Shown here in pieces: positions 1 to 64,000 of a stretch of 64,000 bases of DNA. Under the pieces are notes generated by a model. The model ran no database searches and was not told where the DNA came from. It was given only the letters and a program-made list of their open reading frames with translations. The stretch spans positions 1-64,000 of the forward strand of contig JAKRSD010000012.1 of NCBI GenBank assembly GCA_022402535.1. Direction: 5' to 3'. The translations under genes were made by a program, and so were the position numbers. Position 1 is the first letter of the stretch; the number at the start of each line of letters is the position of its first letter. The DNA is from Flavobacteriales bacterium. GTDB taxonomy: Bacteria > Bacteroidota > Bacteroidia > CAIKAF01.

Positions 1-70
1 ATAATAATGTTAAACAGTAGAGAAAAACGGTCAACATTATTTAGGCATAAACTTCCTGATACTAAAGTCT

Positions 71-91
71 TAATACTTAATACTCAATACT
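71..91. repeat. three tandem heptamers upstream of the thioesterase gene
   Basis: Two exact copies of TAATACT are followed directly by CAATACT, ending 9 bases before the ATG at 101. Short tandem heptamers like this can be a slippage-prone spacer or a protein-binding site. No function can be assigned. No TAnnTTTG -7 box is visible in the 100 bases before the gene. Confidence 0.6.
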
Positions 92-100
92 ATCTAAAAA

Positions 101-547
101 ATGATCTGGTTTACAAAATACACAAGTGATGCGCTGGGATTCATGGGTAAAAGCACCATGATGGAACATCTGGATATTCAGATTACGGAGGTGGGGGATG
201 ATTACCTTTCAGGTTCCATGCCTGTAGATCATCGAACGATTCAACCTGCAGGGCTTTTACACGGCGGAGCCTCGGTGGTTTTGGCTGAAACTTTGGGCAG
301 TATTGCTGCCAATCTGGTGGTTGACCCGGAAAGATTCACCTGCGTGGGACTGGATATTAATGCCAACCATTTAAGAGCCGTTAAATCAGGCCGGGTAATA
401 GGTACAGCACGCCCGGTGCACATAGGCGCTACCACGCATGTGTGGAGTATTGAAATTAAAGATGAACGGGGCAGGATGGTTTGCATCAGCCGTTTGACAA
501 TGGCTATTTTGCAACGCAAAGGAAAAGAACTGGAAAAGTATTTGTAG
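101..547 (+). CDS. menI: hotdog-fold acyl-CoA thioesterase, MenI/YdiI-like
   Basis: A 148-residue hotdog-fold thioesterase. It closely follows Escherichia coli YdiI (MenI) from the MIW start through the LLHGGASVVLAE segment (about residues 52-63), where the Glu is the expected catalytic base, to the INANH and SRLTMAIL segments. MenI hydrolyses 1,4-dihydroxy-2-naphthoyl-CoA in menaquinone synthesis, the main quinone of Bacteroidota, so that role is plausible. The related PaaI/EntH thioesterases are alternatives, because this fold is promiscuous and no other men gene lies in the window. No signal peptide; cytoplasmic. The ATG at 101 gives a length close to the family norm (about 136-150). Confidence 0.8.
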   Translation: MIWFTKYTSDALGFMGKSTMMEHLDIQITEVGDDYLSGSMPVDHRTIQPAGLLHGGASVVLAETLGSIAANLVVDPERFTCVGLDINANHLRAVKSGRVIGTARPVHIGATTHVWSIEIKDERGRMVCISRLTMAILQRKGKELEKYL

Positions 548-576
548 AAATTATAACAAACTGAAATACTTTTTTT

Positions 577-584
577 TATGTTTG
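577..584 (+). promoter_or_regulatory. -7 promoter element for the anchor V/SprB-repeat protein
   Basis: TATGTTTG matches the Bacteroidota sigma-A -7 consensus TAnnTTTG. It lies 18 bases before the ATG at 603. No clear -33 TTG is seen at the usual spacing. Confidence 0.5.
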
Positions 585-602
585 AATTAGAAAATTCATT
601 TC

Positions 603-2480
603 ATGAAAAAAATTGTCAGTTTTTTATTTCTATTCATTGCTTTTGGGATTTTAATTGTAGGTCGCTCCGGAGGGGCAGCAGAAATTCTAAACCAAGGTTA
701 CACGGGGGCTCCCGGTGAAAATACTTGTTCGCAGTGTCATTCAGGAGGTGCTTACGGAACAGTTACTCCACAGATACAGATATTTCAAGAGGGAACATTT
801 ACTCCCGTTACGGCATACACTCCGGGAACAATCTACGATATGCGGGTAACTGTAAATCATTCTGCGGGTTCACCTTCCCGTTTTGGCTTCCAAATGACTG
901 CTTTACGGGCAGCCGGTAATCAGGCCTTGTCGGGTTATTCCAATCTGGGCGCCAATGTTCAGCAAATAACAGCTAATGCCCGAACCTATGTGGAGCAAAA
1001 CGCGGCTTCTATATCTAATCAGTTTACTTTTAAGTGGACAGCCCCTGCCGCAGGAACAGGTAATGTCGTATTCTATGCGGCTGGAAATTGTGTAAATAAT
1101 AATGGAGGATCCAGTGGAGATGTAGCAGGATCTCAAACGCTACAGATTACGGAAGCACTTCCACTGAGTGTGAGCGGAGTAAAAACAAACATTTCCTGCT
1201 ACGGACTAAATAACGGAACGATCAATATTACGGCATCAGGCGGAGCTGGGGGCTATTCCTATTTATGGTCTGACGGAAGCATTTCAGAAGACAGAACAGG
1301 ACTTGCTCCTGGTGCTTATTCTGTTACTGTTACTGATGCCGCTTCTGCAACGGCTTCGGCATCTTTCACCATATTGGAACCGGATTCTATCACGGTGAAC
1401 ACTACTTTTTCATCTATTCTTTGTTTCGGAGGAAGTACTCAGGTATCGGTTACCGCATCAGGAGGAACAGGAACTTATAATGGTACAGGAGTATTTACCG
1501 CTTCATCGGGTTCTTCTTCATTTACGGTAACTGATCAAAATGGATGTTCAAAAACAGTGACAGTGCAGATAGGTCAGCCCGCCCCAATTATTATGGAGGT
1601 AATTACTAACGGTATTATCCCTTGTAACGGTCAGGGGGCTGCCGTAACGGTTACGGCTTCAGGTGGAACGGGCGTTTTAACGGGGTTAGGAAATTTTTCA
1701 ATTTTCACGTCTGGTACTCAATCGTTCACAGTATCTGATGCAAATGGGTGCCAAGTTCAACAATCCGAAAATTTTATCAATTCCAGCGGATTAAGTCTCA
1801 ATTCTCAAATAACTCAACCAACCTGTCTGGATACGTGCTCAGGCGTTTTTACTCCAACTGTTACCACTTCAGGCACTTTTACAGACTCTTTGGTTTATAA
1901 TGAAACAGGTGAAACCCTTAATGTATTTACTTCATTATGCTCCGGAAATTACACTTACCATGCAGTAGATAATGAAGGATGTACACTTACCTATACTTTT
2001 GATATTCTATCTCCTCAAAATCCTTCTGCATCTTTAATTGCCATCAATCCGGCTAACGGTGGAAGTAATGGCAGTATTGACATTTCTGTCAATGGGGGCG
2101 TACCACCTTATACCTATTTATGGTCAGACGGTTCCGATTCTGAAGATTTAACCGGCGCCCCGGCAGGAAATTATACTGTAACAGTAACCGACTCCAATTT
2201 GTGTACGACAATTCTTGAGAACCTCTCAATATGGGATGTATTCAGCATTTCAGAGAATTCAAGTCTTGAGCTTAGCGCTTTTCCAAATCCGTTCAATCAA
2301 CAATTCCGGTTATCGAATGCTCATTATTCTGTTTTGAAAATACAAGATATTCAGGGCAGAAATTTACCATTCACCCAAACCGGGGAACAAGTAGCTCTTG
2401 GAATTGATTTTCGTGGAATCTGCTTTGTATCGGTTCAAACGCCTAGTGGCACAAAAACGATTAAGCTGATTGTCGAATAA
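603..2480 (+). CDS. secreted T9SS cargo protein with choice-of-anchor V domain, CXXCH motif and SprB-like repeats
   Basis: A 625-residue exported protein. A signal peptide (about residues 1-26) precedes a choice-of-anchor V region containing NQGYTGAPGE and then CSQCH, a canonical c-type haem attachment motif (about residues 41-46). Two SprB-like repeats with the core YLWSDGS and the ending Y(S/T)VTVTD lie near residues 190-255 and 485-545, with related beta-rich repeats between them. The last 80 or so residues (ALSAFPNPFNQQF onward) are a type A T9SS sorting domain. It is therefore predicted to cross the outer membrane through T9SS and be displayed or released. The gene has its own -7 box. 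Its stop is three bases from the stop of the convergent ATPase gene. Function unknown; the haem motif is discussed in the findings. Confidence 0.8.
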   Translation: MKKIVSFLFLFIAFGILIVGRSGGAAEILNQGYTGAPGENTCSQCHSGGAYGTVTPQIQIFQEGTFTPVTAYTPGTIYDMRVTVNHSAGSPSRFGFQMTALRAAGNQALSGYSNLGANVQQITANARTYVEQNAASISNQFTFKWTAPAAGTGNVVFYAAGNCVNNNGGSSGDVAGSQTLQITEALPLSVSGVKTNISCYGLNNGTINITASGGAGGYSYLWSDGSISEDRTGLAPGAYSVTVTDAASATASASFTILEPDSITVNTTFSSILCFGGSTQVSVTASGGTGTYNGTGVFTASSGSSSFTVTDQNGCSKTVTVQIGQPAPIIMEVITNGIIPCNGQGAAVTVTASGGTGVLTGLGNFSIFTSGTQSFTVSDANGCQVQQSENFINSSGLSLNSQITQPTCLDTCSGVFTPTVTTSGTFTDSLVYNETGETLNVFTSLCSGNYTYHAVDNEGCTLTYTFDILSPQNPSASLIAINPANGGSNGSIDISVNGGVPPYTYLWSDGSDSEDLTGAPAGNYTVTVTDSNLCTTILENLSIWDVFSISENSSLELSAFPNPFNQQFRLSNAHYSVLKIQDIQGRNLPFTQTGEQVALGIDFRGICFVSVQTPSGTKTIKLIVE

Positions 2481-2483
2481 AAA

Positions 2484-3953
2484 TTATTCCGAATCATCAT
2501 CCTGGTTCAAAATCGAACCCAATATATCTTTAAACAAGGTTCCATCCGTGTCTGTATGGCAGGAAATAACCGAATATTGACTGAGTCCGAATAAGACAAA
2601 CTCCATCAAAAGATATAGTTCTTCATTGGTTGAATTGGGATGATATTTAAGCACACAGGCTTTTAAACCCGGAATTGAATCCAATATTTGTTGGTATTCT
2701 TCTTTCGATGAATCTACAAAAAATTCGGCCATGTTACCATTGCCAAACCATTCTGCAATAGGCAGATAAGGATTTTCTTCTTTTTTGCGTTTGATTCGTT
2801 CAGGACTTGGAAACCATTGGGCAAAAAGCGTTTTTATCGCATTTCCGGTAAGATGGCCTGCCACTTTGGATGGCCCTTCCAAATCGCCTTCATACATCAA
2901 CTCCACTTTACCGTTTACGGCAGGGGTTATGCCCGATAAGTCAGAGATACGGACGAAACCCTTCTTTTCGCAGGTTTTTAATAATCTCCATTCTGCCGTA
3001 CTTACGGCAAGCTCGCGTGCCGTTAAGGTTAACCGGGCAGAAATTCCGCTTTTCGGATCCACAAATTCACTTTTTCGTCCTTCAACTGCAATTTGTTCAA
3101 TGATGTCTTTTATCAGGTCTGAAACGGTAATCCGTTCAGCCTGTTCCGGCAACACATGGGCTTCAGCATCGGTTATTTTCCGGCTGATTTCTATCGTATG
3201 CGGATAGTGGGTGAGAATCTGACTTTCAATGCGATCTTTTAATGGCGTAATGATGCTTCCGCGTTGGGTATAATCTTCGGGATTGGCTGTAAACACAAAT
3301 TGAATATCTAACGGAAGTCTCAATTTGAAACCCCGGATCTGAATATCGCCTTCCTGCAAAATATTCAACAGCGCCACCTGAATGCGTGCCTGTAAATCAG
3401 GTAGTTCGTTAATGACAAAAATGCCACGATGGGCCCGCGGCACCAAACCATAATGAATTACTTCCGGGTCTGAAAAAGACAATTTAAGATTTGAGGCTTT
3501 TATGGGATCTAAATCTCCGATCAAATCTGCCACCGAAACATCGGGCGTGGCGAGTTTTTCGGTATAACGTTCATTGCGGTGAAGCCAAGATATGGGTAGA
3601 TCATCACCTTCAGTAAGTATTCGCTGACGTGAATGTTCCGTAATCGGATGCAATGGATCTTCATTGAGTTCCGAACCGGTAATTACAGGTACATATTCAT
3701 CCAACAGGTTCACCATCAGCCTTGCCATTCGGGTTTTTGCCTGCCCGCGTAACCCTAAAAAGTTAATATTATGACCAGCCAGAATGGCTCTTTCCACCTG
3801 TGGAATAACCGTGTTTTCGTATCCAAATATTCCGGGAAACGGATTTTCGCCCTCACACAGCAACATAAGCAGGTTCTTACGCAATTCCTGTTTTATGGTC
3901 AGGGATTTATAGCCTGATTTTTTGAGTTCTCCCAGTGTTATCGCTTGATTCAT
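2484..3953 (-). CDS. AAA+ ATPase of the magnesium chelatase ChlI/MoxR type
   Basis: A 489-residue cytoplasmic AAA+ ATPase. Walker A is the variant GLRGQAKTR near residue 70. A long insert with DLIGDLDPIKA follows, then GIFVINELPDL (Walker B region) and the sensor-type segment VFTANPEDYTQRG, the arrangement seen in ChlI/BchI-like ATPases. Such proteins usually work with a von Willebrand factor A partner to remodel or insert cofactors into other complexes. No VWA gene adjoins it here. The frame extends to a TTG at 3959, but the ATG at 3953 is the likelier start. A near-consensus -7 box (TACCTTTA on the reverse strand, 3968-3975) lies just upstream. The target complex is unknown. Confidence 0.75.
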   Translation of the reverse strand: MNQAITLGELKKSGYKSLTIKQELRKNLLMLLCEGENPFPGIFGYENTVIPQVERAILAGHNINFLGLRGQAKTRMARLMVNLLDEYVPVITGSELNEDPLHPITEHSRQRILTEGDDLPISWLHRNERYTEKLATPDVSVADLIGDLDPIKASNLKLSFSDPEVIHYGLVPRAHRGIFVINELPDLQARIQVALLNILQEGDIQIRGFKLRLPLDIQFVFTANPEDYTQRGSIITPLKDRIESQILTHYPHTIEISRKITDAEAHVLPEQAERITVSDLIKDIIEQIAVEGRKSEFVDPKSGISARLTLTARELAVSTAEWRLLKTCEKKGFVRISDLSGITPAVNGKVELMYEGDLEGPSKVAGHLTGNAIKTLFAQWFPSPERIKRKKEENPYLPIAEWFGNGNMAEFFVDSSKEEYQQILDSIPGLKACVLKYHPNSTNEELYLLMEFVLFGLSQYSVISCHTDTDGTLFKDILGSILNQDDDSE

Positions 3954-4129
3954 TTCCAAGTTTTTGATAAAGGTAACAAGCCCTTCGAAAGTATTGTTTG
4001 AAGAGAAGGTAATCTTATGCTAATTCCAACATTTTGTTCATTCATCGGTTAAAATTACTTTAAAATGATATTTGGGGTATTTGAAATTGATACCTTTCCG
4101 TTCTAATTCAAACCAATCAGATTTCTGTT

Positions 4130-5830
4130 ATGATGAATACTAAGTATTTCTCCCTCTTTTTTATCGGTCTGGTATTTTATGGCTATGCTTCCGCACAAAA
4201 AGAATCTCCTTCATTTAAGTATGCCGTATTTTTTAAGGATAAGGCCAATTCTCCTTACTCTATAGATAATCCGGAAGCATTCCTTAGTACAAGAGCCATA
4301 GAGCGCCGGAACAAAAGCGGAATTCGTATTGCCGAAAGTGATTTACCCGTAAATCCAAGTTACATTAAACAAGTATTATCCTTAGGATTTACCTATTACG
4401 GTAAAGCAAACTGGAACAATTACATCATTGTAGGAACGAATGATGAAAAACTGGCTGACAAAGCCAAGAAATTATCATCTGTGAAAGAGGTAAAAGAAAT
4501 TTACAGTCAAAAGTTGGCTAAAAAAGATTTTTTGGGTTCGCTGATGGAAGAAATGGCCAAAACAGAGAAAAAATCATCCACTACGGGTGATAATTTGCAG
4601 TCGTTGGCATTTTGGGATTATGGTACATCGATGAATCAGGTAAGTATGCTCGGTATTGATTACATGCATGCAAAAGGCTACACGGGCGAAGGGATGATTA
4701 TTGCCATTCTCGATGGCGGATTTTACAAAGTAGATGAATTGGCGCCTTTTTATTCGCTTCGCGAGAATAACCAAATTTTGGCCACCTGGGATTTTGTGAT
4801 GAACGAAGCCTCTGTGTATGAAGATAATTCTCACGGAATGTCGGTATTGTCTTGCATTGCAGGCGTTAAACAAGGTCAGTTGATTGGAACCGGACCTAAA
4901 GCCAAATTTTTCCTGCTTCGCTCGGAAGATGCCGCTACCGAAACCATTGCCGAAATGTATTACTGGGAAGCTGCTGCCGTTTGGGCCGACAGTGCGGGAG
5001 CAGACATCATCAACAGTTCATTGGGGTATACTAAATTCGATAATGGAATTGGCGATTTAACCTATGCCGATATGAACGGAAACACCTCGGTGGTAACTAA
5101 AGCGGCAGATATGGCTGCTTCTAAAGGTATTCTGGTGGTAAACAGCGCCGGAAATGAAGGTGCCGGCCCCTGGAAATATATCGGCGCCCCTGCTGACGGG
5201 GACAGTGTGCTCTCCATCGGAGCGGTAAATAAAGATCGTAAAATTGCCGGATTTAGCTCGCGCGGGCCCACTTACGATGGAAGAATTAAACCTAATGTTT
5301 GTGCCGTAGGCGAGGGGACTTTGGTTTCCAATACTTCAGGAAACATTAATTATTCCAACGGGACCAGCTTTTCAGGTCCATTGATTGCCGGAGCCGCAGC
5401 CTGTTTATGGCAGGCAAATCCTTCCAAATCCAATATGGAAATTTATCGGGCCATTGAAAAAAGTGCCCATAAATACGATAACCCGGACAATAACTTTGGG
5501 TATGGAATTCCCAATTTTGGATATGCCGATATGATTCTCAAAAATCAGACGGCAGACAGTTTTTATGATAAACAAACGCTGCTCACATACCCAAATCCGG
5601 TAAAAGAGGATGAGGCTTTTGTAGATTTCTTTGCCATGTTGGATGGTTCTGTTTCGGTTAAAGTAAGTGATATGAGTGGCGTTACCGTATTTGAAAAACA
5701 AGTATCGGTTTTTAAGCAGACACTGAACCGAATACAACTCAAGTTTCCAGTTCCTATGAGAAGCGGAACGTATGTGGTATCCATTTCCGAAGGCTCTAAA
5801 ACATTCACCGGGAAATTTGTGAAGCAATAA
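4130..5830 (+). CDS. secreted subtilisin-like S8 serine protease with type A T9SS sorting domain
   Basis: A 566-residue exported peptidase. A signal peptide ends near residue 22 (SAQ). An inhibitor/propeptide-like segment follows, then the subtilase catalytic domain with Asp195 (AILDGGF), His235 (NSHGMSV), oxyanion Asn342 (NSAGNEG) and Ser413 (NGTSFSGP), so the triad is complete. The C-terminal 80 residues (TYPNPVKEDEAF onward) form a type A T9SS sorting domain. Predicted to act extracellularly or on the cell surface, in nutrient proteolysis or processing of surface proteins; the substrate is unknown. Its TAA overlaps the next gene's ATG by one base, so the two genes may be cotranslated. It diverges from the AAA+ ATPase gene across 176 bases that hold no clear consensus -7 box for this gene. 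Confidence 0.88.
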   Translation: MMNTKYFSLFFIGLVFYGYASAQKESPSFKYAVFFKDKANSPYSIDNPEAFLSTRAIERRNKSGIRIAESDLPVNPSYIKQVLSLGFTYYGKANWNNYIIVGTNDEKLADKAKKLSSVKEVKEIYSQKLAKKDFLGSLMEEMAKTEKKSSTTGDNLQSLAFWDYGTSMNQVSMLGIDYMHAKGYTGEGMIIAILDGGFYKVDELAPFYSLRENNQILATWDFVMNEASVYEDNSHGMSVLSCIAGVKQGQLIGTGPKAKFFLLRSEDAATETIAEMYYWEAAAVWADSAGADIINSSLGYTKFDNGIGDLTYADMNGNTSVVTKAADMAASKGILVVNSAGNEGAGPWKYIGAPADGDSVLSIGAVNKDRKIAGFSSRGPTYDGRIKPNVCAVGEGTLVSNTSGNINYSNGTSFSGPLIAGAAACLWQANPSKSNMEIYRAIEKSAHKYDNPDNNFGYGIPNFGYADMILKNQTADSFYDKQTLLTYPNPVKEDEAFVDFFAMLDGSVSVKVSDMSGVTVFEKQVSVFKQTLNRIQLKFPVPMRSGTYVVSISEGSKTFTGKFVKQ

Positions 5831-6471
5831 TGAAGGTGGAAATTTGGAGCGATGTGGTTTGCCCTTTTTGCTACATCGGCAAAAGAAGATTTGAGGAAGC
5901 GCTGAACCGGTTTGAATTTAAAGATCAGATTGAAGTGGTTTGGAAAAGTTTTTTGCTGAACCCCGATCAGATAACCCGAACCGATATTTCCGTAAAGGAG
6001 TATCTGGCTGAATCAAAAGGCTGGACGTTGGAATATACCACTGAAATGCAGGATTATGTGGTAAAAATGGCTGCGGATGCGGGTTTACATTACGATTTTG
6101 ACAAAGCCGTTGTAGCCAATTCCACCGATGCCCATCGTTTTATTCAGTTTGCCAAAAAGCAAGGAAAAGGCGATGAAGCTGAAGAAGCCTTATTCAATGC
6201 CTATTTCACAGATGGGAAAAATATTGCAGACCACGCCATTCTGGCGGAATTGGGGGAATCCTTAGGATTTGAAAAATCTGAAATGCTTGAAATGCTCAGT
6301 ACGGACGCTTATACCGCTGAAATACAAAATGATATCTATGAAGCCCGTCAGATAGGGGTGAAAGGCGTTCCTTATTTTGTGTTTAACGACCGGTATGCAG
6401 TTTCGGGTGCACAGCCTGCAGATACCTTTTTGGGGGCATTAAACAAGGCTTTTTCAGAGATGGCGCAATAG
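5830..6471 (+). CDS. DsbA-family thiol oxidoreductase (FrnE-like)
   Basis: A 213-residue thioredoxin-fold protein of the DsbA/FrnE group. The redox motif CPFC is at residues 11-14, right after the first strand. A helical insert follows, and the cis-Pro loop is GVKGVPYFVFN near residues 177-187. There is no signal peptide, so it probably acts in the cytoplasm as a disulfide oxidoreductase or isomerase, or in glutathione/2-hydroxychromene-type chemistry. It starts inside the stop codon of the subtilase gene (TAATG), which suggests translational coupling. The functional link to that exported protease is unclear because the compartments differ. Confidence 0.85.
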   Translation: MKVEIWSDVVCPFCYIGKRRFEEALNRFEFKDQIEVVWKSFLLNPDQITRTDISVKEYLAESKGWTLEYTTEMQDYVVKMAADAGLHYDFDKAVVANSTDAHRFIQFAKKQGKGDEAEEALFNAYFTDGKNIADHAILAELGESLGFEKSEMLEMLSTDAYTAEIQNDIYEARQIGVKGVPYFVFNDRYAVSGAQPADTFLGALNKAFSEMAQ

Positions 6472-6578
6472 TTTTTGACATTACATTTTTTCTGCAATAG
6501 ATGGCATTTTTTGCATTTTTCCTGCAAAAAGAAACGGTTCTATTCTATCAAATCAGTTATGTAATTACATTCGTCCTT

Positions 6579-7688
6579 ATGAAACCAGAAACAGCCGCCA
6601 TACACGCCGGGAATTTCCCCGATGAGACGAATCATCCGGCAATACAATCTATTACAACAGCTACTACATTTGACCGTTCCACACCGGGACAACATTTATA
6701 CACCCGGGCCTCCAATCCCAACCGAGATGCATTGGAAAACGTCCTGGCCCAGCTTGAGTTTGGAGCGGAAGCCGCAGCCTTCAGTTCAGGAAATGCCGCC
6801 GGAATGGCGGTGATGCAGGCGCTCAAACCGGGCAGTCATGTGATTATGCCTGCTGATATGTATCATGGCTTGCGTTGGCAGATTAATGCGCTGTTTAAGG
6901 ATATTCTGGATATTTCTTATGTGGATTTAACCCAACTTCTGGAACTGGAAAATCATATTAAATCCACCACAGCCTTAATTTGGGTTGAAACGCCATCTAA
7001 TCCGCTGCTTACGGTTACGGATATTACTTCCATTTGTGAAATAGCCCACCGGCGGAATATAAAAGTCGTTTGTGATAATACCTTGGCATCACCGGTTTGC
7101 CAGAATCCCTTGAATTTGGGTGCCGACATCGTGATGCATTCCACCACCAAGTGGCTGGGAGGACACAGTGATATACTCGGCGGGGCATTAATCACTAAAG
7201 AAAAGGACGAATTTTGGGAAACCATACGAAATGTGCAGCGTTTAGGCGGGGCAGTTCCTTCTCCGTTTGATTGTTATATGTTGGTCAGAAGCATTAAAAC
7301 CTTGTATTACCGCATGCGCGGTCACTTATTCAATACCGAAAAATTAACCCTGTTTTTAAGCAATCACCCCAAGGTAGAAAAGGTGTTTTATCCCGGTCTG
7401 CTTTCTCATCCCGGGCACGATATTGCCCAAAAACAGATGAATGGGTATGGCGCTTTGTTTTCTTTTTTGGTAAAAGGAGGCGCCGCTGAAGCCGATAAAG
7501 TAGTGGCCGGACTGAACTATTTTACACACGCCACCAGCCTTGGTGGAGTGGAAAGCCTCATCGAGCGAAGGGCTTCGGTAGAAGGACCCGATACCAAAAC
7601 ACCCCAGAATTTACTTCGTGTTTCGGTAGGTCTGGAACATATTGAAGACTTGATTTCCGATATGGATTCGGCCTTGGCTGTTATTTAA
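6579..7688 (+). CDS. PLP-dependent trans-sulfuration enzyme (cystathionine gamma-synthase/lyase family)
   Basis: A 369-residue enzyme of the Cys/Met metabolism PLP family. It starts at MKPETAAIHAG, has the typical TRASNPNR phosphate-binding segment, and carries the PLP lysine in STTKWLGGHSD. The C-terminal LGGVESLIERRAS and LRVSVGLEHIEDLI segments are also diagnostic. The frame is open up to 6501, but those 26 residues lack family similarity. A near-consensus -7 box (TACATTCG, 6565-6572) lies just before the ATG at 6579, so 6579 is preferred. Cystathionine gamma-synthase, cystathionine beta- or gamma-lyase and methionine gamma-lyase cannot be separated by eye. It overlaps the convergent pdeM gene by 8 bases. 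Confidence 0.85.
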   Translation: MKPETAAIHAGNFPDETNHPAIQSITTATTFDRSTPGQHLYTRASNPNRDALENVLAQLEFGAEAAAFSSGNAAGMAVMQALKPGSHVIMPADMYHGLRWQINALFKDILDISYVDLTQLLELENHIKSTTALIWVETPSNPLLTVTDITSICEIAHRRNIKVVCDNTLASPVCQNPLNLGADIVMHSTTKWLGGHSDILGGALITKEKDEFWETIRNVQRLGGAVPSPFDCYMLVRSIKTLYYRMRGHLFNTEKLTLFLSNHPKVEKVFYPGLLSHPGHDIAQKQMNGYGALFSFLVKGGAAEADKVVAGLNYFTHATSLGGVESLIERRASVEGPDTKTPQNLLRVSVGLEHIEDLISDMDSALAVI

Positions 7689-8319
7689 TTTCAACCATTA
7701 CATTTTCCGCCACGGCAAAGAGGCGCTCCCCGGGTTTGGCCTTTACTTCATATCCACCGGTAAAATAGCCGAATCCGGGTAAAATCAATTGTTTTTTACG
7801 CATGTAAAAGCAGGGAAGCCGCAGCCGTAACCCACGTTTGCGCAACACGCTTACGGGATGTATATGTCCGCATAAGGTAAAAGAATCATCATCCGTTTCA
7901 TCGGCAGGATCGTGCGTAAGCAAAAGGGAATTTAGATTCAAAGCCCCGGTATGCATTACCAAATGCTGCGGAAAGGAAAACAAGGGCATAGAACGGTCGT
8001 GGTTACCCAAAATTACTTCTACCTTAAGTTTCTGATTTTCTTGCAGCCAGGTAAAAAATAAATCCCATTCTTCGTTGGGGGTACTGTGAAATAAATCACC
8101 CAAAATGTACAGTTTATCGGGTGTTTTCATATCAATGAGCTGATTCAGTCGCTGAAAATTATCCTGCATGGCCTCTTGCGGAACGGGAATTCCTTCCCGC
8201 CGGAAATGGGCAATTTTACCCACATGCACATCACTGATAAGCAAGGCATTCTGCTCTTTCCAAAACACCGCTTTCTGCGGCATCAGTTCCAAGGTTTGGG
8301 ATTGACAGTGAATGAGCAT
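7681..8319 (-). CDS. pdeM: ligase-associated DNA damage response phosphoesterase PdeM
   Basis: A 212-residue calcineurin-like metallophosphoesterase. The metal-binding motifs appear in order: DVHVG (Asp30, His32), GDLFHS, GNHD and CGHIHP. In many bacteria this protein is encoded with an Lhr-like helicase, an ATP-dependent DNA ligase and an MBL/beta-CASP exonuclease, and here it is the last gene of exactly that set. It begins one base after the helicase stop. It is expected to remove phosphodiesters or process DNA/RNA ends for the ligase; its physiological substrate is not settled. Confidence 0.9.
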   Translation of the reverse strand: MLIHCQSQTLELMPQKAVFWKEQNALLISDVHVGKIAHFRREGIPVPQEAMQDNFQRLNQLIDMKTPDKLYILGDLFHSTPNEEWDLFFTWLQENQKLKVEVILGNHDRSMPLFSFPQHLVMHTGALNLNSLLLTHDPADETDDDSFTLCGHIHPVSVLRKRGLRLRLPCFYMRKKQLILPGFGYFTGGYEVKAKPGERLFAVAENVMVEIK

Positions 8320-8320
8320 T

Positions 8321-10771
8321 TTATTGGTTATAAGCGGTTAGCATGTGCTGAATACGGTCTTCCAGTTTTTCGGTTGAGAACTGATCCCTAAGCCGGTCCA
8401 CCATAATCGGAAAGGCAAAAGGAGAAGGTTTTGATGTGGTCACAATCCGAATTTTTTGCCCGGAAATACGCATTAACACCGCTCGCAGCCGTTGTTCTTC
8501 CAATTGATATTCAAGCACTTCGTTGTAGGCTTGTTTTATGAGCAGATTTTCGGGGTCGTACTCACTGATTACGTCAAACAGTAGGGAAGAAGAGGCCTGC
8601 AGATGTTTGGTTTTAATACCCTGTCCGGGATAGCCTTTAAACACCATGCCCGAAATAGCCGCAATTTCACGAAATTTTCGTTTAGCCAGTTCATTGGCAT
8701 TCAGGCTTTTTTGTATATCCTGGAGCAAGTTATCGGCACTAAAAATACCTTCGGCGTCGGAAAATAAACCGGTGGGAAGTTCGCGGTTCGAAAGCAATTC
8801 GAAGCCGTAATCATTCATGGCCATGGAAAAGCTGACTTCCATGTGTCGGCTAATCCGCCATGCCAATAAGGATGCCATGCCTTCATGAACAGCCCTGCCT
8901 TCAAACGGATAAATGAAAACATGATGTCCCTCTCGGGTTTTGCATAATTCGATCAATAATTCATCCCGCTCCGGCACTTTTGATATTTCCTGCTGCAGCT
9001 GAAGCAAAGGAGCAATTTTCTGCAGTTCGGGATGAGTGGTTTCGGACTTTAAAGCCTCGGATAACACCTTTCGGATATACACCGAGAGGGTGGAGGAGAG
9101 TTGCATGCGGCCTCCCGACCAGCGGGGGATATTCCCTTTGCCCGGTTTGCCGCGCCGCACAAATACGGTCAGTTCTTTTACCCGGATAAACTCCAAAAAC
9201 ATGCCCGCAAACACGAAACTGTCGCCGGGTTTTAAACGGGCAATAAACTGTTCTTCAATATTACCGATGTATTTTCCGTTTTGAAATTGAATTTTCAACG
9301 AAGTATCCGAAACAATGGTGCCGATGGAAAGCCGGTGCCGCATGGCAATCTTTCGGCTGTTAACCACATAACGACCGTCCTCAAATTCCACTTTTTTAAA
9401 ATCATCATACGATTGCAGGGTGGCTCCACCAGTGGTGATTAATCCCAACAGGAGCAACCAGTCATCTTCGCTTATATGTTGATAGGCCCATGTTTCTTTT
9501 ATCTCCTTAAATAGTTCCACAGAATCAAATCCGCCGCCCAAGGCACGGGTAACCATGTATTGCAGCAGGGTGTCATAGGCCAGTTCCACGGGCATTCGGT
9601 TCTCGCTTTTGTTTTCTTCGGTTCCGATTCTCAGCGATACGGCTTCAATCAGTTCCAGCGCATGGGTGGGCACAAAATACACACGGCTTACGGCACCCGG
9701 TTGGTGTCCACTGCGTCCTGCGCGCTGTAAAAAACGGGCCATACTTTTCGGACTGCCTACCTGAATTACAGTTTCTACGGGCAAAAAATCAACGCCTAAA
9801 TCTAAACTTGAAGTGCAGATCACCAGTTTTAATCTTCCCGTATGCAGGTTTTCTTCCACCCATTCGCGGATTTCTCTGTCCAAGGCGCCATGATGAAGGG
9901 CCACCAATCCCGCCATTTCGGGGTAATTTTCGGCAATATGCCGATACCAGGCTTCAGTTTGGGCACGGGTATTGGTAAACAACAAGGTGCTTTGGCTTTG
10001 ATTGACCACCTGCATCACTTTGTCGCATAAATGAATACCCACATGTCCGGCCCAGGGCATTTTTTCTATTCTGTCGGGAAGAATGGAGTGAACCTCAACC
10101 CTTTTTTTCATCCGGGTAGTGATGATTTTTTTCTTTTCCGCATCAAAGGTTGGACCCACTAATACATCCAAGGCTTCGGAGGTGTTGCCCATACTGGCCG
10201 ACATACCCCATAAGATTAAATCGAGCCTTAATTTTTTCAAGCGGCTGATGGCCAATTCCACCTGAACTCCCCGTTTATTTCCGAGTAGGTCGTGCCACTC
10301 ATCCACCACCACGGTTGATAGTTCCGAAAAAAATTGGGCATGGTCTTTCTGGCAGAATAACAGGTGCAGGCTTTCGGGCGTGATGAGCAAAATTTCGGGC
10401 ATCTGCTTTTTTTGCAGGGCTTTTTCAGCCGCCTGCACATCGCCCGTGCGTAAACCGGTTTTCCAGGGAAGGTCCAATTCATGCAGCACGGCATCTATGT
10501 TTTTGCGCAAATCTTTGGCCAGGGCTTTCAGCGGAGTAATCCATAACACCTGTAAACAGCGGGGCGAACGGGTTTTATAATCGGGGTTATGGTTTATGTA
10601 TTCCGCCAAAAGCGGAAGCAGCGCCGAATAGGTTTTTCCCATTCCCGTGGGAACAGAAACTAAACAACTTTTCCCATGCAGACGGGCCTGCATGGCGTCC
10701 TGCTGAAAATCGGATAAAGCACGCCCTTTGGTTTGCAACCATTTTTGTATCACGATTTCTCCCGGACTCAT
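8321..10771 (-). CDS. ligase-associated Lhr-like DEXH-box helicase
   Basis: An 816-residue superfamily 2 helicase of the Lhr-core type. Walker A is PTGMGKT (Lys46), the Walker B box is DEWH (157-160), and motif VI is QRAGRSGHQPG, followed by the winged-helix and Lhr-core C-terminal region. The length suits the ligase-associated DEXH helicase family, not full-length Lhr of about 1500 residues. It is the third gene of the repair operon. Its start overlaps the ligase stop by four bases (ATGA) and its stop lies next to the pdeM start. Lhr-core proteins translocate 3' to 5' and unwind nucleic-acid duplexes, so it probably prepares strands for end processing and ligation. Confidence 0.92.
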   Translation of the reverse strand: MSPGEIVIQKWLQTKGRALSDFQQDAMQARLHGKSCLVSVPTGMGKTYSALLPLLAEYINHNPDYKTRSPRCLQVLWITPLKALAKDLRKNIDAVLHELDLPWKTGLRTGDVQAAEKALQKKQMPEILLITPESLHLLFCQKDHAQFFSELSTVVVDEWHDLLGNKRGVQVELAISRLKKLRLDLILWGMSASMGNTSEALDVLVGPTFDAEKKKIITTRMKKRVEVHSILPDRIEKMPWAGHVGIHLCDKVMQVVNQSQSTLLFTNTRAQTEAWYRHIAENYPEMAGLVALHHGALDREIREWVEENLHTGRLKLVICTSSLDLGVDFLPVETVIQVGSPKSMARFLQRAGRSGHQPGAVSRVYFVPTHALELIEAVSLRIGTEENKSENRMPVELAYDTLLQYMVTRALGGGFDSVELFKEIKETWAYQHISEDDWLLLLGLITTGGATLQSYDDFKKVEFEDGRYVVNSRKIAMRHRLSIGTIVSDTSLKIQFQNGKYIGNIEEQFIARLKPGDSFVFAGMFLEFIRVKELTVFVRRGKPGKGNIPRWSGGRMQLSSTLSVYIRKVLSEALKSETTHPELQKIAPLLQLQQEISKVPERDELLIELCKTREGHHVFIYPFEGRAVHEGMASLLAWRISRHMEVSFSMAMNDYGFELLSNRELPTGLFSDAEGIFSADNLLQDIQKSLNANELAKRKFREIAAISGMVFKGYPGQGIKTKHLQASSSLLFDVISEYDPENLLIKQAYNEVLEYQLEEQRLRAVLMRISGQKIRIVTTSKPSPFAFPIMVDRLRDQFSTEKLEDRIQHMLTAYNQ

Positions 10772-12363
10772 ACACCATATACGGTTAAGAGATTCTGTAA
10801 ATTTTCGAGGGTATCGGCTTCATGCGCATACTTGTCGGGGCGTGGGCGCAGAATGCGCGGAAAACGCACCGCAATGCCCGATTTGTGCCGGCTGGATTGT
10901 TGGATTCCTTCAAATCCGATTTCAAACACCCGAAGGGGATTTACCGTTCGCACGGGACCGAATTTTTCTACGGTATTTTGTTTGATAAACGCATCCAACT
11001 CTCGGATTTCTTTATCAGTAAGGCCGGAGTAGGCCTTGGCAAAGGGTACCAAATGTTCGCCCTTCCAAACGGCAAAGGTGTAATCGGTAAATAAACCGGC
11101 TCTGCGTCCGTGTCCTTTTTGGGCATACACCAGCACGGCATCCACACTCAGGGGTTTTACCTTCCATTTGTACCAATCGCCTTTTTTTCGTCCCGTTTGA
11201 TAGGCCGCCGATTTTCGTTTAAGCATGAAACCTTCGGCATAGTAGGTTCTGGATTCGTTGTGTAAACGGCTTAAATCATCCATTGTATTCCAGGATACAA
11301 GCGGAGAAACCTTAAAAATAGAATCGTTTTCAAATTCAGCGACGTACGTTTCCAACACAGAACGCCGGTATTCATGCGGTTTTTCGCGGATGTCTATGCC
11401 ATTCCATTCCAACACATCATACGCCATAAACAGCACCGGCGCTTCCTGCAGGATTTTTTTGGTTATGTTTTTTCGGCCTATGCGTTGCTGAAGCGTAGAA
11501 AAGGGGAGTGGATGCCCATCCGCATAACACAAAATTTCACCATCCAGCACCGTTCCTTCGGGAAAATGCTGTGCCAATTGATGCAGTTCTGGAAATTTAT
11601 CGGTTACCAATTCCTCACCGCGCGACCAGATAAACAGCTGCCCTTCACGGAAAATAATTTGCGAACGGATTCCATCCCATTTCCATTCCACAAACCATTC
11701 TAGCGGCGAAATGCTTTCATATACATGATTTTCAATGGTATAGGCAAGAAAGAAAGGATATGGTTTGGAAGGATTTTGTGCTGTGTTTTCCTGAATAATG
11801 AGCTCATCAAAACGGATATCGAACGGATTCCATTGACCCATTAACCTGTGCGCCATGCCCGAAGGTTCCTGATCATACATTTCAGATAAGGCTCGAATGA
11901 CTAAGGTTTGCGATACACCAACCCGCAGACTGCCCATCAACAGTTTATTGAACACAAATAATTCAAATCCGGAAAGGCTGGCCCAGGCTTTTAAAATGTA
12001 GGCCTTTTTGGTTTCGTCATCGGCCTTTTTCAGTGTTTCCAGTTCGGCGAACCACTCATGAAGCGATTTTTGTGAAATGGAATTATGTTGCGGTAGTATC
12101 AAGGCCACCGTTTCGGCTAAATCACCCACATGCTGGTAGGATTCGGCAAACAGCCATTCCGGAATTCCGGCTTTTTCCCAAGCCCATTCGCGAACCTGAG
12201 CCGTTTTTATTTTCCGAGGCGGTCTTCGCCCCGTAAAGAGCGCCAAGGCCCAAATTTTATCTTCATCAGAAGCATTTGAAAAATAGGTTTTTAAGGCCTT
12301 AATTTTTTCAAGGGTTTTGGTATTCCTATCTAAATTTCGGAGTAAATCGGCAAACTCTTTCAT
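10768..12363 (-). CDS. ATP-dependent DNA ligase, repair-operon type
   Basis: A 531-residue ATP-dependent DNA ligase. An N-terminal alpha-helical DNA-binding region (about 1-200) is followed by the nucleotidyltransferase domain with KWDG (Lys228, the adenylated lysine), LDGE (274-276 region) and the later KWKVKP motif, and then an OB-fold domain. This matches the bacterial ligase family found with Lhr-like helicase, PdeM and an MBL exonuclease, all of which flank it here. Replication is normally served by the NAD-dependent ligase, so this enzyme is inferred to act in damage repair. It overlaps both neighbours by four bases, indicating coupled translation. Confidence 0.93.
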   Translation of the reverse strand: MKEFADLLRNLDRNTKTLEKIKALKTYFSNASDEDKIWALALFTGRRPPRKIKTAQVREWAWEKAGIPEWLFAESYQHVGDLAETVALILPQHNSISQKSLHEWFAELETLKKADDETKKAYILKAWASLSGFELFVFNKLLMGSLRVGVSQTLVIRALSEMYDQEPSGMAHRLMGQWNPFDIRFDELIIQENTAQNPSKPYPFFLAYTIENHVYESISPLEWFVEWKWDGIRSQIIFREGQLFIWSRGEELVTDKFPELHQLAQHFPEGTVLDGEILCYADGHPLPFSTLQQRIGRKNITKKILQEAPVLFMAYDVLEWNGIDIREKPHEYRRSVLETYVAEFENDSIFKVSPLVSWNTMDDLSRLHNESRTYYAEGFMLKRKSAAYQTGRKKGDWYKWKVKPLSVDAVLVYAQKGHGRRAGLFTDYTFAVWKGEHLVPFAKAYSGLTDKEIRELDAFIKQNTVEKFGPVRTVNPLRVFEIGFEGIQQSSRHKSGIAVRFPRILRPRPDKYAHEADTLENLQNLLTVYGV

Positions 12364-13382
12364 GCTTCTGAAAGGGTATTTTCTGTTTCATATTCTACGC
12401 CGTATAAGGTTTTCAGCTCTTGGGCATGCAGGCCTTTTTCGTTTAGCCATCGACTAAACACTGATGTAAATCCGTGGGTTACGTATATATTTTCGGCTCC
12501 CGTGGCTTCCACTGCCCGGTTCAGTTCGTTCCAATCGGCATGATCGGAAAGTACAAATCCGCGATCCGTATTCAACCGGTTTTTGGATGCCCGAACGGCC
12601 ATCCAGCCCGAGCAATTGCCAACGCTGTAAGGCTCAAACCGTTTCATCCAGGGCGTGCCCAAAGCCGAGCCTGTAGCCAGCACTAAAGCGCCTTTAAAAT
12701 GCTTTTTATCGCTTACTTCAGAAACCTGTTGAATAGGAGGCAGCGCATATCCGGCCTCCCGCAATCGTTCATTCACATTATACACGGCTCCATGCGCAAA
12801 AACCGGGTAATCCAGCGGGGCAAGCCGGGTAAGAATCCGTTGCATTTTTCCCAGGGCGTATCCCAACAAAACGGATGTAATTCCCTTTTCTCGGTTTTCG
12901 GCAATCCATTCCTTTATTTCTGCGAATATGGTTTCCTGCGGCTCCCAATGGTAAATGGGCAGTCCGAAAGTAGATTCGGTAATGAAATGATGACAGGTAA
13001 CGGGTTCAAAAGGTGCCGAGAAGCCGTCATCCTGCAATTTATAATCGCCCGTAACCACCCAAACTTCGCCTTTATATTCGGCTCTAACCTGCGCCGAACC
13101 CAGAATATGGCCCGCGGGATGAAGGCTGAATCGCACGCCGTTTATATAAAAAGGTTCGCCATATTCAACCGTCTGCAAGGAAATATCATTTCCCAAACGC
13201 AGGCGCAGAATGGCTTCTGAATCTTTGTGGGCCAAATAATGTTTACTTCCATATCGGGCGTGATCGCTGTGGGCATGGGTGATAATGGCTTTCTCTGCCG
13301 GTCTCCAGGGGTCAATCTGCACATCGGCCTCGGGGCAATAAATTCCCGAAGGCGAAAAGCTGAGCAGGGATTTCGTTTTCAT
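12360..13382 (-). CDS. ligase-associated MBL/beta-CASP exonuclease
   Basis: A 340-residue metallo-beta-lactamase-fold nuclease of the ligase-associated family. HAHSDH at residues 36-41 supplies metal ligands. HPAGHILGSAQV and TGDYK follow, and SDHADW near the C terminus matches the beta-CASP end region of SNM1/Artemis-like nucleases. It is the first gene of the four-gene repair operon and presumably trims DNA ends before ligation. A weak -7-like box (TATTTTTC on the reverse strand, 13419-13426) lies about 40 bases upstream. The 122-base gap from hrpB suggests the operon starts here instead of continuing from hrpB. Confidence 0.9.
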   Translation of the reverse strand: MKTKSLLSFSPSGIYCPEADVQIDPWRPAEKAIITHAHSDHARYGSKHYLAHKDSEAILRLRLGNDISLQTVEYGEPFYINGVRFSLHPAGHILGSAQVRAEYKGEVWVVTGDYKLQDDGFSAPFEPVTCHHFITESTFGLPIYHWEPQETIFAEIKEWIAENREKGITSVLLGYALGKMQRILTRLAPLDYPVFAHGAVYNVNERLREAGYALPPIQQVSEVSDKKHFKGALVLATGSALGTPWMKRFEPYSVGNCSGWMAVRASKNRLNTDRGFVLSDHADWNELNRAVEATGAENIYVTHGFTSVFSRWLNEKGLHAQELKTLYGVEYETENTLSEA

Positions 13383-13504
13383 GAATAATGGACATTTATT
13401 TTGGCAAAATGCGTTTTTGAAAAATACGGCAGTTGCCTAAAATGAACAAGTAAACACACCGAAAGGTTTTCTTTACTGTTGAAGCATTTTGTGAAGAATG
13501 CGTA

Positions 13505-16006
13505 TTAATTTTTGGTGGGGCGGCCTTTTGCCACTGCAGCCGCAGTCCAGGGATCTTCGGGCCAGGCATGTTTGGGGTACCTGCGTTTTAATTCCTTTTT
13601 TACTTCAAAGTAGGTGTTATTCCAAAAGCTTCTCAAATCGCTCGTTACCTGAACGGGTTTATAGCCCGGGGAAAGCAAATGCAGGATAATCCCGGTTTTA
13701 CCGGCATTCAGGCGGGGCGTCTCGGCCATACCGAATACTTCTTGCAACCGAACCGCCAACACAGGAGCCGAACCGTCAGCAAAATACTGCAAACTTAAGC
13801 TTGAACCGCTCGGAACTTTTATCCGTGCCGGAGCCAATTCATTCAACAGGATTTGTTTTTCATAGGGCAGATGATGTAACAAAGCCTCGCTGAGATTGAT
13901 TTTTTTGAAATCGTCCACCCGTTTTACCGATTCAATATACGGACCGAGCCATTCTTCGGGATGGACCAATAAGGTTTCTGTTTTCACGTCAGGCCAAGCC
14001 TCATCGGCATTCCAAATGGACAGACTTTCGATGCGATTTTGCAGTTGAGTCATGTCTTCATCAAAATTCAAAAGACTTCTACCTTCAGTTTTAACAGATG
14101 ATATTAATATTTTGTATATCAGTTTTTTATCAGGATTAGAAATAGGCGTAGATTGAAGCACAATGCTGCCAATCAAGAGGTCTTTTGAACACACTAATCC
14201 GCCTTTTTGGTTGTCCCAGGATATGTTTTCTTTTTCTTTCACCAAGTGCCGTAAATCCTTCGGATTGAGTGGCGAAGCCAGAAATATTTTTCCCAATCCT
14301 TCACGCGAATCCACATGAGCCACTGAAAGCCAGGGTTCATGCGCCAAATCATCGGTATTGGGCAAGGTGGCATATTGCCCGTTGGCCAGTTGAAAACGGG
14401 AGTTATTTCCCGCCCGGGCGGAGGCAATCCGTTCGGGAAAGGCATAGGCCAACAGCAAACCCGTGGTAAAAGGGTCAAAGGAGGTGTTTTCCATCGAAAT
14501 GGATAACAGCTTACGGTAGCTTTCGGCTACTTGTTCAATACGTGAAAAACGTCCACCTGTTTTTCCATATTCACGGGCTCTGCGCAGTGCTTCCAATCGG
14601 ATATTGACATCTGCTCCTGAATCGGGCATGGGGTCTTTTTCTTCCAGTAAAGCGGCAATATCGGTGGCCAATGCGGCCGAATTTTCTTTTTGGGCCATGA
14701 TCAGCATGTGCGCAATCCTCGGGTGACATGCCAACCGGTGAATTTCTTTTCCGTGCGGGGTGATTTTTCCGTCTTCATCCAAAGCGCCCAATTGTTTGAG
14801 CGTTTCGTGGGCATACTGCAAAGCTCTGGCAGGCGGTGTATTCAGCCAAGCCATGCCGTTAATATCGGTTACACCCCAAACCGCCAAATCCAGGCATAGC
14901 GGGGTTAAATCGGCTTCCATAATTTCGGGAATGCGGTGTTCGGCAAGACGGGAATGATCGGCAGAAGTCCACAAACGGTAACAAACCCCGGCAGAAAGAC
15001 GACCCGCACGTCCTGCCCGCTGATCGGCAGAATCTTTGGATACACGGGTGGTTTCCAGACGGGTAAGTCCGGTTTTGGCATCAAATCGGCTGCTCCGCAT
15101 AAACCCTGAATCCACCACGATACGAATGCCTTCAATGGTTAAGCTGGTTTCGGCGATGGAAGTGGCCAACACGATTTTTCGTTTTCCTTGGGGATGAGGC
15201 AGAATTGCCCGTTGCTGTTCCGAAAAATTCAATTTTCCGTACAACGGATGAATGGAAACATTGGGAAATAACAATTCCAATTTTTCTGCGCAGCGCTTGA
15301 TTTCTCCTTCACCGGGAAGAAAAACCAAAACATCTCCCGTTTGCGCTTGTAGGGCTTCTGAAACCGTTTTTGTCACCGATTCGGTCAAAAACAGCCAATC
15401 GGTGGGAGAGGGGGCGTACCGGATTTCTACGGGATACTGCCGTCCTTCGCTTTGAATGACGGGGGCTTTCAGCAAACCCGACAATTCCGTCGAATTTAAT
15501 GTGGCAGACATGACCAGAATGCGCAAATCGGGTCGTAACACCTGCTGGATTTCGCGACATAGCGCCAGGGCTAAATCCGCATGAATGCTGCGTTCGTGGA
15601 ATTCATCAAAAATCACTAGCCCCACATCTTGCAGGGCATTATCATGCTGCAGTTTTCGGGTAAGAATACCTTCAGTGAGCACTTCAAGGCGGGTTTGCGA
15701 CGAAATACGGCTTTCAAAACGTATCCGGTAGCCCACGGTTTCGCCCGTGGATTCCTGAATTAAATCGGCCAAACGGGCGGCGATGGATTTTGCGGCCAGA
15801 CGTCGGGGCTCCAACATCAGGATTTTTTTGCCTTCCAGCCACGACTCGTGGAGCAAGGCCAGCGGAAGTACCGTACTTTTTCCAGCCCCGGGGGCCGCCT
15901 GTACCAGCAGGGTATTACCCGCATTCAGTTCCTTTTTAATTTCCGGAATACAGGAAATGATGGGAAGGTCAATCTGTTCAAAATCCAAAGGAACTTTTGC
16001 CGGCAT
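13505..16006 (-). CDS. hrpB: ATP-dependent DEAH-type helicase HrpB
   Basis: An 833-residue DEAH/RHA-family helicase, the full length of HrpB. Walker A is PGAGKST (Lys43), the Walker B box is DEFH (134-137), motif VI contains QRAGRAGR, and the C terminus has the HrpB-specific domain ending in a WPEDPWTA segment. HrpB acts on RNA, but its cellular role is poorly defined in most bacteria. It lies upstream of the ligase-associated operon on the same strand. Its -7 box sits four bases before the ATG, which predicts a leaderless transcript. Confidence 0.93.
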   Translation of the reverse strand: MPAKVPLDFEQIDLPIISCIPEIKKELNAGNTLLVQAAPGAGKSTVLPLALLHESWLEGKKILMLEPRRLAAKSIAARLADLIQESTGETVGYRIRFESRISSQTRLEVLTEGILTRKLQHDNALQDVGLVIFDEFHERSIHADLALALCREIQQVLRPDLRILVMSATLNSTELSGLLKAPVIQSEGRQYPVEIRYAPSPTDWLFLTESVTKTVSEALQAQTGDVLVFLPGEGEIKRCAEKLELLFPNVSIHPLYGKLNFSEQQRAILPHPQGKRKIVLATSIAETSLTIEGIRIVVDSGFMRSSRFDAKTGLTRLETTRVSKDSADQRAGRAGRLSAGVCYRLWTSADHSRLAEHRIPEIMEADLTPLCLDLAVWGVTDINGMAWLNTPPARALQYAHETLKQLGALDEDGKITPHGKEIHRLACHPRIAHMLIMAQKENSAALATDIAALLEEKDPMPDSGADVNIRLEALRRAREYGKTGGRFSRIEQVAESYRKLLSISMENTSFDPFTTGLLLAYAFPERIASARAGNNSRFQLANGQYATLPNTDDLAHEPWLSVAHVDSREGLGKIFLASPLNPKDLRHLVKEKENISWDNQKGGLVCSKDLLIGSIVLQSTPISNPDKKLIYKILISSVKTEGRSLLNFDEDMTQLQNRIESLSIWNADEAWPDVKTETLLVHPEEWLGPYIESVKRVDDFKKINLSEALLHHLPYEKQILLNELAPARIKVPSGSSLSLQYFADGSAPVLAVRLQEVFGMAETPRLNAGKTGIILHLLSPGYKPVQVTSDLRSFWNNTYFEVKKELKRRYPKHAWPEDPWTAAAVAKGRPTKN

Positions 16007-16010
16007 GGCA

Positions 16011-16018
16011 CAAAACTA
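16011..16018 (-). promoter_or_regulatory. -7 promoter element for hrpB, 4 bases from ATG
   Basis: On the reverse strand this reads TAGTTTTG, a full match to TAnnTTTG, followed by TGCC and the hrpB ATG at 16006. With transcription normally starting a few bases past the box, the mRNA should begin at or next to the A of the start codon. Confidence 0.6.
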
Positions 16019-16044
16019 ATATCAATTCCTATTGTTATTAAGGC

Positions 16045-16335
16045 ATGTCAGACAAAAATCACGGACTCAGTGAAACGGATTTAGACCGGCTCATAGAAAT
16101 GGCCTGGGAAAACCGCACGCCCTTCGAAGCCATTCAATTTCAGTTTGGATTCACGCAGGGACAGGTGATTAAAATCATGCGCAGCGCATTAAAAAGATAC
16201 AGTTTTGATTTGTGGCGCAAGCGGGTGAACCAGGGTATCAGTACCAAACATCTGAAAAAGCGCCCCGAAGACATTAACCGCTTTAAATGTAACCGGCAAC
16301 GCAGCATTTCGGGAAATGAAATTGCTAAACGATAG
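16045..16335 (+). CDS. DUF2805 / TIGR03643 family small protein
   Basis: A 96-residue soluble protein matching the DUF2805 (TIGR03643) family: the N-terminal acidic helix, the FGFTQGQVIKIMR segment and the basic C-terminal half with LKKRPEDINRFKCNRQ. The FGFTQGQVIKIMR region looks like the recognition part of a helix-turn-helix, and the C terminus is strongly basic, so nucleic-acid binding is a reasonable guess; no function is established. It is divergent from hrpB with only 38 bases between starts. The 129 bases after it, up to the GH3 stop, are very AT-rich and include a 14-base perfect palindrome at 16371-16384; I see no gene there. Confidence 0.8.
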   Translation: MSDKNHGLSETDLDRLIEMAWENRTPFEAIQFQFGFTQGQVIKIMRSALKRYSFDLWRKRVNQGISTKHLKKRPEDINRFKCNRQRSISGNEIAKR

Positions 16336-16464
16336 CTAATACATCCAATGTCCATAATTGCTTAATATCCATATAAATTTATATATTTTATTTTCTTATA
16401 ATTTACATTATGTTAAGTAATAAAAATGAAATACCCACCTTGTACTGATCTATTTTGTACTCCT

Positions 16465-18642
16465 TTATTCTACAATGCTAACCTGTAAGATTTGCAGATG
16501 ACGAGCATCAGATGAATTCCCTATATACAATTCATAATCCCCCATTTCAATTTCCCAATCTTTTTTTTCAGGATGATAATAAGCCAAATCCGAAACGGGA
16601 ATTTGTAAAACCACATGTTTACTCTCTCCAGGATTCAAATAAATCTTGGTAAACGCCCTTAAATTTTTTTTATGGCGTTCTACGGCACTTATGGATTTAC
16701 CCGCATAAACCTGTACGACTTCAGCACCTGACCATTTTCCGGTGTTTTTAACCGTACAACGGATTTCTATCGTGTCGGTCAGTTTATATTGTAACGTATT
16801 GGTTTCTAATGCCTGTATATCAAATTCTGTGTAGGAAAGTCCGTATCCAAAAGGAAAAGCCGCTTTTCGGTTCAGTTTATCCAATAACGTATAACCATGA
16901 TAAAATCCGTAAGTTATCGTATCCGTATGTATGGGAAAATGCGGCAAATCAGCTTCATCTACCGGAATACTGAACGGAAGTTTTCCGCTTGGATTCACTT
17001 CGCCAAATACAACTTTCGGTATCGCATGGGCTCCTTCCATACCGTAGTAACCGCTCCAAAGTATGGAGGGCACCCGATTCTTCCAGTTTTCCATAATTAC
17101 GGCACTGCCTGCGGTTACATGCACCGCCGTAAAACGGTTCCAGCCCGTAACCTGCCGTATCAACTTTTCGTCGCGCTCTTTCAGCGTTAACGGATGACGG
17201 TCTCCTCCTCCGCCAAAACCTGCCATTGCTTTGGAAGGTTTTGTAATATCTTTTTTTACCCGCCCCGAAGTGGAAATGTATTCTCCTTCCTCGTCGTGGT
17301 AATATCCGGCCAATACAATCACTTTATCTGCTGATGTACAAGCTTTTTCAAGTTTCCGGGTTCGTTTAGGAGAAACAAACCGAACAAACAGATGATTTTC
17401 TTTGGCGTACTTTTTAAATGCTTTTTTGGGTGTAATTACATAAGGCGATTTGGCATAACTACTTCCGTGATCCCCGTCGTTTTTGGTATTCAGCAGGTAC
17501 CCCGTTACCAAAATTCGGTCATTATTATTATTTATCGGAAGAAAATTGTCTTCATTCTTGAGCAAAACCACCCCTTCTTCAGCCACTTTAAGTGACAATT
17601 GCTTATGTTTTTCCCGGTCTTCCCGACTCAGTTTCTGTTTTCTTTGATCCGTTTGATGCAGATATTGGAATAAAAATTTGGTGAACAATGTCGGATAAAT
17701 CAAGGAATCCAAATCCTGTTCGCTCAGTATCCCCGATTCCAGATCCTTTTTCACGTTTTTATACGAATAAAACTTGGGAACCATCATTTCCACGTTCATA
17801 CCGGCTTTTATAGATGGTGCCGTACTTCGCGTCCCCAAATCCCAATCAGAATGTATAAATCCTTTAAAATTCCATTCTTTTCGAAGGATGTTTTTCAGCA
17901 GTACTTCATTTTCGCCGCAATAGGTTCCGTTCACTTTATTGTACGCACTCATGATGGTGGCCACTCCCCTGTCCACCACATATTTAAAATGCGGCAGATA
18001 CACCTCATGAAGACTCCGGTCATCAATTTGAACATCTACAAAATAGCGGGTATCCTCAATGCTGTTGAGGGCAAAATGTTTGGCGCAGGCCATCACTCCC
18101 CTGCGTTGAATTCCCGAAGCCAAAGCCCAGGCCATCTTACCGGTCAGCACGGGATCTTCTCCAAAACTTTCCTGGGCTCTTCCGTTGGCCGGATGCCGCA
18201 AAATATTCATACAGGGAGTGCCCATCAACGTTCCGCCCACGCCTCTGGCCTCTTTTCCGAGTGCTATGCCCACTTCGTGCTCCAATTCTGTATTCCAGGT
18301 AGCTGCGCGGGTAATGGGTGTAGGAAAAGAAGTTTGTCTTCCGTGAATAATCCCCCGCGGTCCGTCGGTAAAATATACAGCGGGTATGCGCTTTTTGCGG
18401 TTACCTCCGATGGGCGTAACGGGCATTCTTTTGCCGAAAAGCATGGAACCTGCCGCAATCAGATAAAAGTTTTTGGGCCCCGCCATTTCATTCAACTTTT
18501 CTTTCAGACTCAACTTTTGAATACTCTGCACCGCCATACTATCCGCATATCGTGTGGCCCGTGTGTCATGAAATGGGTTTTGTGCTGCAGCACCTATCGA
18601 AAACAAAAGGAAGAATAAAAAAGAAAATGCCGAAATTTTCAT
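16465..18642 (-). CDS. secreted glycoside hydrolase family 3 enzyme
   Basis: A 725-residue exported GH3 enzyme. A signal peptide ends around residue 20 (GAAAQ). The TIM-barrel domain contains DGPRG, KHFALNS and the nucleophile motif HSDW with Asp266. The second alpha/beta sandwich domain follows (HVTAGSAVIMENW, ILWSGYYGMEGA region), and a fibronectin type III-like C-terminal domain closes the protein. GH3 members are beta-glucosidases, beta-xylosidases or N-acetylglucosaminidases; the two-domain plus FnIII-like layout favours a beta-glucosidase or beta-xylosidase in the periplasm. No polysaccharide-utilisation partners (SusC/SusD) are nearby. Only 48 bases separate it from the upstream TPR gene, and they contain a strong terminator and no visible promoter. 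Confidence 0.9.
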   Translation of the reverse strand: MKISAFSFLFFLLFSIGAAAQNPFHDTRATRYADSMAVQSIQKLSLKEKLNEMAGPKNFYLIAAGSMLFGKRMPVTPIGGNRKKRIPAVYFTDGPRGIIHGRQTSFPTPITRAATWNTELEHEVGIALGKEARGVGGTLMGTPCMNILRHPANGRAQESFGEDPVLTGKMAWALASGIQRRGVMACAKHFALNSIEDTRYFVDVQIDDRSLHEVYLPHFKYVVDRGVATIMSAYNKVNGTYCGENEVLLKNILRKEWNFKGFIHSDWDLGTRSTAPSIKAGMNVEMMVPKFYSYKNVKKDLESGILSEQDLDSLIYPTLFTKFLFQYLHQTDQRKQKLSREDREKHKQLSLKVAEEGVVLLKNEDNFLPINNNNDRILVTGYLLNTKNDGDHGSSYAKSPYVITPKKAFKKYAKENHLFVRFVSPKRTRKLEKACTSADKVIVLAGYYHDEEGEYISTSGRVKKDITKPSKAMAGFGGGGDRHPLTLKERDEKLIRQVTGWNRFTAVHVTAGSAVIMENWKNRVPSILWSGYYGMEGAHAIPKVVFGEVNPSGKLPFSIPVDEADLPHFPIHTDTITYGFYHGYTLLDKLNRKAAFPFGYGLSYTEFDIQALETNTLQYKLTDTIEIRCTVKNTGKWSGAEVVQVYAGKSISAVERHKKNLRAFTKIYLNPGESKHVVLQIPVSDLAYYHPEKKDWEIEMGDYELYIGNSSDARHLQILQVSIVE

Positions 18643-18654
18643 TCGGTAAAGAAC

Positions 18655-18681
18655 AAAAAAAAGCCCCGAATTTCGGGGCTT
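18655..18681 (-). terminator. rho-independent terminator of the TPR gene
   Basis: The inverted repeat AAGCCCCGAA-T-TTCGGGGCTT at 18661-18681 forms a GC-rich hairpin. On the reverse strand it is followed by a run of eight T. It lies directly after the TPR gene stop (18691) and before the GH3 start (18642). Confidence 0.85.
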
Positions 18682-18690
18682 TCCAGTAGA

Positions 18691-19890
18691 TTATTTTTTG
18701 TATTTAATCATCTTTTCTTCATCCTGCAGTTTGGTGAAAATCTCCAGAATGGTTACACGTAACTTATCGGAAGGTTTTAATGCATAGGCAGTTTCCAGAT
18801 AAGAACCGGCTTCCTTATATAAGGCATTGGCCTGGTTTTTCATTTCCTCATACTTTTTAGTCTGATTCAACGGCAGATTATTGGCTTCTTTAATGATGTT
18901 GTTCGCATCATCCAGAATCAATGCCGCATAGTTGTTCAGTGCACCGAACATCTGAGGATCTATTTCTAAAGCTTTTTTGTAATACTCTTTACTTTTTTCG
19001 ATGTCTTTCAACTGAAAATAAATCACCCCGCTGTTGAAGAACAACGATTTCAGCATGTCTTTATCATCTTTAAAGGCCTCCATGGCCTCGTTCATCAGTT
19101 TCACGGATTTTTCATTATCGCCCACGGTGAGGTAATAATTCAGCTCTTCGGTGATAAACTCTGTATTTTTAGGGTACTTCTGACGGGCATCCTGAATGAT
19201 TTTCAGACCTTTTTCGCTTTCCCCTTTATCCTGGTAAATTCTGGCCATGGTTCCGTAAAGATTGGCATCAGAAACGCCCCACTGCATCAGTTGATTACCA
19301 TAATCCACGGCTTTATCTAAATTTTTACCACGGAAAGCGGATAAAAACATATTGGTATAAGAAACCGTATCGGTAATACCCATACTTTTCAGCAAGCTGT
19401 AGCGTTTTTCAAAATACATACCCGCATTTTCAAAATCTTGGGCCACGTAATAATTGGTTCCTGTTTTAAACAGGGTATCACATAAATAACGAGCTTTGTT
19501 GATTACATCGCTTTCTTCGAAAATTTTAGGCTTGTTGTTCTTTTCGTTAATTTCTACCGTTCTCGCTTTTTCGAGACTGGTGTAAATTTCTTCAATCACC
19601 CCTTTTTTAAATTGCGCCACACCATCATTGGTTTCATTCATGATGGCCATATACACTTCGGCTCTGCGCTTCCATGTTTTGGATTTGTTGATGGTTTTCT
19701 CATTAACCGCAGCCGCATCGATAGATTCTTTGGCTTTGATGAGATTTTCAATAGCCACGGCAATATTGCCATTTTTCTTTTCAATGTTGTAGACGTTCAT
19801 GTATTCCCAGGAACTCAGTACATTGCTTTCCTGCGCTTTCGCTCCGGCTGCAAAAACCATTGCGAATATTCCGATTACAATTTTTTTCAT
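18691..19890 (-). CDS. exported tetratricopeptide-repeat protein
   Basis: A 399-residue protein with a signal peptide (KIVIGIFAMVFAAGAKAQ, cleavage near residue 19). The rest is almost all alpha-helical, with TPR-like units, the clearest being VIYFQLKDIEKSKEYYKKAL followed by EIDPQ near residues 285-315. Periplasmic TPR proteins of this type in Bacteroidota are usually scaffolds for envelope complexes, but no partner is identifiable. It has its own promoter and terminator. GH3 follows on the same strand beyond the terminator, so cotranscription would need read-through. Confidence 0.8.
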   Translation of the reverse strand: MKKIVIGIFAMVFAAGAKAQESNVLSSWEYMNVYNIEKKNGNIAVAIENLIKAKESIDAAAVNEKTINKSKTWKRRAEVYMAIMNETNDGVAQFKKGVIEEIYTSLEKARTVEINEKNNKPKIFEESDVINKARYLCDTLFKTGTNYYVAQDFENAGMYFEKRYSLLKSMGITDTVSYTNMFLSAFRGKNLDKAVDYGNQLMQWGVSDANLYGTMARIYQDKGESEKGLKIIQDARQKYPKNTEFITEELNYYLTVGDNEKSVKLMNEAMEAFKDDKDMLKSLFFNSGVIYFQLKDIEKSKEYYKKALEIDPQMFGALNNYAALILDDANNIIKEANNLPLNQTKKYEEMKNQANALYKEAGSYLETAYALKPSDKLRVTILEIFTKLQDEEKMIKYKK

Positions 19891-19920
19891 GGTTCTTTAA
19901 ATTTTATTTTTCTGATGTTT

Positions 19921-19951
19921 CAAAAGTAATGCCACAAAATATGCTATTCAA
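19921..19951 (-). promoter_or_regulatory. promoter of the TPR gene (TTG-N20-TACTTTTG)
   Basis: On the reverse strand a TTG (19949-19951) is followed after 20 bases by TACTTTTG (19921-19928), matching both halves of the Bacteroidota sigma-A promoter. The ATG lies 30 bases further on, at 19890. Confidence 0.7.
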
Positions 19952-19960
19952 TTACAAAAA

Positions 19961-22504
19961 TTAACCTTCATCGGTCGGATTTTGAGGTTCTGTACCTTGT
20001 TCTGCTCCGGTTAATCCTTCCGTTTCTTCCCCGGAAACTTCACCTTCTACCTCATCCTCGTTCATTTCAGCAGGCACTTTGGCAATAGCCGCAATGCTGT
20101 CATTATTTCTGAGGTTGATGAGTTTAACGCCTTGGGTTGCACGGCCCATCACACGCAGCGAATCAATTCCTAAACGGATTAATGTTCCGCGTTTGGTGAT
20201 AATCATCAGGTCTTCTTCAGGAACCACCTCCAAAATGCTGATTAAGGTACCGGTTTTATCGGTAATGTTCATGGTTTTCACCCCTTTACCTCCGCGGTTA
20301 GTAATGCGGTAATCTTCCAGTGCGGATTGTTTACCATACCCGTTTTCGGAAACCACCAGTACATTATTGGCTTTGTTGCTTACGCAAATCATTCCGATTA
20401 CCTCATCCGATTCATTAGTCATGCTGATGCCTCTTACTCCCGTTGCCGTGCGGCCCATTCCTCTTACTTTATTTTCAGGGAAACGAATGGCTCTACCCGA
20501 CTTAATGGCAATCAGGATTTCACTGTTGTCATCGGTCAGGCGGGCTTCGATCAATTCATCGCCTTCGCGGACATTAATGGCGTTTATACCATTTGTTCTT
20601 GGACGGGAATATGCCTCAAGGGTAGTTTTTTTGATGGTTCCCTTGCGGGTGCACATCACAATGAAGTGATTTTTACAATATTCTTCGTCTTTGAGATCTT
20701 TAACCGCAATATAGGCTTTGATTTTATCGTCACTTTCAATGTTAATCATATTCTGAATCGGACGCCCTTTGGCCGTTTTGTCTCCTTCAGGAATTTCATA
20801 TACACGCAGCCAGTAACATCTTCCCTTTTCGGTAAAGAACAACATATAGTTGTGCGCCGTGGCAATATGCAGGTGCTCCAGAAAATCTTCATCGCGGGTA
20901 CCGCTGGCGCGTGAACCCGTTCCTCCCCTGTTCTGACGACGATAATCGGCCAGTGAGGTTCTTTTGATGTATCCTTTGTGCGAAATGGTAATGGCAACTG
21001 CTTCATCTTCAATCAGGTCTTCAATACGCATATCATCCGCACTGTGTACGATTTCTGTGCGACGCTCATCCCCATATTTTTCTCTGATGACTGTAAGCTC
21101 ATCTTTAATGATTTTCATTCTGAGCGCCTTATCACCAAGAATTTCGCGGTAATAGGCAATCATTTTCATGACTTCTTCGTATTCACCGCGAAGTTTATCC
21201 TGCTCAAGACCTGTTAACTGACGCAGACGCATGTCTACGATTGCTCTGGCCTGAATATCAGATAAACTGAAACGGCCCATCAATTCTTCAATGGCTTCAT
21301 TCGGGCTTTTGGCAGCACGGATGATTTTGATAACCTCATCAATATTATCAGAGGCTATGATGAGACCTTCTAATATGTGGGCTCTTTTTTCGGCCTGTTC
21401 TAAATCAAATTGAGTGCGTCGAACTACAATTTCATGACGGTGCTCCACATAGTGCACAATCATATCTTTCAGATTCAGCATAACCGGCCGTCCTTTAACC
21501 AACGCAATGTTATTTACTGAAAATGAAGTTTGTAGAGAGGTATACTTAAATAAATTATTTAAAACTACATTCGGAATGGCATCGCGACGGAGTTCATAAA
21601 CGATACGCATTCCATTTCTATCCGATTCGTCGCGGATGTCAGAAATACCCTCGATTTTCTTTTCGTTTACCAGCTCAGCGGTTCGCTTAATAAGTTCCGC
21701 TTTGTTTACCTGATAGGGAATTTCGTCTACTATAATAGCCTGACGGTTATTGTCCATATCCTCAAAAGTGGCACGGGCTCTCATCACCACACGGCCTCTT
21801 CCAGTTTCAAAAGCGTCACGAACCCCTTCGTAGCCATAAATAATTCCGCCTGTAGGAAAATCAGGGGCTTTAATAAATTTCATCAATTCGGCCACTTCTA
21901 TATCATGATTATCGATATAAGCCAAAATACCATCAATGGTTTCCGTAAGATTGTGCGGAGCCATATTGGTGGCCATACCCACGGCAATACCTGATGCCCC
22001 GTTAACGATAAGATTCGGAAACGCTGAGGGCATTACGGTAGGTTCTTCCAGGGAGTCGTCGAAGTTGGGCGTAAAGTCAACCGTATTTTTCTCGATATCT
22101 GCCAACATTTCTTCTGCCAGTTTTCTCAAACGGGCCTCCGTATAACGCATGGCAGCCGGTGGGTCATCATCAATTGAACCGAAGTTACCCTGTCCATCCA
22201 CTAAAGGATACCGCAAAGACCAATCCTGGGCCATACGCACCATAGTATCGTAAACAGAGGAGTCGCCATGCGGGTGATACTTACCGAGCACCTCACCCAC
22301 AATACGGGCTGATTTTTTATGCGGTTTCGTTGAAGTGATTCCCAAATCCATCATGCCGAATAATACCCTTCTGTGCACGGGCTTTAAACCGTCGCGTACA
22401 TCAGGTAAGGCTCTGGAAACAATTACCGACATTGAATAGTCAATGTAGGCGGTTTTCATTTCATTTTCGATATTAATCGGTATAATCTTCTCTTCTTCAG
22501 CCAT
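19961..22504 (-). CDS. gyrA: DNA gyrase subunit A
   Basis: An 847-residue GyrA. The winged-helix breakage-reunion domain carries the catalytic Tyr121 in [10 protein letters not shown]. The quinolone-contact residues are Ser82 and Asp86 in GDSSVYD, the susceptible-type pair. The C-terminal beta-pinwheel follows, with an acidic tail rich in Glu. The GyrA box, QRRGGKG in E. coli, is QNRGGTG here (524-530). GyrA pairs with GyrB to introduce negative supercoils; gyrB is not in the window. The ATG at 22504 matches the conserved N terminus. A near-consensus -7 box (TACTTTCG, reverse strand, 22564-22571) lies about 60 bases upstream. Confidence 0.97.
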
Positions 22505-22645
22505 TTATTTTACTGTATTTCTGATTAGAATTTATTTTTGATTCGGTTGCCTAAAAAAGCGAACGAAAGTACACTTTCCTGCGTTGAAAAAGAAATTTAA
22601 ATCACACCCCAATAAACAAACCAGTGTTAAAAAAAAACATATAAA

Positions 22646-22679
22646 TTGCAGTCGTTTTGAGGGAATGGGCATACTTTTG
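22646..22679 (+). promoter_or_regulatory. clpC promoter (TTG-N23-TACTTTTG)
   Basis: TTG at 22646-22648 and TACTTTTG at 22672-22679 match the Bacteroidota sigma-A elements with a 23-base spacer. The predicted start gives a leader of roughly 50 bases before the clpC ATG at 22736. Confidence 0.65.
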
Positions 22680-22735
22680 GATAGCCTGAAAACGTTGAAA
22701 AGTAATCGCATTATAAAGAAAGGAACAAAACAGAT

Positions 22736-25279
22736 ATGGAATCCAGATTTTCTCCAAGAGTAAAAGATGTTCTTACATACAGTCGTGAAGAAGCCCTCAG
22801 GCTGGGACACGAATATGTGGGGACGGAGCATCTTTTATTGGGAATCATTCGAGAAGGCGAAGGTTTAGCCTTGCAAATTTTAGATTTAATGGGGGTTACT
22901 CCCGTAAATCTTCGTAAAGAGATTGAAAATACGGTAAAACCGGGAAATAAAACATCCATGAACCTGGGGAATATCCCGCTGGTGAAGCAGGCTGAAAAAG
23001 TACTGAAAATAACCGTTTTGGAAGCGAAGTTATTCAATAGCCCGGTAATTGAAACCGAGCATTTATTGTTAGCCATATTAAAGGATACAGATTCCGTAGG
23101 TGCCCGCATTCTTCAGCGATTTGATGTAGATTACAAAGCGGTAAAAGAACGTTACGAAATGATGAATCCTGATAATTCCCCCCGCTCCGAATTACCGGGT
23201 TCTTCGGACGATGACAATGACGACGCATTCCCCGGTGGTGGAAGCGCTCGTAAAAATCCTTCAGATCCCAAATCCAAAACTCCGGTGTTGGATAACTTTG
23301 GGCGAGACTTAAGCCGCATGGCTGAAGATGGTAAACTCGATCCCATCATTGGGCGCGAAAAGGAAATTGAGCGTGTAAGCCAGATTTTGAGCCGCCGTAA
23401 GAAGAATAATCCCATATTGATTGGTGAACCCGGTGTGGGTAAATCAGCCATAGCGGAAGGTTTAGCCCTGCGGATTGCTCAGAAAAAGGTTTCCAGGGTG
23501 CTTTTCAACAAACGTATTGTGTCTCTTGATCTGGCTTCATTAGTGGCCGGAACCAAGTACAGAGGACAGTTTGAAGAACGTATGAAAGCCCTGATGAATG
23601 AATTGGAAAAGTCGCCCGATGTGATTCTTTTCATTGATGAAATTCACACCATTATCGGTGCAGGCGGGGCCTCCGGTTCATTGGATGCGTCCAATATGTT
23701 CAAACCGGCATTGGCAAGAGGCGAAATTCAATGCATCGGCGCCACTACGCTGGACGAGTACCGTCAATACATTGAAAAGGATGGAGCATTAGACAGACGT
23801 TTTCAAAAAGTGATGGTGGAACCTACTTCAGAGGAAGAAACACTTCAGATTTTGAACAACATCAAAGAAAAGTACGAAAGCCATCACAACGTAAACTATA
23901 CTCCCGAGGCGCTAAAGGCATGTGTTACACTGACATCCAGATATATCACCGATCGTTTTTTACCTGATAAAGCCATCGATGCCCTGGACGAAGTAGGTGC
24001 CCGTGTGCATATCACAAACATTAAGGTTCCTGTAGAAATCACGGACTTAGAGAATAAAATTGAAGAGGTCCGCGAGGAGAAAAATCATGCGGTCAGAATA
24101 TCCAAATATGAAGATGCGGCCCGTTTGCGTGATACTGAACGCACCCTGATGGAAGAACTTGAAAAAGTAAAAAACCGTTGGGAAGAAGAAAGCCGCAAAC
24201 ACCGCGAAACGGTTACAGATGAAAATGTGGCAGAAGTTGTCAGTATGATGACAGGTATCCCCCTGACAAAAGTGGCACAGACTGAAACCAAAAAATTGGC
24301 GAACATGTACGACATGATTAAGTCGAAAGTGATTGGTCAGGACGAAGCGGTGCGCAAAACGGTAAAAGCCATTCAACGTAACCGTGTAGGGCTCAAAGAC
24401 CCTAATAAACCTATCGGTTCGTTTATTTTCCTTGGTCCTACCGGAGTAGGTAAAACACAGTTGGCCAAAGTAATTGCAAAATACCTGTTCGACAGCGAAG
24501 AAGCGCTTATACGGATTGACATGAGCGAATACATGGAGAAATTCAGTGTGTCGCGTTTAATCGGAGCGCCTCCGGGATATGTTGGATACGAAGAAGGCGG
24601 ACAGCTGACCGAAAAAGTACGCCGTAAACCGTACTCCGTAGTATTGCTTGATGAAATTGAAAAAGCACACCCGGATGTATTCAATTTGTTGCTTCAGGCT
24701 TTGGACGACGGTCAACTAACCGATAGTTTGGGCAGAAAAATTGATTTCAAAAATGCCGTGATCATTATGACTTCCAATATCGGTTCACGCGATTTGAAAG
24801 AATTCGGTACAGGAGTCGGATTTAAAACCGGAGCCAAAGAAGCGCAGACAGATACCTTGAGCAAAGGGGTGATTCAAAATGCCCTTAAAAAGGCTTTTGC
24901 CCCTGAATTTCTGAACCGTATTGATGATATCATCATGTTTAATTCCCTTTCAAAAGAGGATATTTTCCAAATCATTGATATTGAAATGGAAGGATTTATC
25001 AAAAGACTGGAGGCGAACGGTTACAAACTTAAAATAGACAAACCGGCTAAAGATTTCATTGCTGAAAAAGGATTTGATGCCAATTTTGGTGCCCGTCCAT
25101 TGAAAAGAGCTATCCAGAAATATCTGGAAGATCCGCTGGCCGAGGAAATTATCAATTCCAATCTGGAAGAAGGCGATACAATTAATGTCACTTACGATAA
25201 AACGAAAGATGAGATTAAAATAAAAGTATCGAAACCCAGAGGTAAAAAGGCGGAAGCCGAAGAAGGTCCTGAAGAATAA
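22736..25279 (+). CDS. clpC: ATP-dependent Clp protease ATP-binding subunit ClpC
   Basis: An 847-residue Hsp100 unfoldase. The double Clp-N domain (about 1-145) is followed by an acidic linker, the first AAA+ module with GEPGVGKS (Lys236), a UVR-type coiled-coil insert (near 425-460) and the second AAA+ module with GPTGVGKT near residue 565. The C-terminal D2-small domain and a charged tail follow. ClpC feeds unfolded proteins to the ClpP peptidase in the cytoplasm; the UVR/M-domain marks it as ClpC, not ClpA or ClpB. It has its own promoter and a strong terminator, so it is monocistronic. It diverges from gyrA. Confidence 0.95.
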   Translation: MESRFSPRVKDVLTYSREEALRLGHEYVGTEHLLLGIIREGEGLALQILDLMGVTPVNLRKEIENTVKPGNKTSMNLGNIPLVKQAEKVLKITVLEAKLFNSPVIETEHLLLAILKDTDSVGARILQRFDVDYKAVKERYEMMNPDNSPRSELPGSSDDDNDDAFPGGGSARKNPSDPKSKTPVLDNFGRDLSRMAEDGKLDPIIGREKEIERVSQILSRRKKNNPILIGEPGVGKSAIAEGLALRIAQKKVSRVLFNKRIVSLDLASLVAGTKYRGQFEERMKALMNELEKSPDVILFIDEIHTIIGAGGASGSLDASNMFKPALARGEIQCIGATTLDEYRQYIEKDGALDRRFQKVMVEPTSEEETLQILNNIKEKYESHHNVNYTPEALKACVTLTSRYITDRFLPDKAIDALDEVGARVHITNIKVPVEITDLENKIEEVREEKNHAVRISKYEDAARLRDTERTLMEELEKVKNRWEEESRKHRETVTDENVAEVVSMMTGIPLTKVAQTETKKLANMYDMIKSKVIGQDEAVRKTVKAIQRNRVGLKDPNKPIGSFIFLGPTGVGKTQLAKVIAKYLFDSEEALIRIDMSEYMEKFSVSRLIGAPPGYVGYEEGGQLTEKVRRKPYSVVLLDEIEKAHPDVFNLLLQALDDGQLTDSLGRKIDFKNAVIIMTSNIGSRDLKEFGTGVGFKTGAKEAQTDTLSKGVIQNALKKAFAPEFLNRIDDIIMFNSLSKEDIFQIIDIEMEGFIKRLEANGYKLKIDKPAKDFIAEKGFDANFGARPLKRAIQKYLEDPLAEEIINSNLEEGDTINVTYDKTKDEIKIKVSKPRGKKAEAEEGPEE

Positions 25280-25309
25280 TAAAAAAGCCCCGTATGGGGC
25301 TTTTTTATT
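25278..25309 (+). terminator. rho-independent terminator after clpC
   Basis: A perfect 14-base-pair stem (25278-25291 with 25296-25309) closes on a GTAT loop, with GCCCC/GGGGC at its top and flanking A and T runs. The stem begins within the clpC stop codon. The A/T symmetry could let it work in both directions, but no reverse gene uses it. Confidence 0.9.
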
Positions 25310-25379
25310 GAAACGCTTCTTTCATGAACTCAAAAGTCGTTTTCATTAAGTCATGCTACATTACTATTTAAGCCGTCTT

Positions 25380-25387
25380 TACATTTG
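25380..25387 (+). promoter_or_regulatory. -7 promoter element for the 107-residue exported protein
   Basis: TACATTTG matches TAnnTTTG exactly and lies 26 bases before the ATG at 25414. No clear -33 TTG is seen. Confidence 0.55.
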
Positions 25388-25413
25388 GGATATAAATTAA
25401 TAATTAACTCATT

Positions 25414-25737
25414 ATGAAAAAAGTAATTTTAGCAGCATTGGTAATCGGAATGTCTGGAATTATTTCAGCAAATGTTCCTGTAACACCAGAAAAAACAGAA
25501 ATTGTAAATCCCGTAGGTGGTTTTGTAAAAATTGTAAATGATACCAAAAATGACCTCAGAATCCACACCGGATCGGCTCATGTAACTCTTTATCATGGTG
25601 GTGGATCTACCTCGGTGGCCTGTGATGAAGGTAGAAAAATTTCGTATTCAGACGGAAGTAAAGCAACCGGACTCATTTTTAAAATTGATGAAAGCATGTG
25701 CGGTAAAACCGTAAAACTTTCCGAGTATATCAAGTAA
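25414..25737 (+). CDS. small exported protein of unknown function
   Basis: A 107-residue protein with a clear signal peptide (MKKVILAALVIGMSGIISA, cleavage near residue 20). The mature part has about 87 residues, with a beta-rich pattern (GGFVKIVNDTKNDLRIHTG) and two cysteines (in SVACDEG and ESMCGKT) that could form a disulfide in the periplasm. No family is recognised. It is a stand-alone unit: own -7 box and own terminator. The strong expression signals suggest an abundant small periplasmic or secreted protein. Confidence 0.75.
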   Translation: MKKVILAALVIGMSGIISANVPVTPEKTEIVNPVGGFVKIVNDTKNDLRIHTGSAHVTLYHGGGSTSVACDEGRKISYSDGSKATGLIFKIDESMCGKTVKLSEYIK

Positions 25738-25757
25738 CCCTTTTCCCTTACCCTTTA

Positions 25758-25786
25758 AGGCCCCTGAATACAGGGGCTTTTTTTTT
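25758..25786 (+). terminator. rho-independent terminator after the 107-residue protein gene
   Basis: GCCCCTG (25760-25766), loop AATA and CAGGGGC (25771-25777) are followed by nine T (25778-25786). The end of the T run also holds the TTG of the next promoter. Confidence 0.9.
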
Positions 25787-25818
25787 GCATATCGGGCTTA
25801 GGTTTTTGTTTACCTTTG
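25785..25818 (+). promoter_or_regulatory. promoter of the small Cys-rich lipoprotein gene
   Basis: TACCTTTG (25811-25818) is a full -7 match. TTG at 25785-25787 lies 23 bases upstream of it, the same spacing as at clpC, and overlaps the T run of the preceding terminator. The ATG at 25835 is 16 bases beyond the box. Confidence 0.6.
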
Positions 25819-25834
25819 GCGTAAATAGAATGAT

Positions 25835-26032
25835 ATGAAAAGCTATATGCTCCTGTTCATAGGGTTTGTAGGAATGATGACCTTTTTTTCGTGTAGAGGC
25901 GAATGCGTTTCGTGTTCCAAATCCGGGTCACAGACACTGAATTACTGCGAAGGAGATTTTCCTAACAAACAAACCTATCTGGACCAAATCAATGGTTTGG
26001 ATAGTTTGGGGTATACCTGTATTGATAAATAA
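25835..26032 (+). CDS. small cysteine-rich lipoprotein, unknown function
   Basis: A 65-residue protein with a lipoprotein signal: a hydrophobic segment ends in TFFSC, so Cys20 is the likely lipidated residue. The mature 45 residues hold four more cysteines (24, 27, 38, 62), including a CVSC pair. This suits two disulfides or a small metal site in the envelope. No family is recognised. It has its own promoter and precedes a second lipoprotein gene, which also has its own -7 box. Confidence 0.65.
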   Translation: MKSYMLLFIGFVGMMTFFSCRGECVSCSKSGSQTLNYCEGDFPNKQTYLDQINGLDSLGYTCIDK

Positions 26033-26090
26033 CCTCAAAAAGTTCCGATAAGTAGCTAAAAATGTTATTTTTAGCCTGTTTTGTTTATGG

Positions 26091-26098
26091 TAACTTTG
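26091..26098 (+). promoter_or_regulatory. -7 promoter element for the TolB-like lipoprotein
   Basis: TAACTTTG matches TAnnTTTG and lies 11 bases before the ATG at 26110. Because the frame is open upstream to 26062, this box decides the start: transcription would begin after any upstream start codon. Confidence 0.6.
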
Positions 26099-26109
26099 AG
26101 AAAATTACC

Positions 26110-27093
26110 ATGATGAAAAAAATTAAATACTTGTTATTTATAACCGTTTTTGCTTCTTGCGAGAAAAACATTGATTTACCCAAAAGCGTATTACCGCAAG
26201 GTAACCTTAATAAAGTGCTTTATTCGGACTGCAGCGTTCCATTTCCAGATTTATACACCATGAACGCGGATGGAAGCGATAATATTCGTTTGACTAATTT
26301 TTCAAATTCATGTGACTTTTGTAGTGTTACGTTTGGTTCATGGAGGCAAGACGGCGGAAAAGTGGTTTTTTGCGGCACTGTCCTGGAAAACAATGCATAC
26401 AAAACCGAAATATTTACCATTAATCCCGATGGAAGCGAATTGCAACGCATAACATTTAATACATTGCATGAAAGTAATCCGTTATTTTCACCTTTTGGCG
26501 ATAAAATATATTATACCGCGGCCACAGGCGATAATTCGGTTACTCCCTATCAGATATTCACAGTAAACCCTGATGGCACTGAAGATGAACAACTTACTTT
26601 TTTCAGTAACGGAAATGATTCTTGCGCATCATTCATTACTACAATTTCACCGACTGGAGATAAAATACTTTTTAGCAGTAACAAAGACGCTTCCATCAGT
26701 TCTATGTGGGATTTATATTCCATGGATTTGCAGGGAAATGACATAATCCGAATTACCTATAATTCTGAAGATTTTGGCAGTTTAACCTTTTCGCCTGATG
26801 GAAATAAATTGGCATTTATTAGGGAAGTCAACCAAAACCCACAAATTTTCACCATAAATGCAGATTTTACTGGGTTAAGTCAGATTACTAATTTCAACTC
26901 GCCTAATTTAAACGGTATTCAACTGTATCTCAATACGGTTTCTTGGGCTCCTGATGGGACTAAAATAATATTCAGTTCAAACCTAAATGATTTGAACGAT
27001 TATGGAGAGTTTTATACTATCAATGCAGATGGCACTGATTTAACACAAATCACTAATAACGGATTATGTAAAACAAATCCCCGGTGGAGATAA
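26110..27093 (+). CDS. TolB/DPP-like beta-propeller lipoprotein
   Basis: A 327-residue protein beginning MMKKIKYLLFITVFASC, a lipoprotein signal with the lipobox FASC. The rest is a beta-propeller of repeated blades with the WD40-like core NADGS/NPDGS followed by xRIT and SPFGDKI-type strands, as in the TolB C-terminal domain; about six blades are visible. It is probably anchored in the outer or inner membrane. Such solitary TolB-like propellers act in binding or sensing, and no ligand can be inferred. The upstream ATG at 26062 is rejected because the -7 box lies downstream of it and the signal peptide starts at 26110 (an alternative ATG is at 26113). Confidence 0.8.
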   Translation: MMKKIKYLLFITVFASCEKNIDLPKSVLPQGNLNKVLYSDCSVPFPDLYTMNADGSDNIRLTNFSNSCDFCSVTFGSWRQDGGKVVFCGTVLENNAYKTEIFTINPDGSELQRITFNTLHESNPLFSPFGDKIYYTAATGDNSVTPYQIFTVNPDGTEDEQLTFFSNGNDSCASFITTISPTGDKILFSSNKDASISSMWDLYSMDLQGNDIIRITYNSEDFGSLTFSPDGNKLAFIREVNQNPQIFTINADFTGLSQITNFNSPNLNGIQLYLNTVSWAPDGTKIIFSSNLNDLNDYGEFYTINADGTDLTQITNNGLCKTNPRWR

Positions 27094-27113
27094 CTTCGTA
27101 AAACCTGTTTTTT

Positions 27114-30100
27114 CTACATATTTCGTCTGTACTGCCCTCCTACTTCAAACAGGGCTTTGGTTATCTGGCCAAGTGTGCAGTATTTTACGGCAGTCATCAG
27201 TTCATCAAACAGGTTTTCATTTTTTACCGCAGCCTGCTGTAATTTCATCAGGTGTTCCTGACTTTTATCGGCAAAAGCCGTTTGCAGGTTTTTAACCGTC
27301 TGAATCTGATTTTGCTTTTCTTCTTCGGTGGCACGGATTACTTCCGCAGGAATAATGGTGGGCGAACCCTTGGAACTCAGAAAGGTATTTACTCCGATAA
27401 TGGGATATTCTCCGGTATGCTTGAGCATTTCATAATGCAGACTTTCTTCCTGAATTCGGCTACGCTGATACATGGTTTCCATGGCACCCAGCACTCCTCC
27501 CCTTTCCGTAATCCGGTCAAACTCGGCATACACGGCTTCTTCCACCAGTTCGGTCAGTTCTTCGATAATAAAAGCACCCTGAAGCGGATTTTCGTTTTTT
27601 GCTAATCCTAATTCTTTATTGATAATCAACTGAATCGCCATGGCTCTGCGAACCGATTCTTCGGTTGGCGTGGTTATGGCTTCGTCATAAGCATTGGTAT
27701 GCAGCGAATTACAATTATCATAAATGGCATACAATGCCTGCAATGTGGTACGGATGTCATTAAAATCAATTTCCTGTGCATGGAGCGAACGTCCGGAAGT
27801 CTGAATATGATATTTCAACATCTGTGAACGTGAATCGGCACCGTATTTATCTCTGAGGGCTTTGGCCCAAATTCTTCGGGCTACTCTTCCGATTACAGAA
27901 TATTCAGGATCAACACCATTACTGAAAAAGAAAGAAAGATTCGGACCAAAGTCATTGATATCCATTCCGCGGCTCAGGTAATATTCCACATACGTGAAAC
28001 CGTTAGCCAGTGTAAACGCGAGTTGGGTTACCGGATTGGCCCCCGCTTCGGCAATGTGATATCCGCTTATGGAAACGGAATAAAAATTCCGCACTTTGTT
28101 TTTGATGAAATATTCCTGTACATCGCCCATTAACCGTAAGGCAAACTCTGTACTGAAAATGCAGGTATTCTGCGCCTGATCTTCTTTGAGAATATCTGCC
28201 TGAACCGTTCCCCGCACCGCCGAAAGCGTTTCTGCTTTGATTTTCGCATATACATCTGCAGGAAGTACCTGATCTCCAGTTACACCCAGCAACATAAGCC
28301 CGAGACCGTCGTTACCTTCAGGAATGGGGGCATTATAAACTGGACGCGGTACTCCCAATTTTTGATAAATAGCCTCTATTTTCGCATTGACTTCCGCTTC
28401 CAGCCCATTGGCTTTGATGTATATTTCGCATTGCTGGTCAATGGCCGCATTCATGAAAAAACCAAGCAACATGGGTGCAGGACCGTTAATGGTCATACTC
28501 ACCGATGTTTTGGGATCGGCCAGATTAAAGCCCGAATACAGCCGTTTGGCATCATCCAGACAACAGATACTTACTCCCGAATTTCCGATTTTACCATATA
28601 TGTCCGGTCTTACATCGGGGTCATTTCCGTATAGTGTAACCGAGTCAAACGCTGTGGATAAACGCTTGGCAGGCATACCCAACGAAACATAGTGAAAACG
28701 TTTGTTGGTGCGCTCAGGACCGCCTTCACCGGCAAACATCCGCGTTGGATCCTCGCCTTCGCGTTTGAAGGGATAAATACCCGCTGCATAAGGAAATTCT
28801 CCAGGCACATTTTCAGTCAGCGACCAGTACAATTGTTCGCCCCAATTTTTGAATTTAGGAAGCGAAACCTTGGGAATCTCAAGATGAGAAAGAGATTCGG
28901 TATGGGTTTTTATTTTGATTTCCTTGTCGCGGACTTTAAACGTGTAAAATTCACCGGTGTAGTTCGCTTTTTTGGCTTCCCATTGCTGAATGATTTCCCA
29001 ATTTTTAGGATCTAAATCCAATTTTATTCTGTCAAACTCCGCCAATAACACTTTTACGATTTCGCTATTGGTCGTATTTTCCCGGGCTTTTTGTAAGGTT
29101 TTTTCCCACTCTTCCTTTGATGTATTTAATCTAACCCCGGTAATAGATTCTATGGTTTTGGCGATTCCAAATAGTTTTTCGGCCACTTCGGCCTGTTTTA
29201 CTGCACTTTGGTTGTACTTGCGGTTGTTTTCGGTAATCTCAGAAAGATAACGCGTTCTTCCGGGGGGAATGATGAATACTTTTTCAGAAATTTCGGCGGT
29301 AAATGAAAAGTCGGAGCGGAATTCTGTTTTCCCTGTTTTTTCAACCAGTTTGTCCATTACCGCTCTGTACAACCGGTTGGTTCCCGGATCATTAAACTGG
29401 CTGGCAATGGTTCCAATCACGGGGAGAGAATCATCATCGGCTTCCCAAAGGTTATGGTTCCGTTTGTATTGTTTTTTTACATCGCGGATGGCATCTAACG
29501 CTCCCCGTTTATCGAATTTGTTAATCGCCACAATGTCTGCAAAATCAAGCATATCGATTTTTTCGAGCTGTGTGGCTGCCCCAAATTCGGGAGTCATGAT
29601 GTATAAACTGGCATCGCTATGGTCCAAAATTTCGGTGTCAGACTGCCCTATCCCTGATGTTTCCAAAATAATCAGATCAAAATGGGCTGCTTTTAAAATA
29701 TTGACGGCGTCTCCCACATATTTGCTGAGTGCCAGATTGCTTTGGCGGGTAGCCAACGAACGCATATAGACTCTGGGATTCCGAATGGCGTTCATACGGA
29801 TTCTGTCGCCCAGTAAAGCTCCTCCTGTTTTACGTTTGGATGGATCTACCGAAATAATTCCCAGGGTTTTATCTTTAAAATCAATCAAAAAACGTCGAAC
29901 CAGTTCATCCACCATACTGGATTTCCCGGCGCCTCCGGTTCCTGTAATTCCCAAAACCGGTACACCTGAATGTTCAGCGGCCGATTTAATCTGATCTAGA
30001 ATCGATTTGCTTTCCTCAGGAAAATTTTCAGCGGCTGAAATCAGACGGGCAATTACTTTGTGATTTGAAGGAGATAAGTGTTCGGTATCTCCTTCTATTT

Positions 30101-30548
30101 TATCTCCGATGGCATAATCGGCCTGCATCAGCAGGTCATTAATCATACCCTGTAAACCCATCGCTCTTCCATCGTCGGGATGATAAATTCGGGTAATACC
30201 GTATGCATGCAGTTCGTTGATTTCTTCGGGTAGTATGGTTCCCCCACCTCCTCCGAATATTTTTATCTGCGAAGCGCCTTTTTCTTTCAGCAGATCGTAC
30301 ATATATTTGAAATACTCCACATGTCCGCCCTGATAACTCGTCATAGCTATGGCATGTGCGTCTTCCTGAATGGCCGTGTTCACCACTTCTTCCACACTTC
30401 TGTCATGGCCTAAGTGTATCACTTCGGCTCCTGTAGATTGAATAATACGGCGCATGATGTTAATGGCCGCATCATGTCCGTCGAAAAGGCTTGCCGCCGT
30501 AACAATTCTGATCTTGTTTTTGGGGATATATGGTGTCGCGTTCTGCAT
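27114..30548 (-). CDS. icmF: fused isobutyryl-CoA mutase IcmF
   Basis: A 1144-residue adenosylcobalamin enzyme with the IcmF domain order. The B12-binding domain (about 1-140) has DGHD, His25 being the expected cobalt ligand. A MeaB-type G-protein chaperone domain follows, with Walker [10 protein letters not shown] (Lys209) and NKFD (343-346), then the TIM-barrel mutase domain (about 560-1144). The substrate-pocket residues are Phe605 in RMFAGEG and Gln793 in AQNTCIF; methylmalonyl-CoA mutases have Tyr and Arg there. This supports interconversion of isobutyryl-CoA and n-butyryl-CoA, linking valine and butyrate metabolism. Family members with relaxed specificity (isovaleryl/pivalyl-CoA) remain possible. 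A -7 box lies upstream. Confidence 0.95.
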
Positions 30549-30565
30549 ATCTGAATTTTAACGGG

Positions 30566-30573
30566 CAAATATA
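30566..30573 (-). promoter_or_regulatory. -7 promoter element for icmF
   Basis: On the reverse strand this reads TATATTTG, a full match, 17 bases before the icmF ATG at 30548. The divergent promoter of the caspase-like gene begins about 60 bases away. Confidence 0.55.
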
Positions 30574-30629
30574 GCCAAATAGGCATTGTGAGCGTATTGC
30601 TGAGATAGGATTATAAATCATGTGTAGTA

Positions 30630-30660
30630 TTGTTGCCTCCTAAATATATGTTTACATTAG
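30630..30660 (+). promoter_or_regulatory. probable promoter of the three-protease run
   Basis: TTG (30630-30632) is followed after 20 bases by TACATTAG (30653-30660), one mismatch from TAnnTTTG. The ATG of the caspase-like gene lies 17 bases beyond. No terminator or other -7 box is seen before the second and third genes, so this may drive all three. Confidence 0.45.
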
Positions 30661-30677
30661 CTCCATCGTAATCCTTT

Positions 30678-33461
30678 ATGAAACAAAGTGTAATCCGGTT
30701 GTTTTCTGTTTTTTTTCTATTTATTGTGATAGCATTGCAGATTCGTGCGCAGGAGAGCGGAACGAGTTCGGTATATGGCATCATAGTGGGTGTTTCCAAA
30801 TACTCCGATCCATCCTTTAAGCCCTTAAATTATGCGGATGACGATGCATTGTGGTTTTATAGTTTTTTAAAAAGCCAGATTGTTAAACCGGCAGACCACA
30901 GTAAAATCAAATTATTCAGAAACGATTCTGCCCGGGCTGATTTGATTTGGGCCGAAATATTCAAAATCCGTAAAAAAGCCAATCCGGGAGATACTGTGTA
31001 TTTCTATTTTTCTGGTCATGGTGATGCCGGCAATCCGGAAAATATCATGCTGATATCGCACAACGCCATTAATGGTTTATTGCAGGCCGGTGGATGTATT
31101 CCGATGAGAGACCTTAAAGATGAATTTAAAATCCTGAATGCGAAAAAAGTAAAAGTAATCCTGATAACAGATGCATGCCGGGCCAATGAAGAAGCCGATG
31201 AATTGAATAATCTTATATTCACAAATAAAATAGCCAATCAATCCTCGGGTGAGTTTCAGTTTATCTCATGCTCAAGTGACGAAAAATCATACGAAGACGC
31301 CCGCTGGGGAGGCGGACACGGGGTTTTTACTTTTCATTTGATTGAAGGTTGGCTGGGCTTAGCGGATAAAGATGATGGCGAAGTATCTCTGGGTGAATTG
31401 GTTACTTATGTGAAAGAACAGGTAAAAAAAGACACTTACGATTCCAAAAAGAAAAAATCCCTGCAAAAACCACATCACTGCTGCTCCGATCAGGAAGATT
31501 GGATTGTGGGTAAAGTGGATGAAGAAATCAAAAAGAAAATTTTGATTCAAAAGGAAATGGGAAACAACATGTATGCGGCTTTAATGCCCAACATGCGCTC
31601 CAAAAATGCCAACCTGTCTTCTATTTCAGATACGAGTATTCTCCGTATGTATCAAAAATTTTATAATGCATTGGATGATAAACGCTTTTTGTATCCCGAC
31701 ACCAACTGTGCTTACACGTATTATCTGAGATTAAAAAACTCGGGTAAAGCGGAATCCATTCTGTCGGATGTGGAAATTGACCTGGTGGCCGGGATGGCCA
31801 ATGAGGCTCAGTCTGCGATTCAGGATTTTCTGACCAGTAAGGATACTTTGCATTCCACTTCCTTTTTCAGAAATGCGGCTGCTTTAATGAATGCTTCGCT
31901 GGGTTTGATGGATACAACCGATCAGTTGTACAAAAACATGAAAGCCAGAGCCTTGTTTTTAGAAGCTGGCTCACTTATGGATTCCCAGGATAAAATGGTG
32001 CAGGCATTTTACAAATTAGACAGTTCCTTGGTTTTTGAACCGGGAGCACCCTATGTGTTTTACATGCGTGCCAAGATTTATGAGGAATTTAAATACTATA
32101 AAGAAGCCGAAGAAAACTACCTGAAAGCTATTGAATTAGCCCCAAAGTGGGTGAACCCGCTCATTGGTCTAGCCTATTTTTATAATGATAACGGAAAATT
32201 AGATAAGAGCCTTCAATACTACGAGGAAGCCCTTAAAATTCAACCTACGCCACACACATTTAATCTTATAGCCTATGCCTATTATTCGGGCGGACAGTAT
32301 GAAAAAGCCATAGAAACCTATCAAAAGGCGCTGGACAAAGATCCCAATGACATTAATGCGCTTAACGGAATGGGCGCTGCCTTGGTAAAGGTAAATCAGC
32401 AGGATTCGGCCATTGTGTATTATCTGAAAGCGTTAAGCCTCGATTCCTTTTACTATTACACATATGCCCATATCGGTGCTTACTATTATGAAAATAGTCA
32501 ATACAATAGAGCCGAAGAATGTTATGACTTTGCTACACAATTGAATCCCTCTTACAAACATGGATTCTATATGCTCGGCGAAATCTGTGAGTTAAAAAAG
32601 GACCCCTACAATGCCGTAAAAAACTATCTGGCCTGTCTTCAAATAGACCGTTACGACTCTTACGTATATTACAAAATCGGAAGTCTTCTTGCCGCTGAGA
32701 AAATGTATCGTGAAGCGTTAAACTATTACATTACACCTACTTATTATGATGATTATTACAACCCCGTTTATGTGGGTGAAACTTATTTGGAATTGGGTGT
32801 TTTGGACTCGGCGTATATGTGGCTGAAATACAGCGATGATAACTTCCCCGATCAATATAGAACCCAAAGCCTGATTGGACTTTTTTGGATGAAAAGAGAA
32901 GACTATGCAAGTGCGCTACCGGCATTTCACAAATCTTCCGAGCTAAAGCCGGATTATGAATACAATTATTTTTCTCTGGCTATATCGCATTACTATCTCA
33001 CGAATATTGATTCTGCCATTTATTACTATGAAAAAACAATTACCCTGAACCCTTCATACCTTGAAGTGTATCCTTACCTGTGGTCAATTTATATGTATGA
33101 AAAGACGGATTATCCAAAGGCGTTGGGCGTTTTAAATAGAGGGCTAAAAGAGTTTCCTGAAAACGAAAATCTTTTATATTACAATGCATTCCACTATCTG
33201 CTGACCGGTGAATCGGAAAAGGCTTTAGTAGAAGCAGAAAAAACAATACGGTTAAATCCGGACAACGGCAGAAATTATTTTGGAAAAGCCATGATTCTGG
33301 CAAGTTTAAATAGAGAAAATGAATCAATTGAAATGCTTGAAAAAGCAATAAAAACTGGATTGAAAATAACCCATGAAGATTTAGAGGTAGAATATTTTAA
33401 TTCCATCCGATCAGATAAAAGATTCAAAAAGTTAGTCAACAATCTCTCAAAAAGTAAATAA
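30678..33461 (+). CDS. exported caspase-like (C14) protease with TPR array
   Basis: A 927-residue protein. A signal peptide ends near residue 24 (IRAQ). The caspase-fold domain (about 33-270) starts with YGIIVGVSKY and has the catalytic dyad His114 (FSGHGD) and Cys167 (TDACRAN), plus the late GVFTFHLIEGW segment. A helical linker and a long tetratricopeptide array (about 440-925) follow, with many units of the pattern YxxALxxxP, for instance near AIETYQKALDKDPN. Caspase-like enzymes in bacteria cleave after basic or acidic residues and are linked to regulated proteolysis or cell death. The signal peptide places this one in the envelope. First gene of a tight run with two other proteases; 19 bases to the next gene. 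Confidence 0.9.
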   Translation: MKQSVIRLFSVFFLFIVIALQIRAQESGTSSVYGIIVGVSKYSDPSFKPLNYADDDALWFYSFLKSQIVKPADHSKIKLFRNDSARADLIWAEIFKIRKKANPGDTVYFYFSGHGDAGNPENIMLISHNAINGLLQAGGCIPMRDLKDEFKILNAKKVKVILITDACRANEEADELNNLIFTNKIANQSSGEFQFISCSSDEKSYEDARWGGGHGVFTFHLIEGWLGLADKDDGEVSLGELVTYVKEQVKKDTYDSKKKKSLQKPHHCCSDQEDWIVGKVDEEIKKKILIQKEMGNNMYAALMPNMRSKNANLSSISDTSILRMYQKFYNALDDKRFLYPDTNCAYTYYLRLKNSGKAESILSDVEIDLVAGMANEAQSAIQDFLTSKDTLHSTSFFRNAAALMNASLGLMDTTDQLYKNMKARALFLEAGSLMDSQDKMVQAFYKLDSSLVFEPGAPYVFYMRAKIYEEFKYYKEAEENYLKAIELAPKWVNPLIGLAYFYNDNGKLDKSLQYYEEALKIQPTPHTFNLIAYAYYSGGQYEKAIETYQKALDKDPNDINALNGMGAALVKVNQQDSAIVYYLKALSLDSFYYYTYAHIGAYYYENSQYNRAEECYDFATQLNPSYKHGFYMLGEICELKKDPYNAVKNYLACLQIDRYDSYVYYKIGSLLAAEKMYREALNYYITPTYYDDYYNPVYVGETYLELGVLDSAYMWLKYSDDNFPDQYRTQSLIGLFWMKREDYASALPAFHKSSELKPDYEYNYFSLAISHYYLTNIDSAIYYYEKTITLNPSYLEVYPYLWSIYMYEKTDYPKALGVLNRGLKEFPENENLLYYNAFHYLLTGESEKALVEAEKTIRLNPDNGRNYFGKAMILASLNRENESIEMLEKAIKTGLKITHEDLEVEYFNSIRSDKRFKKLVNNLSKSK

Positions 33462-33480
33462 AAATTTAAACGTAATACCT

Positions 33481-35442
33481 ATGAAGAATTTAAAAAACTA
33501 TATGCTGACAATCGGATTGTTTGCATATTTTATTCCACTGAGTTATGCTCAGTTTGGAACGGGAGCCGTTATAGAACCCGGGAAATTAAGCAAACTGAAT
33601 TCGCCCGATAAAGGCGGGTTGGGGTTTTCTGCGCAGATTCCAGCCACTTTTTCGTTGAAATCATTTGCACCGTATGTAAAATCGCAAGGAATCTACCCTT
33701 CCTGTTCGGGCTGGGCTGTGGCGTATCAGGCATTGAGTATTCAATATGCCAGAGCCAACAACATTACCAATAAAAATCATATTACGGCGAATGCATTCTG
33801 TCCTTATTTTGTGTACAACAAAATCAAGCCCGAAATCAAAAACTGTTCAGGTGGAAAACCGGCCGATGAAATGATTTTTCTGATGATAGATGAAGGCGCC
33901 AAGAGATTTTATCTCCCTCTGATGGGATGTGGAACAAACGTTTCCAATGAATTTTCGGAATCGGCCAAAAATCACCGTATCAAAGATGGATACCGATTAT
34001 TTGACTGGCCTGCGGATATTAAAATCTATAACAATGATTTAGGTGATGCTTTTAAACGATACTTTGCCGCAAAACCACCCAAAGACCTCAAAATGGTTAA
34101 AGAATTTGTTGCCTCCGGATATCCGGTGATTTTTGCGGCAGCATTGCCAACATCCTTTTATTCTGTATCTGGCGATATATGGGAACCCACAGCTGCCGAA
34201 AAAGCAAATCCAGCTGCAGCCATTATGGATAATACAGGCGCACACAGACTACATGCCATGACTATTGTAGGATATGACGACGCAAAATACGGCGGCGCTT
34301 TTGAAGTTATGAATTCATGGTCAGAAAACTGGGGAAACAAAGGGTTTTTCTGGATACGGTATGAAGATTTTTCCACGTATGCATATAGCGCATTAGCCAT
34401 GGAACTTTATCCGGTAGATCCGCTTTCATTAACGAAAACCGGATGTGTTTGGGGAGATTGTAATAATGGATACGGATTTTTTAGAAGTGCCAATAAACAT
34501 ACTTACGAAGGATATTTTAAAAACGGGGTTTACAACGGCTATGGCATTTATACCTGGCCCACGGGAGCCGCTTATGCCGGTATGTGGAAAGAAGGAAAAC
34601 GGGAAGGTGAAGCCACACAATACTACCCTGACGGAGAATTTGGGCAATGTATTTACAGTGCTGATAAGGTGCTGAGCGGTTACACGCAATTTAAAACTGC
34701 CTCTGGCGATGAATACAAGGGAACCATTAAAAACGGGTTGATTCACGGCTGGGGTACTTACCAGTTTGTGAGTGGTGATAAATACACCGGTTTTATTGAC
34801 AACGGTAAATTTCAAGGACTTGGAAAATATATGTGGGCTAACGGTACCGTGTATATGGGCTATTGGGAAAACGGGAAACGAAACGGGAAAGGTATGCTGA
34901 TTACTCCCGATAAAAAAGCCATGGCTGGGGACTGGGTGAACGAAACCTTTATCTCGGGAAAATCTTTTGGGTTTGCTTCTGAAGCGGAAGCCCCTACTCC
35001 ATCACTTGAGTTAAAATCCAGTGTGTATCTCTCTGCAGATTGTATTTCGGGCAATTGCCTGAATGGAAACGGAAGCCGCAATATGGGCAATGGAACCAAA
35101 TATGAAGGCGATTTTACGGACGGTCTTGAAGATGGCCGTGGTATGCGCACATATACCGATGGAGTGTATGATGGTATGTGGAAACAGGGAAACAAAAATG
35201 GTATAGGAATACTCAAACTTAACAGCGGCACCAACATCATTGCCGAATTTAAAAAAGATAAAGTGGATGGTTATGCCTTTTTCTATGATAATGCGGGAAA
35301 AATGTTTGTGGATATTTTTAATAATGGCGCAAGAATTTCACGCCTAGCCATGTCAGATCCCACCGCATCTACAGGCACGGGAATACAAGCCATGCAAAAA
35401 ACATTTTTAGGACCGGATCTTACCGAAAAACCAAGCCGTTGA
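33481..35442 (+). CDS. exported papain-like (C1) protease with MORN repeats
   Basis: A 653-residue protein. The signal peptide ends near residue 23 (SYAQ). The papain-like domain (about 50-310) has Gln69, Cys75 in YPSCSGWAVAY, His258 in LHAMTIVGYDD and Asn278 in NSWSENWG, a complete C1 catalytic set in the CxGWA variant. From about residue 320 there are two MORN arrays with cores such as YEGYFKNG and YNGYG, each headed by a C-x4-C element (Cys322/327 and Cys521/526) followed by NGxG. MORN repeats bind membranes or proteins, mainly known in eukaryotes. Second gene of the protease run; 7 bases to the next gene. Substrate unknown. Confidence 0.88.
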   Translation: MKNLKNYMLTIGLFAYFIPLSYAQFGTGAVIEPGKLSKLNSPDKGGLGFSAQIPATFSLKSFAPYVKSQGIYPSCSGWAVAYQALSIQYARANNITNKNHITANAFCPYFVYNKIKPEIKNCSGGKPADEMIFLMIDEGAKRFYLPLMGCGTNVSNEFSESAKNHRIKDGYRLFDWPADIKIYNNDLGDAFKRYFAAKPPKDLKMVKEFVASGYPVIFAAALPTSFYSVSGDIWEPTAAEKANPAAAIMDNTGAHRLHAMTIVGYDDAKYGGAFEVMNSWSENWGNKGFFWIRYEDFSTYAYSALAMELYPVDPLSLTKTGCVWGDCNNGYGFFRSANKHTYEGYFKNGVYNGYGIYTWPTGAAYAGMWKEGKREGEATQYYPDGEFGQCIYSADKVLSGYTQFKTASGDEYKGTIKNGLIHGWGTYQFVSGDKYTGFIDNGKFQGLGKYMWANGTVYMGYWENGKRNGKGMLITPDKKAMAGDWVNETFISGKSFGFASEAEAPTPSLELKSSVYLSADCISGNCLNGNGSRNMGNGTKYEGDFTDGLEDGRGMRTYTDGVYDGMWKQGNKNGIGILKLNSGTNIIAEFKKDKVDGYAFFYDNAGKMFVDIFNNGARISRLAMSDPTASTGTGIQAMQKTFLGPDLTEKPSR

Positions 35443-35449
35443 TTTTTTC

Positions 35450-37078
35450 ATGAAATGGATTTTCGCCCTTTTATTAAACTTCTTGCTGATTTTTCATATC
35501 CACGCAGGAATCATTGAATGCAAGGATGTTTTCGACCGCCTTGTATTGGTTATGGGTCAGGGAAATATGCCCAAACCTCGCTTGGTGATTGAGAACAGTC
35601 CCAACTTGGTGGCCGTTACTTTTCCTACCGGCGAAATAAAAGTGGGAAATCGATTTATCGGTTTGTGTTCCCGTTTTCAAAAAGATTCAGTGAATGCACT
35701 GGCTCATGTATTATCGCATGAGCTGGTGCATTACTACAGGCGTCATGCATGGGCACACGGATTCGGAGCTGCCTATGCCGATACGGATTGGGGAAAAAAA
35801 ATAGCCAAAGAAGAATCGAACAAGGCGTTTATGGAACTATATGAGACCCAGGCCGATCAATTAGGCGTATTATATGCATTCAGTGCCGGTTACAACACAA
35901 TCCACGTAGCTCCATTTGTGTTGGATAGTATTTATACCTGGTTTCATGGCGGTAAAGATTCCATTCCGGGTTACCCGCCGCTTGCCCAGCGAAAACTAAC
36001 CGCAGAAAAATCGGCAAAACTCATTGCCAACTTAATTCCTGTGTTTGAAACGGGCAATCTACTCCAGTCGTTGTCTTATATTCATAAGGGCGAAACCCAA
36101 TCCTTTATGTTGGATTTCAGTGGATTCTGCTATGAACATATTCTGTCTTCCGATATTCATACACCCGAGATATTCAATAATTTAGCTGCGGTAAAAATTT
36201 TAAAATCAAATCTTTACAATACATCTATTACCGCTACACTTAAACTTCCGCTAATCCTGGATGGCAACTCATTGCTCTATGAAATTTCGGGTACGAGAGA
36301 CGGTAGCGATTATTCCGAAATGCTGAATATGTTATCCTCAGAAGCGTTTGAACATCTTGACCGCTGTCTGAAAATTGAACCGGCATATTGGCCGGCCCGC
36401 ATCAACAAATTGGTTCTGCTCTTAAAACTTGAAAAATTGGGAAGTTGCGAAGATGAAATCAGACAACCGATTAATCAGGAACTGATAAAAAGTCTGCCCC
36501 AGTTTAAAAATTACACCCGCGAAATTCAGGCTGTAATAGCATACCTGAAAAACGATAAAACGCTTGCCAAAAAACTATTTGCCGAAGTAGAAAAAAACGG
36601 GTCACTTACTGCTGCGGAAAACCTGCTGATGCTAGAGGGAAAATTTGATTTACGTAGTAAAAATCAAGAAGAGTGGGATGTAGATACTTCTGAAAAATGG
36701 ATGGGTAAATATGTCGGTTTTTCGCTTCGCGATTATGATGTGGACACGGAAAAAATGGCATTGCTCAATAACCAGAATGGGTATATTCTCTACAAAAATG
36801 AAGGTGATTACCTGATATACGAACTCAACCAAAAACTAGGCAGAGGACCTTTCCGAAAAGTCCGATTTGCCGTATCCCAAGAAGAATCATCTTACACTTC
36901 AAAAGGAATAAAACCCGGTTCCACTGCCAAATCCATCAAAACAGCCTATGGAGAACCGAAATGGGTTTCAGAAGGAACCCTACACTCCTATTGGTACTAT
37001 CCGGTTCATAAATTGGTGTTTATGTTAAACCAGCCTCAGAATAAAGTACATAGCTGGTACTATTATTCTGTTAAATAG
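35450..37078 (+). CDS. exported M48-like zinc metallopeptidase with BamE-like tail
   Basis: A 542-residue protein with a signal peptide (ending near IHAG, residue 20). The zinc-peptidase motif HELVH is at residues 90-94, and the third ligand is in ETQADQLG (Glu132), a gluzincin arrangement like M48. The middle of the protein is helical. The last 60 or so residues (GIKPGSTAKSIKTAYGEP, then WYYPVHKLVF) resemble the BamE/SmpA fold by pattern; this is an inference. There are no membrane helices apart from the signal, so it is periplasmic or exported. Third gene of the protease run. It may mature or degrade envelope proteins together with the two cysteine proteases. Confidence 0.8.
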   Translation: MKWIFALLLNFLLIFHIHAGIIECKDVFDRLVLVMGQGNMPKPRLVIENSPNLVAVTFPTGEIKVGNRFIGLCSRFQKDSVNALAHVLSHELVHYYRRHAWAHGFGAAYADTDWGKKIAKEESNKAFMELYETQADQLGVLYAFSAGYNTIHVAPFVLDSIYTWFHGGKDSIPGYPPLAQRKLTAEKSAKLIANLIPVFETGNLLQSLSYIHKGETQSFMLDFSGFCYEHILSSDIHTPEIFNNLAAVKILKSNLYNTSITATLKLPLILDGNSLLYEISGTRDGSDYSEMLNMLSSEAFEHLDRCLKIEPAYWPARINKLVLLLKLEKLGSCEDEIRQPINQELIKSLPQFKNYTREIQAVIAYLKNDKTLAKKLFAEVEKNGSLTAAENLLMLEGKFDLRSKNQEEWDVDTSEKWMGKYVGFSLRDYDVDTEKMALLNNQNGYILYKNEGDYLIYELNQKLGRGPFRKVRFAVSQEESSYTSKGIKPGSTAKSIKTAYGEPKWVSEGTLHSYWYYPVHKLVFMLNQPQNKVHSWYYYSVK

Positions 37079-37128
37079 CCGAAAAACATCAACCCTGTTC
37101 AGCTATTTACCATAACGGGGTAAATAGT

Positions 37129-37136
37129 TACTTTTG
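37129..37136 (+). promoter_or_regulatory. -7 promoter element for the lipid kinase gene
   Basis: TACTTTTG matches TAnnTTTG. It covers the first possible start codon (TTG at 37134) and ends 9 bases before the GTG at 37146, so it sets the translation start downstream. Confidence 0.6.
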
Positions 37137-37145
37137 CCCAAAATT

Positions 37146-38033
37146 GTGGAGTTGGAGAATAAGAAGATTGCATTTATCATCAATAAGGGTTCAGGAAATG
37201 TATTCAAGAAAGTACAAAAAATTCAACTGAAAGAGTACATTCTACAGCATACGGATTATCCTGTTTTTGAGCCGGAAAATGCTGAAGAGTCTGCCAGAAT
37301 TACCCGCGAACTTGTCGATCAAAATTATGAAGCTGTTTTTGCCTGTGGAGGCGATGGAACGCTCAATACGGTATCTTCTCAACTGGTAAATACAAACACG
37401 GCATTAGGAGTAATTCCCTTTGGAAGCGGAAATGGGTTTGCCCGGTATCACAAGATACCGCTCAGATGGCAGAAAGCCTTTAATGTGCATAAAAATCACA
37501 AAGAAATAATCTGCGATGCTTGCACCATAAACGGAAAACACTTTGTAAACGTGGCCGGTATCGGATATTCCGGAAATGTGGCCAAAGCCTTTAAACAGGA
37601 AAAGGGGCGCGGTTTCTGGGGTTATGTAAAAGTGATTCTGAAAAATCTGCATCGCGATAACCGAAATGTAAAAATCACATCAGATACCGGCGAAAGTTGG
37701 GAAGGCAGTTCATGGGACGTAGAGTTTGCAAATGGAACGCAATGGGGAGCAGATGTATATGTGGCTCCGGACAATAAAATGGATGACAATATAATTGAGG
37801 TGATCGCTTTCACAGAAATCAGCATTTGGGTTTTGCCCTTTTTAGCATTAAGAATGCTGCTGAATCTTTCAAAAGGCAGCCGATATATAGCAAGGGTTAA
37901 AGGTCAAAAAGTTACCGTAGAATATAATGATATTCTGCCCATTCAGATTGATGGAGATTTTGCAGGAAAAGCTAAAGAAAAAGTGGAAGTAGAATGCCTT
38001 CCCCGCTGCATTAAAGTATGGGTGCCAAACTAA
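37146..38033 (+). CDS. diacylglycerol kinase-family lipid kinase
   Basis: A 295-residue kinase of the DAGK catalytic/YegS family. N-terminal IINKGSG is the nucleotide-binding start, GGDGTLNTV (about residues 63-71 of this start) is the catalytic glycine-rich motif, and PFGSGNGFARY follows, with a beta-rich C-terminal domain. It phosphorylates a lipid such as diacylglycerol or a sphingoid base; Bacteroidota make sphingolipids, so the latter is possible. The GTG at 37146 is chosen because the upstream TTG lies in the -7 box; a TTG at 37152 is a further option. It follows the protease run after 67 bases but has its own promoter, so a functional link is uncertain. Confidence 0.87.
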   Translation: MELENKKIAFIINKGSGNVFKKVQKIQLKEYILQHTDYPVFEPENAEESARITRELVDQNYEAVFACGGDGTLNTVSSQLVNTNTALGVIPFGSGNGFARYHKIPLRWQKAFNVHKNHKEIICDACTINGKHFVNVAGIGYSGNVAKAFKQEKGRGFWGYVKVILKNLHRDNRNVKITSDTGESWEGSSWDVEFANGTQWGADVYVAPDNKMDDNIIEVIAFTEISIWVLPFLALRMLLNLSKGSRYIARVKGQKVTVEYNDILPIQIDGDFAGKAKEKVEVECLPRCIKVWVPN

Positions 38034-38078
38034 TCCTTATTTTCGTTCGTTAATTGATTTTGCTGATTTTCCTGAATT

Positions 38079-40343
38079 GTGAACCGAAAAAAAATAATCC
38101 GACGAATGAAAATAGCGCTTGCAGCGCTTTCGATCCTGTTCGGGTTTACATGGGCATTTTTGTTTTTTTTCGGAAATCAGATTTTAAAAAGTGTTTTAGT
38201 TACCACGTTTGAAAAATCTACCCAAGGACGTTATACATTTTCATTTGAAGAAATTGGAATAAACATTACGGCCAAAGGATTCACGATAAAAAACATTCAA
38301 ATTAAAGCCGACTCTTCCGCCTTTTTAAAATCCCCTAACGAAAATTGGATAACCCTAAACTCGCCATCAGTTAAGGTCAGCGGAATTTCATTTTTTGGAA
38401 TTTTGTTTGAAAACAAAACCGAAATAACGTCCATACACATTGATACGCCTACGTTATTCATTTCCAAAGGCATAGCCTCCCCGATTAAAAAAGACTCCCT
38501 AAAAACAAAAGAAGATATTCGTTTTACGGTACACAACCTTTCTGTTTCTGATGCCCGTTTTCTTATGAAAGAGAATGCTACCGGACAATTTATTTTTAAA
38601 GCTGATTCCTGCAATCTTCTGGCTGAAGATTTTTCAATTACCGGAGATTTTTCTCCCGTATACCGTTACTTTTCTTTTGATTCCCAAAATACGGCAGTAG
38701 CTGTTTTCGGAGGTAACGAACTAAAAATCGGCAGGCTTTATTTAACAGGTAGTCAAGCGTATACCGGATTGATTGCATCCGAATTAGATTTAACCGAAAT
38801 AGAAAAACCTTTACGCGAAAACCTGAAAATTCCCGATGAAATTGATTTCAGTTTTCAGGGTATAAGTATTCAAAGTGAATCATTAGCCGAATTGGCTGAG
38901 CAATTAAAATCAGAAAATTCGGGAAAGTTAAAAGTATCACGACTTCTTTTATTATCTCCTATATTTATTCTTTCTACCGATAGCGATGTCGAAGTATCGA
39001 CTGAGCCTGCATACAAAATTGAAAAAGTAGCCGAGAAAATCAATTTCCCGCAGATTGGTAAAATCGGACTGGTAAACGGAACATTGATTTGGAAAGAGAA
39101 ACACTTCAGAAAACCCGTTTTACGGGCATCGGGCATTACGGCTATGGCTAACGATATCTCCCCTCAGGCAAATCTGAATGTTCCTTTTTTATTCAGCTCG
39201 GCTGAAATGTTTGGTGACTCATTAGAATATACTCCTCCCGGGTCTGAATATTCTTTTGCTTTCAGCTCCTGGAAATACCGGTCGGCGACCGATTCTCTCA
39301 CCATCATGGGATTTAATGTTTATCCCCATAAAAGTCTCGAAGAATATTACATCGGAAAAAAATGGCGTGAAGACCGTCTGGAATTCACGTCGGAACGAAT
39401 TGATTTTGAAAATTTAAACTTATTAAACTACGTTATCCGTGGCAAGTTTTCACCCGATTTGGTCCTTTTTTCTAATCCTTCTATCACAGCGTATACCGAT
39501 AAACGGTTAAATCATGATCCCTCTGTCATTAAACCTTATCCACTTCAGAAAATCAGGGAAATAGACGGCAATTTTGACATAAATACAATACGCTTTGAAA
39601 ACGGAAAAATCACGTATTCCGAAAAAGTACCCAATAGTCCAGGAATCGGTACACTCAAAGTGAACAGCGTAAATTTGAGTATACACAATTTGAAGAGCCA
39701 TCCTGAATTGAATGATTCGCTGACTTTATTATTTGAAGGATCTTTTGGCGATTCCAGCGTTGCCAAGCTTAAAATGGATTTGCCGCTATATGGTGATGAT
39801 GAAATCCAGCATATACAGGGCTCTATTAAAAACCTGAATTTTAAACGCTTAAATTCCATTACCGAAAATACGGTATTGTTAGGATTTACCGGAGGAACTT
39901 TAGATTCCTGCCAATTTTCATTCTATGCCAACAACGGAGTATCGGTAGGTAGGTCTTATTTTTATTACCGAAACCTAAAAGTGAAAATTTATAAAGTAAT
40001 GGAAGTTCCGTCATACAATTCAACGGTATTGATGAACAAAACTTTTCTTTCCTTGGCGGCAAATTTTCTGATTAACAAAAGTAATCCTACCGAGGAAGGT
40101 TATTCTTATCCCGGACAAATTGCCTTTAAGAGAGATATGCTTAAAGGTCCCATTAATTTTTGGGTTAAATCTATTATGACAGGACTAATGAATACGGTAA
40201 TTGATGATATTTCCGAATTATCAGACCTTCAGGATGAAATCAAAGGGTTAAAAGCAGATTCTGAAAAAGGCATGTGGGGTAAATTAAAATCGGAAAATCA
40301 AAGAAAAAAAGAGGCGCGTAAAAAGCGTTTTCGTGAGAATTAA
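38079..40343 (+). CDS. large AsmA-like envelope protein with N-terminal membrane anchor
   Basis: A 754-residue protein. A basic N terminus (NRKKIIRRMK) and one membrane segment (about 11-33) are followed by a long beta-rich region without cysteine clusters. The start of that region (FEEIGINITAKGFTIKNIQI) resembles the beginning of AsmA/YhdP-type bridge-like proteins, which span the periplasm and affect lipid transport or outer-membrane assembly. The similarity is by pattern only. The C terminus is strongly charged (Lys/Arg/Glu). The start is GTG at 38079, with a one-mismatch -7 box (TGATTTTG, 38055-38062) upstream. It overlaps the convergent xerD stop by four bases (TTAA). Confidence 0.6.
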   Translation: MNRKKIIRRMKIALAALSILFGFTWAFLFFFGNQILKSVLVTTFEKSTQGRYTFSFEEIGINITAKGFTIKNIQIKADSSAFLKSPNENWITLNSPSVKVSGISFFGILFENKTEITSIHIDTPTLFISKGIASPIKKDSLKTKEDIRFTVHNLSVSDARFLMKENATGQFIFKADSCNLLAEDFSITGDFSPVYRYFSFDSQNTAVAVFGGNELKIGRLYLTGSQAYTGLIASELDLTEIEKPLRENLKIPDEIDFSFQGISIQSESLAELAEQLKSENSGKLKVSRLLLLSPIFILSTDSDVEVSTEPAYKIEKVAEKINFPQIGKIGLVNGTLIWKEKHFRKPVLRASGITAMANDISPQANLNVPFLFSSAEMFGDSLEYTPPGSEYSFAFSSWKYRSATDSLTIMGFNVYPHKSLEEYYIGKKWREDRLEFTSERIDFENLNLLNYVIRGKFSPDLVLFSNPSITAYTDKRLNHDPSVIKPYPLQKIREIDGNFDINTIRFENGKITYSEKVPNSPGIGTLKVNSVNLSIHNLKSHPELNDSLTLLFEGSFGDSSVAKLKMDLPLYGDDEIQHIQGSIKNLNFKRLNSITENTVLLGFTGGTLDSCQFSFYANNGVSVGRSYFYYRNLKVKIYKVMEVPSYNSTVLMNKTFLSLAANFLINKSNPTEEGYSYPGQIAFKRDMLKGPINFWVKSIMTGLMNTVIDDISELSDLQDEIKGLKADSEKGMWGKLKSENQRKKEARKKRFREN

Positions 40344-41239
40344 GACCGTGGGTGAAAAGATACCACGGTTTCTCGCAGGTATTCACGATTTAAATGCGTG
40401 TATATTTCGGTAGTGGTTATGCTGGCATGACCCAACATGTCCTGAACGGCACGTAAATCGGCACCTCCTTCTACCATGTGCGTGGCAAAAGAATGGCGAA
40501 GCGTGTGGGGCGAAATATTTTTGCGGATACCGGCAGCAGCAGCCAAATCCTTAATTACCATAAATACATATACCCTGGAAAAGGCCTTTCCCTGACGATT
40601 CAAAAAAATAAAATCTTCCTGTCCTTTTGCCGGTTGTATATGAACCCGGTCGTGTGATATAAATAAATCCAATTGCTTGAGTGCCTGCCCGCCTATGGGT
40701 ACGAATCGTTCTTTTCCGCCTTTACCGGTTACTTTCAAAAACCCCTCTTTTTTATAAAATCCGGAAAGCCGTAAGCCACACAACTCACTCACCCGTAGCC
40801 CGCAGCCATACAGAACCTCAATAGCCGCATGATTTCTGCGTCCTTCGGGTTTGCTCAGGTCAATACTTTCAATCAGTTTTTCCACTTCTTCAATGGAAAG
40901 TACTTCTGGCAATTTTCGTTTTTGTTTGGGCATATCCAGCAATTCGGCCGGATTTTCTTTAATGATTTCTTCTATTTTTAAATATTTAAAAAAAGCCCGT
41001 AAACCCGATAAAATGCGTGCCTGAGTGGGAGCCGAAAGCCCCAGATCATAAATAAACACCGTAAATCGGTTTAGGTCTTTCAGTCTTATGGATTCCAAAC
41101 GTATTGAGGTATTTTCACTTTCCAGAAATCTGAAAAATTTATATACATCATCAAGGTATGCCTGAATGGAATTATCCGAAAGCGACTTTTCGAGTTTTAA
41201 ATAGGTTCTGAAACCCTTTATATATTGTTCCGCTTTCAA
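40340..41239 (-). CDS. xerD: tyrosine recombinase XerC/XerD type
   Basis: A 299-residue tyrosine recombinase. The SAM-like N-terminal domain (about 1-90) is followed by the catalytic domain with Arg149 (CGLRVSE), Lys173 (GKGGKERF), His245 and Arg248 (PHTLRHS), His271 (LGHASI) and the nucleophile Tyr280 (EIYTH), so the active site is complete. The length and the absence of phage or integron context fit the housekeeping Xer recombinase that resolves chromosome dimers at dif. The start codon is TTG at 41239, supported by the conserved N terminus and a -7 box 15 bases upstream. No dif site is identified in the window. Confidence 0.92.
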   Translation of the reverse strand: MKAEQYIKGFRTYLKLEKSLSDNSIQAYLDDVYKFFRFLESENTSIRLESIRLKDLNRFTVFIYDLGLSAPTQARILSGLRAFFKYLKIEEIIKENPAELLDMPKQKRKLPEVLSIEEVEKLIESIDLSKPEGRRNHAAIEVLYGCGLRVSELCGLRLSGFYKKEGFLKVTGKGGKERFVPIGGQALKQLDLFISHDRVHIQPAKGQEDFIFLNRQGKAFSRVYVFMVIKDLAAAAGIRKNISPHTLRHSFATHMVEGGADLRAVQDMLGHASITTTEIYTHLNREYLRETVVSFHPRS

Positions 41240-41254
41240 ATGTGTAATTTAGCC

Positions 41255-41262
41255 CAAAAATA
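41255..41262 (-). promoter_or_regulatory. -7 promoter element for xerD
   Basis: On the reverse strand this reads TATTTTTG, a full match to TAnnTTTG, 15 bases before the TTG start at 41239. It supports the TTG as the true start. Confidence 0.55.
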
Positions 41263-41275
41263 GGATTATCCTTTC

Positions 41276-41692
41276 ATGAAAGTGATTATTATAAACGGTC
41301 CGAATCTGAATCTATTGGGTGTAAGACAACCCGAAATTTATGGACATGAAACATTTGATGGGTTTCTTGAAAGCTTACGAAAATCATATCCAGATATCCA
41401 ACTTGATTATTTTCAGTCCAATTCCGAAGGAGAATTGATTGACAAACTGCAAAGCGTAGGATTTTCTTATGAGGGAATTATTTTAAATCCGGCAGGCTAC
41501 TCCCACACTTCCGTGGCTTTGGCCGATTGTGTGGCTGCCATTTCTACTCCCGTAGTGGAGGTGCATATCAGTAATATTTATGCCCGCGAAGAATTTCGCA
41601 GACATTCGTATATTTCTCCGTATTGCAAAGCCGTAATTTCAGGTTTGGGACTTATGGGCTACGAATCGGCCCTCAGATTTCTGATCGGATGA
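41276..41692 (+). CDS. aroQ: type II 3-dehydroquinate dehydratase
   Basis: A 138-residue type II dehydroquinase, the third step of the shikimate pathway to aromatic amino acids. It has IINGPNLNLLG at the N terminus with the lid Tyr in RQPEIYG, FQSNSEGELID, the NPAGYSHTSVAL active-site segment and the EVHISNIYAREEFRRHSY segment with the catalytic His and Arg. Full length for the family. It is divergent from xerD. Its last codon and stop overlap the ctlX ATG (ATGA), so the two are translationally coupled although their pathways differ. Confidence 0.96.
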   Translation: MKVIIINGPNLNLLGVRQPEIYGHETFDGFLESLRKSYPDIQLDYFQSNSEGELIDKLQSVGFSYEGIILNPAGYSHTSVALADCVAAISTPVVEVHISNIYAREEFRRHSYISPYCKAVISGLGLMGYESALRFLIG

Positions 41693-42561
41693 ACATACAA
41701 TCTCTGCTCATGATCAGGCCGGCCCATTTTGGGTTTAATGAAGAAACGGCGGCATCCAATGTGTTTCAGCAGCGCATTGCAGAAGATGTGAAACTGGCAG
41801 CCCGCAAAGAATTTGATGAATTCGTAAATACGCTGCAAAGTCATAATATTCCGGTTACGGTTTTTGATGATGTTCCCGGAACGCTACTCCCCGACTCTGT
41901 TTTTCCTAATAATTGGTTCAGTACCCACCCCGATGGCTCCCTGTATCTATATCCCATGTTGACAGAATCTCGCAAAGCTGAAGTCAGAAAGGATGTTCCC
42001 GAATACTTAAAACAACATTTTAGATATACATCCGTATTGGATTTTCGAAATGAGCATGGAGTGTGCGAAGGAACCGGCAGTTTGGTTTTTGATCATGAAA
42101 ATAAATTGGCTTATGCGGTATTGTCAGAACGAACGGACAAAAAATTGAGTGAAAAAATCATACAATCACTAGGATATTCACCCGTTTTTCTGGAAGCATT
42201 CAGGCATGGAAAACCTATTTATCATACCAATGTTGTACTGTTCAATACACCCGAATTTCTTGGCTATTGCCCGGGAGTATTAACTGAAGAAAGCAGGAGG
42301 AAGATTTCATCATTGCTTCCCGAAGGAAAAGAAACCCTGGAAATAACCGAAGATCAGATGTATGCTTTTGCCGGAAACATGCTATCTGTGGATTGTGAAG
42401 CGGGTAGGTTTTTAATCATGTCCGAAACAGCAAAAAATGCACTTCAGATTTCACAATTAGAATACATTAAATCAAAAAGACAGCCTGTTGTAGTATCCAT
42501 TCCTACCACAGAAAAAGTCGGCGGAGGAAGTGCCCGCTGTATGATGGCCGAAGTTTATTGA
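41689..42561 (+). CDS. ctlX: citrulline utilization hydrolase CtlX / amidinotransferase-fold hydrolase
   Basis: A 290-residue enzyme of the pentein fold (arginine deiminase/amidinotransferase superfamily). It shows MIRPAHFGFN near the N terminus, DSVFPNNWF, EGTGSLVFDH with the catalytic His, and Cys284 in GGGSARCMMAE as the nucleophile. This matches the CtlX family, described as acting on citrulline. Related dimethylarginine hydrolases are alternatives. The frame is open to 41623, but that extension lies within aroQ; the ATG at 41689 forms a typical ATGA overlap. The stop overlaps the convergent surface-protein gene by 7 bases. Confidence 0.85.
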   Translation: MNIQSLLMIRPAHFGFNEETAASNVFQQRIAEDVKLAARKEFDEFVNTLQSHNIPVTVFDDVPGTLLPDSVFPNNWFSTHPDGSLYLYPMLTESRKAEVRKDVPEYLKQHFRYTSVLDFRNEHGVCEGTGSLVFDHENKLAYAVLSERTDKKLSEKIIQSLGYSPVFLEAFRHGKPIYHTNVVLFNTPEFLGYCPGVLTEESRRKISSLLPEGKETLEITEDQMYAFAGNMLSVDCEAGRFLIMSETAKNALQISQLEYIKSKRQPVVVSIPTTEKVGGGSARCMMAEVY

Positions 42562-45500
42562 TTCCCCCGTGTCAGGGTTACTGTTCCGTGATAGTCGTTG
42601 TGACCTATCTCCAATACCCAGAAATATACACCGTCCACGGCGTCATTGTCTGTTTTCATGTATTTCCCATTCCAACATGATTTTTCCAGTTTTACACTGT
42701 CAAACATGAGCACGCCCCATCGGTTATACACATATAATCTGTAACACCCTTCGGGTGCACCTTTGGGAGCAAAACAATCATTTACATTATCACCGTTTGG
42801 CGTAAAGATATTGGGTACATCCAACGAACCCCAGTATGCGTCAAATCCTTCAAAGGTTTTAGTTACCGAAACCGTATCCGTACAACCTTCTCCGGTAACC
42901 ACCATATTAAAGGTAACAGTGGTATCAAATGGAACCACGAATGAATAAGATGTTCCGTTGCCGGAAGGTCCGCCGCTAATAAACCAGTTGTATTGGTAAG
43001 CGGAATTACCATTTGCATTTAAAAATACCTCAGCTCCATAACATCCTATAAATTCACTGAAGGCAAAACCCGGCGCCCCGGGATCAGAAACCACAATAGT
43101 AACCGTATCAGAATCGGTACATTTATTCGGATTTCCCAATGCATGAGTATTCAGTATATAACTGGTTGAAAATGCAGGAGAAGCCGTAGGATTTGGAATA
43201 TTGGGATTATTCAATCCGGATGTCGGACTCCAATTATATGCGAGAAAATTACTGGGATTCGTTGGCCCAATAACCACACTTTGCCCCACACAAATCGTAT
43301 CACCTATCCCTGCATCCGCAGCATTTAAAAGAATTCCCACATTTTTTTGAACGGTATCAGCACACACACTATTTGAAATAATCAACGTGAATGTTTGACC
43401 TAGTGGAGGAAACAATAAAGGATTGTGAATATTAGGATTGCTGACCCAGTTAGCCGGTGACCAGGAATAACTTACCCCGGGAACCAAAGGAACATCATTT
43501 ACCTGAACCGTATCGCCCACACAAATAGCCGTGTCGGACGGATTAAAGAATCCTAGATTGAGGACATTAATGGTACGAGTCAAGGTGTCTGTACATCCCG
43601 GATAACCATACACCAGGCTGAATGTCTGAGTATTTTGCGGAACAAATGCCGGATTTGAAACGGTAGCACTGCTGAGCAGATTGGCAGGTGACCACGAAAA
43701 TGTCATCCCCTGAGGCGGATTGGGAAATCCAATAAAAACGATTTCTCCTGCACAAACCAAGGTGTCGTTTAAACTAAGCGGCGTTAAGGAAGAAACCGTA
43801 ACGGTTTGTGTCAGGGTATCGGTACAGACAGAATTTGAAACTATCAACTGATAATTCTGGCTTCCCGCTGAACCGCTGAAAATGGGATTGGGTGCCGTGG
43901 GATCGCTTAATCCGGTTGAAGGAATCCATAAATACGAAATACTCGGATCGGATGTGGGGGGAACTCCGATTTCCTGATTTTCCCCATTGCAAAGTTCCAC
44001 CGGCGGCAGTGCCTGCCCCGATAAGCCGAGCACGGTAATTTGTTTATAAATGGTATCTGTTACATTACAGGTAGTTCCTGTATTATTGTTGGCAACCAAC
44101 ATAATCGTGTACACACCGGGTTGCGAATAATTGGCTGTGGGGCTTGTTGATGTTGAAGTTTGCCCGTTTCCTAAATCCCAAAAATAATCCGTAGCTCCTG
44201 AGCTGTAATTAGGAAAAGTCATGGAAACAGGTGCACAAGCTGATGGGGGTACATCAAAATCAGCCAAAACATTGGGAAAATTAAAACTCATTTTGAATAC
44301 CCCATTATTGCAATTAAAGCTGTTGTTGGTAGGTGACCAGGCGTTCGACGGCCAAATCGGGAAATCATCGTTGCTGCCACAACCCGCACATACCGACTGA
44401 TATATTTCACCTCTTCGATTAAACCGGCTTGTGCCTCCATCCACGTGTTCGGGAGAAATCTGTCCGCCATAGTATGTGCCATACGTCAGTGAACTGGCAT
44501 CATCTTCCAATACCATAATGTAAAAATCACTCCCGTTAGTTGAAGACTGATAAGCATTTCCTGTGATAGGTAAACCGGATACCGTGCTGCCGGGTACATT
44601 ACTGGCATTCACCTGCCCTCCCCAGCCTGATAAATATATTTTTCGACAAACGTCCACCAGAAAAGCGGTAGGCGAAATATCCGGAAAACCGTTCTGATTT
44701 CCGAATGCAGTACTCCATAACCGGGTATCAAGTTCTTTATTGAATTTGGTGATGAACATATTGCCGTTTGCATTTCCAAATCCGGTTCCTGTATTAAAGT
44801 ATCCGTTTGTGGCATCACTTTGTCCTAAGATATATACATTTTGAGAGGCATCCAGCTCTACAAAATAAGCCTGATTATAAGTAGGTGTACCATATAAAAT
44901 GGAACTTACAATTTGAGTTCCGGCACTGTTAATTTTGGTGATGAATGCATCTACATTTCCATTTGGTGTATTGAATGTGGAACCCGTAACAGGAAAATCA
45001 GTAGAATTTGATCCCCCACAAACAATAATACTGTTCGCTTTATCGATGGCCAAAGAGTATACAGCATCGTTGTTGGTGCCTCCTAAAAATGTGGACCAAA
45101 TTAATGTGGTTAATGAATTATCCATTTTGAGTACCACCCCGTCAAAACCACCGCCTCCAAAATTTGGCTGTGGAGCTCCCGCAGTCGTAGGAAAATTGGA
45201 TGATGCCGTTGATGAGGCTAAATAAATGGCATTGGAATTATCTATATCAATTTCGCCTCTTGATAAGTCGGCATAGTTGTGATTAAGCACAGGACCCAGA
45301 TTCAACCCGTCATTACCTGAGCCCCCTAAATACGTAGAAGCCAGCAGCTGAGTACCATCAACCGAAAATTTAGAAATAAAAATATCTGAGCCGTTTGCAT
45401 CAGTGTAGCCTACCCCCGTTGAGGTAAGTGATGTTCCTCCATTATAGGATTGGTCATAAGCATTGGGCGTGGTTGGGAAATTAAGTGAGCCCGTAGTACC

Positions 45501-46526
45501 ATATACAAACAGTTGATTCAATTTGTTAACCACCATACTATGTGGCATTTCAGAACCTGAACCACCTAAATAGGTAGACCAAATCATAAAGGTTCCTGTG
45601 GTATCATATTTAGTAATGGCGCAATCAATATTTCCGGCTCCGTACGTCATTTGAAATGCGCCTGGAGTCACATTGTATCCTGCCGCAAACACATTTCCGC
45701 CCGAATACAAAAAGCCTTTACTGTCGTAGGTAGCCGTAAAGCCAAAATTATCGGCAAAAGAACCCGAATAAGTAGAAAAAATAAGCGTTGGATCTATGAT
45801 CAAGTCTGCGGCTTTGTTATAGCCTTCGGGGAAATGGTACGAAACCACATCGCCTATTACCACATATTCACAACGCACAAAAACAGTGTCGCCTCTTGAA
45901 TTAACCTGAAAAGCAACCGGTTTTTCTTCCTTCAACACATTCAGGTATGTGGTAGTAATCAAATTTCCTTTATCATCAATATGTATTTTGTTTTGCCCGG
46001 AATACCTGATTTTTATTTGGGAGGGGTCTGCTCCTTTTTTTACGTTGAAATCATATTTTAAAAAACCGTCTTTTTCATACCAGATCCAATCAATTCCCCG
46101 ATACACTTCACCGTATTCTAATTTAGTGGCCGGGTATACGGCCGTGGCATGTTTAGAGGGATCATTGCCTAAGAAAAAATTCTCGTAAAACTTTGTGTAT
46201 GTTTCTTCCTGAATTTTTGAAGCAATGTTGGCATTCAGCAATTTGGTTCTCACAGTAACGCCATTAATCAGATTATCTTCAGGCGTTTCCATCGGTTTAC
46301 CTTTGTTATCGTGAATCCACTTTAACTTTTGTTTATCGTAATATCGAAAGGTAATTCCGTCTCTTTCCAGATACATTTCCCCTCCGGGTACATGCGTTCT
46401 GTATAGCACATTGGCATGCCACTGCCCTTTATTGGGGCTGAACAAAAAGTTTGGTCTGTGGGCAAAGAGGAATATATTCTGTAAACCAATCAGTAACGTA
46501 AGTAAAATAGCCCTGTAAAGTCTCAT
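42555..46526 (-). CDS. giant surface protein: DUF7948/SBBP propeller, PKD and type B T9SS (CHU_C) domain
   Basis: A 1323-residue exported protein. The signal peptide is MRLYRAILLTLLIGLQNIFLFA. An N-terminal DUF7948-like region (NFLFSPNKGQWHANVLYRT) is followed by an SBBP-type beta-propeller with repeated STYLGGSG, a PKD domain (SGATDYFWDLGNG, near 790), and about four Ig-like repeats of 75-85 residues with the pattern VCxGExVxIG and SYxWSPxxxLSxPxxxNP. The C terminus (PNIFTPNGDNVND, VYNRWGVLMFDS) is the gliding-motility/CHU_C type B sorting domain. Expected to be exported by T9SS and attached to the cell surface, perhaps as an adhesin. The GTG at 46532 is possible, but the ATG at 46526 is preferred. 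Confidence 0.88.
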   Translation of the reverse strand: MRLYRAILLTLLIGLQNIFLFAHRPNFLFSPNKGQWHANVLYRTHVPGGEMYLERDGITFRYYDKQKLKWIHDNKGKPMETPEDNLINGVTVRTKLLNANIASKIQEETYTKFYENFFLGNDPSKHATAVYPATKLEYGEVYRGIDWIWYEKDGFLKYDFNVKKGADPSQIKIRYSGQNKIHIDDKGNLITTTYLNVLKEEKPVAFQVNSRGDTVFVRCEYVVIGDVVSYHFPEGYNKAADLIIDPTLIFSTYSGSFADNFGFTATYDSKGFLYSGGNVFAAGYNVTPGAFQMTYGAGNIDCAITKYDTTGTFMIWSTYLGGSGSEMPHSMVVNKLNQLFVYGTTGSLNFPTTPNAYDQSYNGGTSLTSTGVGYTDANGSDIFISKFSVDGTQLLASTYLGGSGNDGLNLGPVLNHNYADLSRGEIDIDNSNAIYLASSTASSNFPTTAGAPQPNFGGGGFDGVVLKMDNSLTTLIWSTFLGGTNNDAVYSLAIDKANSIIVCGGSNSTDFPVTGSTFNTPNGNVDAFITKINSAGTQIVSSILYGTPTYNQAYFVELDASQNVYILGQSDATNGYFNTGTGFGNANGNMFITKFNKELDTRLWSTAFGNQNGFPDISPTAFLVDVCRKIYLSGWGGQVNASNVPGSTVSGLPITGNAYQSSTNGSDFYIMVLEDDASSLTYGTYYGGQISPEHVDGGTSRFNRRGEIYQSVCAGCGSNDDFPIWPSNAWSPTNNSFNCNNGVFKMSFNFPNVLADFDVPPSACAPVSMTFPNYSSGATDYFWDLGNGQTSTSTSPTANYSQPGVYTIMLVANNNTGTTCNVTDTIYKQITVLGLSGQALPPVELCNGENQEIGVPPTSDPSISYLWIPSTGLSDPTAPNPIFSGSAGSQNYQLIVSNSVCTDTLTQTVTVSSLTPLSLNDTLVCAGEIVFIGFPNPPQGMTFSWSPANLLSSATVSNPAFVPQNTQTFSLVYGYPGCTDTLTRTINVLNLGFFNPSDTAICVGDTVQVNDVPLVPGVSYSWSPANWVSNPNIHNPLLFPPLGQTFTLIISNSVCADTVQKNVGILLNAADAGIGDTICVGQSVVIGPTNPSNFLAYNWSPTSGLNNPNIPNPTASPAFSTSYILNTHALGNPNKCTDSDTVTIVVSDPGAPGFAFSEFIGCYGAEVFLNANGNSAYQYNWFISGGPSGNGTSYSFVVPFDTTVTFNMVVTGEGCTDTVSVTKTFEGFDAYWGSLDVPNIFTPNGDNVNDCFAPKGAPEGCYRLYVYNRWGVLMFDSVKLEKSCWNGKYMKTDNDAVDGVYFWVLEIGHNDYHGTVTLTRGNQ

Positions 46527-46688
46527 TCTCACCTAATAATTGCACCAAGTTAAAACCTTTTGTTAATAAATCAAAATATCTGCTTCATATCAAGTCTATC
46601 TGTTTGAAAATATACAACTTAACAAATCGTATACTTGCCCATTTTTAGGGTTTTAAAAATCCTTATCCATTTAAACAGTGCTTTGGTT

Positions 46689-46696
46689 TATATTTG
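46689..46696 (+). promoter_or_regulatory. -7 promoter element for the membrane protein-fur pair, 4 bases from ATG
   Basis: TATATTTG is a full match, followed by CCTT and the ATG at 46701. The start codon would be at or next to +1, so the transcript is predicted to be leaderless. No other -7 box lies before fur. Confidence 0.6.
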
Positions 46697-46700
46697 CCTT

Positions 46701-46862
46701 ATGATTAATAAACTGCTTTATTATCTGAATCCTTTTACACTTTTTGCCAAAAGAGACGAAAAAGAAAGTTTCAACCTGCGTTTCATGCATGGTATAAACC
46801 GGATTTCTGTTTTCATGTTTATTATCGGTCTGGTAATTCTGTTTATAAAATACGTATTGTGA
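46701..46862 (+). CDS. small single-pass membrane protein upstream of fur
   Basis: A 53-residue protein: a short N-terminal hydrophobic stretch ([11 protein letters not shown]), a charged middle ([19 protein letters not shown]) and one clear transmembrane helix ([19 protein letters not shown]) ending at the stop. No functional assignment is possible. The frame is open upstream to 46635, but the -7 box lies inside that extension. Its TGA overlaps the fur GTG (GTGA), so the two are likely cotranslated. Confidence 0.7.
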
Positions 46863-47350
46863 GCCATTCCGAATCCATAGATAAAGTGGGTAACCCGATT
46901 AAAGAAGATGTAAACGCCATCTTCACCGATTTTTTGAACAAAAAGGGACATCGGAAAACCCCCGAACGTTTTGCCATTCTAGAGGAAATTTACTTTATGA
47001 ACGAACACTTTGACGTAGAGTCATTGTACCTGAACATGAAGAATAAAAAATACCGGGTAAGTAGAGCAACCGTTTACAATACATTGGATCTGCTGCTGGA
47101 ATGTAAATTGGTGCGAAAACATGAGTTTGGCGAAAACAGATCCCGATATGAAAAGGCCTATGGATTCAGGCAGCACGACCATTTAATCTGCAACAGATGC
47201 GGCAAAGTGATGGAATTCTGCGACCCCAGAATTCAACAAATTCAAGATACCGTAGGAGAAATTTTAAATTTTGAAGTGGAATACCGATCGCTGATACTCT
47301 ACGGAAATTGTAAACAACCAAACTGTGAATCTGTGCGTGATACGCAATAA
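46859..47350 (+). CDS. fur: Fur-family metal-dependent transcriptional regulator
   Basis: A 163-residue Fur family protein. The N-terminal winged helix (about 30-100) contains [18 protein letters not shown] and the recognition helix [15 protein letters not shown]. The dimerisation domain has [15 protein letters not shown] and a second cysteine pair in [10 protein letters not shown], giving a C-x2-C plus C-x4-C structural zinc site. Regulatory metal ligands fit Fur or PerR; Fur is the likelier name, since the family is named for iron control. The start is GTG at 46859, overlapping the upstream stop. No Fur box was recognised around it, so autoregulation is not shown. Confidence 0.88.
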
Positions 47351-47456
47351 ACGACTATAGCTTTTCGCTCCAAAATCTTTCTGACAAACGTGTAAAACTT
47401 TTTTTGATGTTGCGTGTACTATTGCAGAAATTCGTCAAAAGAAAGGAGTACACAAT

Positions 47457-47822
47457 ATGGAATTCAAATCAAAAATTGTCCGCGAAAAAGTTCAACTGAG
47501 CATACAGGGGAATATTTTATCAAAATACGACGGCGCTCCCCTGCTTGAAGAAGTTGAAACGTTTATTGAAAAAGGCCATTCCCTTTTTATCCTTGACTTA
47601 TCCAAAACGGAATTTTTAAATAGCGAGGGTTTGAATGTACTTCTTAAAATTCTCACAAGAACCCGCACCGTAGGCGGAGAAGTCGTAATCTGCAGAATTT
47701 CTAAAAGTCTCGAAAATCTGTTTATCATCACCAAACTCACTCATATATTTACGGTAAAAGATTCTATAAAATCTGCAGATGAATATCTGAGTAATAAGTT
47801 CGGTGCCATGACTGCTTCTTGA
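47457..47822 (+). CDS. STAS-domain protein (anti-sigma-factor antagonist type)
   Basis: A 121-residue single STAS domain. Residues near 38-58 (LFILDLSKTEFLNSEGLNVLL) have the classic DLS...NSxGL motif; the Ser in NSEGL is the position phosphorylated in SpoIIAA/RsbV-type antagonists. No partner anti-sigma kinase or phosphatase is encoded nearby, so it may act with an unlinked kinase or as part of an envelope lipid system (MlaB-like). It sits between fur and purA, with 106 bases before it holding only a weak -7-like box (TACTATTG). Confidence 0.8.
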   Translation: MEFKSKIVREKVQLSIQGNILSKYDGAPLLEEVETFIEKGHSLFILDLSKTEFLNSEGLNVLLKILTRTRTVGGEVVICRISKSLENLFIITKLTHIFTVKDSIKSADEYLSNKFGAMTAS

Positions 47823-47919
47823 TTTTTTGTTTATCAAAATAGATAAACTGCTGAATAATAAGACTCTGTCAATTTATTCATAGTTGATAATTCATCTTCG
47901 ATAGTAATTTTCTGTTTGC

Positions 47920-47927
47920 TACTTTTG
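47920..47927 (+). promoter_or_regulatory. -7 promoter element for purA
   Basis: TACTTTTG is a full match to TAnnTTTG, 13 bases before the purA ATG at 47941. No clear -33 TTG at the expected spacing. Confidence 0.6.
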
Positions 47928-47940
47928 GCGTTTCTTTTAA

Positions 47941-49236
47941 ATGGCAGACATGAAAAATAAAGCCGATGTATTATTGGGGCTCCAATGGGGAGACGAAGGT
48001 AAGGGTAAAGTGGTGGATGTACTCACGCCAGGTTATGATATTATAGCCCGTTTCCAGGGCGGACCCAATGCCGGGCACTCGTTGGAATTTAATGGAATCA
48101 AACACGTATTACATACCATCCCTTCCGGAATTTTTCATGAAGGAAAAATGAATGTGGTCGGTAACGGTGTGGTGATTGACCCCATTACGCTCAAAAAAGA
48201 AATTGATGCGCTGATTAAAATGGGCGTGCCCGTTTCAGAAAGAATGTTGATTTCCCGGAAAGCACACCTCATTCTTCCCACACACAGAATTTTAGATGCA
48301 GCCTCCGAAGCAGCCAAAGGAAAACATAAAATTGGTTCTACACTCAAAGGAATCGGTCCGACGTATATGGACAAAACCGGAAGAAACGGTCTTCGTGTAG
48401 GAGATATTGAAACCCCTGATTTTAAAGAGAAATACGAGTTTTTGAAAAACAAACATGCTCAGCTGCTCAACCAGATGGAATATGAGTACGACTTACAAAG
48501 CATTGAGAAAGAATGGTTTGAAGGCATAGATTGCTTAAAATCCATTCCTTTCTGCGATTCAGAACATTATTTAAATAAAGCGCTTGAAGAAGGGAAAAAA
48601 ATATTAGCCGAAGGCGCCCAGGGTACATTATTGGATATTGATTTCGGTTCCTATCCTTTTGTCACTTCTTCCAATACCGTTACCGCCGGAGCCTGCACAG
48701 GCTTAGGGCTTCCTCCTACAGCTATCGGTCGTGTATTTGGGATTTTCAAAGCATACTGTACCCGCGTGGGCAGTGGTCCCTTCCCTACCGAACTTGAAAA
48801 TGAAACAGGCGAAAAGCTGAGAGCCATCGGCAAAGAATTTGGCGCCACCACAGGAAGACCGCGCAGAACCGGATGGTTAGATATTCCTGCGCTGAAATAT
48901 GCCTGTATGATTAACGGGGTTACACACCTGATTATGATGAAATCCGATGTACTGTCTGACTTCGATGAAATTTCGGTGGCTGATTTTTATGAATACAACG
49001 GAGAAAAAATAGACTTTTTACCCTTTGACGTACTTTCGGATAGTCTTAAACCTGTGTATTCCAAAGTGAAAGGCTGGAATAAAGATGTTACCGGCATTCG
49101 AACCAAAGAAGAAATTCCAACCGAACTGGAAACATATATTGCTTCTGTGGAAGAAAAAACCGGGTTGCCTGTTTCGATTGTTTCTTTGGGGCCTGACAGG
49201 GTTCAGACCATTCACCGGAAAAATATATTTGACTAA
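47941..49236 (+). CDS. purA: adenylosuccinate synthetase
   Basis: A 431-residue PurA, the GTP-dependent first step from IMP to AMP. It has the N-terminal P-loop LQWGDEGKGKVVD with the catalytic Asp, then GGPNAGHSLEF with the catalytic His46. KIGSTLKGIGPTYMDK (IMP site), the EGAQGTLLDIDFGSYPFVTSS segment and TGRPRRTGWLD follow. Full length for the family. A second ATG three codons later (47950) is also possible. Followed after 29 bases by the OstA-like gene, so the two may be cotranscribed. Confidence 0.97.
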   Translation: MADMKNKADVLLGLQWGDEGKGKVVDVLTPGYDIIARFQGGPNAGHSLEFNGIKHVLHTIPSGIFHEGKMNVVGNGVVIDPITLKKEIDALIKMGVPVSERMLISRKAHLILPTHRILDAASEAAKGKHKIGSTLKGIGPTYMDKTGRNGLRVGDIETPDFKEKYEFLKNKHAQLLNQMEYEYDLQSIEKEWFEGIDCLKSIPFCDSEHYLNKALEEGKKILAEGAQGTLLDIDFGSYPFVTSSNTVTAGACTGLGLPPTAIGRVFGIFKAYCTRVGSGPFPTELENETGEKLRAIGKEFGATTGRPRRTGWLDIPALKYACMINGVTHLIMMKSDVLSDFDEISVADFYEYNGEKIDFLPFDVLSDSLKPVYSKVKGWNKDVTGIRTKEEIPTELETYIASVEEKTGLPVSIVSLGPDRVQTIHRKNIFD

Positions 49237-49265
49237 CCTGCGTTAATTCCGCAAATCCATTTTTT

Positions 49266-50873
49266 TTGAATAAAAAGGGCACCATATATCTTCTGATAGG
49301 TTTGTGTACCTTTCTTTTTCAAGGATTGTCTTTATTTTCTCAGACACCGGATACCCCTGTTAAACAAAAAAAAATCGAATTCATCAATGCCGATTATTCA
49401 GAGTATGATGAAAGTTTAGGAATTAATGCCATGCGCATTATCGGGCGGGTAGTTATGCGGCACGAGAATGTGTACATGTTTGCCGACAGTGCTTACCGCT
49501 ATATGGATAGAAATGCTTTCGACGCATTCGGTAGAATACATATTGAACAGGGAGACAGCGTAGATTTATACGGTGACAGTCTTAGTTATGATGGTGAAAA
49601 AGGCATGGCTGTGCTCATGGGCAGGGTAAGGATGATTGACCCGCAGGTAACGCTGGAAACCACTTACATCACGTATGACATCCGAAATAAAATAGCCTCT
49701 TATCCGGATAAGGCCAACACCAAATCCAGAGATAATAACACCCTGAAAAGCGGAAAAGGCACCTACTATGCCGACCGGAAAGAATTTGTCTTCCACGAAA
49801 ATGTAACTATCGAAAACCCTAAATACACTGTCTATAGCGACACACTGCATTACAAAACCGATTCAGAAATTTCTTACTTCTACGGTCCTACCAAAATAGT
49901 GTCTGAACAAAATGTAATTACCTGTGAATACGGCTGGTACGATACAAAAAAAGATATCGCCTATTTTTCAAAGAATGCCGAAATGGATGCCGGTTCACAA
50001 AATATCAAAGCCGACAGCATTTATTATGAAAGAAACACGGGATATGGTCTGGCCAAAAAAAATGTAAAACTGACCGATACGGTAGAGAAAACCATTGTGA
50101 TGGGAAACTTTGCCGAATCCAATGAAAAGAGAGATGAGTTTTTGGTTACAGACAGTGTTACATTGGTTCTTATCAGCGATTCCGATTCACTTTTTCTTAC
50201 AGCAGACACCTTGTTTGCTTATGCACATCCCGATTGTGACAGAATTCTGAAGGCCTGGCATAATGTACGTTTTTTCAGGCCCGATATGCAGGGAGCCTGT
50301 GATTCGCTGGTGTACATCAGAGGCGATAGCCTCATTCAAATGTTTTATGCACCCGTGCTATGGAATGAAGAAAATCAGATTACCGGCAAATATGTCCAAT
50401 TCAGTTTGGCAAACGGTAAAATACATTCGTTTGATATCGTGGGAGCATCTATGATTATTTCACAGGAAGACAGCCTGCATTTTAATCAGATTTCAGGATT
50501 AAATATGCAAGGTTGGTTTGAAAATAATGAGTTAAAAAAGGTGGATGTTTATGAAAACGGACTCACCGTATATTACCCCAAAGAAGACGAAGGGGATTAC
50601 ATCGGAATGAATCGGGCAGAAAGTAAAAATATCTCTATCTATCTGGAAGATAAAAAAGTAGACCGCATTGTGTTTAAAGTAGACCCCAAAGGAGAATTGG
50701 TACCGCTTGAAGATGTGGTTCCTGAACAAAGTAAACTCCCCGGTTTTGCCTGGTTAGATGGCATCAGACCTAAACAGATTGCCGACATCTACGGAAAAAT
50801 TATAAGAGGGCCACAGAAAAAAATGCCCTTGGATGCCGAGCCCAAACCAGCTAAAAAAATCAAAAAGAAATAA
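49266..50873 (+). CDS. OstA/LptA-like exported protein
   Basis: A 535-residue protein. A signal peptide (about 1-26, ending LFSQ) is followed by a long beta-jellyroll region of the OstA/LptA kind: repeated patterns such as FADSAYRYM, LYGDSLSYDGEKGMAVLMGRVRM and TYYADRKEFVFHENVTIENP. These domains carry lipopolysaccharide across the periplasm, so a role in LPS or outer-membrane assembly is likely; it is much longer than LptA (about 185). The C terminus is Lys-rich. The start is TTG at 49266, the only start that gives a complete signal peptide. It overlaps the convergent ABM gene by 14 bases. Confidence 0.8.
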   Translation: MNKKGTIYLLIGLCTFLFQGLSLFSQTPDTPVKQKKIEFINADYSEYDESLGINAMRIIGRVVMRHENVYMFADSAYRYMDRNAFDAFGRIHIEQGDSVDLYGDSLSYDGEKGMAVLMGRVRMIDPQVTLETTYITYDIRNKIASYPDKANTKSRDNNTLKSGKGTYYADRKEFVFHENVTIENPKYTVYSDTLHYKTDSEISYFYGPTKIVSEQNVITCEYGWYDTKKDIAYFSKNAEMDAGSQNIKADSIYYERNTGYGLAKKNVKLTDTVEKTIVMGNFAESNEKRDEFLVTDSVTLVLISDSDSLFLTADTLFAYAHPDCDRILKAWHNVRFFRPDMQGACDSLVYIRGDSLIQMFYAPVLWNEENQITGKYVQFSLANGKIHSFDIVGASMIISQEDSLHFNQISGLNMQGWFENNELKKVDVYENGLTVYYPKEDEGDYIGMNRAESKNISIYLEDKKVDRIVFKVDPKGELVPLEDVVPEQSKLPGFAWLDGIRPKQIADIYGKIIRGPQKKMPLDAEPKPAKKIKKK

Positions 50874-51144
50874 GACTGAAAGCCTGTGGTTTTCCCGAAA
50901 ATCGAGCTTTAGCAAATGTCCATAATGTCTTAAATGTATCCGAATCGCGGTACTTTTCAAGCGCCTCTTTATTTTCCCATAGACTAAATGTGTAGTACAC
51001 ATTGCCGTAATCTGCATCTGCAAATAAATCTAACGATATGCAACCCGGAAAAGCGGAAATCACATGGCGGTTTTGGGCAAAAAAGGTTTTGAACTCCTCT
51101 ACTTTATCCGGTTCAAATTCAAGTCTGACTATTCTGCGGATCAT
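50860..51144 (-). CDS. antibiotic biosynthesis monooxygenase (ABM) domain protein
   Basis: A 94-residue dimeric ferredoxin-like protein of the ABM family: IRRIVRLEFEPDKVEEFKTFF at the start, ISAFPGCISLDLFAD, and YTFSLWENKEALEKYRDSD. ABM proteins include quinone-modifying monooxygenases and haem-degrading enzymes, but many are of unknown function. It starts inside the SAM hydrolase gene (26-base overlap on the same strand), so it is probably translated from the same mRNA. Confidence 0.82.
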   Translation of the reverse strand: MIRRIVRLEFEPDKVEEFKTFFAQNRHVISAFPGCISLDLFADADYGNVYYTFSLWENKEALEKYRDSDTFKTLWTFAKARFSGKPQAFSLISF

Positions 51145-51925
51145 TAAATAAAACGTTAATTATATCTCCCCTGTTTAATCCCAATAAGCGGGAAGCAGAA
51201 CCATTATTCAGGGCAACTTCCAGAAAGCCCGAAGAATTAAAAAGTGCACAGGCATCGCCCATGGCAACCGAATTATACGAGCGGCTTATACGTTGAATGG
51301 AATAGCGTTCTCTTCTCATTCTGATGAGAAAAGAACGGTTGCCCACATGTTTTTCAAAGTTTGATTTTAAAATATTGGTAATCACATTGCCGAATTCATC
51401 GGTATATAATACATGTCCCTGAATGCCCATTTCGCCATAAACGGGTTGAAAATCAAACATCGGAAACAGCTTATGCACGGGTTTCCCCAAACTTTCAAAA
51501 GGAGCACCTTTTAATATCATATCAGCCGCCCTCGCAAAAACATCCCTTGCCGGGAAAAGAGAAGCCTGTACATCCGGTTCCACATTCGATAAATCAACTA
51601 AGCCCTGAAGGGTTTCCTGGCCAAAAGCCAGAGAAAAAATCCCGTTATCCGTTCCAATAAAATAATGACCGTCAAACTTCACTGCCACAAAGGGTTTTTC
51701 AAAATGAAACGTAGAATCAACACTTATCAGATGTATTGTTCCTTTGGGGAACCAAGCGTAACTGTTTCTGAGTACAAAACCAGCCCTGGCGGTGTCATAC
51801 TTGGGAATTTGGTGAGTTATATCAACCAGTTGCACACCTGGAATTAAACTCATTAACGCTCCTTTAAGAGTTCCCGCATACCAATCGGAAGTGCCTAAAT
51901 CGGTTAATAAAGTTATAATGGGCAT
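51119..51925 (-). CDS. SAM hydroxide adenosyltransferase (DUF62 family)
   Basis: A 268-residue protein of the fluorinase/chlorinase-like DUF62 family. The N-terminal TLLTDLGTSDWYAGTLKG carries the conserved Asp, followed by IDITHQI-like VDITHQI, GTIHLISVDSTF and YFIGTDNGIFSL, plus the C-terminal DEFGNVITNI segment. Most members hydrolyse S-adenosylmethionine to adenosine and methionine using hydroxide instead of halide. It diverges from phoH across about 150 bases that contain one forward -7 box (TATTTTTG, 51951-51958) but no clear reverse one. It is followed by the overlapping ABM gene. Confidence 0.88.
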   Translation of the reverse strand: MPIITLLTDLGTSDWYAGTLKGALMSLIPGVQLVDITHQIPKYDTARAGFVLRNSYAWFPKGTIHLISVDSTFHFEKPFVAVKFDGHYFIGTDNGIFSLAFGQETLQGLVDLSNVEPDVQASLFPARDVFARAADMILKGAPFESLGKPVHKLFPMFDFQPVYGEMGIQGHVLYTDEFGNVITNILKSNFEKHVGNRSFLIRMRRERYSIQRISRSYNSVAMGDACALFNSSGFLEVALNNGSASRLLGLNRGDIINVLFNDPQNSQT

Positions 51926-52076
51926 GCTTATTAAATAGGCGCTTTTTGTTTATTTTTGACCTCTCAAAGGTAAAGAAAGTCAGATAAGAAATTGAATAAA
52001 TCCACTTCGGGTTTTTATGAGTTAAACACTGCTGATAATCATTACAGAGAACCGGGCTAATTAAACACAAACATAC

Positions 52077-53063
52077 TTGAGCGAAAAAATTATTGTATTC
52101 GACAGCATTAATCCCGTGGAGCTTTTTGGTCCCAATAATTCACGACTGAAAATCATACGTTCACATTTTCCCAAAATCAAAATTGTAGACCGTGGTTCCG
52201 AGTTAAAACTGAACGGCGATGAAGAGGAAATTGAAAAACTCAGGGAAGGTTTAGTGCGGATTCTTAAACATTATGAGCGATACGGTTCTCTTGAAGATGA
52301 AAAAATTCATGAAATTCTTACCCGGAACGCCCCCCAGGAAGAAACCGAACACGAAGAAACAGGAAAAGGCAAAACCATTTTGGTTGGAAACGACGGTTTA
52401 CTGGTAAAGGCCCGTACGCCCAATCAGCAGCTGCTAATTCAGAAAGTATCCGATAATGATATGGTATTTGCCATAGGCCCTGCAGGTACAGGAAAAACTT
52501 ATACTGCTGTTGCATTGGCCGTAAAAGCGCTGAAAAACAAAGAAATAAGAAGAATCATTTTAACCCGGCCAGCCGTGGAAGCCGGTGAAAATCTGGGGTT
52601 CTTACCGGGCGACCTTAAAGAAAAACTAGATCCTTATCTGCAACCGCTTTACGATGCCCTCAGAGATATGATTCCGCCTGAGAAACTGAAGCTTTACATG
52701 GAAAGCGGAATTATACAGATTGCTCCCCTTGCCTACATGCGTGGCCGTACACTGGATAATGCTTTCGTTATATTGGATGAAGCACAGAATGCCACCAAAA
52801 TGCAGATGAAAATGTTCCTGACCCGTATGGGACAAACGGCCAAATTTGTAATAACGGGAGACCTTACTCAGGTCGATTTACCCCGTAACAGGGATTCCGG
52901 GCTTCAAAAAGCCATGACATTGCTGAAAGATGTAAAAGGAATCGGGTTTGTTCATTTTAACAAATCGGATGTGATACGCCACAAACTGGTGCAACGCATT
53001 TTAGAAGTGTATGAAAAAGATGAGGCCCAAAATGCAGACCACAAAGACGATAGAAACCATTAA
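52077..53063 (+). CDS. phoH: PhoH-family ATPase
   Basis: A 328-residue PhoH-like protein. The N-terminal KH-like region (residues 1-110) is followed by the P-loop ATPase/helicase-like domain with GPAGTGKTYTA (near 139) and RPAVEAGENLGFLPGDL. ILDEAQNAT (Walker B) and GDLTQVDLP follow, all diagnostic of PhoH. Family members are RNA-linked ATPases; the physiological role is not settled. The start is TTG at 52077, giving the conserved SEKIIVF N terminus. A forward -7 box (TATTTTTG, 51951-51958) would leave a leader of about 115 bases. PurC follows after 20 bases. Confidence 0.9.
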   Translation: MSEKIIVFDSINPVELFGPNNSRLKIIRSHFPKIKIVDRGSELKLNGDEEEIEKLREGLVRILKHYERYGSLEDEKIHEILTRNAPQEETEHEETGKGKTILVGNDGLLVKARTPNQQLLIQKVSDNDMVFAIGPAGTGKTYTAVALAVKALKNKEIRRIILTRPAVEAGENLGFLPGDLKEKLDPYLQPLYDALRDMIPPEKLKLYMESGIIQIAPLAYMRGRTLDNAFVILDEAQNATKMQMKMFLTRMGQTAKFVITGDLTQVDLPRNRDSGLQKAMTLLKDVKGIGFVHFNKSDVIRHKLVQRILEVYEKDEAQNADHKDDRNH

Positions 53064-53083
53064 TTTTCTGTGATTTATATAAT

Positions 53084-54040
53084 ATGCACAACACTATTAA
53101 AGAAACAAACTACTCGCTTCCCGGGCAGGTAAATTTATACCGTGGCAAAGTGCGCGACGTGTATAATATTGCCGATAAATATCTGGTAATGGTTGCCTCT
53201 GACCGTATTTCGGCTTTTGATCATATATTGCCAAAACCCATTCCATACAAAGGGCAGGTGTTGAATGGTATAGCCTGTCATTACATGGAGCTTACCAAAC
53301 ATCTGGTACCCAATTGGATTATTGAATCCCCGGACCCCAATGTGGCCATCGGAAAACTTTGTGAACCCATCAAACTGGAAATGGTAATCAGAGGATACCT
53401 AACCGGACACGCATGGCGCCAATATTCCGAAGGAAAACGAATGCTTTGCGGTGTGCCCATGCCCGATGGAATGAATGAAAGCGATCCGTTTCCTGAACCG
53501 ATCATCACTCCCGCCACGAAGGCCGATGAGGGACATGATGTGGATATTTCAAAAGAAGAAATTCTGAAACTGGGAATTGTAAGCGAAGAAACCTGGAACA
53601 TTTTGGAGAATTATACCCGAACGCTTTTTGCATTTGGTCAAAAAACAGCTTTGGAAAGGGGATTAATTCTGGTGGATACTAAATATGAATTTGGATTTTA
53701 TGAAGGAGAAGTAATCCTGATGGACGAAATTCATACGCCTGACAGCTCAAGATATTTTTATGCCGACACCTACGAAGAAAACCAGAAAAACAAAGTACCC
53801 CAGAAACAACTTTCCAAAGAGTTTGTCCGTCAATGGCTTATCGAGCAAGGATTTATGGGGTTAGAAGGTCAGAAAATGCCTGATATGCCTGATGAATTTG
53901 TAGAAACGGTAAGTGAGCGCTATATCTCTCTTTATGAAAAAATTACAGGTAAAAAATTCATCAAAACGGATTCGGAACTCAGAGATTCTCAAATAGAACT
54001 TCGTATAAAAGCCGCATTAGCCAAATTGGGTGTTAAATAA
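53084..54040 (+). CDS. purC: phosphoribosylaminoimidazole-succinocarboxamide synthase
   Basis: A 318-residue SAICAR synthetase, which condenses CAIR with aspartate in purine synthesis. Seen are RGKVRDVYNI (nucleotide-binding start), SDRISAFDHILP, EMVIRGYLTGHAWRQY, and DTKYEFGFYEGEVILMDEIHTPDSSRY. It is the longer class (about 300-320) rather than the 240-residue form of E. coli. Cytoplasmic. It follows phoH by 20 bases with no visible promoter, so the two are probably cotranscribed. Confidence 0.96.
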   Translation: MHNTIKETNYSLPGQVNLYRGKVRDVYNIADKYLVMVASDRISAFDHILPKPIPYKGQVLNGIACHYMELTKHLVPNWIIESPDPNVAIGKLCEPIKLEMVIRGYLTGHAWRQYSEGKRMLCGVPMPDGMNESDPFPEPIITPATKADEGHDVDISKEEILKLGIVSEETWNILENYTRTLFAFGQKTALERGLILVDTKYEFGFYEGEVILMDEIHTPDSSRYFYADTYEENQKNKVPQKQLSKEFVRQWLIEQGFMGLEGQKMPDMPDEFVETVSERYISLYEKITGKKFIKTDSELRDSQIELRIKAALAKLGVK

Positions 54041-54105
54041 ATATTTTGTAAAACATATAACCACGGACTGGTTTTTGCGTTAATTGGGCAGTTAATCTCG
54101 ATTTC

Positions 54106-55704
54106 ATGAAAGGGTTTAAAATCGTCATCTTATTTTTTCTGGCAACGATTACCGGTATTGCCACAAATGCCCAAACCGACAATTTGGGAGAATCCCTGCA
54201 AAAAATCCACCGATTGTTTTCTATACTGGACAATAACTATGTAGATAATTACAACGCAAAAAAAGCGACAGAGGATGCCATTAGGGCTATTCTGAAAGAG
54301 TTGGACCCCCATTCAAATTACCTGACCGCAGATGAATTAAAATCCAGCAACGAAAACCTTAAGGGCAGTTTTGAAGGAGTAGGAATCACTTACAATAATG
54401 ATGATGATACTCTTTTAGTACTTTCTACCGTCGAGAACGGTCCGGCCGATAAAGCCGGAATTTGCCCAGGCGACCGAATCATATTTGTGGGAGACTCTCT
54501 CATTGCAGGAATCAATATCAGTGGCGAGCGACTTTCTTCACTCTTACGTGGGAAAAAAGGAAGCGAAGTTGTCTTAAAAATTGTGCGGGAAGATTATGCC
54601 GACACCCTGATTTTTAAAGTAAAAAGAGATAAAGTACCGGTTGAAAGTGTAACATCCTACTACATGATTAACAGCGATATAGCCTACATCAAGGTTATTC
54701 GATTTGGGGCACAGACTGCTGATGACTTAAAATCGGCAATCAAAAAATTAAAGAAACAAGGTATGCAGCATCTGGTGTTGGATCTTCGTGGAAATCCAGG
54801 GGGGTACCTTCATATTGCGGTTGAAATGTTGGATGAGTTTATAGACAAAAACGAACTCATTTTATATACAGAAGGGAAAGAGTCAAAACGAAAAGATTAT
54901 TTTTCCAAATCCGGAGGATTATTTGAAGACGGAAGATTAGCTGTTCTGATTGATGAAAATTCGGCTTCTGCCAGTGAAATTATTTCAGGGGCCGTGCAGG
55001 ATTTAGATCGCGGAATTGTAATCGGAAGAAGGTCTTTTGGCAAAGGGTTGGTACAAAACACCTATTCTTTTGCCGACGGATCAGCTGCCAGAATAACTAC
55101 TGCAAGATATTATACACCTTCCGGCAGATGTATCCAAAGACCCTATTCACAAGGAAAAGAAAAATATTATGAGGAGCTGAAAAAGCGATTTGATAACGGG
55201 GAACTTACGTCGTTAGAAAATATTCAGCTTCCTGACAGTTTAAAGTTTCTTACTAAAAGCAGACGGGTTGTATATGGAGGCGGAGGCATAATGCCTGATA
55301 TTTTTGTACCAATCGATACCTTAGCTTCAGATTCGTTGGTTAAAATTTTAAATCAAAAAAACTTATTGTACCGATTTTCAGTAAAGTACGCAGATAAAAA
55401 CAGAAAAGAGTTATCGAAGAAATACCCCTCGTTCGATTCCTTTAAAATACATTTCAAAACGCAACCCGAGCAATTGGATCAGTTTAAAAAATTCTGCGAG
55501 GATAAAGGATTCCCCATCCAATGGGATGAAATCAGCACCCCTGTAATCCGATACACCGAACACATGATAAAAGCCAATATAGCCAGGGTTTTGTGGAATA
55601 CCACTGAATTCACGCATATTTCTAATGAGATAGATCCTGTTATTCAAACGGCTGTTCAGGCTTTGGAAAACAATAAATTGGCCGAAATGGTACAGGCCAA
55701 ATAA
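54106..55704 (+). CDS. S41-family C-terminal processing protease
   Basis: A 532-residue exported protease of the Ctp/Prc type. The signal peptide ends near residue 22 (NAQ). A PDZ domain (about 90-170) is followed by the S41 catalytic core with DLRGNPGGYL, Ser288 in SASASE and Lys313 in SFGKGLVQ, 25 residues apart as in known Ctp serine-lysine dyads. The C-terminal domain (about 395-532) is helical. Such proteases trim or degrade periplasmic proteins from the C terminus. It starts 65 bases after purC with no clear promoter of consensus form. Confidence 0.9.
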   Translation: MKGFKIVILFFLATITGIATNAQTDNLGESLQKIHRLFSILDNNYVDNYNAKKATEDAIRAILKELDPHSNYLTADELKSSNENLKGSFEGVGITYNNDDDTLLVLSTVENGPADKAGICPGDRIIFVGDSLIAGINISGERLSSLLRGKKGSEVVLKIVREDYADTLIFKVKRDKVPVESVTSYYMINSDIAYIKVIRFGAQTADDLKSAIKKLKKQGMQHLVLDLRGNPGGYLHIAVEMLDEFIDKNELILYTEGKESKRKDYFSKSGGLFEDGRLAVLIDENSASASEIISGAVQDLDRGIVIGRRSFGKGLVQNTYSFADGSAARITTARYYTPSGRCIQRPYSQGKEKYYEELKKRFDNGELTSLENIQLPDSLKFLTKSRRVVYGGGGIMPDIFVPIDTLASDSLVKILNQKNLLYRFSVKYADKNRKELSKKYPSFDSFKIHFKTQPEQLDQFKKFCEDKGFPIQWDEISTPVIRYTEHMIKANIARVLWNTTEFTHISNEIDPVIQTAVQALENNKLAEMVQAK

Positions 55705-55741
55705 AACTTTGAAACACCAATCAATATACGTGTTGGTTTGT

Positions 55742-55749
55742 TACATTTG
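55742..55749 (+). promoter_or_regulatory. -7 promoter element for the DUF1573 gene
   Basis: TACATTTG is a full match to TAnnTTTG, 28 bases before the ATG at 55778. No TTG at the usual upstream spacing. Confidence 0.55.
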
Positions 55750-55777
55750 TTTCCGTTAATAAATTACTCTTTAAAAA

Positions 55778-56311
55778 ATGAAAAATAACATCGGTACGAT
55801 TTTAGGAGCTGCAGCATTGGCTGTAAGTTTAGGAAACTCATACTTTATATATGAGTTATCGAGTAGCAAAAAAACAAAATTTGAACCTCCCGTTGCCAAC
55901 AACACCACAACGCCGTTAAATGATCCTAACATGCTCAATCCCATGCAGGATCCTAATGTGATGCCTCCTACAGAAGTTACCCCTCCTGCTCCATCCGGTC
56001 CACCAACGGCCATTGCATTTAAAAAAATGGAACATGATTTCGGGAATATAAAACAGGATACCGAAAATCCGTACTCATTTGAATTTACCAATACCGGTAA
56101 AAATCCGCTAATCATCACAGATGCTAAAGGTTCTTGCGGTTGTACGGTTCCAGAATATCCCAAAGAGCCAATTCCTCCAGGTGGTAAAGGAAATATTAAA
56201 GTGGTTTACAGCCCGGGTAAACAGGAAGGACAACAGACCAAGAATGTTACCATCACCGCAAATACAGAGCCTCAGCAAACCGTGCTGACCATTAAGGCTA
56301 ACGTAAAATAA
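55778..56311 (+). CDS. membrane-anchored DUF1573 domain protein
   Basis: A 177-residue protein. An N-terminal hydrophobic segment (IGTILGAAALAVSLGNSYFIY) serves as signal anchor. A Pro/Asn-rich linker (about 45-75) follows, then the DUF1573 domain, an immunoglobulin-like beta-sandwich (KKMEHDFGNIKQDTENPYSF, GSCGCTVPEYP, VVYSPGK). DUF1573 proteins are common and abundant in Bacteroidota envelopes, with no defined role. It has its own -7 box and is followed after 6 bases by a lipoprotein gene, so the two form a unit. Confidence 0.85.
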   Translation: MKNNIGTILGAAALAVSLGNSYFIYELSSSKKTKFEPPVANNTTTPLNDPNMLNPMQDPNVMPPTEVTPPAPSGPPTAIAFKKMEHDFGNIKQDTENPYSFEFTNTGKNPLIITDAKGSCGCTVPEYPKEPIPPGGKGNIKVVYSPGKQEGQQTKNVTITANTEPQQTVLTIKANVK

Positions 56312-56317
56312 ATATAC

Positions 56318-57007
56318 ATGCGTGTATCTCATAAAATCCCGGCATTTTTCACCGGAATTGCGTTAATCGCTTTAACCGGCTGCCCATCAAACGAAGTGAT
56401 GGAAAGTAAGAATGTGGCCCAAAGTGAGATATATCAATACTATTCTGTTTCTTTTGATGAAGAATCAAACGAAACTTATATTAATGCAGAATTCAGAGTG
56501 GCGGGACCAAACGGGACCACTCTGGTTCTTTCAGAACCTTCGGATATTACCTGTAACGGTGAAGAATTAAAAATAGCCACTTATCTTTTAGGAGGTGCGC
56601 ATTACACTCTATCAAAGGGTGAACAGATTAACACCGTGAATTTGGAGTTTATAGACTTTGATAAGAAATCATATAAAAATCGTTTCGATCTGAATACGGC
56701 TCAATTAAGTACCGATAATATGGTATTAAGTCCGGGATTACAAATTCCTTTTACAGGGCCTGACCGTTTTCCGGGAGAAGAACTAAGCCTAGAAATTATT
56801 GGAGACAGCCTTGCTTCAACCATTGAAGCAAACTGGGTTGAAAAACGGTTTGACCTGTCAAATGAAGCATTAAGCAAATTTGGCAAAGGTGAAAAGCTTT
56901 ATCTTAAAATTAACCGATTCCGCGAGGGAACATTATCTGAAGCAACATCCAGAGGTGGTAAATTTAAAGTTTCCTTTTCCGGGAAAAAAATACCTGCAAC
57001 CCTCTAA
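56318..57007 (+). CDS. putative lipoprotein of unknown function
   Basis: A 229-residue protein with a lipoprotein signal peptide ending in the lipobox LTGC (Cys22). The mature part is beta-rich (YINAEFRVAGPNGTTLVL, ITCNGEELKIATYLL), but no family is recognised. It lies 6 bases after the DUF1573 gene and so is probably cotranscribed with it; the two may form an envelope pair. Its stop shares the quartet CTAA with the stop of the convergent holin-like gene. Confidence 0.75.
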   Translation: MRVSHKIPAFFTGIALIALTGCPSNEVMESKNVAQSEIYQYYSVSFDEESNETYINAEFRVAGPNGTTLVLSEPSDITCNGEELKIATYLLGGAHYTLSKGEQINTVNLEFIDFDKKSYKNRFDLNTAQLSTDNMVLSPGLQIPFTGPDRFPGEELSLEIIGDSLASTIEANWVEKRFDLSNEALSKFGKGEKLYLKINRFREGTLSEATSRGGKFKVSFSGKKIPATL

Positions 57008-57363
57008 TCTTCCTCTCTTTTCTTCTTTAAACCCAAAATACTCTCTGATATAGAGATTATAATGGTCATGACTATACTAAACAATATGGCCCACCCAAAA
57101 GAATCTATTGTAAAACCGGGCACTAACTTGTGAGTCAACCAAACCGTGAATCCGTTAATCACAAACAAAAACAAACCCAGGGTGATGATGGTTACCGGAA
57201 TACTAAAGAAAAGCAGAATCGGTTTAACGAAAAAATTCAACAATCCTAAAACGGCTGACACAACGAGTGCGGTCCATAAATTGTCAATATGACACCCTGG
57301 AAGAATATACGCCGTAGATACCACAGAAACAACATTTACTAAAAACCTTACGACTTCCTTCAT
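57004..57363 (-). CDS. phage holin-like four-helix membrane protein (PF04020 type)
   Basis: A 119-residue integral membrane protein with four hydrophobic segments (about 5-22, 29-52, 55-78, 88-110) and a charged Lys/Arg/Glu tail, matching the mycobacterial-type 4-TM holin family. The family name derives from phage proteins, but chromosomal members are widespread and there are no other phage genes here. Function unknown. Its start at 57363 faces the DUF4476 gene in a 74-base divergent gap. Confidence 0.8.
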   Translation of the reverse strand: MKEVVRFLVNVVSVVSTAYILPGCHIDNLWTALVVSAVLGLLNFFVKPILLFFSIPVTIITLGLFLFVINGFTVWLTHKLVPGFTIDSFGWAILFSIVMTIIISISESILGLKKKREED

Positions 57364-57437
57364 ATTTTTTTTGGCTGTTAATTGAAATGGTACGTAATTT
57401 GGTATTCTGTTATCACAAATTTGTTAAATACGAATAT

Positions 57438-58382
57438 ATGAAAAAAGTGTTTTCCTTTATCCTTACCGGTGTAGTGTCAATTGGAGCCGTTTTTGCTCAG
57501 TTGCCTTCACGTGTTACCGTATTTTCAGAAGACGGAAATCCGTTTTATCTGGTAGTAAACGGTATCAAACAAAATGACAGACCGCTAACCAATGTAATGG
57601 TTGACGGATTGACATTTCCGAATTACAAGTTCAAAATTTTATTTGAGGATGCGGCCCTTCCGCCCATTGACAAAATGATTATTACACAAGATACAGATGG
57701 TCAGCCCGGCGAATTTGCATATCGCATTAAGCGTAACAAGAAAAATGAACTGGTACTTCAGTTTTTTTCTCAGAATCCCATTCAACAATCCTTTAATCCG
57801 GGTTCAGCGCCTGCCGATATGGGGGTAGTTAATTTCAGAACTTCTGAAACCGTAAATAATACAGTATTTATGGGCAATTCGGTTTCTACCACCACGACTA
57901 CGGTTGGAACACCCGGTGGAATTGGAATGAATGTTAATGCAGTAGATCCTGTTACGGGAGAAGTAATCAATATGAATGTTGGCGTGGGATTTGGAACTGT
58001 TGGCGGAACTGTTACCACCACAACTACCACTACGACTAGCAGCAGCGGAAACATGGGCATGAATACACCTCCTCCCGCCCAAGGTTGCATGTATCCCATG
58101 AATACCCGTGATTTTGATGCTGCCAAAGCTTCTATTCGTGGACAATCTTTTGAAGATACCCGCCTGAGTACCGCTAAAAACGTAGCTTCATCTAACTGCC
58201 TTAGCGCTATGCAGGTAAAAGAAATCTGTCAACTGTTTTCGTTTGAAGAGTCAAAACTTGACTTTGCCAAATTTGCATACACCCGTTGTACAGAAAGAAA
58301 CAATTATTTCATGGTAAATGATGTATTCTCATTCAGCTCTAGTACTGAAGAGTTAAACCGCTATATAAGCACCGTAAGATAA
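57438..58382 (+). CDS. exported DUF4476 domain protein
   Basis: A 314-residue exported protein. It starts with MKKVFSFILTGVVSIGAVFAQ, a complete signal peptide, so the ATG at 57438 is preferred to the in-frame ATG at 57387. A beta-rich N-terminal half is followed by a low-complexity Gly/Val/Thr/Ser linker (about 150-215, with a run of eight Thr). The C-terminal DUF4476 domain (about 230-314) has MNTRDFDAAKASIRGQSFED and EICQLFSFEESKLDFAKFAY. The domain occurs widely in Bacteroidota; its role is unknown. A strong terminator follows. Confidence 0.85.
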   Translation: MKKVFSFILTGVVSIGAVFAQLPSRVTVFSEDGNPFYLVVNGIKQNDRPLTNVMVDGLTFPNYKFKILFEDAALPPIDKMIITQDTDGQPGEFAYRIKRNKKNELVLQFFSQNPIQQSFNPGSAPADMGVVNFRTSETVNNTVFMGNSVSTTTTTVGTPGGIGMNVNAVDPVTGEVINMNVGVGFGTVGGTVTTTTTTTTSSSGNMGMNTPPPAQGCMYPMNTRDFDAAKASIRGQSFEDTRLSTAKNVASSNCLSAMQVKEICQLFSFEESKLDFAKFAYTRCTERNNYFMVNDVFSFSSSTEELNRYISTVR

Positions 58383-58397
58383 TTTACAAACTATTTT

Positions 58398-58433
58398 AAA
58401 AAAAAGAGGCTTATTCATAAGCCTCTTTTTTTT
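58398..58433. terminator. bidirectional rho-independent terminator
   Basis: A 17-base inverted repeat (58398-58414 and 58417-58433) around a TC centre has GAGGC/GCCTC in the stem, with an A run before and a T run after it on both strands. It lies between the convergent DUF4476 and choice-of-anchor B genes and ends 3 bases before the latter's stop. Confidence 0.9.
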
Positions 58434-58435
58434 GT

Positions 58436-60061
58436 TTATCTCAAAACCATTATTTTTTTCACCTTGGGCTTTTTGCCTTTATCATAAAAGAATAAGGTAT
58501 AGGTTCCGGCAGCTAATTCCGAAACTCTTACCGTTAGAAAAGGTGTATTGTTTAGCGGGAAGTTCAATACCGTTTTACCCTGCATATCCACCATTTTTAT
58601 TTCCGAAACGGTAAAAGGAATTCCCGTGATGTGCAACACATCAGAAGCTGGAACCGGATAAATCCATAATTGTGAATAATCTTCGGCAGGCGGAGGCGGC
58701 ACATACCCTATCGGTCTTAAGGCGATGTCTTTTTCTACGGTTTCACCATTATTCAAATTCGCATAAAAAGATTTGGAGATGTAACCCTCTTTGGCTACGG
58801 TTACAAAATACAATCCTGAGTCGGGAGCTCCTGTTTTGTATGAGCCATCCACTTTGGTAAAAAGACTATCACCCGGGTACAATCCTGAAAAGAATATATT
58901 GGCTCCTGATATGGGCAATCCTGTAGATGTATCGGTTACCAATCCTTCCAGATAACAGGCTCTCACATAAGAAGGATTCAAAATAAACAAACCGTTGGTT
59001 CTATCGCCTGCAATGATACGGCCACTTGGGAAATAAGGATAGGCTTCCCACACACCCCAGAAATTACTGCCCGTATCTGTCGGGAACGTGTCATAATATC
59101 CTGTAATTACCATATTATCGGGTTTGTGTGCATCCACAATAACTACTCCTTCGCGATAATAGGCCGTAGGCAGCCATCCGTTTAAATAGCGGACATTATG
59201 GGGCGTTTCTCCTCCCAGCGGATCCATTTGAATCCGGCCTAACTCTTTTACATTAAACCAATCCGAAATATCATACGCCGTTATATAGCCGTCTGCGACT
59301 TCATCGGTAGTGAAAATAAATTTGTTATCGTTTGATGGCCAAGCGTTATGCGTAAAATTTCCTGGTGTGTTTTGCAGGGCATTGAATTCAATATCAAAGG
59401 GTCCGTTTATTTTAAACAGTCCCATAAAACCTTCATAAATAGCGGCACCGTAAAGAGTATCTCCCCTGACAAAACCATCGTGCAGATACGGCCAGCCAAA
59501 TTTTCCGAACAAAACTGGATTTTCAGGATCAGGTTCCAGGTTTAAAATTACGCATCCGCCCCCGCCGGTACCGGTATATCCTGTTGCTCCAAATATGAAA
59601 CATTTACCAAACTCATCAATCCAGATGGTATGACCGTTATTTAAAACGCCTTCACCCGTAAATGAGTATTGGGTGTAAGAAAGGTTGGTATCAGGAAGGT
59701 TTTGAAGATTGATTATGGTGAGCCCTCCCCCGCCTTCGGTGACCACATAAGCATAATGTTTATAGGTTTTCATTTCGCGCCAGATGCTTCCGGGACCGGG
59801 CACAAAATATACTTCCTGAGGCGTAGCCGGATTCGTAATATTCACAATACTGGTTCCATCACAGGTGCCCACAATGGCATATTCGTTTCCTGATGGATCG
59901 GTGTACCCCCAAAGGGCACTGAGACAGGTATCATAAGGTAGATGTCCGGCCAGCGTAATGTTTTTGGATGACTGGCTATATCCGGCAACCCAAAGCAAAA
60001 AGAAGGCTGCCGTGAAGAAATGGGCAGCCTTAAATCTAAAATAGTTCAATCTGATTGTCAT
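58436..60061 (-). CDS. choice-of-anchor B / LVIVD-repeat surface protein with type A T9SS domain
   Basis: A 541-residue exported protein. The signal peptide (AAHFFTAAFFLLWVAGYSQ) starts after a short basic stretch. The choice-of-anchor B region (about 30-370) has LVIVD-type blades (YAIVGTCDGTSIVNITNP, GVVIVDAHKPDN) forming a propeller. A carboxypeptidase-regulatory-like Ig domain (about 375-455, VTDTSTGLPISGANIFFSG) follows, then a type A T9SS sorting domain (IYPVPASDVLHI onward). Predicted surface-anchored or secreted, role unknown. Its start lies inside parC (26-base overlap, same strand), so it may be translated from the parC mRNA. Confidence 0.86.
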   Translation of the reverse strand: MTIRLNYFRFKAAHFFTAAFFLLWVAGYSQSSKNITLAGHLPYDTCLSALWGYTDPSGNEYAIVGTCDGTSIVNITNPATPQEVYFVPGPGSIWREMKTYKHYAYVVTEGGGGLTIINLQNLPDTNLSYTQYSFTGEGVLNNGHTIWIDEFGKCFIFGATGYTGTGGGGCVILNLEPDPENPVLFGKFGWPYLHDGFVRGDTLYGAAIYEGFMGLFKINGPFDIEFNALQNTPGNFTHNAWPSNDNKFIFTTDEVADGYITAYDISDWFNVKELGRIQMDPLGGETPHNVRYLNGWLPTAYYREGVVIVDAHKPDNMVITGYYDTFPTDTGSNFWGVWEAYPYFPSGRIIAGDRTNGLFILNPSYVRACYLEGLVTDTSTGLPISGANIFFSGLYPGDSLFTKVDGSYKTGAPDSGLYFVTVAKEGYISKSFYANLNNGETVEKDIALRPIGYVPPPPAEDYSQLWIYPVPASDVLHITGIPFTVSEIKMVDMQGKTVLNFPLNNTPFLTVRVSELAAGTYTLFFYDKGKKPKVKKIMVLR

Positions 60062-62600
60062 TATCGTTTACATCTATTTCAAGTGTATCATCCGTTTCTT
60101 CAGCTGTTTCATCATCCGGAAGCGGATCCAATTCTATCACACTTTGTATTTCTCTGAAATTCAATTTATTTCCTCTTGAAGTATCTCCCTTAATACCGAT
60201 GGTTTCCCATAAATTCACCACTTCTGATTTTTCTTCTCCGGCCCTTCCGAACAGATAAGTAACTTCTGCCCTCGGGTATTTGTCGGTTGTTATAAAAATG
60301 GTTTCACAATCCTCATTTTCAGGTAAAAAGGATATGATTTTATCGGGTGTTTCGGGTGTAAAACGTTTGGCATAAAACTCTCCTTTGGTGTAATCGGCAT
60401 ACACGATGGTAACCGCCATTCCCGGTTTGAATTTCCTGAGCAGAAGCGGCTCTTCTTCGAAATACGTGGTCGGTTCGGGTGGAACCATACGATACGTTCC
60501 GTTAGACATGAAGGCCAATACCCGCTCTCCGGGGCGAAATGCATCCACTTCTATTCCGCGTGAATCCATATTGAAACGGAGCGAAACATTATCAAACCAA
60601 ACCGAACGGGCCGAGGACTGTCCTTCGCCCTGTGATTTACGAATGATTTTGCGGAGCGGCAGTTTGGTGAGAATATTCCCCTGCGAATCGCGCCCTTTGA
60701 TGGCCAATTCGCCCAAATCCACATCAAAAACCTGTTTTTTGAGTTTAGGACGTGGTTTTAGGAACACGGTAAGCACTTCGGTTTCTCCAAAAGGATTTGC
60801 TGTAAAATACACTACCGAACTGCCGGGTGTACCTTTGGTTAAATCATAATCTTTGTCGCGGGTAATTCCTTGAACACGAAAACGTTTCATCATATAACTG
60901 CCCTGTTTCCCATCCCGGTATATCATGTGATATACGGTATCTTTGTCTTCCCGTTTGAACAGGTTTACATATTGGGCATTTTTGCCGATGTAGGTTTTCT
61001 CGGTTACTTTGGTCACCATCATGGTTCCGTCTTCGCGGAACACGATCATGTCATCCAAATCAGAAACATCGCAGAGGTATTCGCCTGTTTTAATACCAAA
61101 TCCGGCAAACCCGTTTTCTTTATCCCATAGCAGTTTCTCGTTTCTGACCACCACCTGCACGGCTTCCACCGCATCAAATGAGCGAAGTTCAGTTTTGCGC
61201 TCACGGCCTGTACCGTACTTCTTTTTGAGTTCTTTATACCAATTTATGGTGTAATCATTCAGTTTTTCGATATGTCCTTTAACGGTTTCCAGCTCTTTCT
61301 GAAGTTTGAGCATGTCCTCTTCAGCCTTAAAGCTGTCGAATTTCGAAATTCTTTTGATTTTGATTTCCGTAAGGCGAATCAGATCATCGCGGGTAATTTC
61401 TCTGTAAAAGTCTTTTTTGAACGGCTTTAATCCCTTATCAATCGTAGTGAGCACATCTTCCCAGGTTTCACATTCTTCAATTTTGCGGTAGATGCGGTTT
61501 TCTATAAAAATCTTTTCTAACGAAGTGAACAGAAGCTGTTCCATCAGTTCGCCCTTTCGGATGTTCAGCTCCATACCCAGCAGTTCTTTGGTCTGGATGG
61601 TATTTTGGCGAAGAATATCATTGACACCCAGAAAAACTGGCTTGTCATTTATAATTACACAGGAATTGGGCGATATACTGATTTCGCAGTCTGTGAAGGC
61701 ATACAATGCTTCCACGGTTAAATCAGGAGAAGTTCCAGGAGGAAGATGAACGATAATTTCCACATTTTCAGCGGTATTATCTTCCACTTTTTTAATCTTG
61801 ATTTTGCCTTTGTCATTGGCAGAAACAATACTGTCCATTAAGCTTCCCGTGGTTACACCAAAAGGAACTTCATTGATACAGAGTGTTTTATTATCTAAAA
61901 CCGAAATACGCGCGCGTACTCTGATTTTTCCGCCCCGGAGTCCATTGTTGTACTTAGAGCAGTCTGCCATGCCACCTGTAGGAAAATCAGGTAAAATATT
62001 GGGTGATTTTCCTTTCAGAATTTCGATGGAAGCATCAATCAACTCATTGAAATTGTGGGGCATAATTTTGCAGGCAAGTCCTACGGCAATTCCTTCCACT
62101 CCTTGAGCCAGCAAAAGCGGAAATTTCACCGGAAGGGTTACCGGTTCGCGGTTTCGTCCATCGTAGGAAGCCTGCCAGTTAGTCGTTTTGGGATTGAAAA
62201 GAATGTCTTTGGCAAATTTCGTGAGACGGGCCTCAATGTAACGGGAGGCCGCTGCACTGTCACCCGTGGCTACGTTTCCCCAGTTTCCCTGGGTATCAAT
62301 CAGTAAATCTTTCTGCCCTAACTGCACCATAGCATCCGCAATGGAAGCATCGCCGTGGGGGTGGTATTTCATAGTATTCCCCACCAGATTAGCCACCTTA
62401 TTATACCGGCCGTCTTCCAGTTCCCACATGGAATGAAGGATACGGCGCTGAACGGGCTTTAATCCGTCATTAACTGCCGGTACGGCTCTTTCCAGGATAA
62501 CATAGGAAGCATAATCAATAAAATATTCTTTATACATCCCGGCCAACGGAGCAATGTGCCCTTCTCCGTTTTCCGGCTGTGTGGAATGTTCTGAACTCAT
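60036..62600 (-). CDS. parC: topoisomerase IV subunit A
   Basis: An 854-residue type IIA topoisomerase A subunit: the catalytic Tyr is at 121 (AASRYIEARL), with MKYHPHGDASIADAMV at the quinolone-contact region and the long C-terminal part with an acidic tail rich in Asp/Glu. It differs from the GyrA encoded at 19961-22504 and lacks the QRRGGKG-like box context, so topoisomerase IV (decatenation) is the call. The Ser80-equivalent is Ala85, which is probably typical of Bacteroidota ParC. The frame opens at 62636, but the -7 box (62605-62612) places the start at 62600, only four bases after it. Confidence 0.92.
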   Translation of the reverse strand: MSSEHSTQPENGEGHIAPLAGMYKEYFIDYASYVILERAVPAVNDGLKPVQRRILHSMWELEDGRYNKVANLVGNTMKYHPHGDASIADAMVQLGQKDLLIDTQGNWGNVATGDSAAASRYIEARLTKFAKDILFNPKTTNWQASYDGRNREPVTLPVKFPLLLAQGVEGIAVGLACKIMPHNFNELIDASIEILKGKSPNILPDFPTGGMADCSKYNNGLRGGKIRVRARISVLDNKTLCINEVPFGVTTGSLMDSIVSANDKGKIKIKKVEDNTAENVEIIVHLPPGTSPDLTVEALYAFTDCEISISPNSCVIINDKPVFLGVNDILRQNTIQTKELLGMELNIRKGELMEQLLFTSLEKIFIENRIYRKIEECETWEDVLTTIDKGLKPFKKDFYREITRDDLIRLTEIKIKRISKFDSFKAEEDMLKLQKELETVKGHIEKLNDYTINWYKELKKKYGTGRERKTELRSFDAVEAVQVVVRNEKLLWDKENGFAGFGIKTGEYLCDVSDLDDMIVFREDGTMMVTKVTEKTYIGKNAQYVNLFKREDKDTVYHMIYRDGKQGSYMMKRFRVQGITRDKDYDLTKGTPGSSVVYFTANPFGETEVLTVFLKPRPKLKKQVFDVDLGELAIKGRDSQGNILTKLPLRKIIRKSQGEGQSSARSVWFDNVSLRFNMDSRGIEVDAFRPGERVLAFMSNGTYRMVPPEPTTYFEEEPLLLRKFKPGMAVTIVYADYTKGEFYAKRFTPETPDKIISFLPENEDCETIFITTDKYPRAEVTYLFGRAGEEKSEVVNLWETIGIKGDTSRGNKLNFREIQSVIELDPLPDDETAEETDDTLEIDVNDNDNQIELF

Positions 62601-62604
62601 GGTA

Positions 62605-62612
62605 CAAAAATA
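62605..62612 (-). promoter_or_regulatory. -7 promoter element for parC, 4 bases from ATG
   Basis: On the reverse strand TATTTTTG is a full match, followed by TACC and the parC ATG at 62600. It lies inside the longer open frame, so the upstream ATG at 62636 would not be transcribed. Confidence 0.6.
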
Positions 62613-62692
62613 ACTTTCCATTTCAGAATTTCCCATTTAAATCCAAAAACAAAAGCAATCTGCATAAATGCTTGTGTTTACGGGCGAAAGAT

Positions 62693-62700
62693 TACATTTG
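62693..62700 (+). promoter_or_regulatory. -7 promoter element for the methyltransferase gene
   Basis: TACATTTG is a full match, 24 bases before the ATG at 62725. It falls inside the upstream part of the open frame, which begins at 62668, and so excludes that start. Confidence 0.6.
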
Positions 62701-62724
62701 CGCATTCAATTTTCAATAGAATCT

Positions 62725-63576
62725 ATGGCCTCATGTATTGTTTGTGAAAACGACTCACTTACACCCATTTACAACGAAACCCTATTACGTTGCCCCACAT
62801 GCAGCCATGTTACGGCCAATATGGAAATTGATGCTGAAATTTTGAAAGAGGTCTATTCTGAAAATTATTTCAAGGGCGAAGAATATGCCGATTATCTGAA
62901 TGATAAACCGATTCTTCAAACAAATTTTGAAAAAAGATTAGACAGTCTAAAGAAACTAAACACTCCTCCCGAGTTATCCAACGTGCTGGAAATAGGATGT
63001 GCGTATGGTTTTTTTGGAGAAGTTTTAAATAACAGAATATCAAATACTTCATACATCGGAATTGATGTAGTACATGAAGCAATTGAATATGGTCAAAAAG
63101 AACTCAAACAAAATTTGATTTGTGGCGACTACCTAACCCTTCCCGCTCCGGAAAAACCCTATACGGATGTTTTTATGTGGGATGTCATTGAGCATCTTCC
63201 TCACCCGGAATTATTCATTCAAAAAATAGCCGCAGAAACCGCATCAGGCTCCAGAATGTATATAACCACGGGAGACATCGGCGCTTTTTTGCCGAGAATG
63301 CAGAAAGCCAACTGGCGCATGATTCACCCTCCTTCGCATTTGCATTATTTCACGGCGCAATCAATCCGTACCTTATTGGCTAAATATGGTTTTAAAACCG
63401 AACGGATAACTTATCCGCCTGTTTCCAGATCCATCAAGGTTATTTTCTTTTCCTTGTTTTTGCTCAATAAAAAACCGGGCAGATTGACCCGTAAACTATA
63501 TGAAGCCATTCCCGAAAAGGCATCTGTTTCGCTGAATACCAGAGATATCATGTTTGTGGTGGCTCAAAAAGAATAA
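62725..63576 (+). CDS. SAM-dependent methyltransferase with N-terminal zinc-binding motif
   Basis: A 283-residue class I methyltransferase. The N terminus has a four-cysteine zinc-ribbon-like set (CIVC and, after about 17 residues, CPTC). The Rossmann part has VLEIGCAYGFFGE (SAM motif I, near 92), FMWDVIEHLPHPELF and the PSHLHYFTAQSIRTLL segment, typical of the Methyltransf_23 group. Such proteins often modify sugars or lipids in surface polysaccharide loci, and the next gene is a glycosyltransferase. The ATG at 62725 starts exactly before the zinc motif and is downstream of the promoter. Confidence 0.84.
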   Translation: MASCIVCENDSLTPIYNETLLRCPTCSHVTANMEIDAEILKEVYSENYFKGEEYADYLNDKPILQTNFEKRLDSLKKLNTPPELSNVLEIGCAYGFFGEVLNNRISNTSYIGIDVVHEAIEYGQKELKQNLICGDYLTLPAPEKPYTDVFMWDVIEHLPHPELFIQKIAAETASGSRMYITTGDIGAFLPRMQKANWRMIHPPSHLHYFTAQSIRTLLAKYGFKTERITYPPVSRSIKVIFFSLFLLNKKPGRLTRKLYEAIPEKASVSLNTRDIMFVVAQKE

Positions 63577-63625
63577 TTTCTTTTCTCAGATTTCTCTTCC
63601 TACTCTCGAATCGTGGCTTAAATAT

Positions 63626-63633
63626 TACATTTG
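63626..63633 (+). promoter_or_regulatory. -7 promoter element for the glycosyltransferase gene, 4 bases from ATG
   Basis: TACATTTG is a full match, followed by TGCT and ATG at 63638. The mRNA is predicted to begin at or next to the start codon. Confidence 0.6.
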
Positions 63634-63637
63634 TGCT

Positions 63638-64000
63638 ATGCATGCACCAGAACTAACGCCTGCCTACCAAAAAGATATAGAAATCTCCGTGGTGGTTCCC
63701 GTTTTTAACGAGGCACCCAATTTGGATGTCCTCACGGAAAGGCTTACGGGTGTTCTCAATTCATTTGGAAAAACCTATGAAATTGTTCTGGTAGATGATG
63801 GCAGCGCCGATGGCACGTTGAATAAAATCAAAAGCATTGCTGACAATCTGCCCGCCGTAAAAGGTTTGGCATTATCCCGAAATTTTGGTCATCAGATAGC
63901 CCTCACGGCTGGGCTTGAGCATGCAAATGGTAATGTAATTATCACGTTAGATGGCGATTTACAGCATCCGCCCGAGTTGATTCCACAGCTTTACCAAAAA
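63638..64000 (+). CDS. glycosyltransferase family 2 (DPM1/ArnC-like), truncated by window end
   Basis: The first 121 residues of a family 2 glycosyltransferase; the gene continues past the window. Seen are VVVPVFNEAPNLD (nucleotide-sugar start of the GT-A fold), EIVLVDDGSADGTLNKI with the first Asp pair, LSRNFGHQIALTAGL and TLDGDLQHPPELIPQL with the DxD-type motif. This order matches dolichol/undecaprenyl-phosphate sugar transferases such as DPM1, ArnC or GtrB. These load a sugar onto a polyprenyl phosphate; the full gene probably has C-terminal membrane helices that are not visible here. Adjacent to a methyltransferase, in keeping with cell-surface glycan synthesis. Confidence 0.85.
   Translation, partial: MHAPELTPAYQKDIEISVVVPVFNEAPNLDVLTERLTGVLNSFGKTYEIVLVDDGSADGTLNKIKSIADNLPAVKGLALSRNFGHQIALTAGLEHANGNVIITLDGDLQHPPELIPQLYQK

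Follow-up and report, generated by a model that had tools for sequence, protein, structure and literature searches.

Organization of the locus

The locus lies on the forward strand of a 64,000-nucleotide stretch of DNA from a Flavobacteriales bacterium (GCA_022402535.1, contig JAKRSD010000012.1), the whole of which is referred to here as the window, and it comprises three consecutive open reading frames of 927, 653 and 542 amino acids. Gene 1 (30678..33461, + strand) encodes an exported caspase-like protease of family C14 that carries TPRs toward its C-terminus, as identified by Pfam, a profile match and the catalytic dyad; gene 2 (33481..35442, + strand) encodes a papain-like protease of family C1, likewise exported, whose C-terminal part is made up of MORN repeats, as identified by Pfam and profiles; and gene 3 (35450..37078, + strand) encodes an exported M48-like/TPR protein characterized through its AlphaFold2 model and plug motif. 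A gap of 19 bases (33462..33480) separates genes 1 and 2, and one of 7 bases (35443..35449) separates genes 2 and 3. In a preliminary description the locus had been presented as three exported proteases of different clans in one tight run, and the reading frames and their positions, both gaps, the catalytic residues and the N-termini are all as stated there.

All three proteins begin with signal-peptide-like N-termini devoid of a lipobox cysteine, as assigned by a simple pattern check rather than a trained predictor. Each enzyme, judged from its sequence, combines catalytic residues, an export signal and a repeat scaffold of its own (TPR, MORN and TPR, respectively). None of the three proteins matched the type IX C-terminal sorting models, and type IX secretion was rejected on this ground. 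With export signals present and the type IX model unmatched, the periplasm is the simplest reading of where the proteins would reside, a placement predicted solely from the N-termini.

A promoter-like element had been ascribed to the first gene only, which our analysis does not confirm. Matches to sigma-70 promoters occur at chance level (21 found versus 22.8 expected), as do the results of a terminator scan, and the + strand contains no exact Bacteroidota -7 element (TAnnTTTG) from 30310 to 37128. The first such element after 30310, TACTTTTG (37129..37136, + strand; a pattern match only), precedes a lipid-kinase gene, and its position, for a pattern no commoner in the window than chance predicts, weakly suggests that the lipid-kinase gene is a separate unit and that the trio unit ends at 37078. 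The lipid kinase (37134) was considered as a fourth member and rejected, as it is set off by a 55-base gap, has its own -7-like element and does not stand beside the trio elsewhere.

Two cysteine proteases, each joined to a repeat scaffold

In gene 1, the C14 domain (approximately 30780-31484, + strand; Pfam Peptidase_C14 at 2.6e-11) is followed by TPRs, also found by Pfam (approximately 31965-33440). The catalytic dyad is formed by His114 and Cys167, which lie in the motifs SGHGD and TDACR; the dyad is retained in all active gene 1 orthologues, and SGHG and DACR are conserved. A profile built from six C14 domains matched MALT1 (2.5e-7) and metacaspases (8e-5), and the p20 domain with a His/Cys dyad by which peptidase family C14 is recognized is present. 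Asp165 is positioned two residues N-terminal of Cys167, which is the metacaspase pattern, and the presence of this aspartate suggests that the enzyme would cleave after Arg or Lys.

Gene 2 couples a C1 domain (approximately 33643-34416, + strand; Pfam Peptidase_C1 at 6.1e-7, supported by profiles) to MORN repeats (approximately 34438-35280; 1.9e-29). The active-site set is Gln69/Cys75/His258/Asn278, and these Gln, Cys, His and Asn residues, which characterize papain family C1, are invariant across 14 C1 relatives from the trio and related loci. A profile of the same 14 domains matched PDB 3ois (1.9e-21) and, less strongly, cathepsin K (1.7e-14). The structural model of the C1-MORN protein is weak (pLDDT 57 overall) and poor in the C1 half, and a structure search with it returned only MORN and other beta-repeat structures, the MORN half resembling those of MORN1; because of this weakness, it is the profiles that carry the C1 assignment. 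Pfam reported no I29-type propeptide in gene 2, where some 30 residues precede the C1 domain. Inhibitory propeptides of this type are present in cathepsins and not in all members of C1.

An M48-like enzyme with a tyrosine at the plug position

Gene 3 has no Pfam match up to E 0.01, and at a looser limit it matched M48 (PF01435) with an E of 0.012 and 15.9 bits against a Pfam cut-off of 20.3. Its relatives reached a best E of 2.9e-5 to the same model, one of them (L099) scoring 20.7 bits against the cut-off of 20.3. The zinc motif HELVH occupies residues 90-94, and the probable third ligand is E132 in ETQAD; the H, E, H, E and D are invariant in 25 gene 3 relatives, giving the HEXXH and downstream Glu of M48. 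An AlphaFold2 model based on 25 sequences (pLDDT 83, pTM 0.80) is divided into a catalytic domain (approximately 35519-36085, + strand), a TPR region (approximately 36032-36646) and a C-terminal beta domain (approximately 36692-37075). The best PDB match to this model in Foldseek is E. coli BepA (1e-5, probability 1.0). BepA is also the best match in VIA (Z 14.9 over 286 residues), with an rmsd of 17.5, and therefore the domain arrangement must differ, while the catalytic domain alone aligns to the M48 structure 3c37 with a Z of 12.9 over 156 residues and an rmsd of 4.4. The model, the fold search and the simple export pattern together assign gene 3 a BepA-type architecture, namely an exported M48 domain with TPRs.

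A structural study of BepA (PMC7950410) describes the active-site plug HPX4R, with its His serving as fourth zinc ligand, as conserved across all of PF01435. The plug of gene 3 reads YPPLAQR (residues 175-181) in place of HPX4R, and YPX4R is found in 24 of the 25 sequences of its family, with YVX4R in 1 of the 25. The sole canonical M48 protein that PF01435 finds in the window's genome keeps HPX4R, as HPDDGSR. Since the defining plug is lacking, we name the protein M48-like, and on these sequence features its family is a distinct M48-like subfamily. With Tyr175 as the plug residue, the usual inhibitory histidine plug has probably been lost from this enzyme. In astacins a tyrosine serves in a zinc-capping role; that the tyrosine of gene 3 might do the same is, by this analogy, only an idea.

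The ordered trio recurs in other genomes

Adjacency of the three genes in relatives had been named in the preliminary description as a first test of its proposal. The test was passed, as the ordered, same-strand trio of C14-TPR, C1-MORN and M48-like genes was found in four other metagenome-assembled genomes. Two of these, JANWKT01 (Flavobacteriales bacterium CRAIB_MAG100; G012) and JANWKQ01 (CRAIB_MAG97; G013), represent a different genus in the window's family, and two MAG contigs (L029 and L030) are the sole trio carriers outside that family. The trio proteins of the window are 28-53% identical to those of the other loci, and the flanks differ: the window has a fused mutase and the lipid kinase, G012 and G013 have genes resembling ceramidase and racemase, and L029 and L030 have others. 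A tblastn search of the four loci with the window's proteins found the trio alone in common, save for one short 34% match, and the identity matrices of the three genes group the loci alike. Because the order recurs at 28-53% identity with different flanks, the trio can be regarded as a real unit; by the evidence of gene order it is one conserved unit whose arrangement is kept across genera. The recurrence of both the set and its order in other bacteria makes it very probable that the three proteases cooperate at the cell envelope.

Individual loci also show local differences. In G013, C1-MORN is present in two tandem copies, and in G012 an extra short caspase-like gene, with VDAPS for TDACR and hence devoid of the Cys motif, lies directly before the active one.

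Association with caspase-fold genes beyond the trio

Of 395 genomes sampled across the class, 14 encode members of the M48-like family, with 15 genes in total. A C14 or CHAT gene lies within 7 kb of 13 of these 15 genes versus 0.56 expected (P 4e-19 under random placement, a calculation that ignores relatedness among genomes), with the 7 kb limit set post hoc once the loci had been seen and several of the assemblies fragmented. With the window's family left out, 10 of 12 M48-like genes are near C14 or CHAT versus 0.51 expected (P 7e-14), and at a 3 kb limit the count is 8 of 15 versus 0.29 expected (P 2e-11). As a control, the 41 canonical M48 genes encoded in those genomes were compared with the same C14 and CHAT positions, and a single one of them, G388:C18 with three C14 genes next to it, lies within 7 kb. 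By counts read by eye from tables for the control, the two groups differ with a Fisher P of 7e-10, which becomes 3e-4 when each genus contributes one case. The nearby C14 or CHAT genes are distributed over seven families (f1, f2, f3, f9, f41, f63 and f68), with f70 lacking one, and in G055 a further M48-like gene adjoins a WD40-C14 gene overlooked by the genome-level search. A sample of 395 genomes drawn from the whole phylum had M48-like genes in 3, one of them the genome of the window. The M48-like family is thus strongly tied to caspase-fold (C14/CHAT) genes well beyond the trio.

The composition of these neighborhoods varies. One locus has the order CHAT-TPR, M48-like, C1, with the papain-like gene beside the M48-like gene and CHAT in place of C14 (G264), and another has CHAT-TPR, C14-TPR, M48-like (L050); CHAT is followed by the M48-like gene in G268, C14 by the M48-like gene in G331 and G384, and C1 by four C14 genes, with no M48-like gene, in G156. 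Such variant loci indicate that the enzyme types are also found as pairs. For the papain-like family the linkage consists of few cases, namely single occurrences and few pairings.

Compact bacterial genomes also place unrelated genes close together, and the three proteases could in principle be chance neighbors that share no function. This reading is largely contradicted by the synteny, given an order retained across divergent proteins and different flanks, as well as by an enrichment above both the background and the canonical M48 control, and we regard it as highly improbable.

A candidate module for envelope proteins

A role in surveillance or processing of envelope proteins is favored by the presence of export signals, of repeat scaffolds and of a BepA-like enzyme. 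We judge it an evenly balanced proposition that the module directs scaffold-guided surveillance or processing of exported envelope proteins by proteases acting in parallel. Envelope proteins that are clients or are damaged would be bound by the TPR and MORN repeats and cut after Arg or Lys by the caspase-fold enzyme, and the papain-like and BepA-like enzymes would carry degradation or processing further, so that a single pool of clients would be handled by several proteases. From the sequences we infer that the trio proteins may share substrates or a pathway in the periplasm, a shared neighborhood being no proof of shared substrates.

The preliminary description had instead envisaged a proteolytic cascade in which one enzyme activates the next. 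In such a cascade the caspase-like protein would sense a signal through its TPRs and would cleave and so activate the papain-like enzyme, which in turn would activate the M48-like enzyme. A run of three proteases that keep a fixed order and carry scaffolding repeats would suit such a relay, and caspase-fold enzymes are able to activate other proteins by limited cleavage. Pairs of proteases in which one activates its partner are known in bacterial immunity (PMC12799240). However, Pfam and the domain starts reveal no recognizable prodomain in any of the three proteins, the catalytic domain beginning about 10 residues (C14), about 30 residues (C1) or almost immediately (M48-like) after the predicted signal peptide, and across lineages C14 is replaced by CHAT and the papain-like gene is often missing. 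As prodomains are unrecognizable and the partner set is variable, a fixed zymogen relay is disfavored; a cascade through prodomain removal was dropped as the leading idea, and we consider the cascade as a whole unlikely. Because Tyr175 probably leaves the M48-like enzyme without its histidine plug, parallel surveillance is also the likelier of the two.

Regulated lysis or cell death, in which the activated enzymes would degrade envelope proteins and thereby kill the cell, draws on the frequent ties of caspase-like enzymes to cell death (PMC3501461; PMC8195603). Yet the trio is exported, its unit contains neither a pore former nor another toxin partner, Pfam detects in its proteins no domain of the STAND/NACHT or death-like adaptor kinds, and PADLOC gave a generic caspase model alone, all of which leaves this outcome rather unlikely. 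A known anti-phage defense system was also considered and rejected, as PADLOC left the C1 domain and the M48-like protein unmatched and the proteins carry export signals; the defense role raised in the preliminary description is likewise unsupported, while the surface remodeling raised there is a possible role. Nutrient digestion would have secreted proteases degrade environmental protein, and a single unit of three exported peptidases of different specificity accords with this, but the type IX sorting model is unmatched, no transporter is encoded in the unit, and the BepA-like fold and protein-binding repeats better suit internal envelope clients. We hold nutrient digestion to be quite unlikely.

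Surveillance or processing by parallel proteases can be extended, more tentatively, to the variant loci. It is possible, if short of probable, that they reflect an undescribed Bacteroidota envelope system of interchangeable parts. Its sensor-protease would have a caspase fold (C14 or CHAT) joined to TPR or WD40, its papain-like protease would come with MORN or DUF4384, and its M48-like protease would have the tyrosine plug; jointly they would recognize exported proteins and either destroy or process them.

Comparison with known systems

The families are individually known, but neither the way in which they are combined and conserved here nor the tyrosine plug seems to have been described before; we found no description of the trio or of exported caspase operons in the open-access literature, with most subscription journals outside this coverage. 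There is a fair chance that the trio is a system of its own. In the caspase-centered EACC1 conflict systems (PMC8195603), a caspase domain and partner genes likewise occur in conserved neighborhoods. In contrast to the trio unit, those systems are built on adaptor domains, STAND NTPases or sigma factors, and gene 1 scored 56 bits with the EACC1-associated caspase model NF047832 against a cut-off of 140.

Gene 1 shares with bacterial metacaspases and orthocaspases (C14 with TPR or WD40) the His/Cys dyad, the Asp two residues before the Cys and the TPRs, whereas it differs in being exported and in belonging to a conserved unit with papain-like and M48-like proteases. In the available text of a 2012 survey (PMC3501461), 23 of 217 metacaspase operons have neighbors with proteolysis domains and 70 of 217 have no assigned function, and the trio set goes unmentioned there. 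Bacterial caspase homologues are common and their partners and substrates mostly unknown, and an export-tagged neighborhood with BepA-like and papain-like enzymes offers a defined, testable pathway; an envelope module would turn the focus toward the envelope and away from cytoplasmic cell death.

A 2023 survey of papain origins (PMC10380794) makes no mention of MORN. Gene 2 resembles papain family C1, as represented by 3ois and cathepsin K, in its Gln-Cys-His-Asn set and domain-wide profile match, and differs in its fusion to MORN repeats and in having no reported I29-type propeptide.

BepA (YfgC), an M48-TPR protease of the E. coli periplasm, takes part in quality control of LptD/BAM. Gene 3, as modeled, appears to share its plan of a metallopeptidase domain followed by TPRs in an exported protein. 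It departs from BepA in its extra C-terminal beta domain, in sharing its gene unit with a pair of cysteine proteases, and in its YPX4R rather than HPX4R plug, a tyrosine variant that could serve as a natural experiment on how enzymes of the M48 type are kept inactive.

Variant arrangements and neighbouring genes

Immediately before the gene for the active C14-TPR protein in G012, a trio-bearing MAG, lies a gene (L024:2577-3455, equivalent to L031:3254-4132) encoding a caspase-like protein of 292 aa that is devoid of TPRs. Because VDAPS replaces the catalytic Cys motif TDACR, its sequence indicates that this protein is probably a pseudo-protease. The trio-bearing MAG G013 carries a tandem duplication of C1-MORN (L025:5250-7199 and L025:7268-9265), with the catalytic residues kept in both copies.

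Between the M48-like and C14 genes of G333 and G386, genomes of two species from one genus, sits a gene for an exported protein of 585-587 aa (L101:6637-8391 and L103:10798-12558, respectively), the C-terminus of which resembles that of an outer-membrane beta-barrel; the copy tested, from L101, gave no Pfam match. Three C14 genes adjoin a canonical M48 gene in genome G388 (G388:C18:171182-174568), the only such case among the 41 canonical M48 genes checked. In genome G156, four genes encoding caspase-like domains come after a papain-like gene that carries a DUF4384 domain, all five in the same orientation (L109:2-9851).

Within the window, the minus-strand gene at 27114-30548 encodes an 1144-aa fusion of B12-binding, MeaB and methylmalonyl-CoA mutase domains, the domain arrangement of the fused acyl-CoA mutases, IcmF among them.
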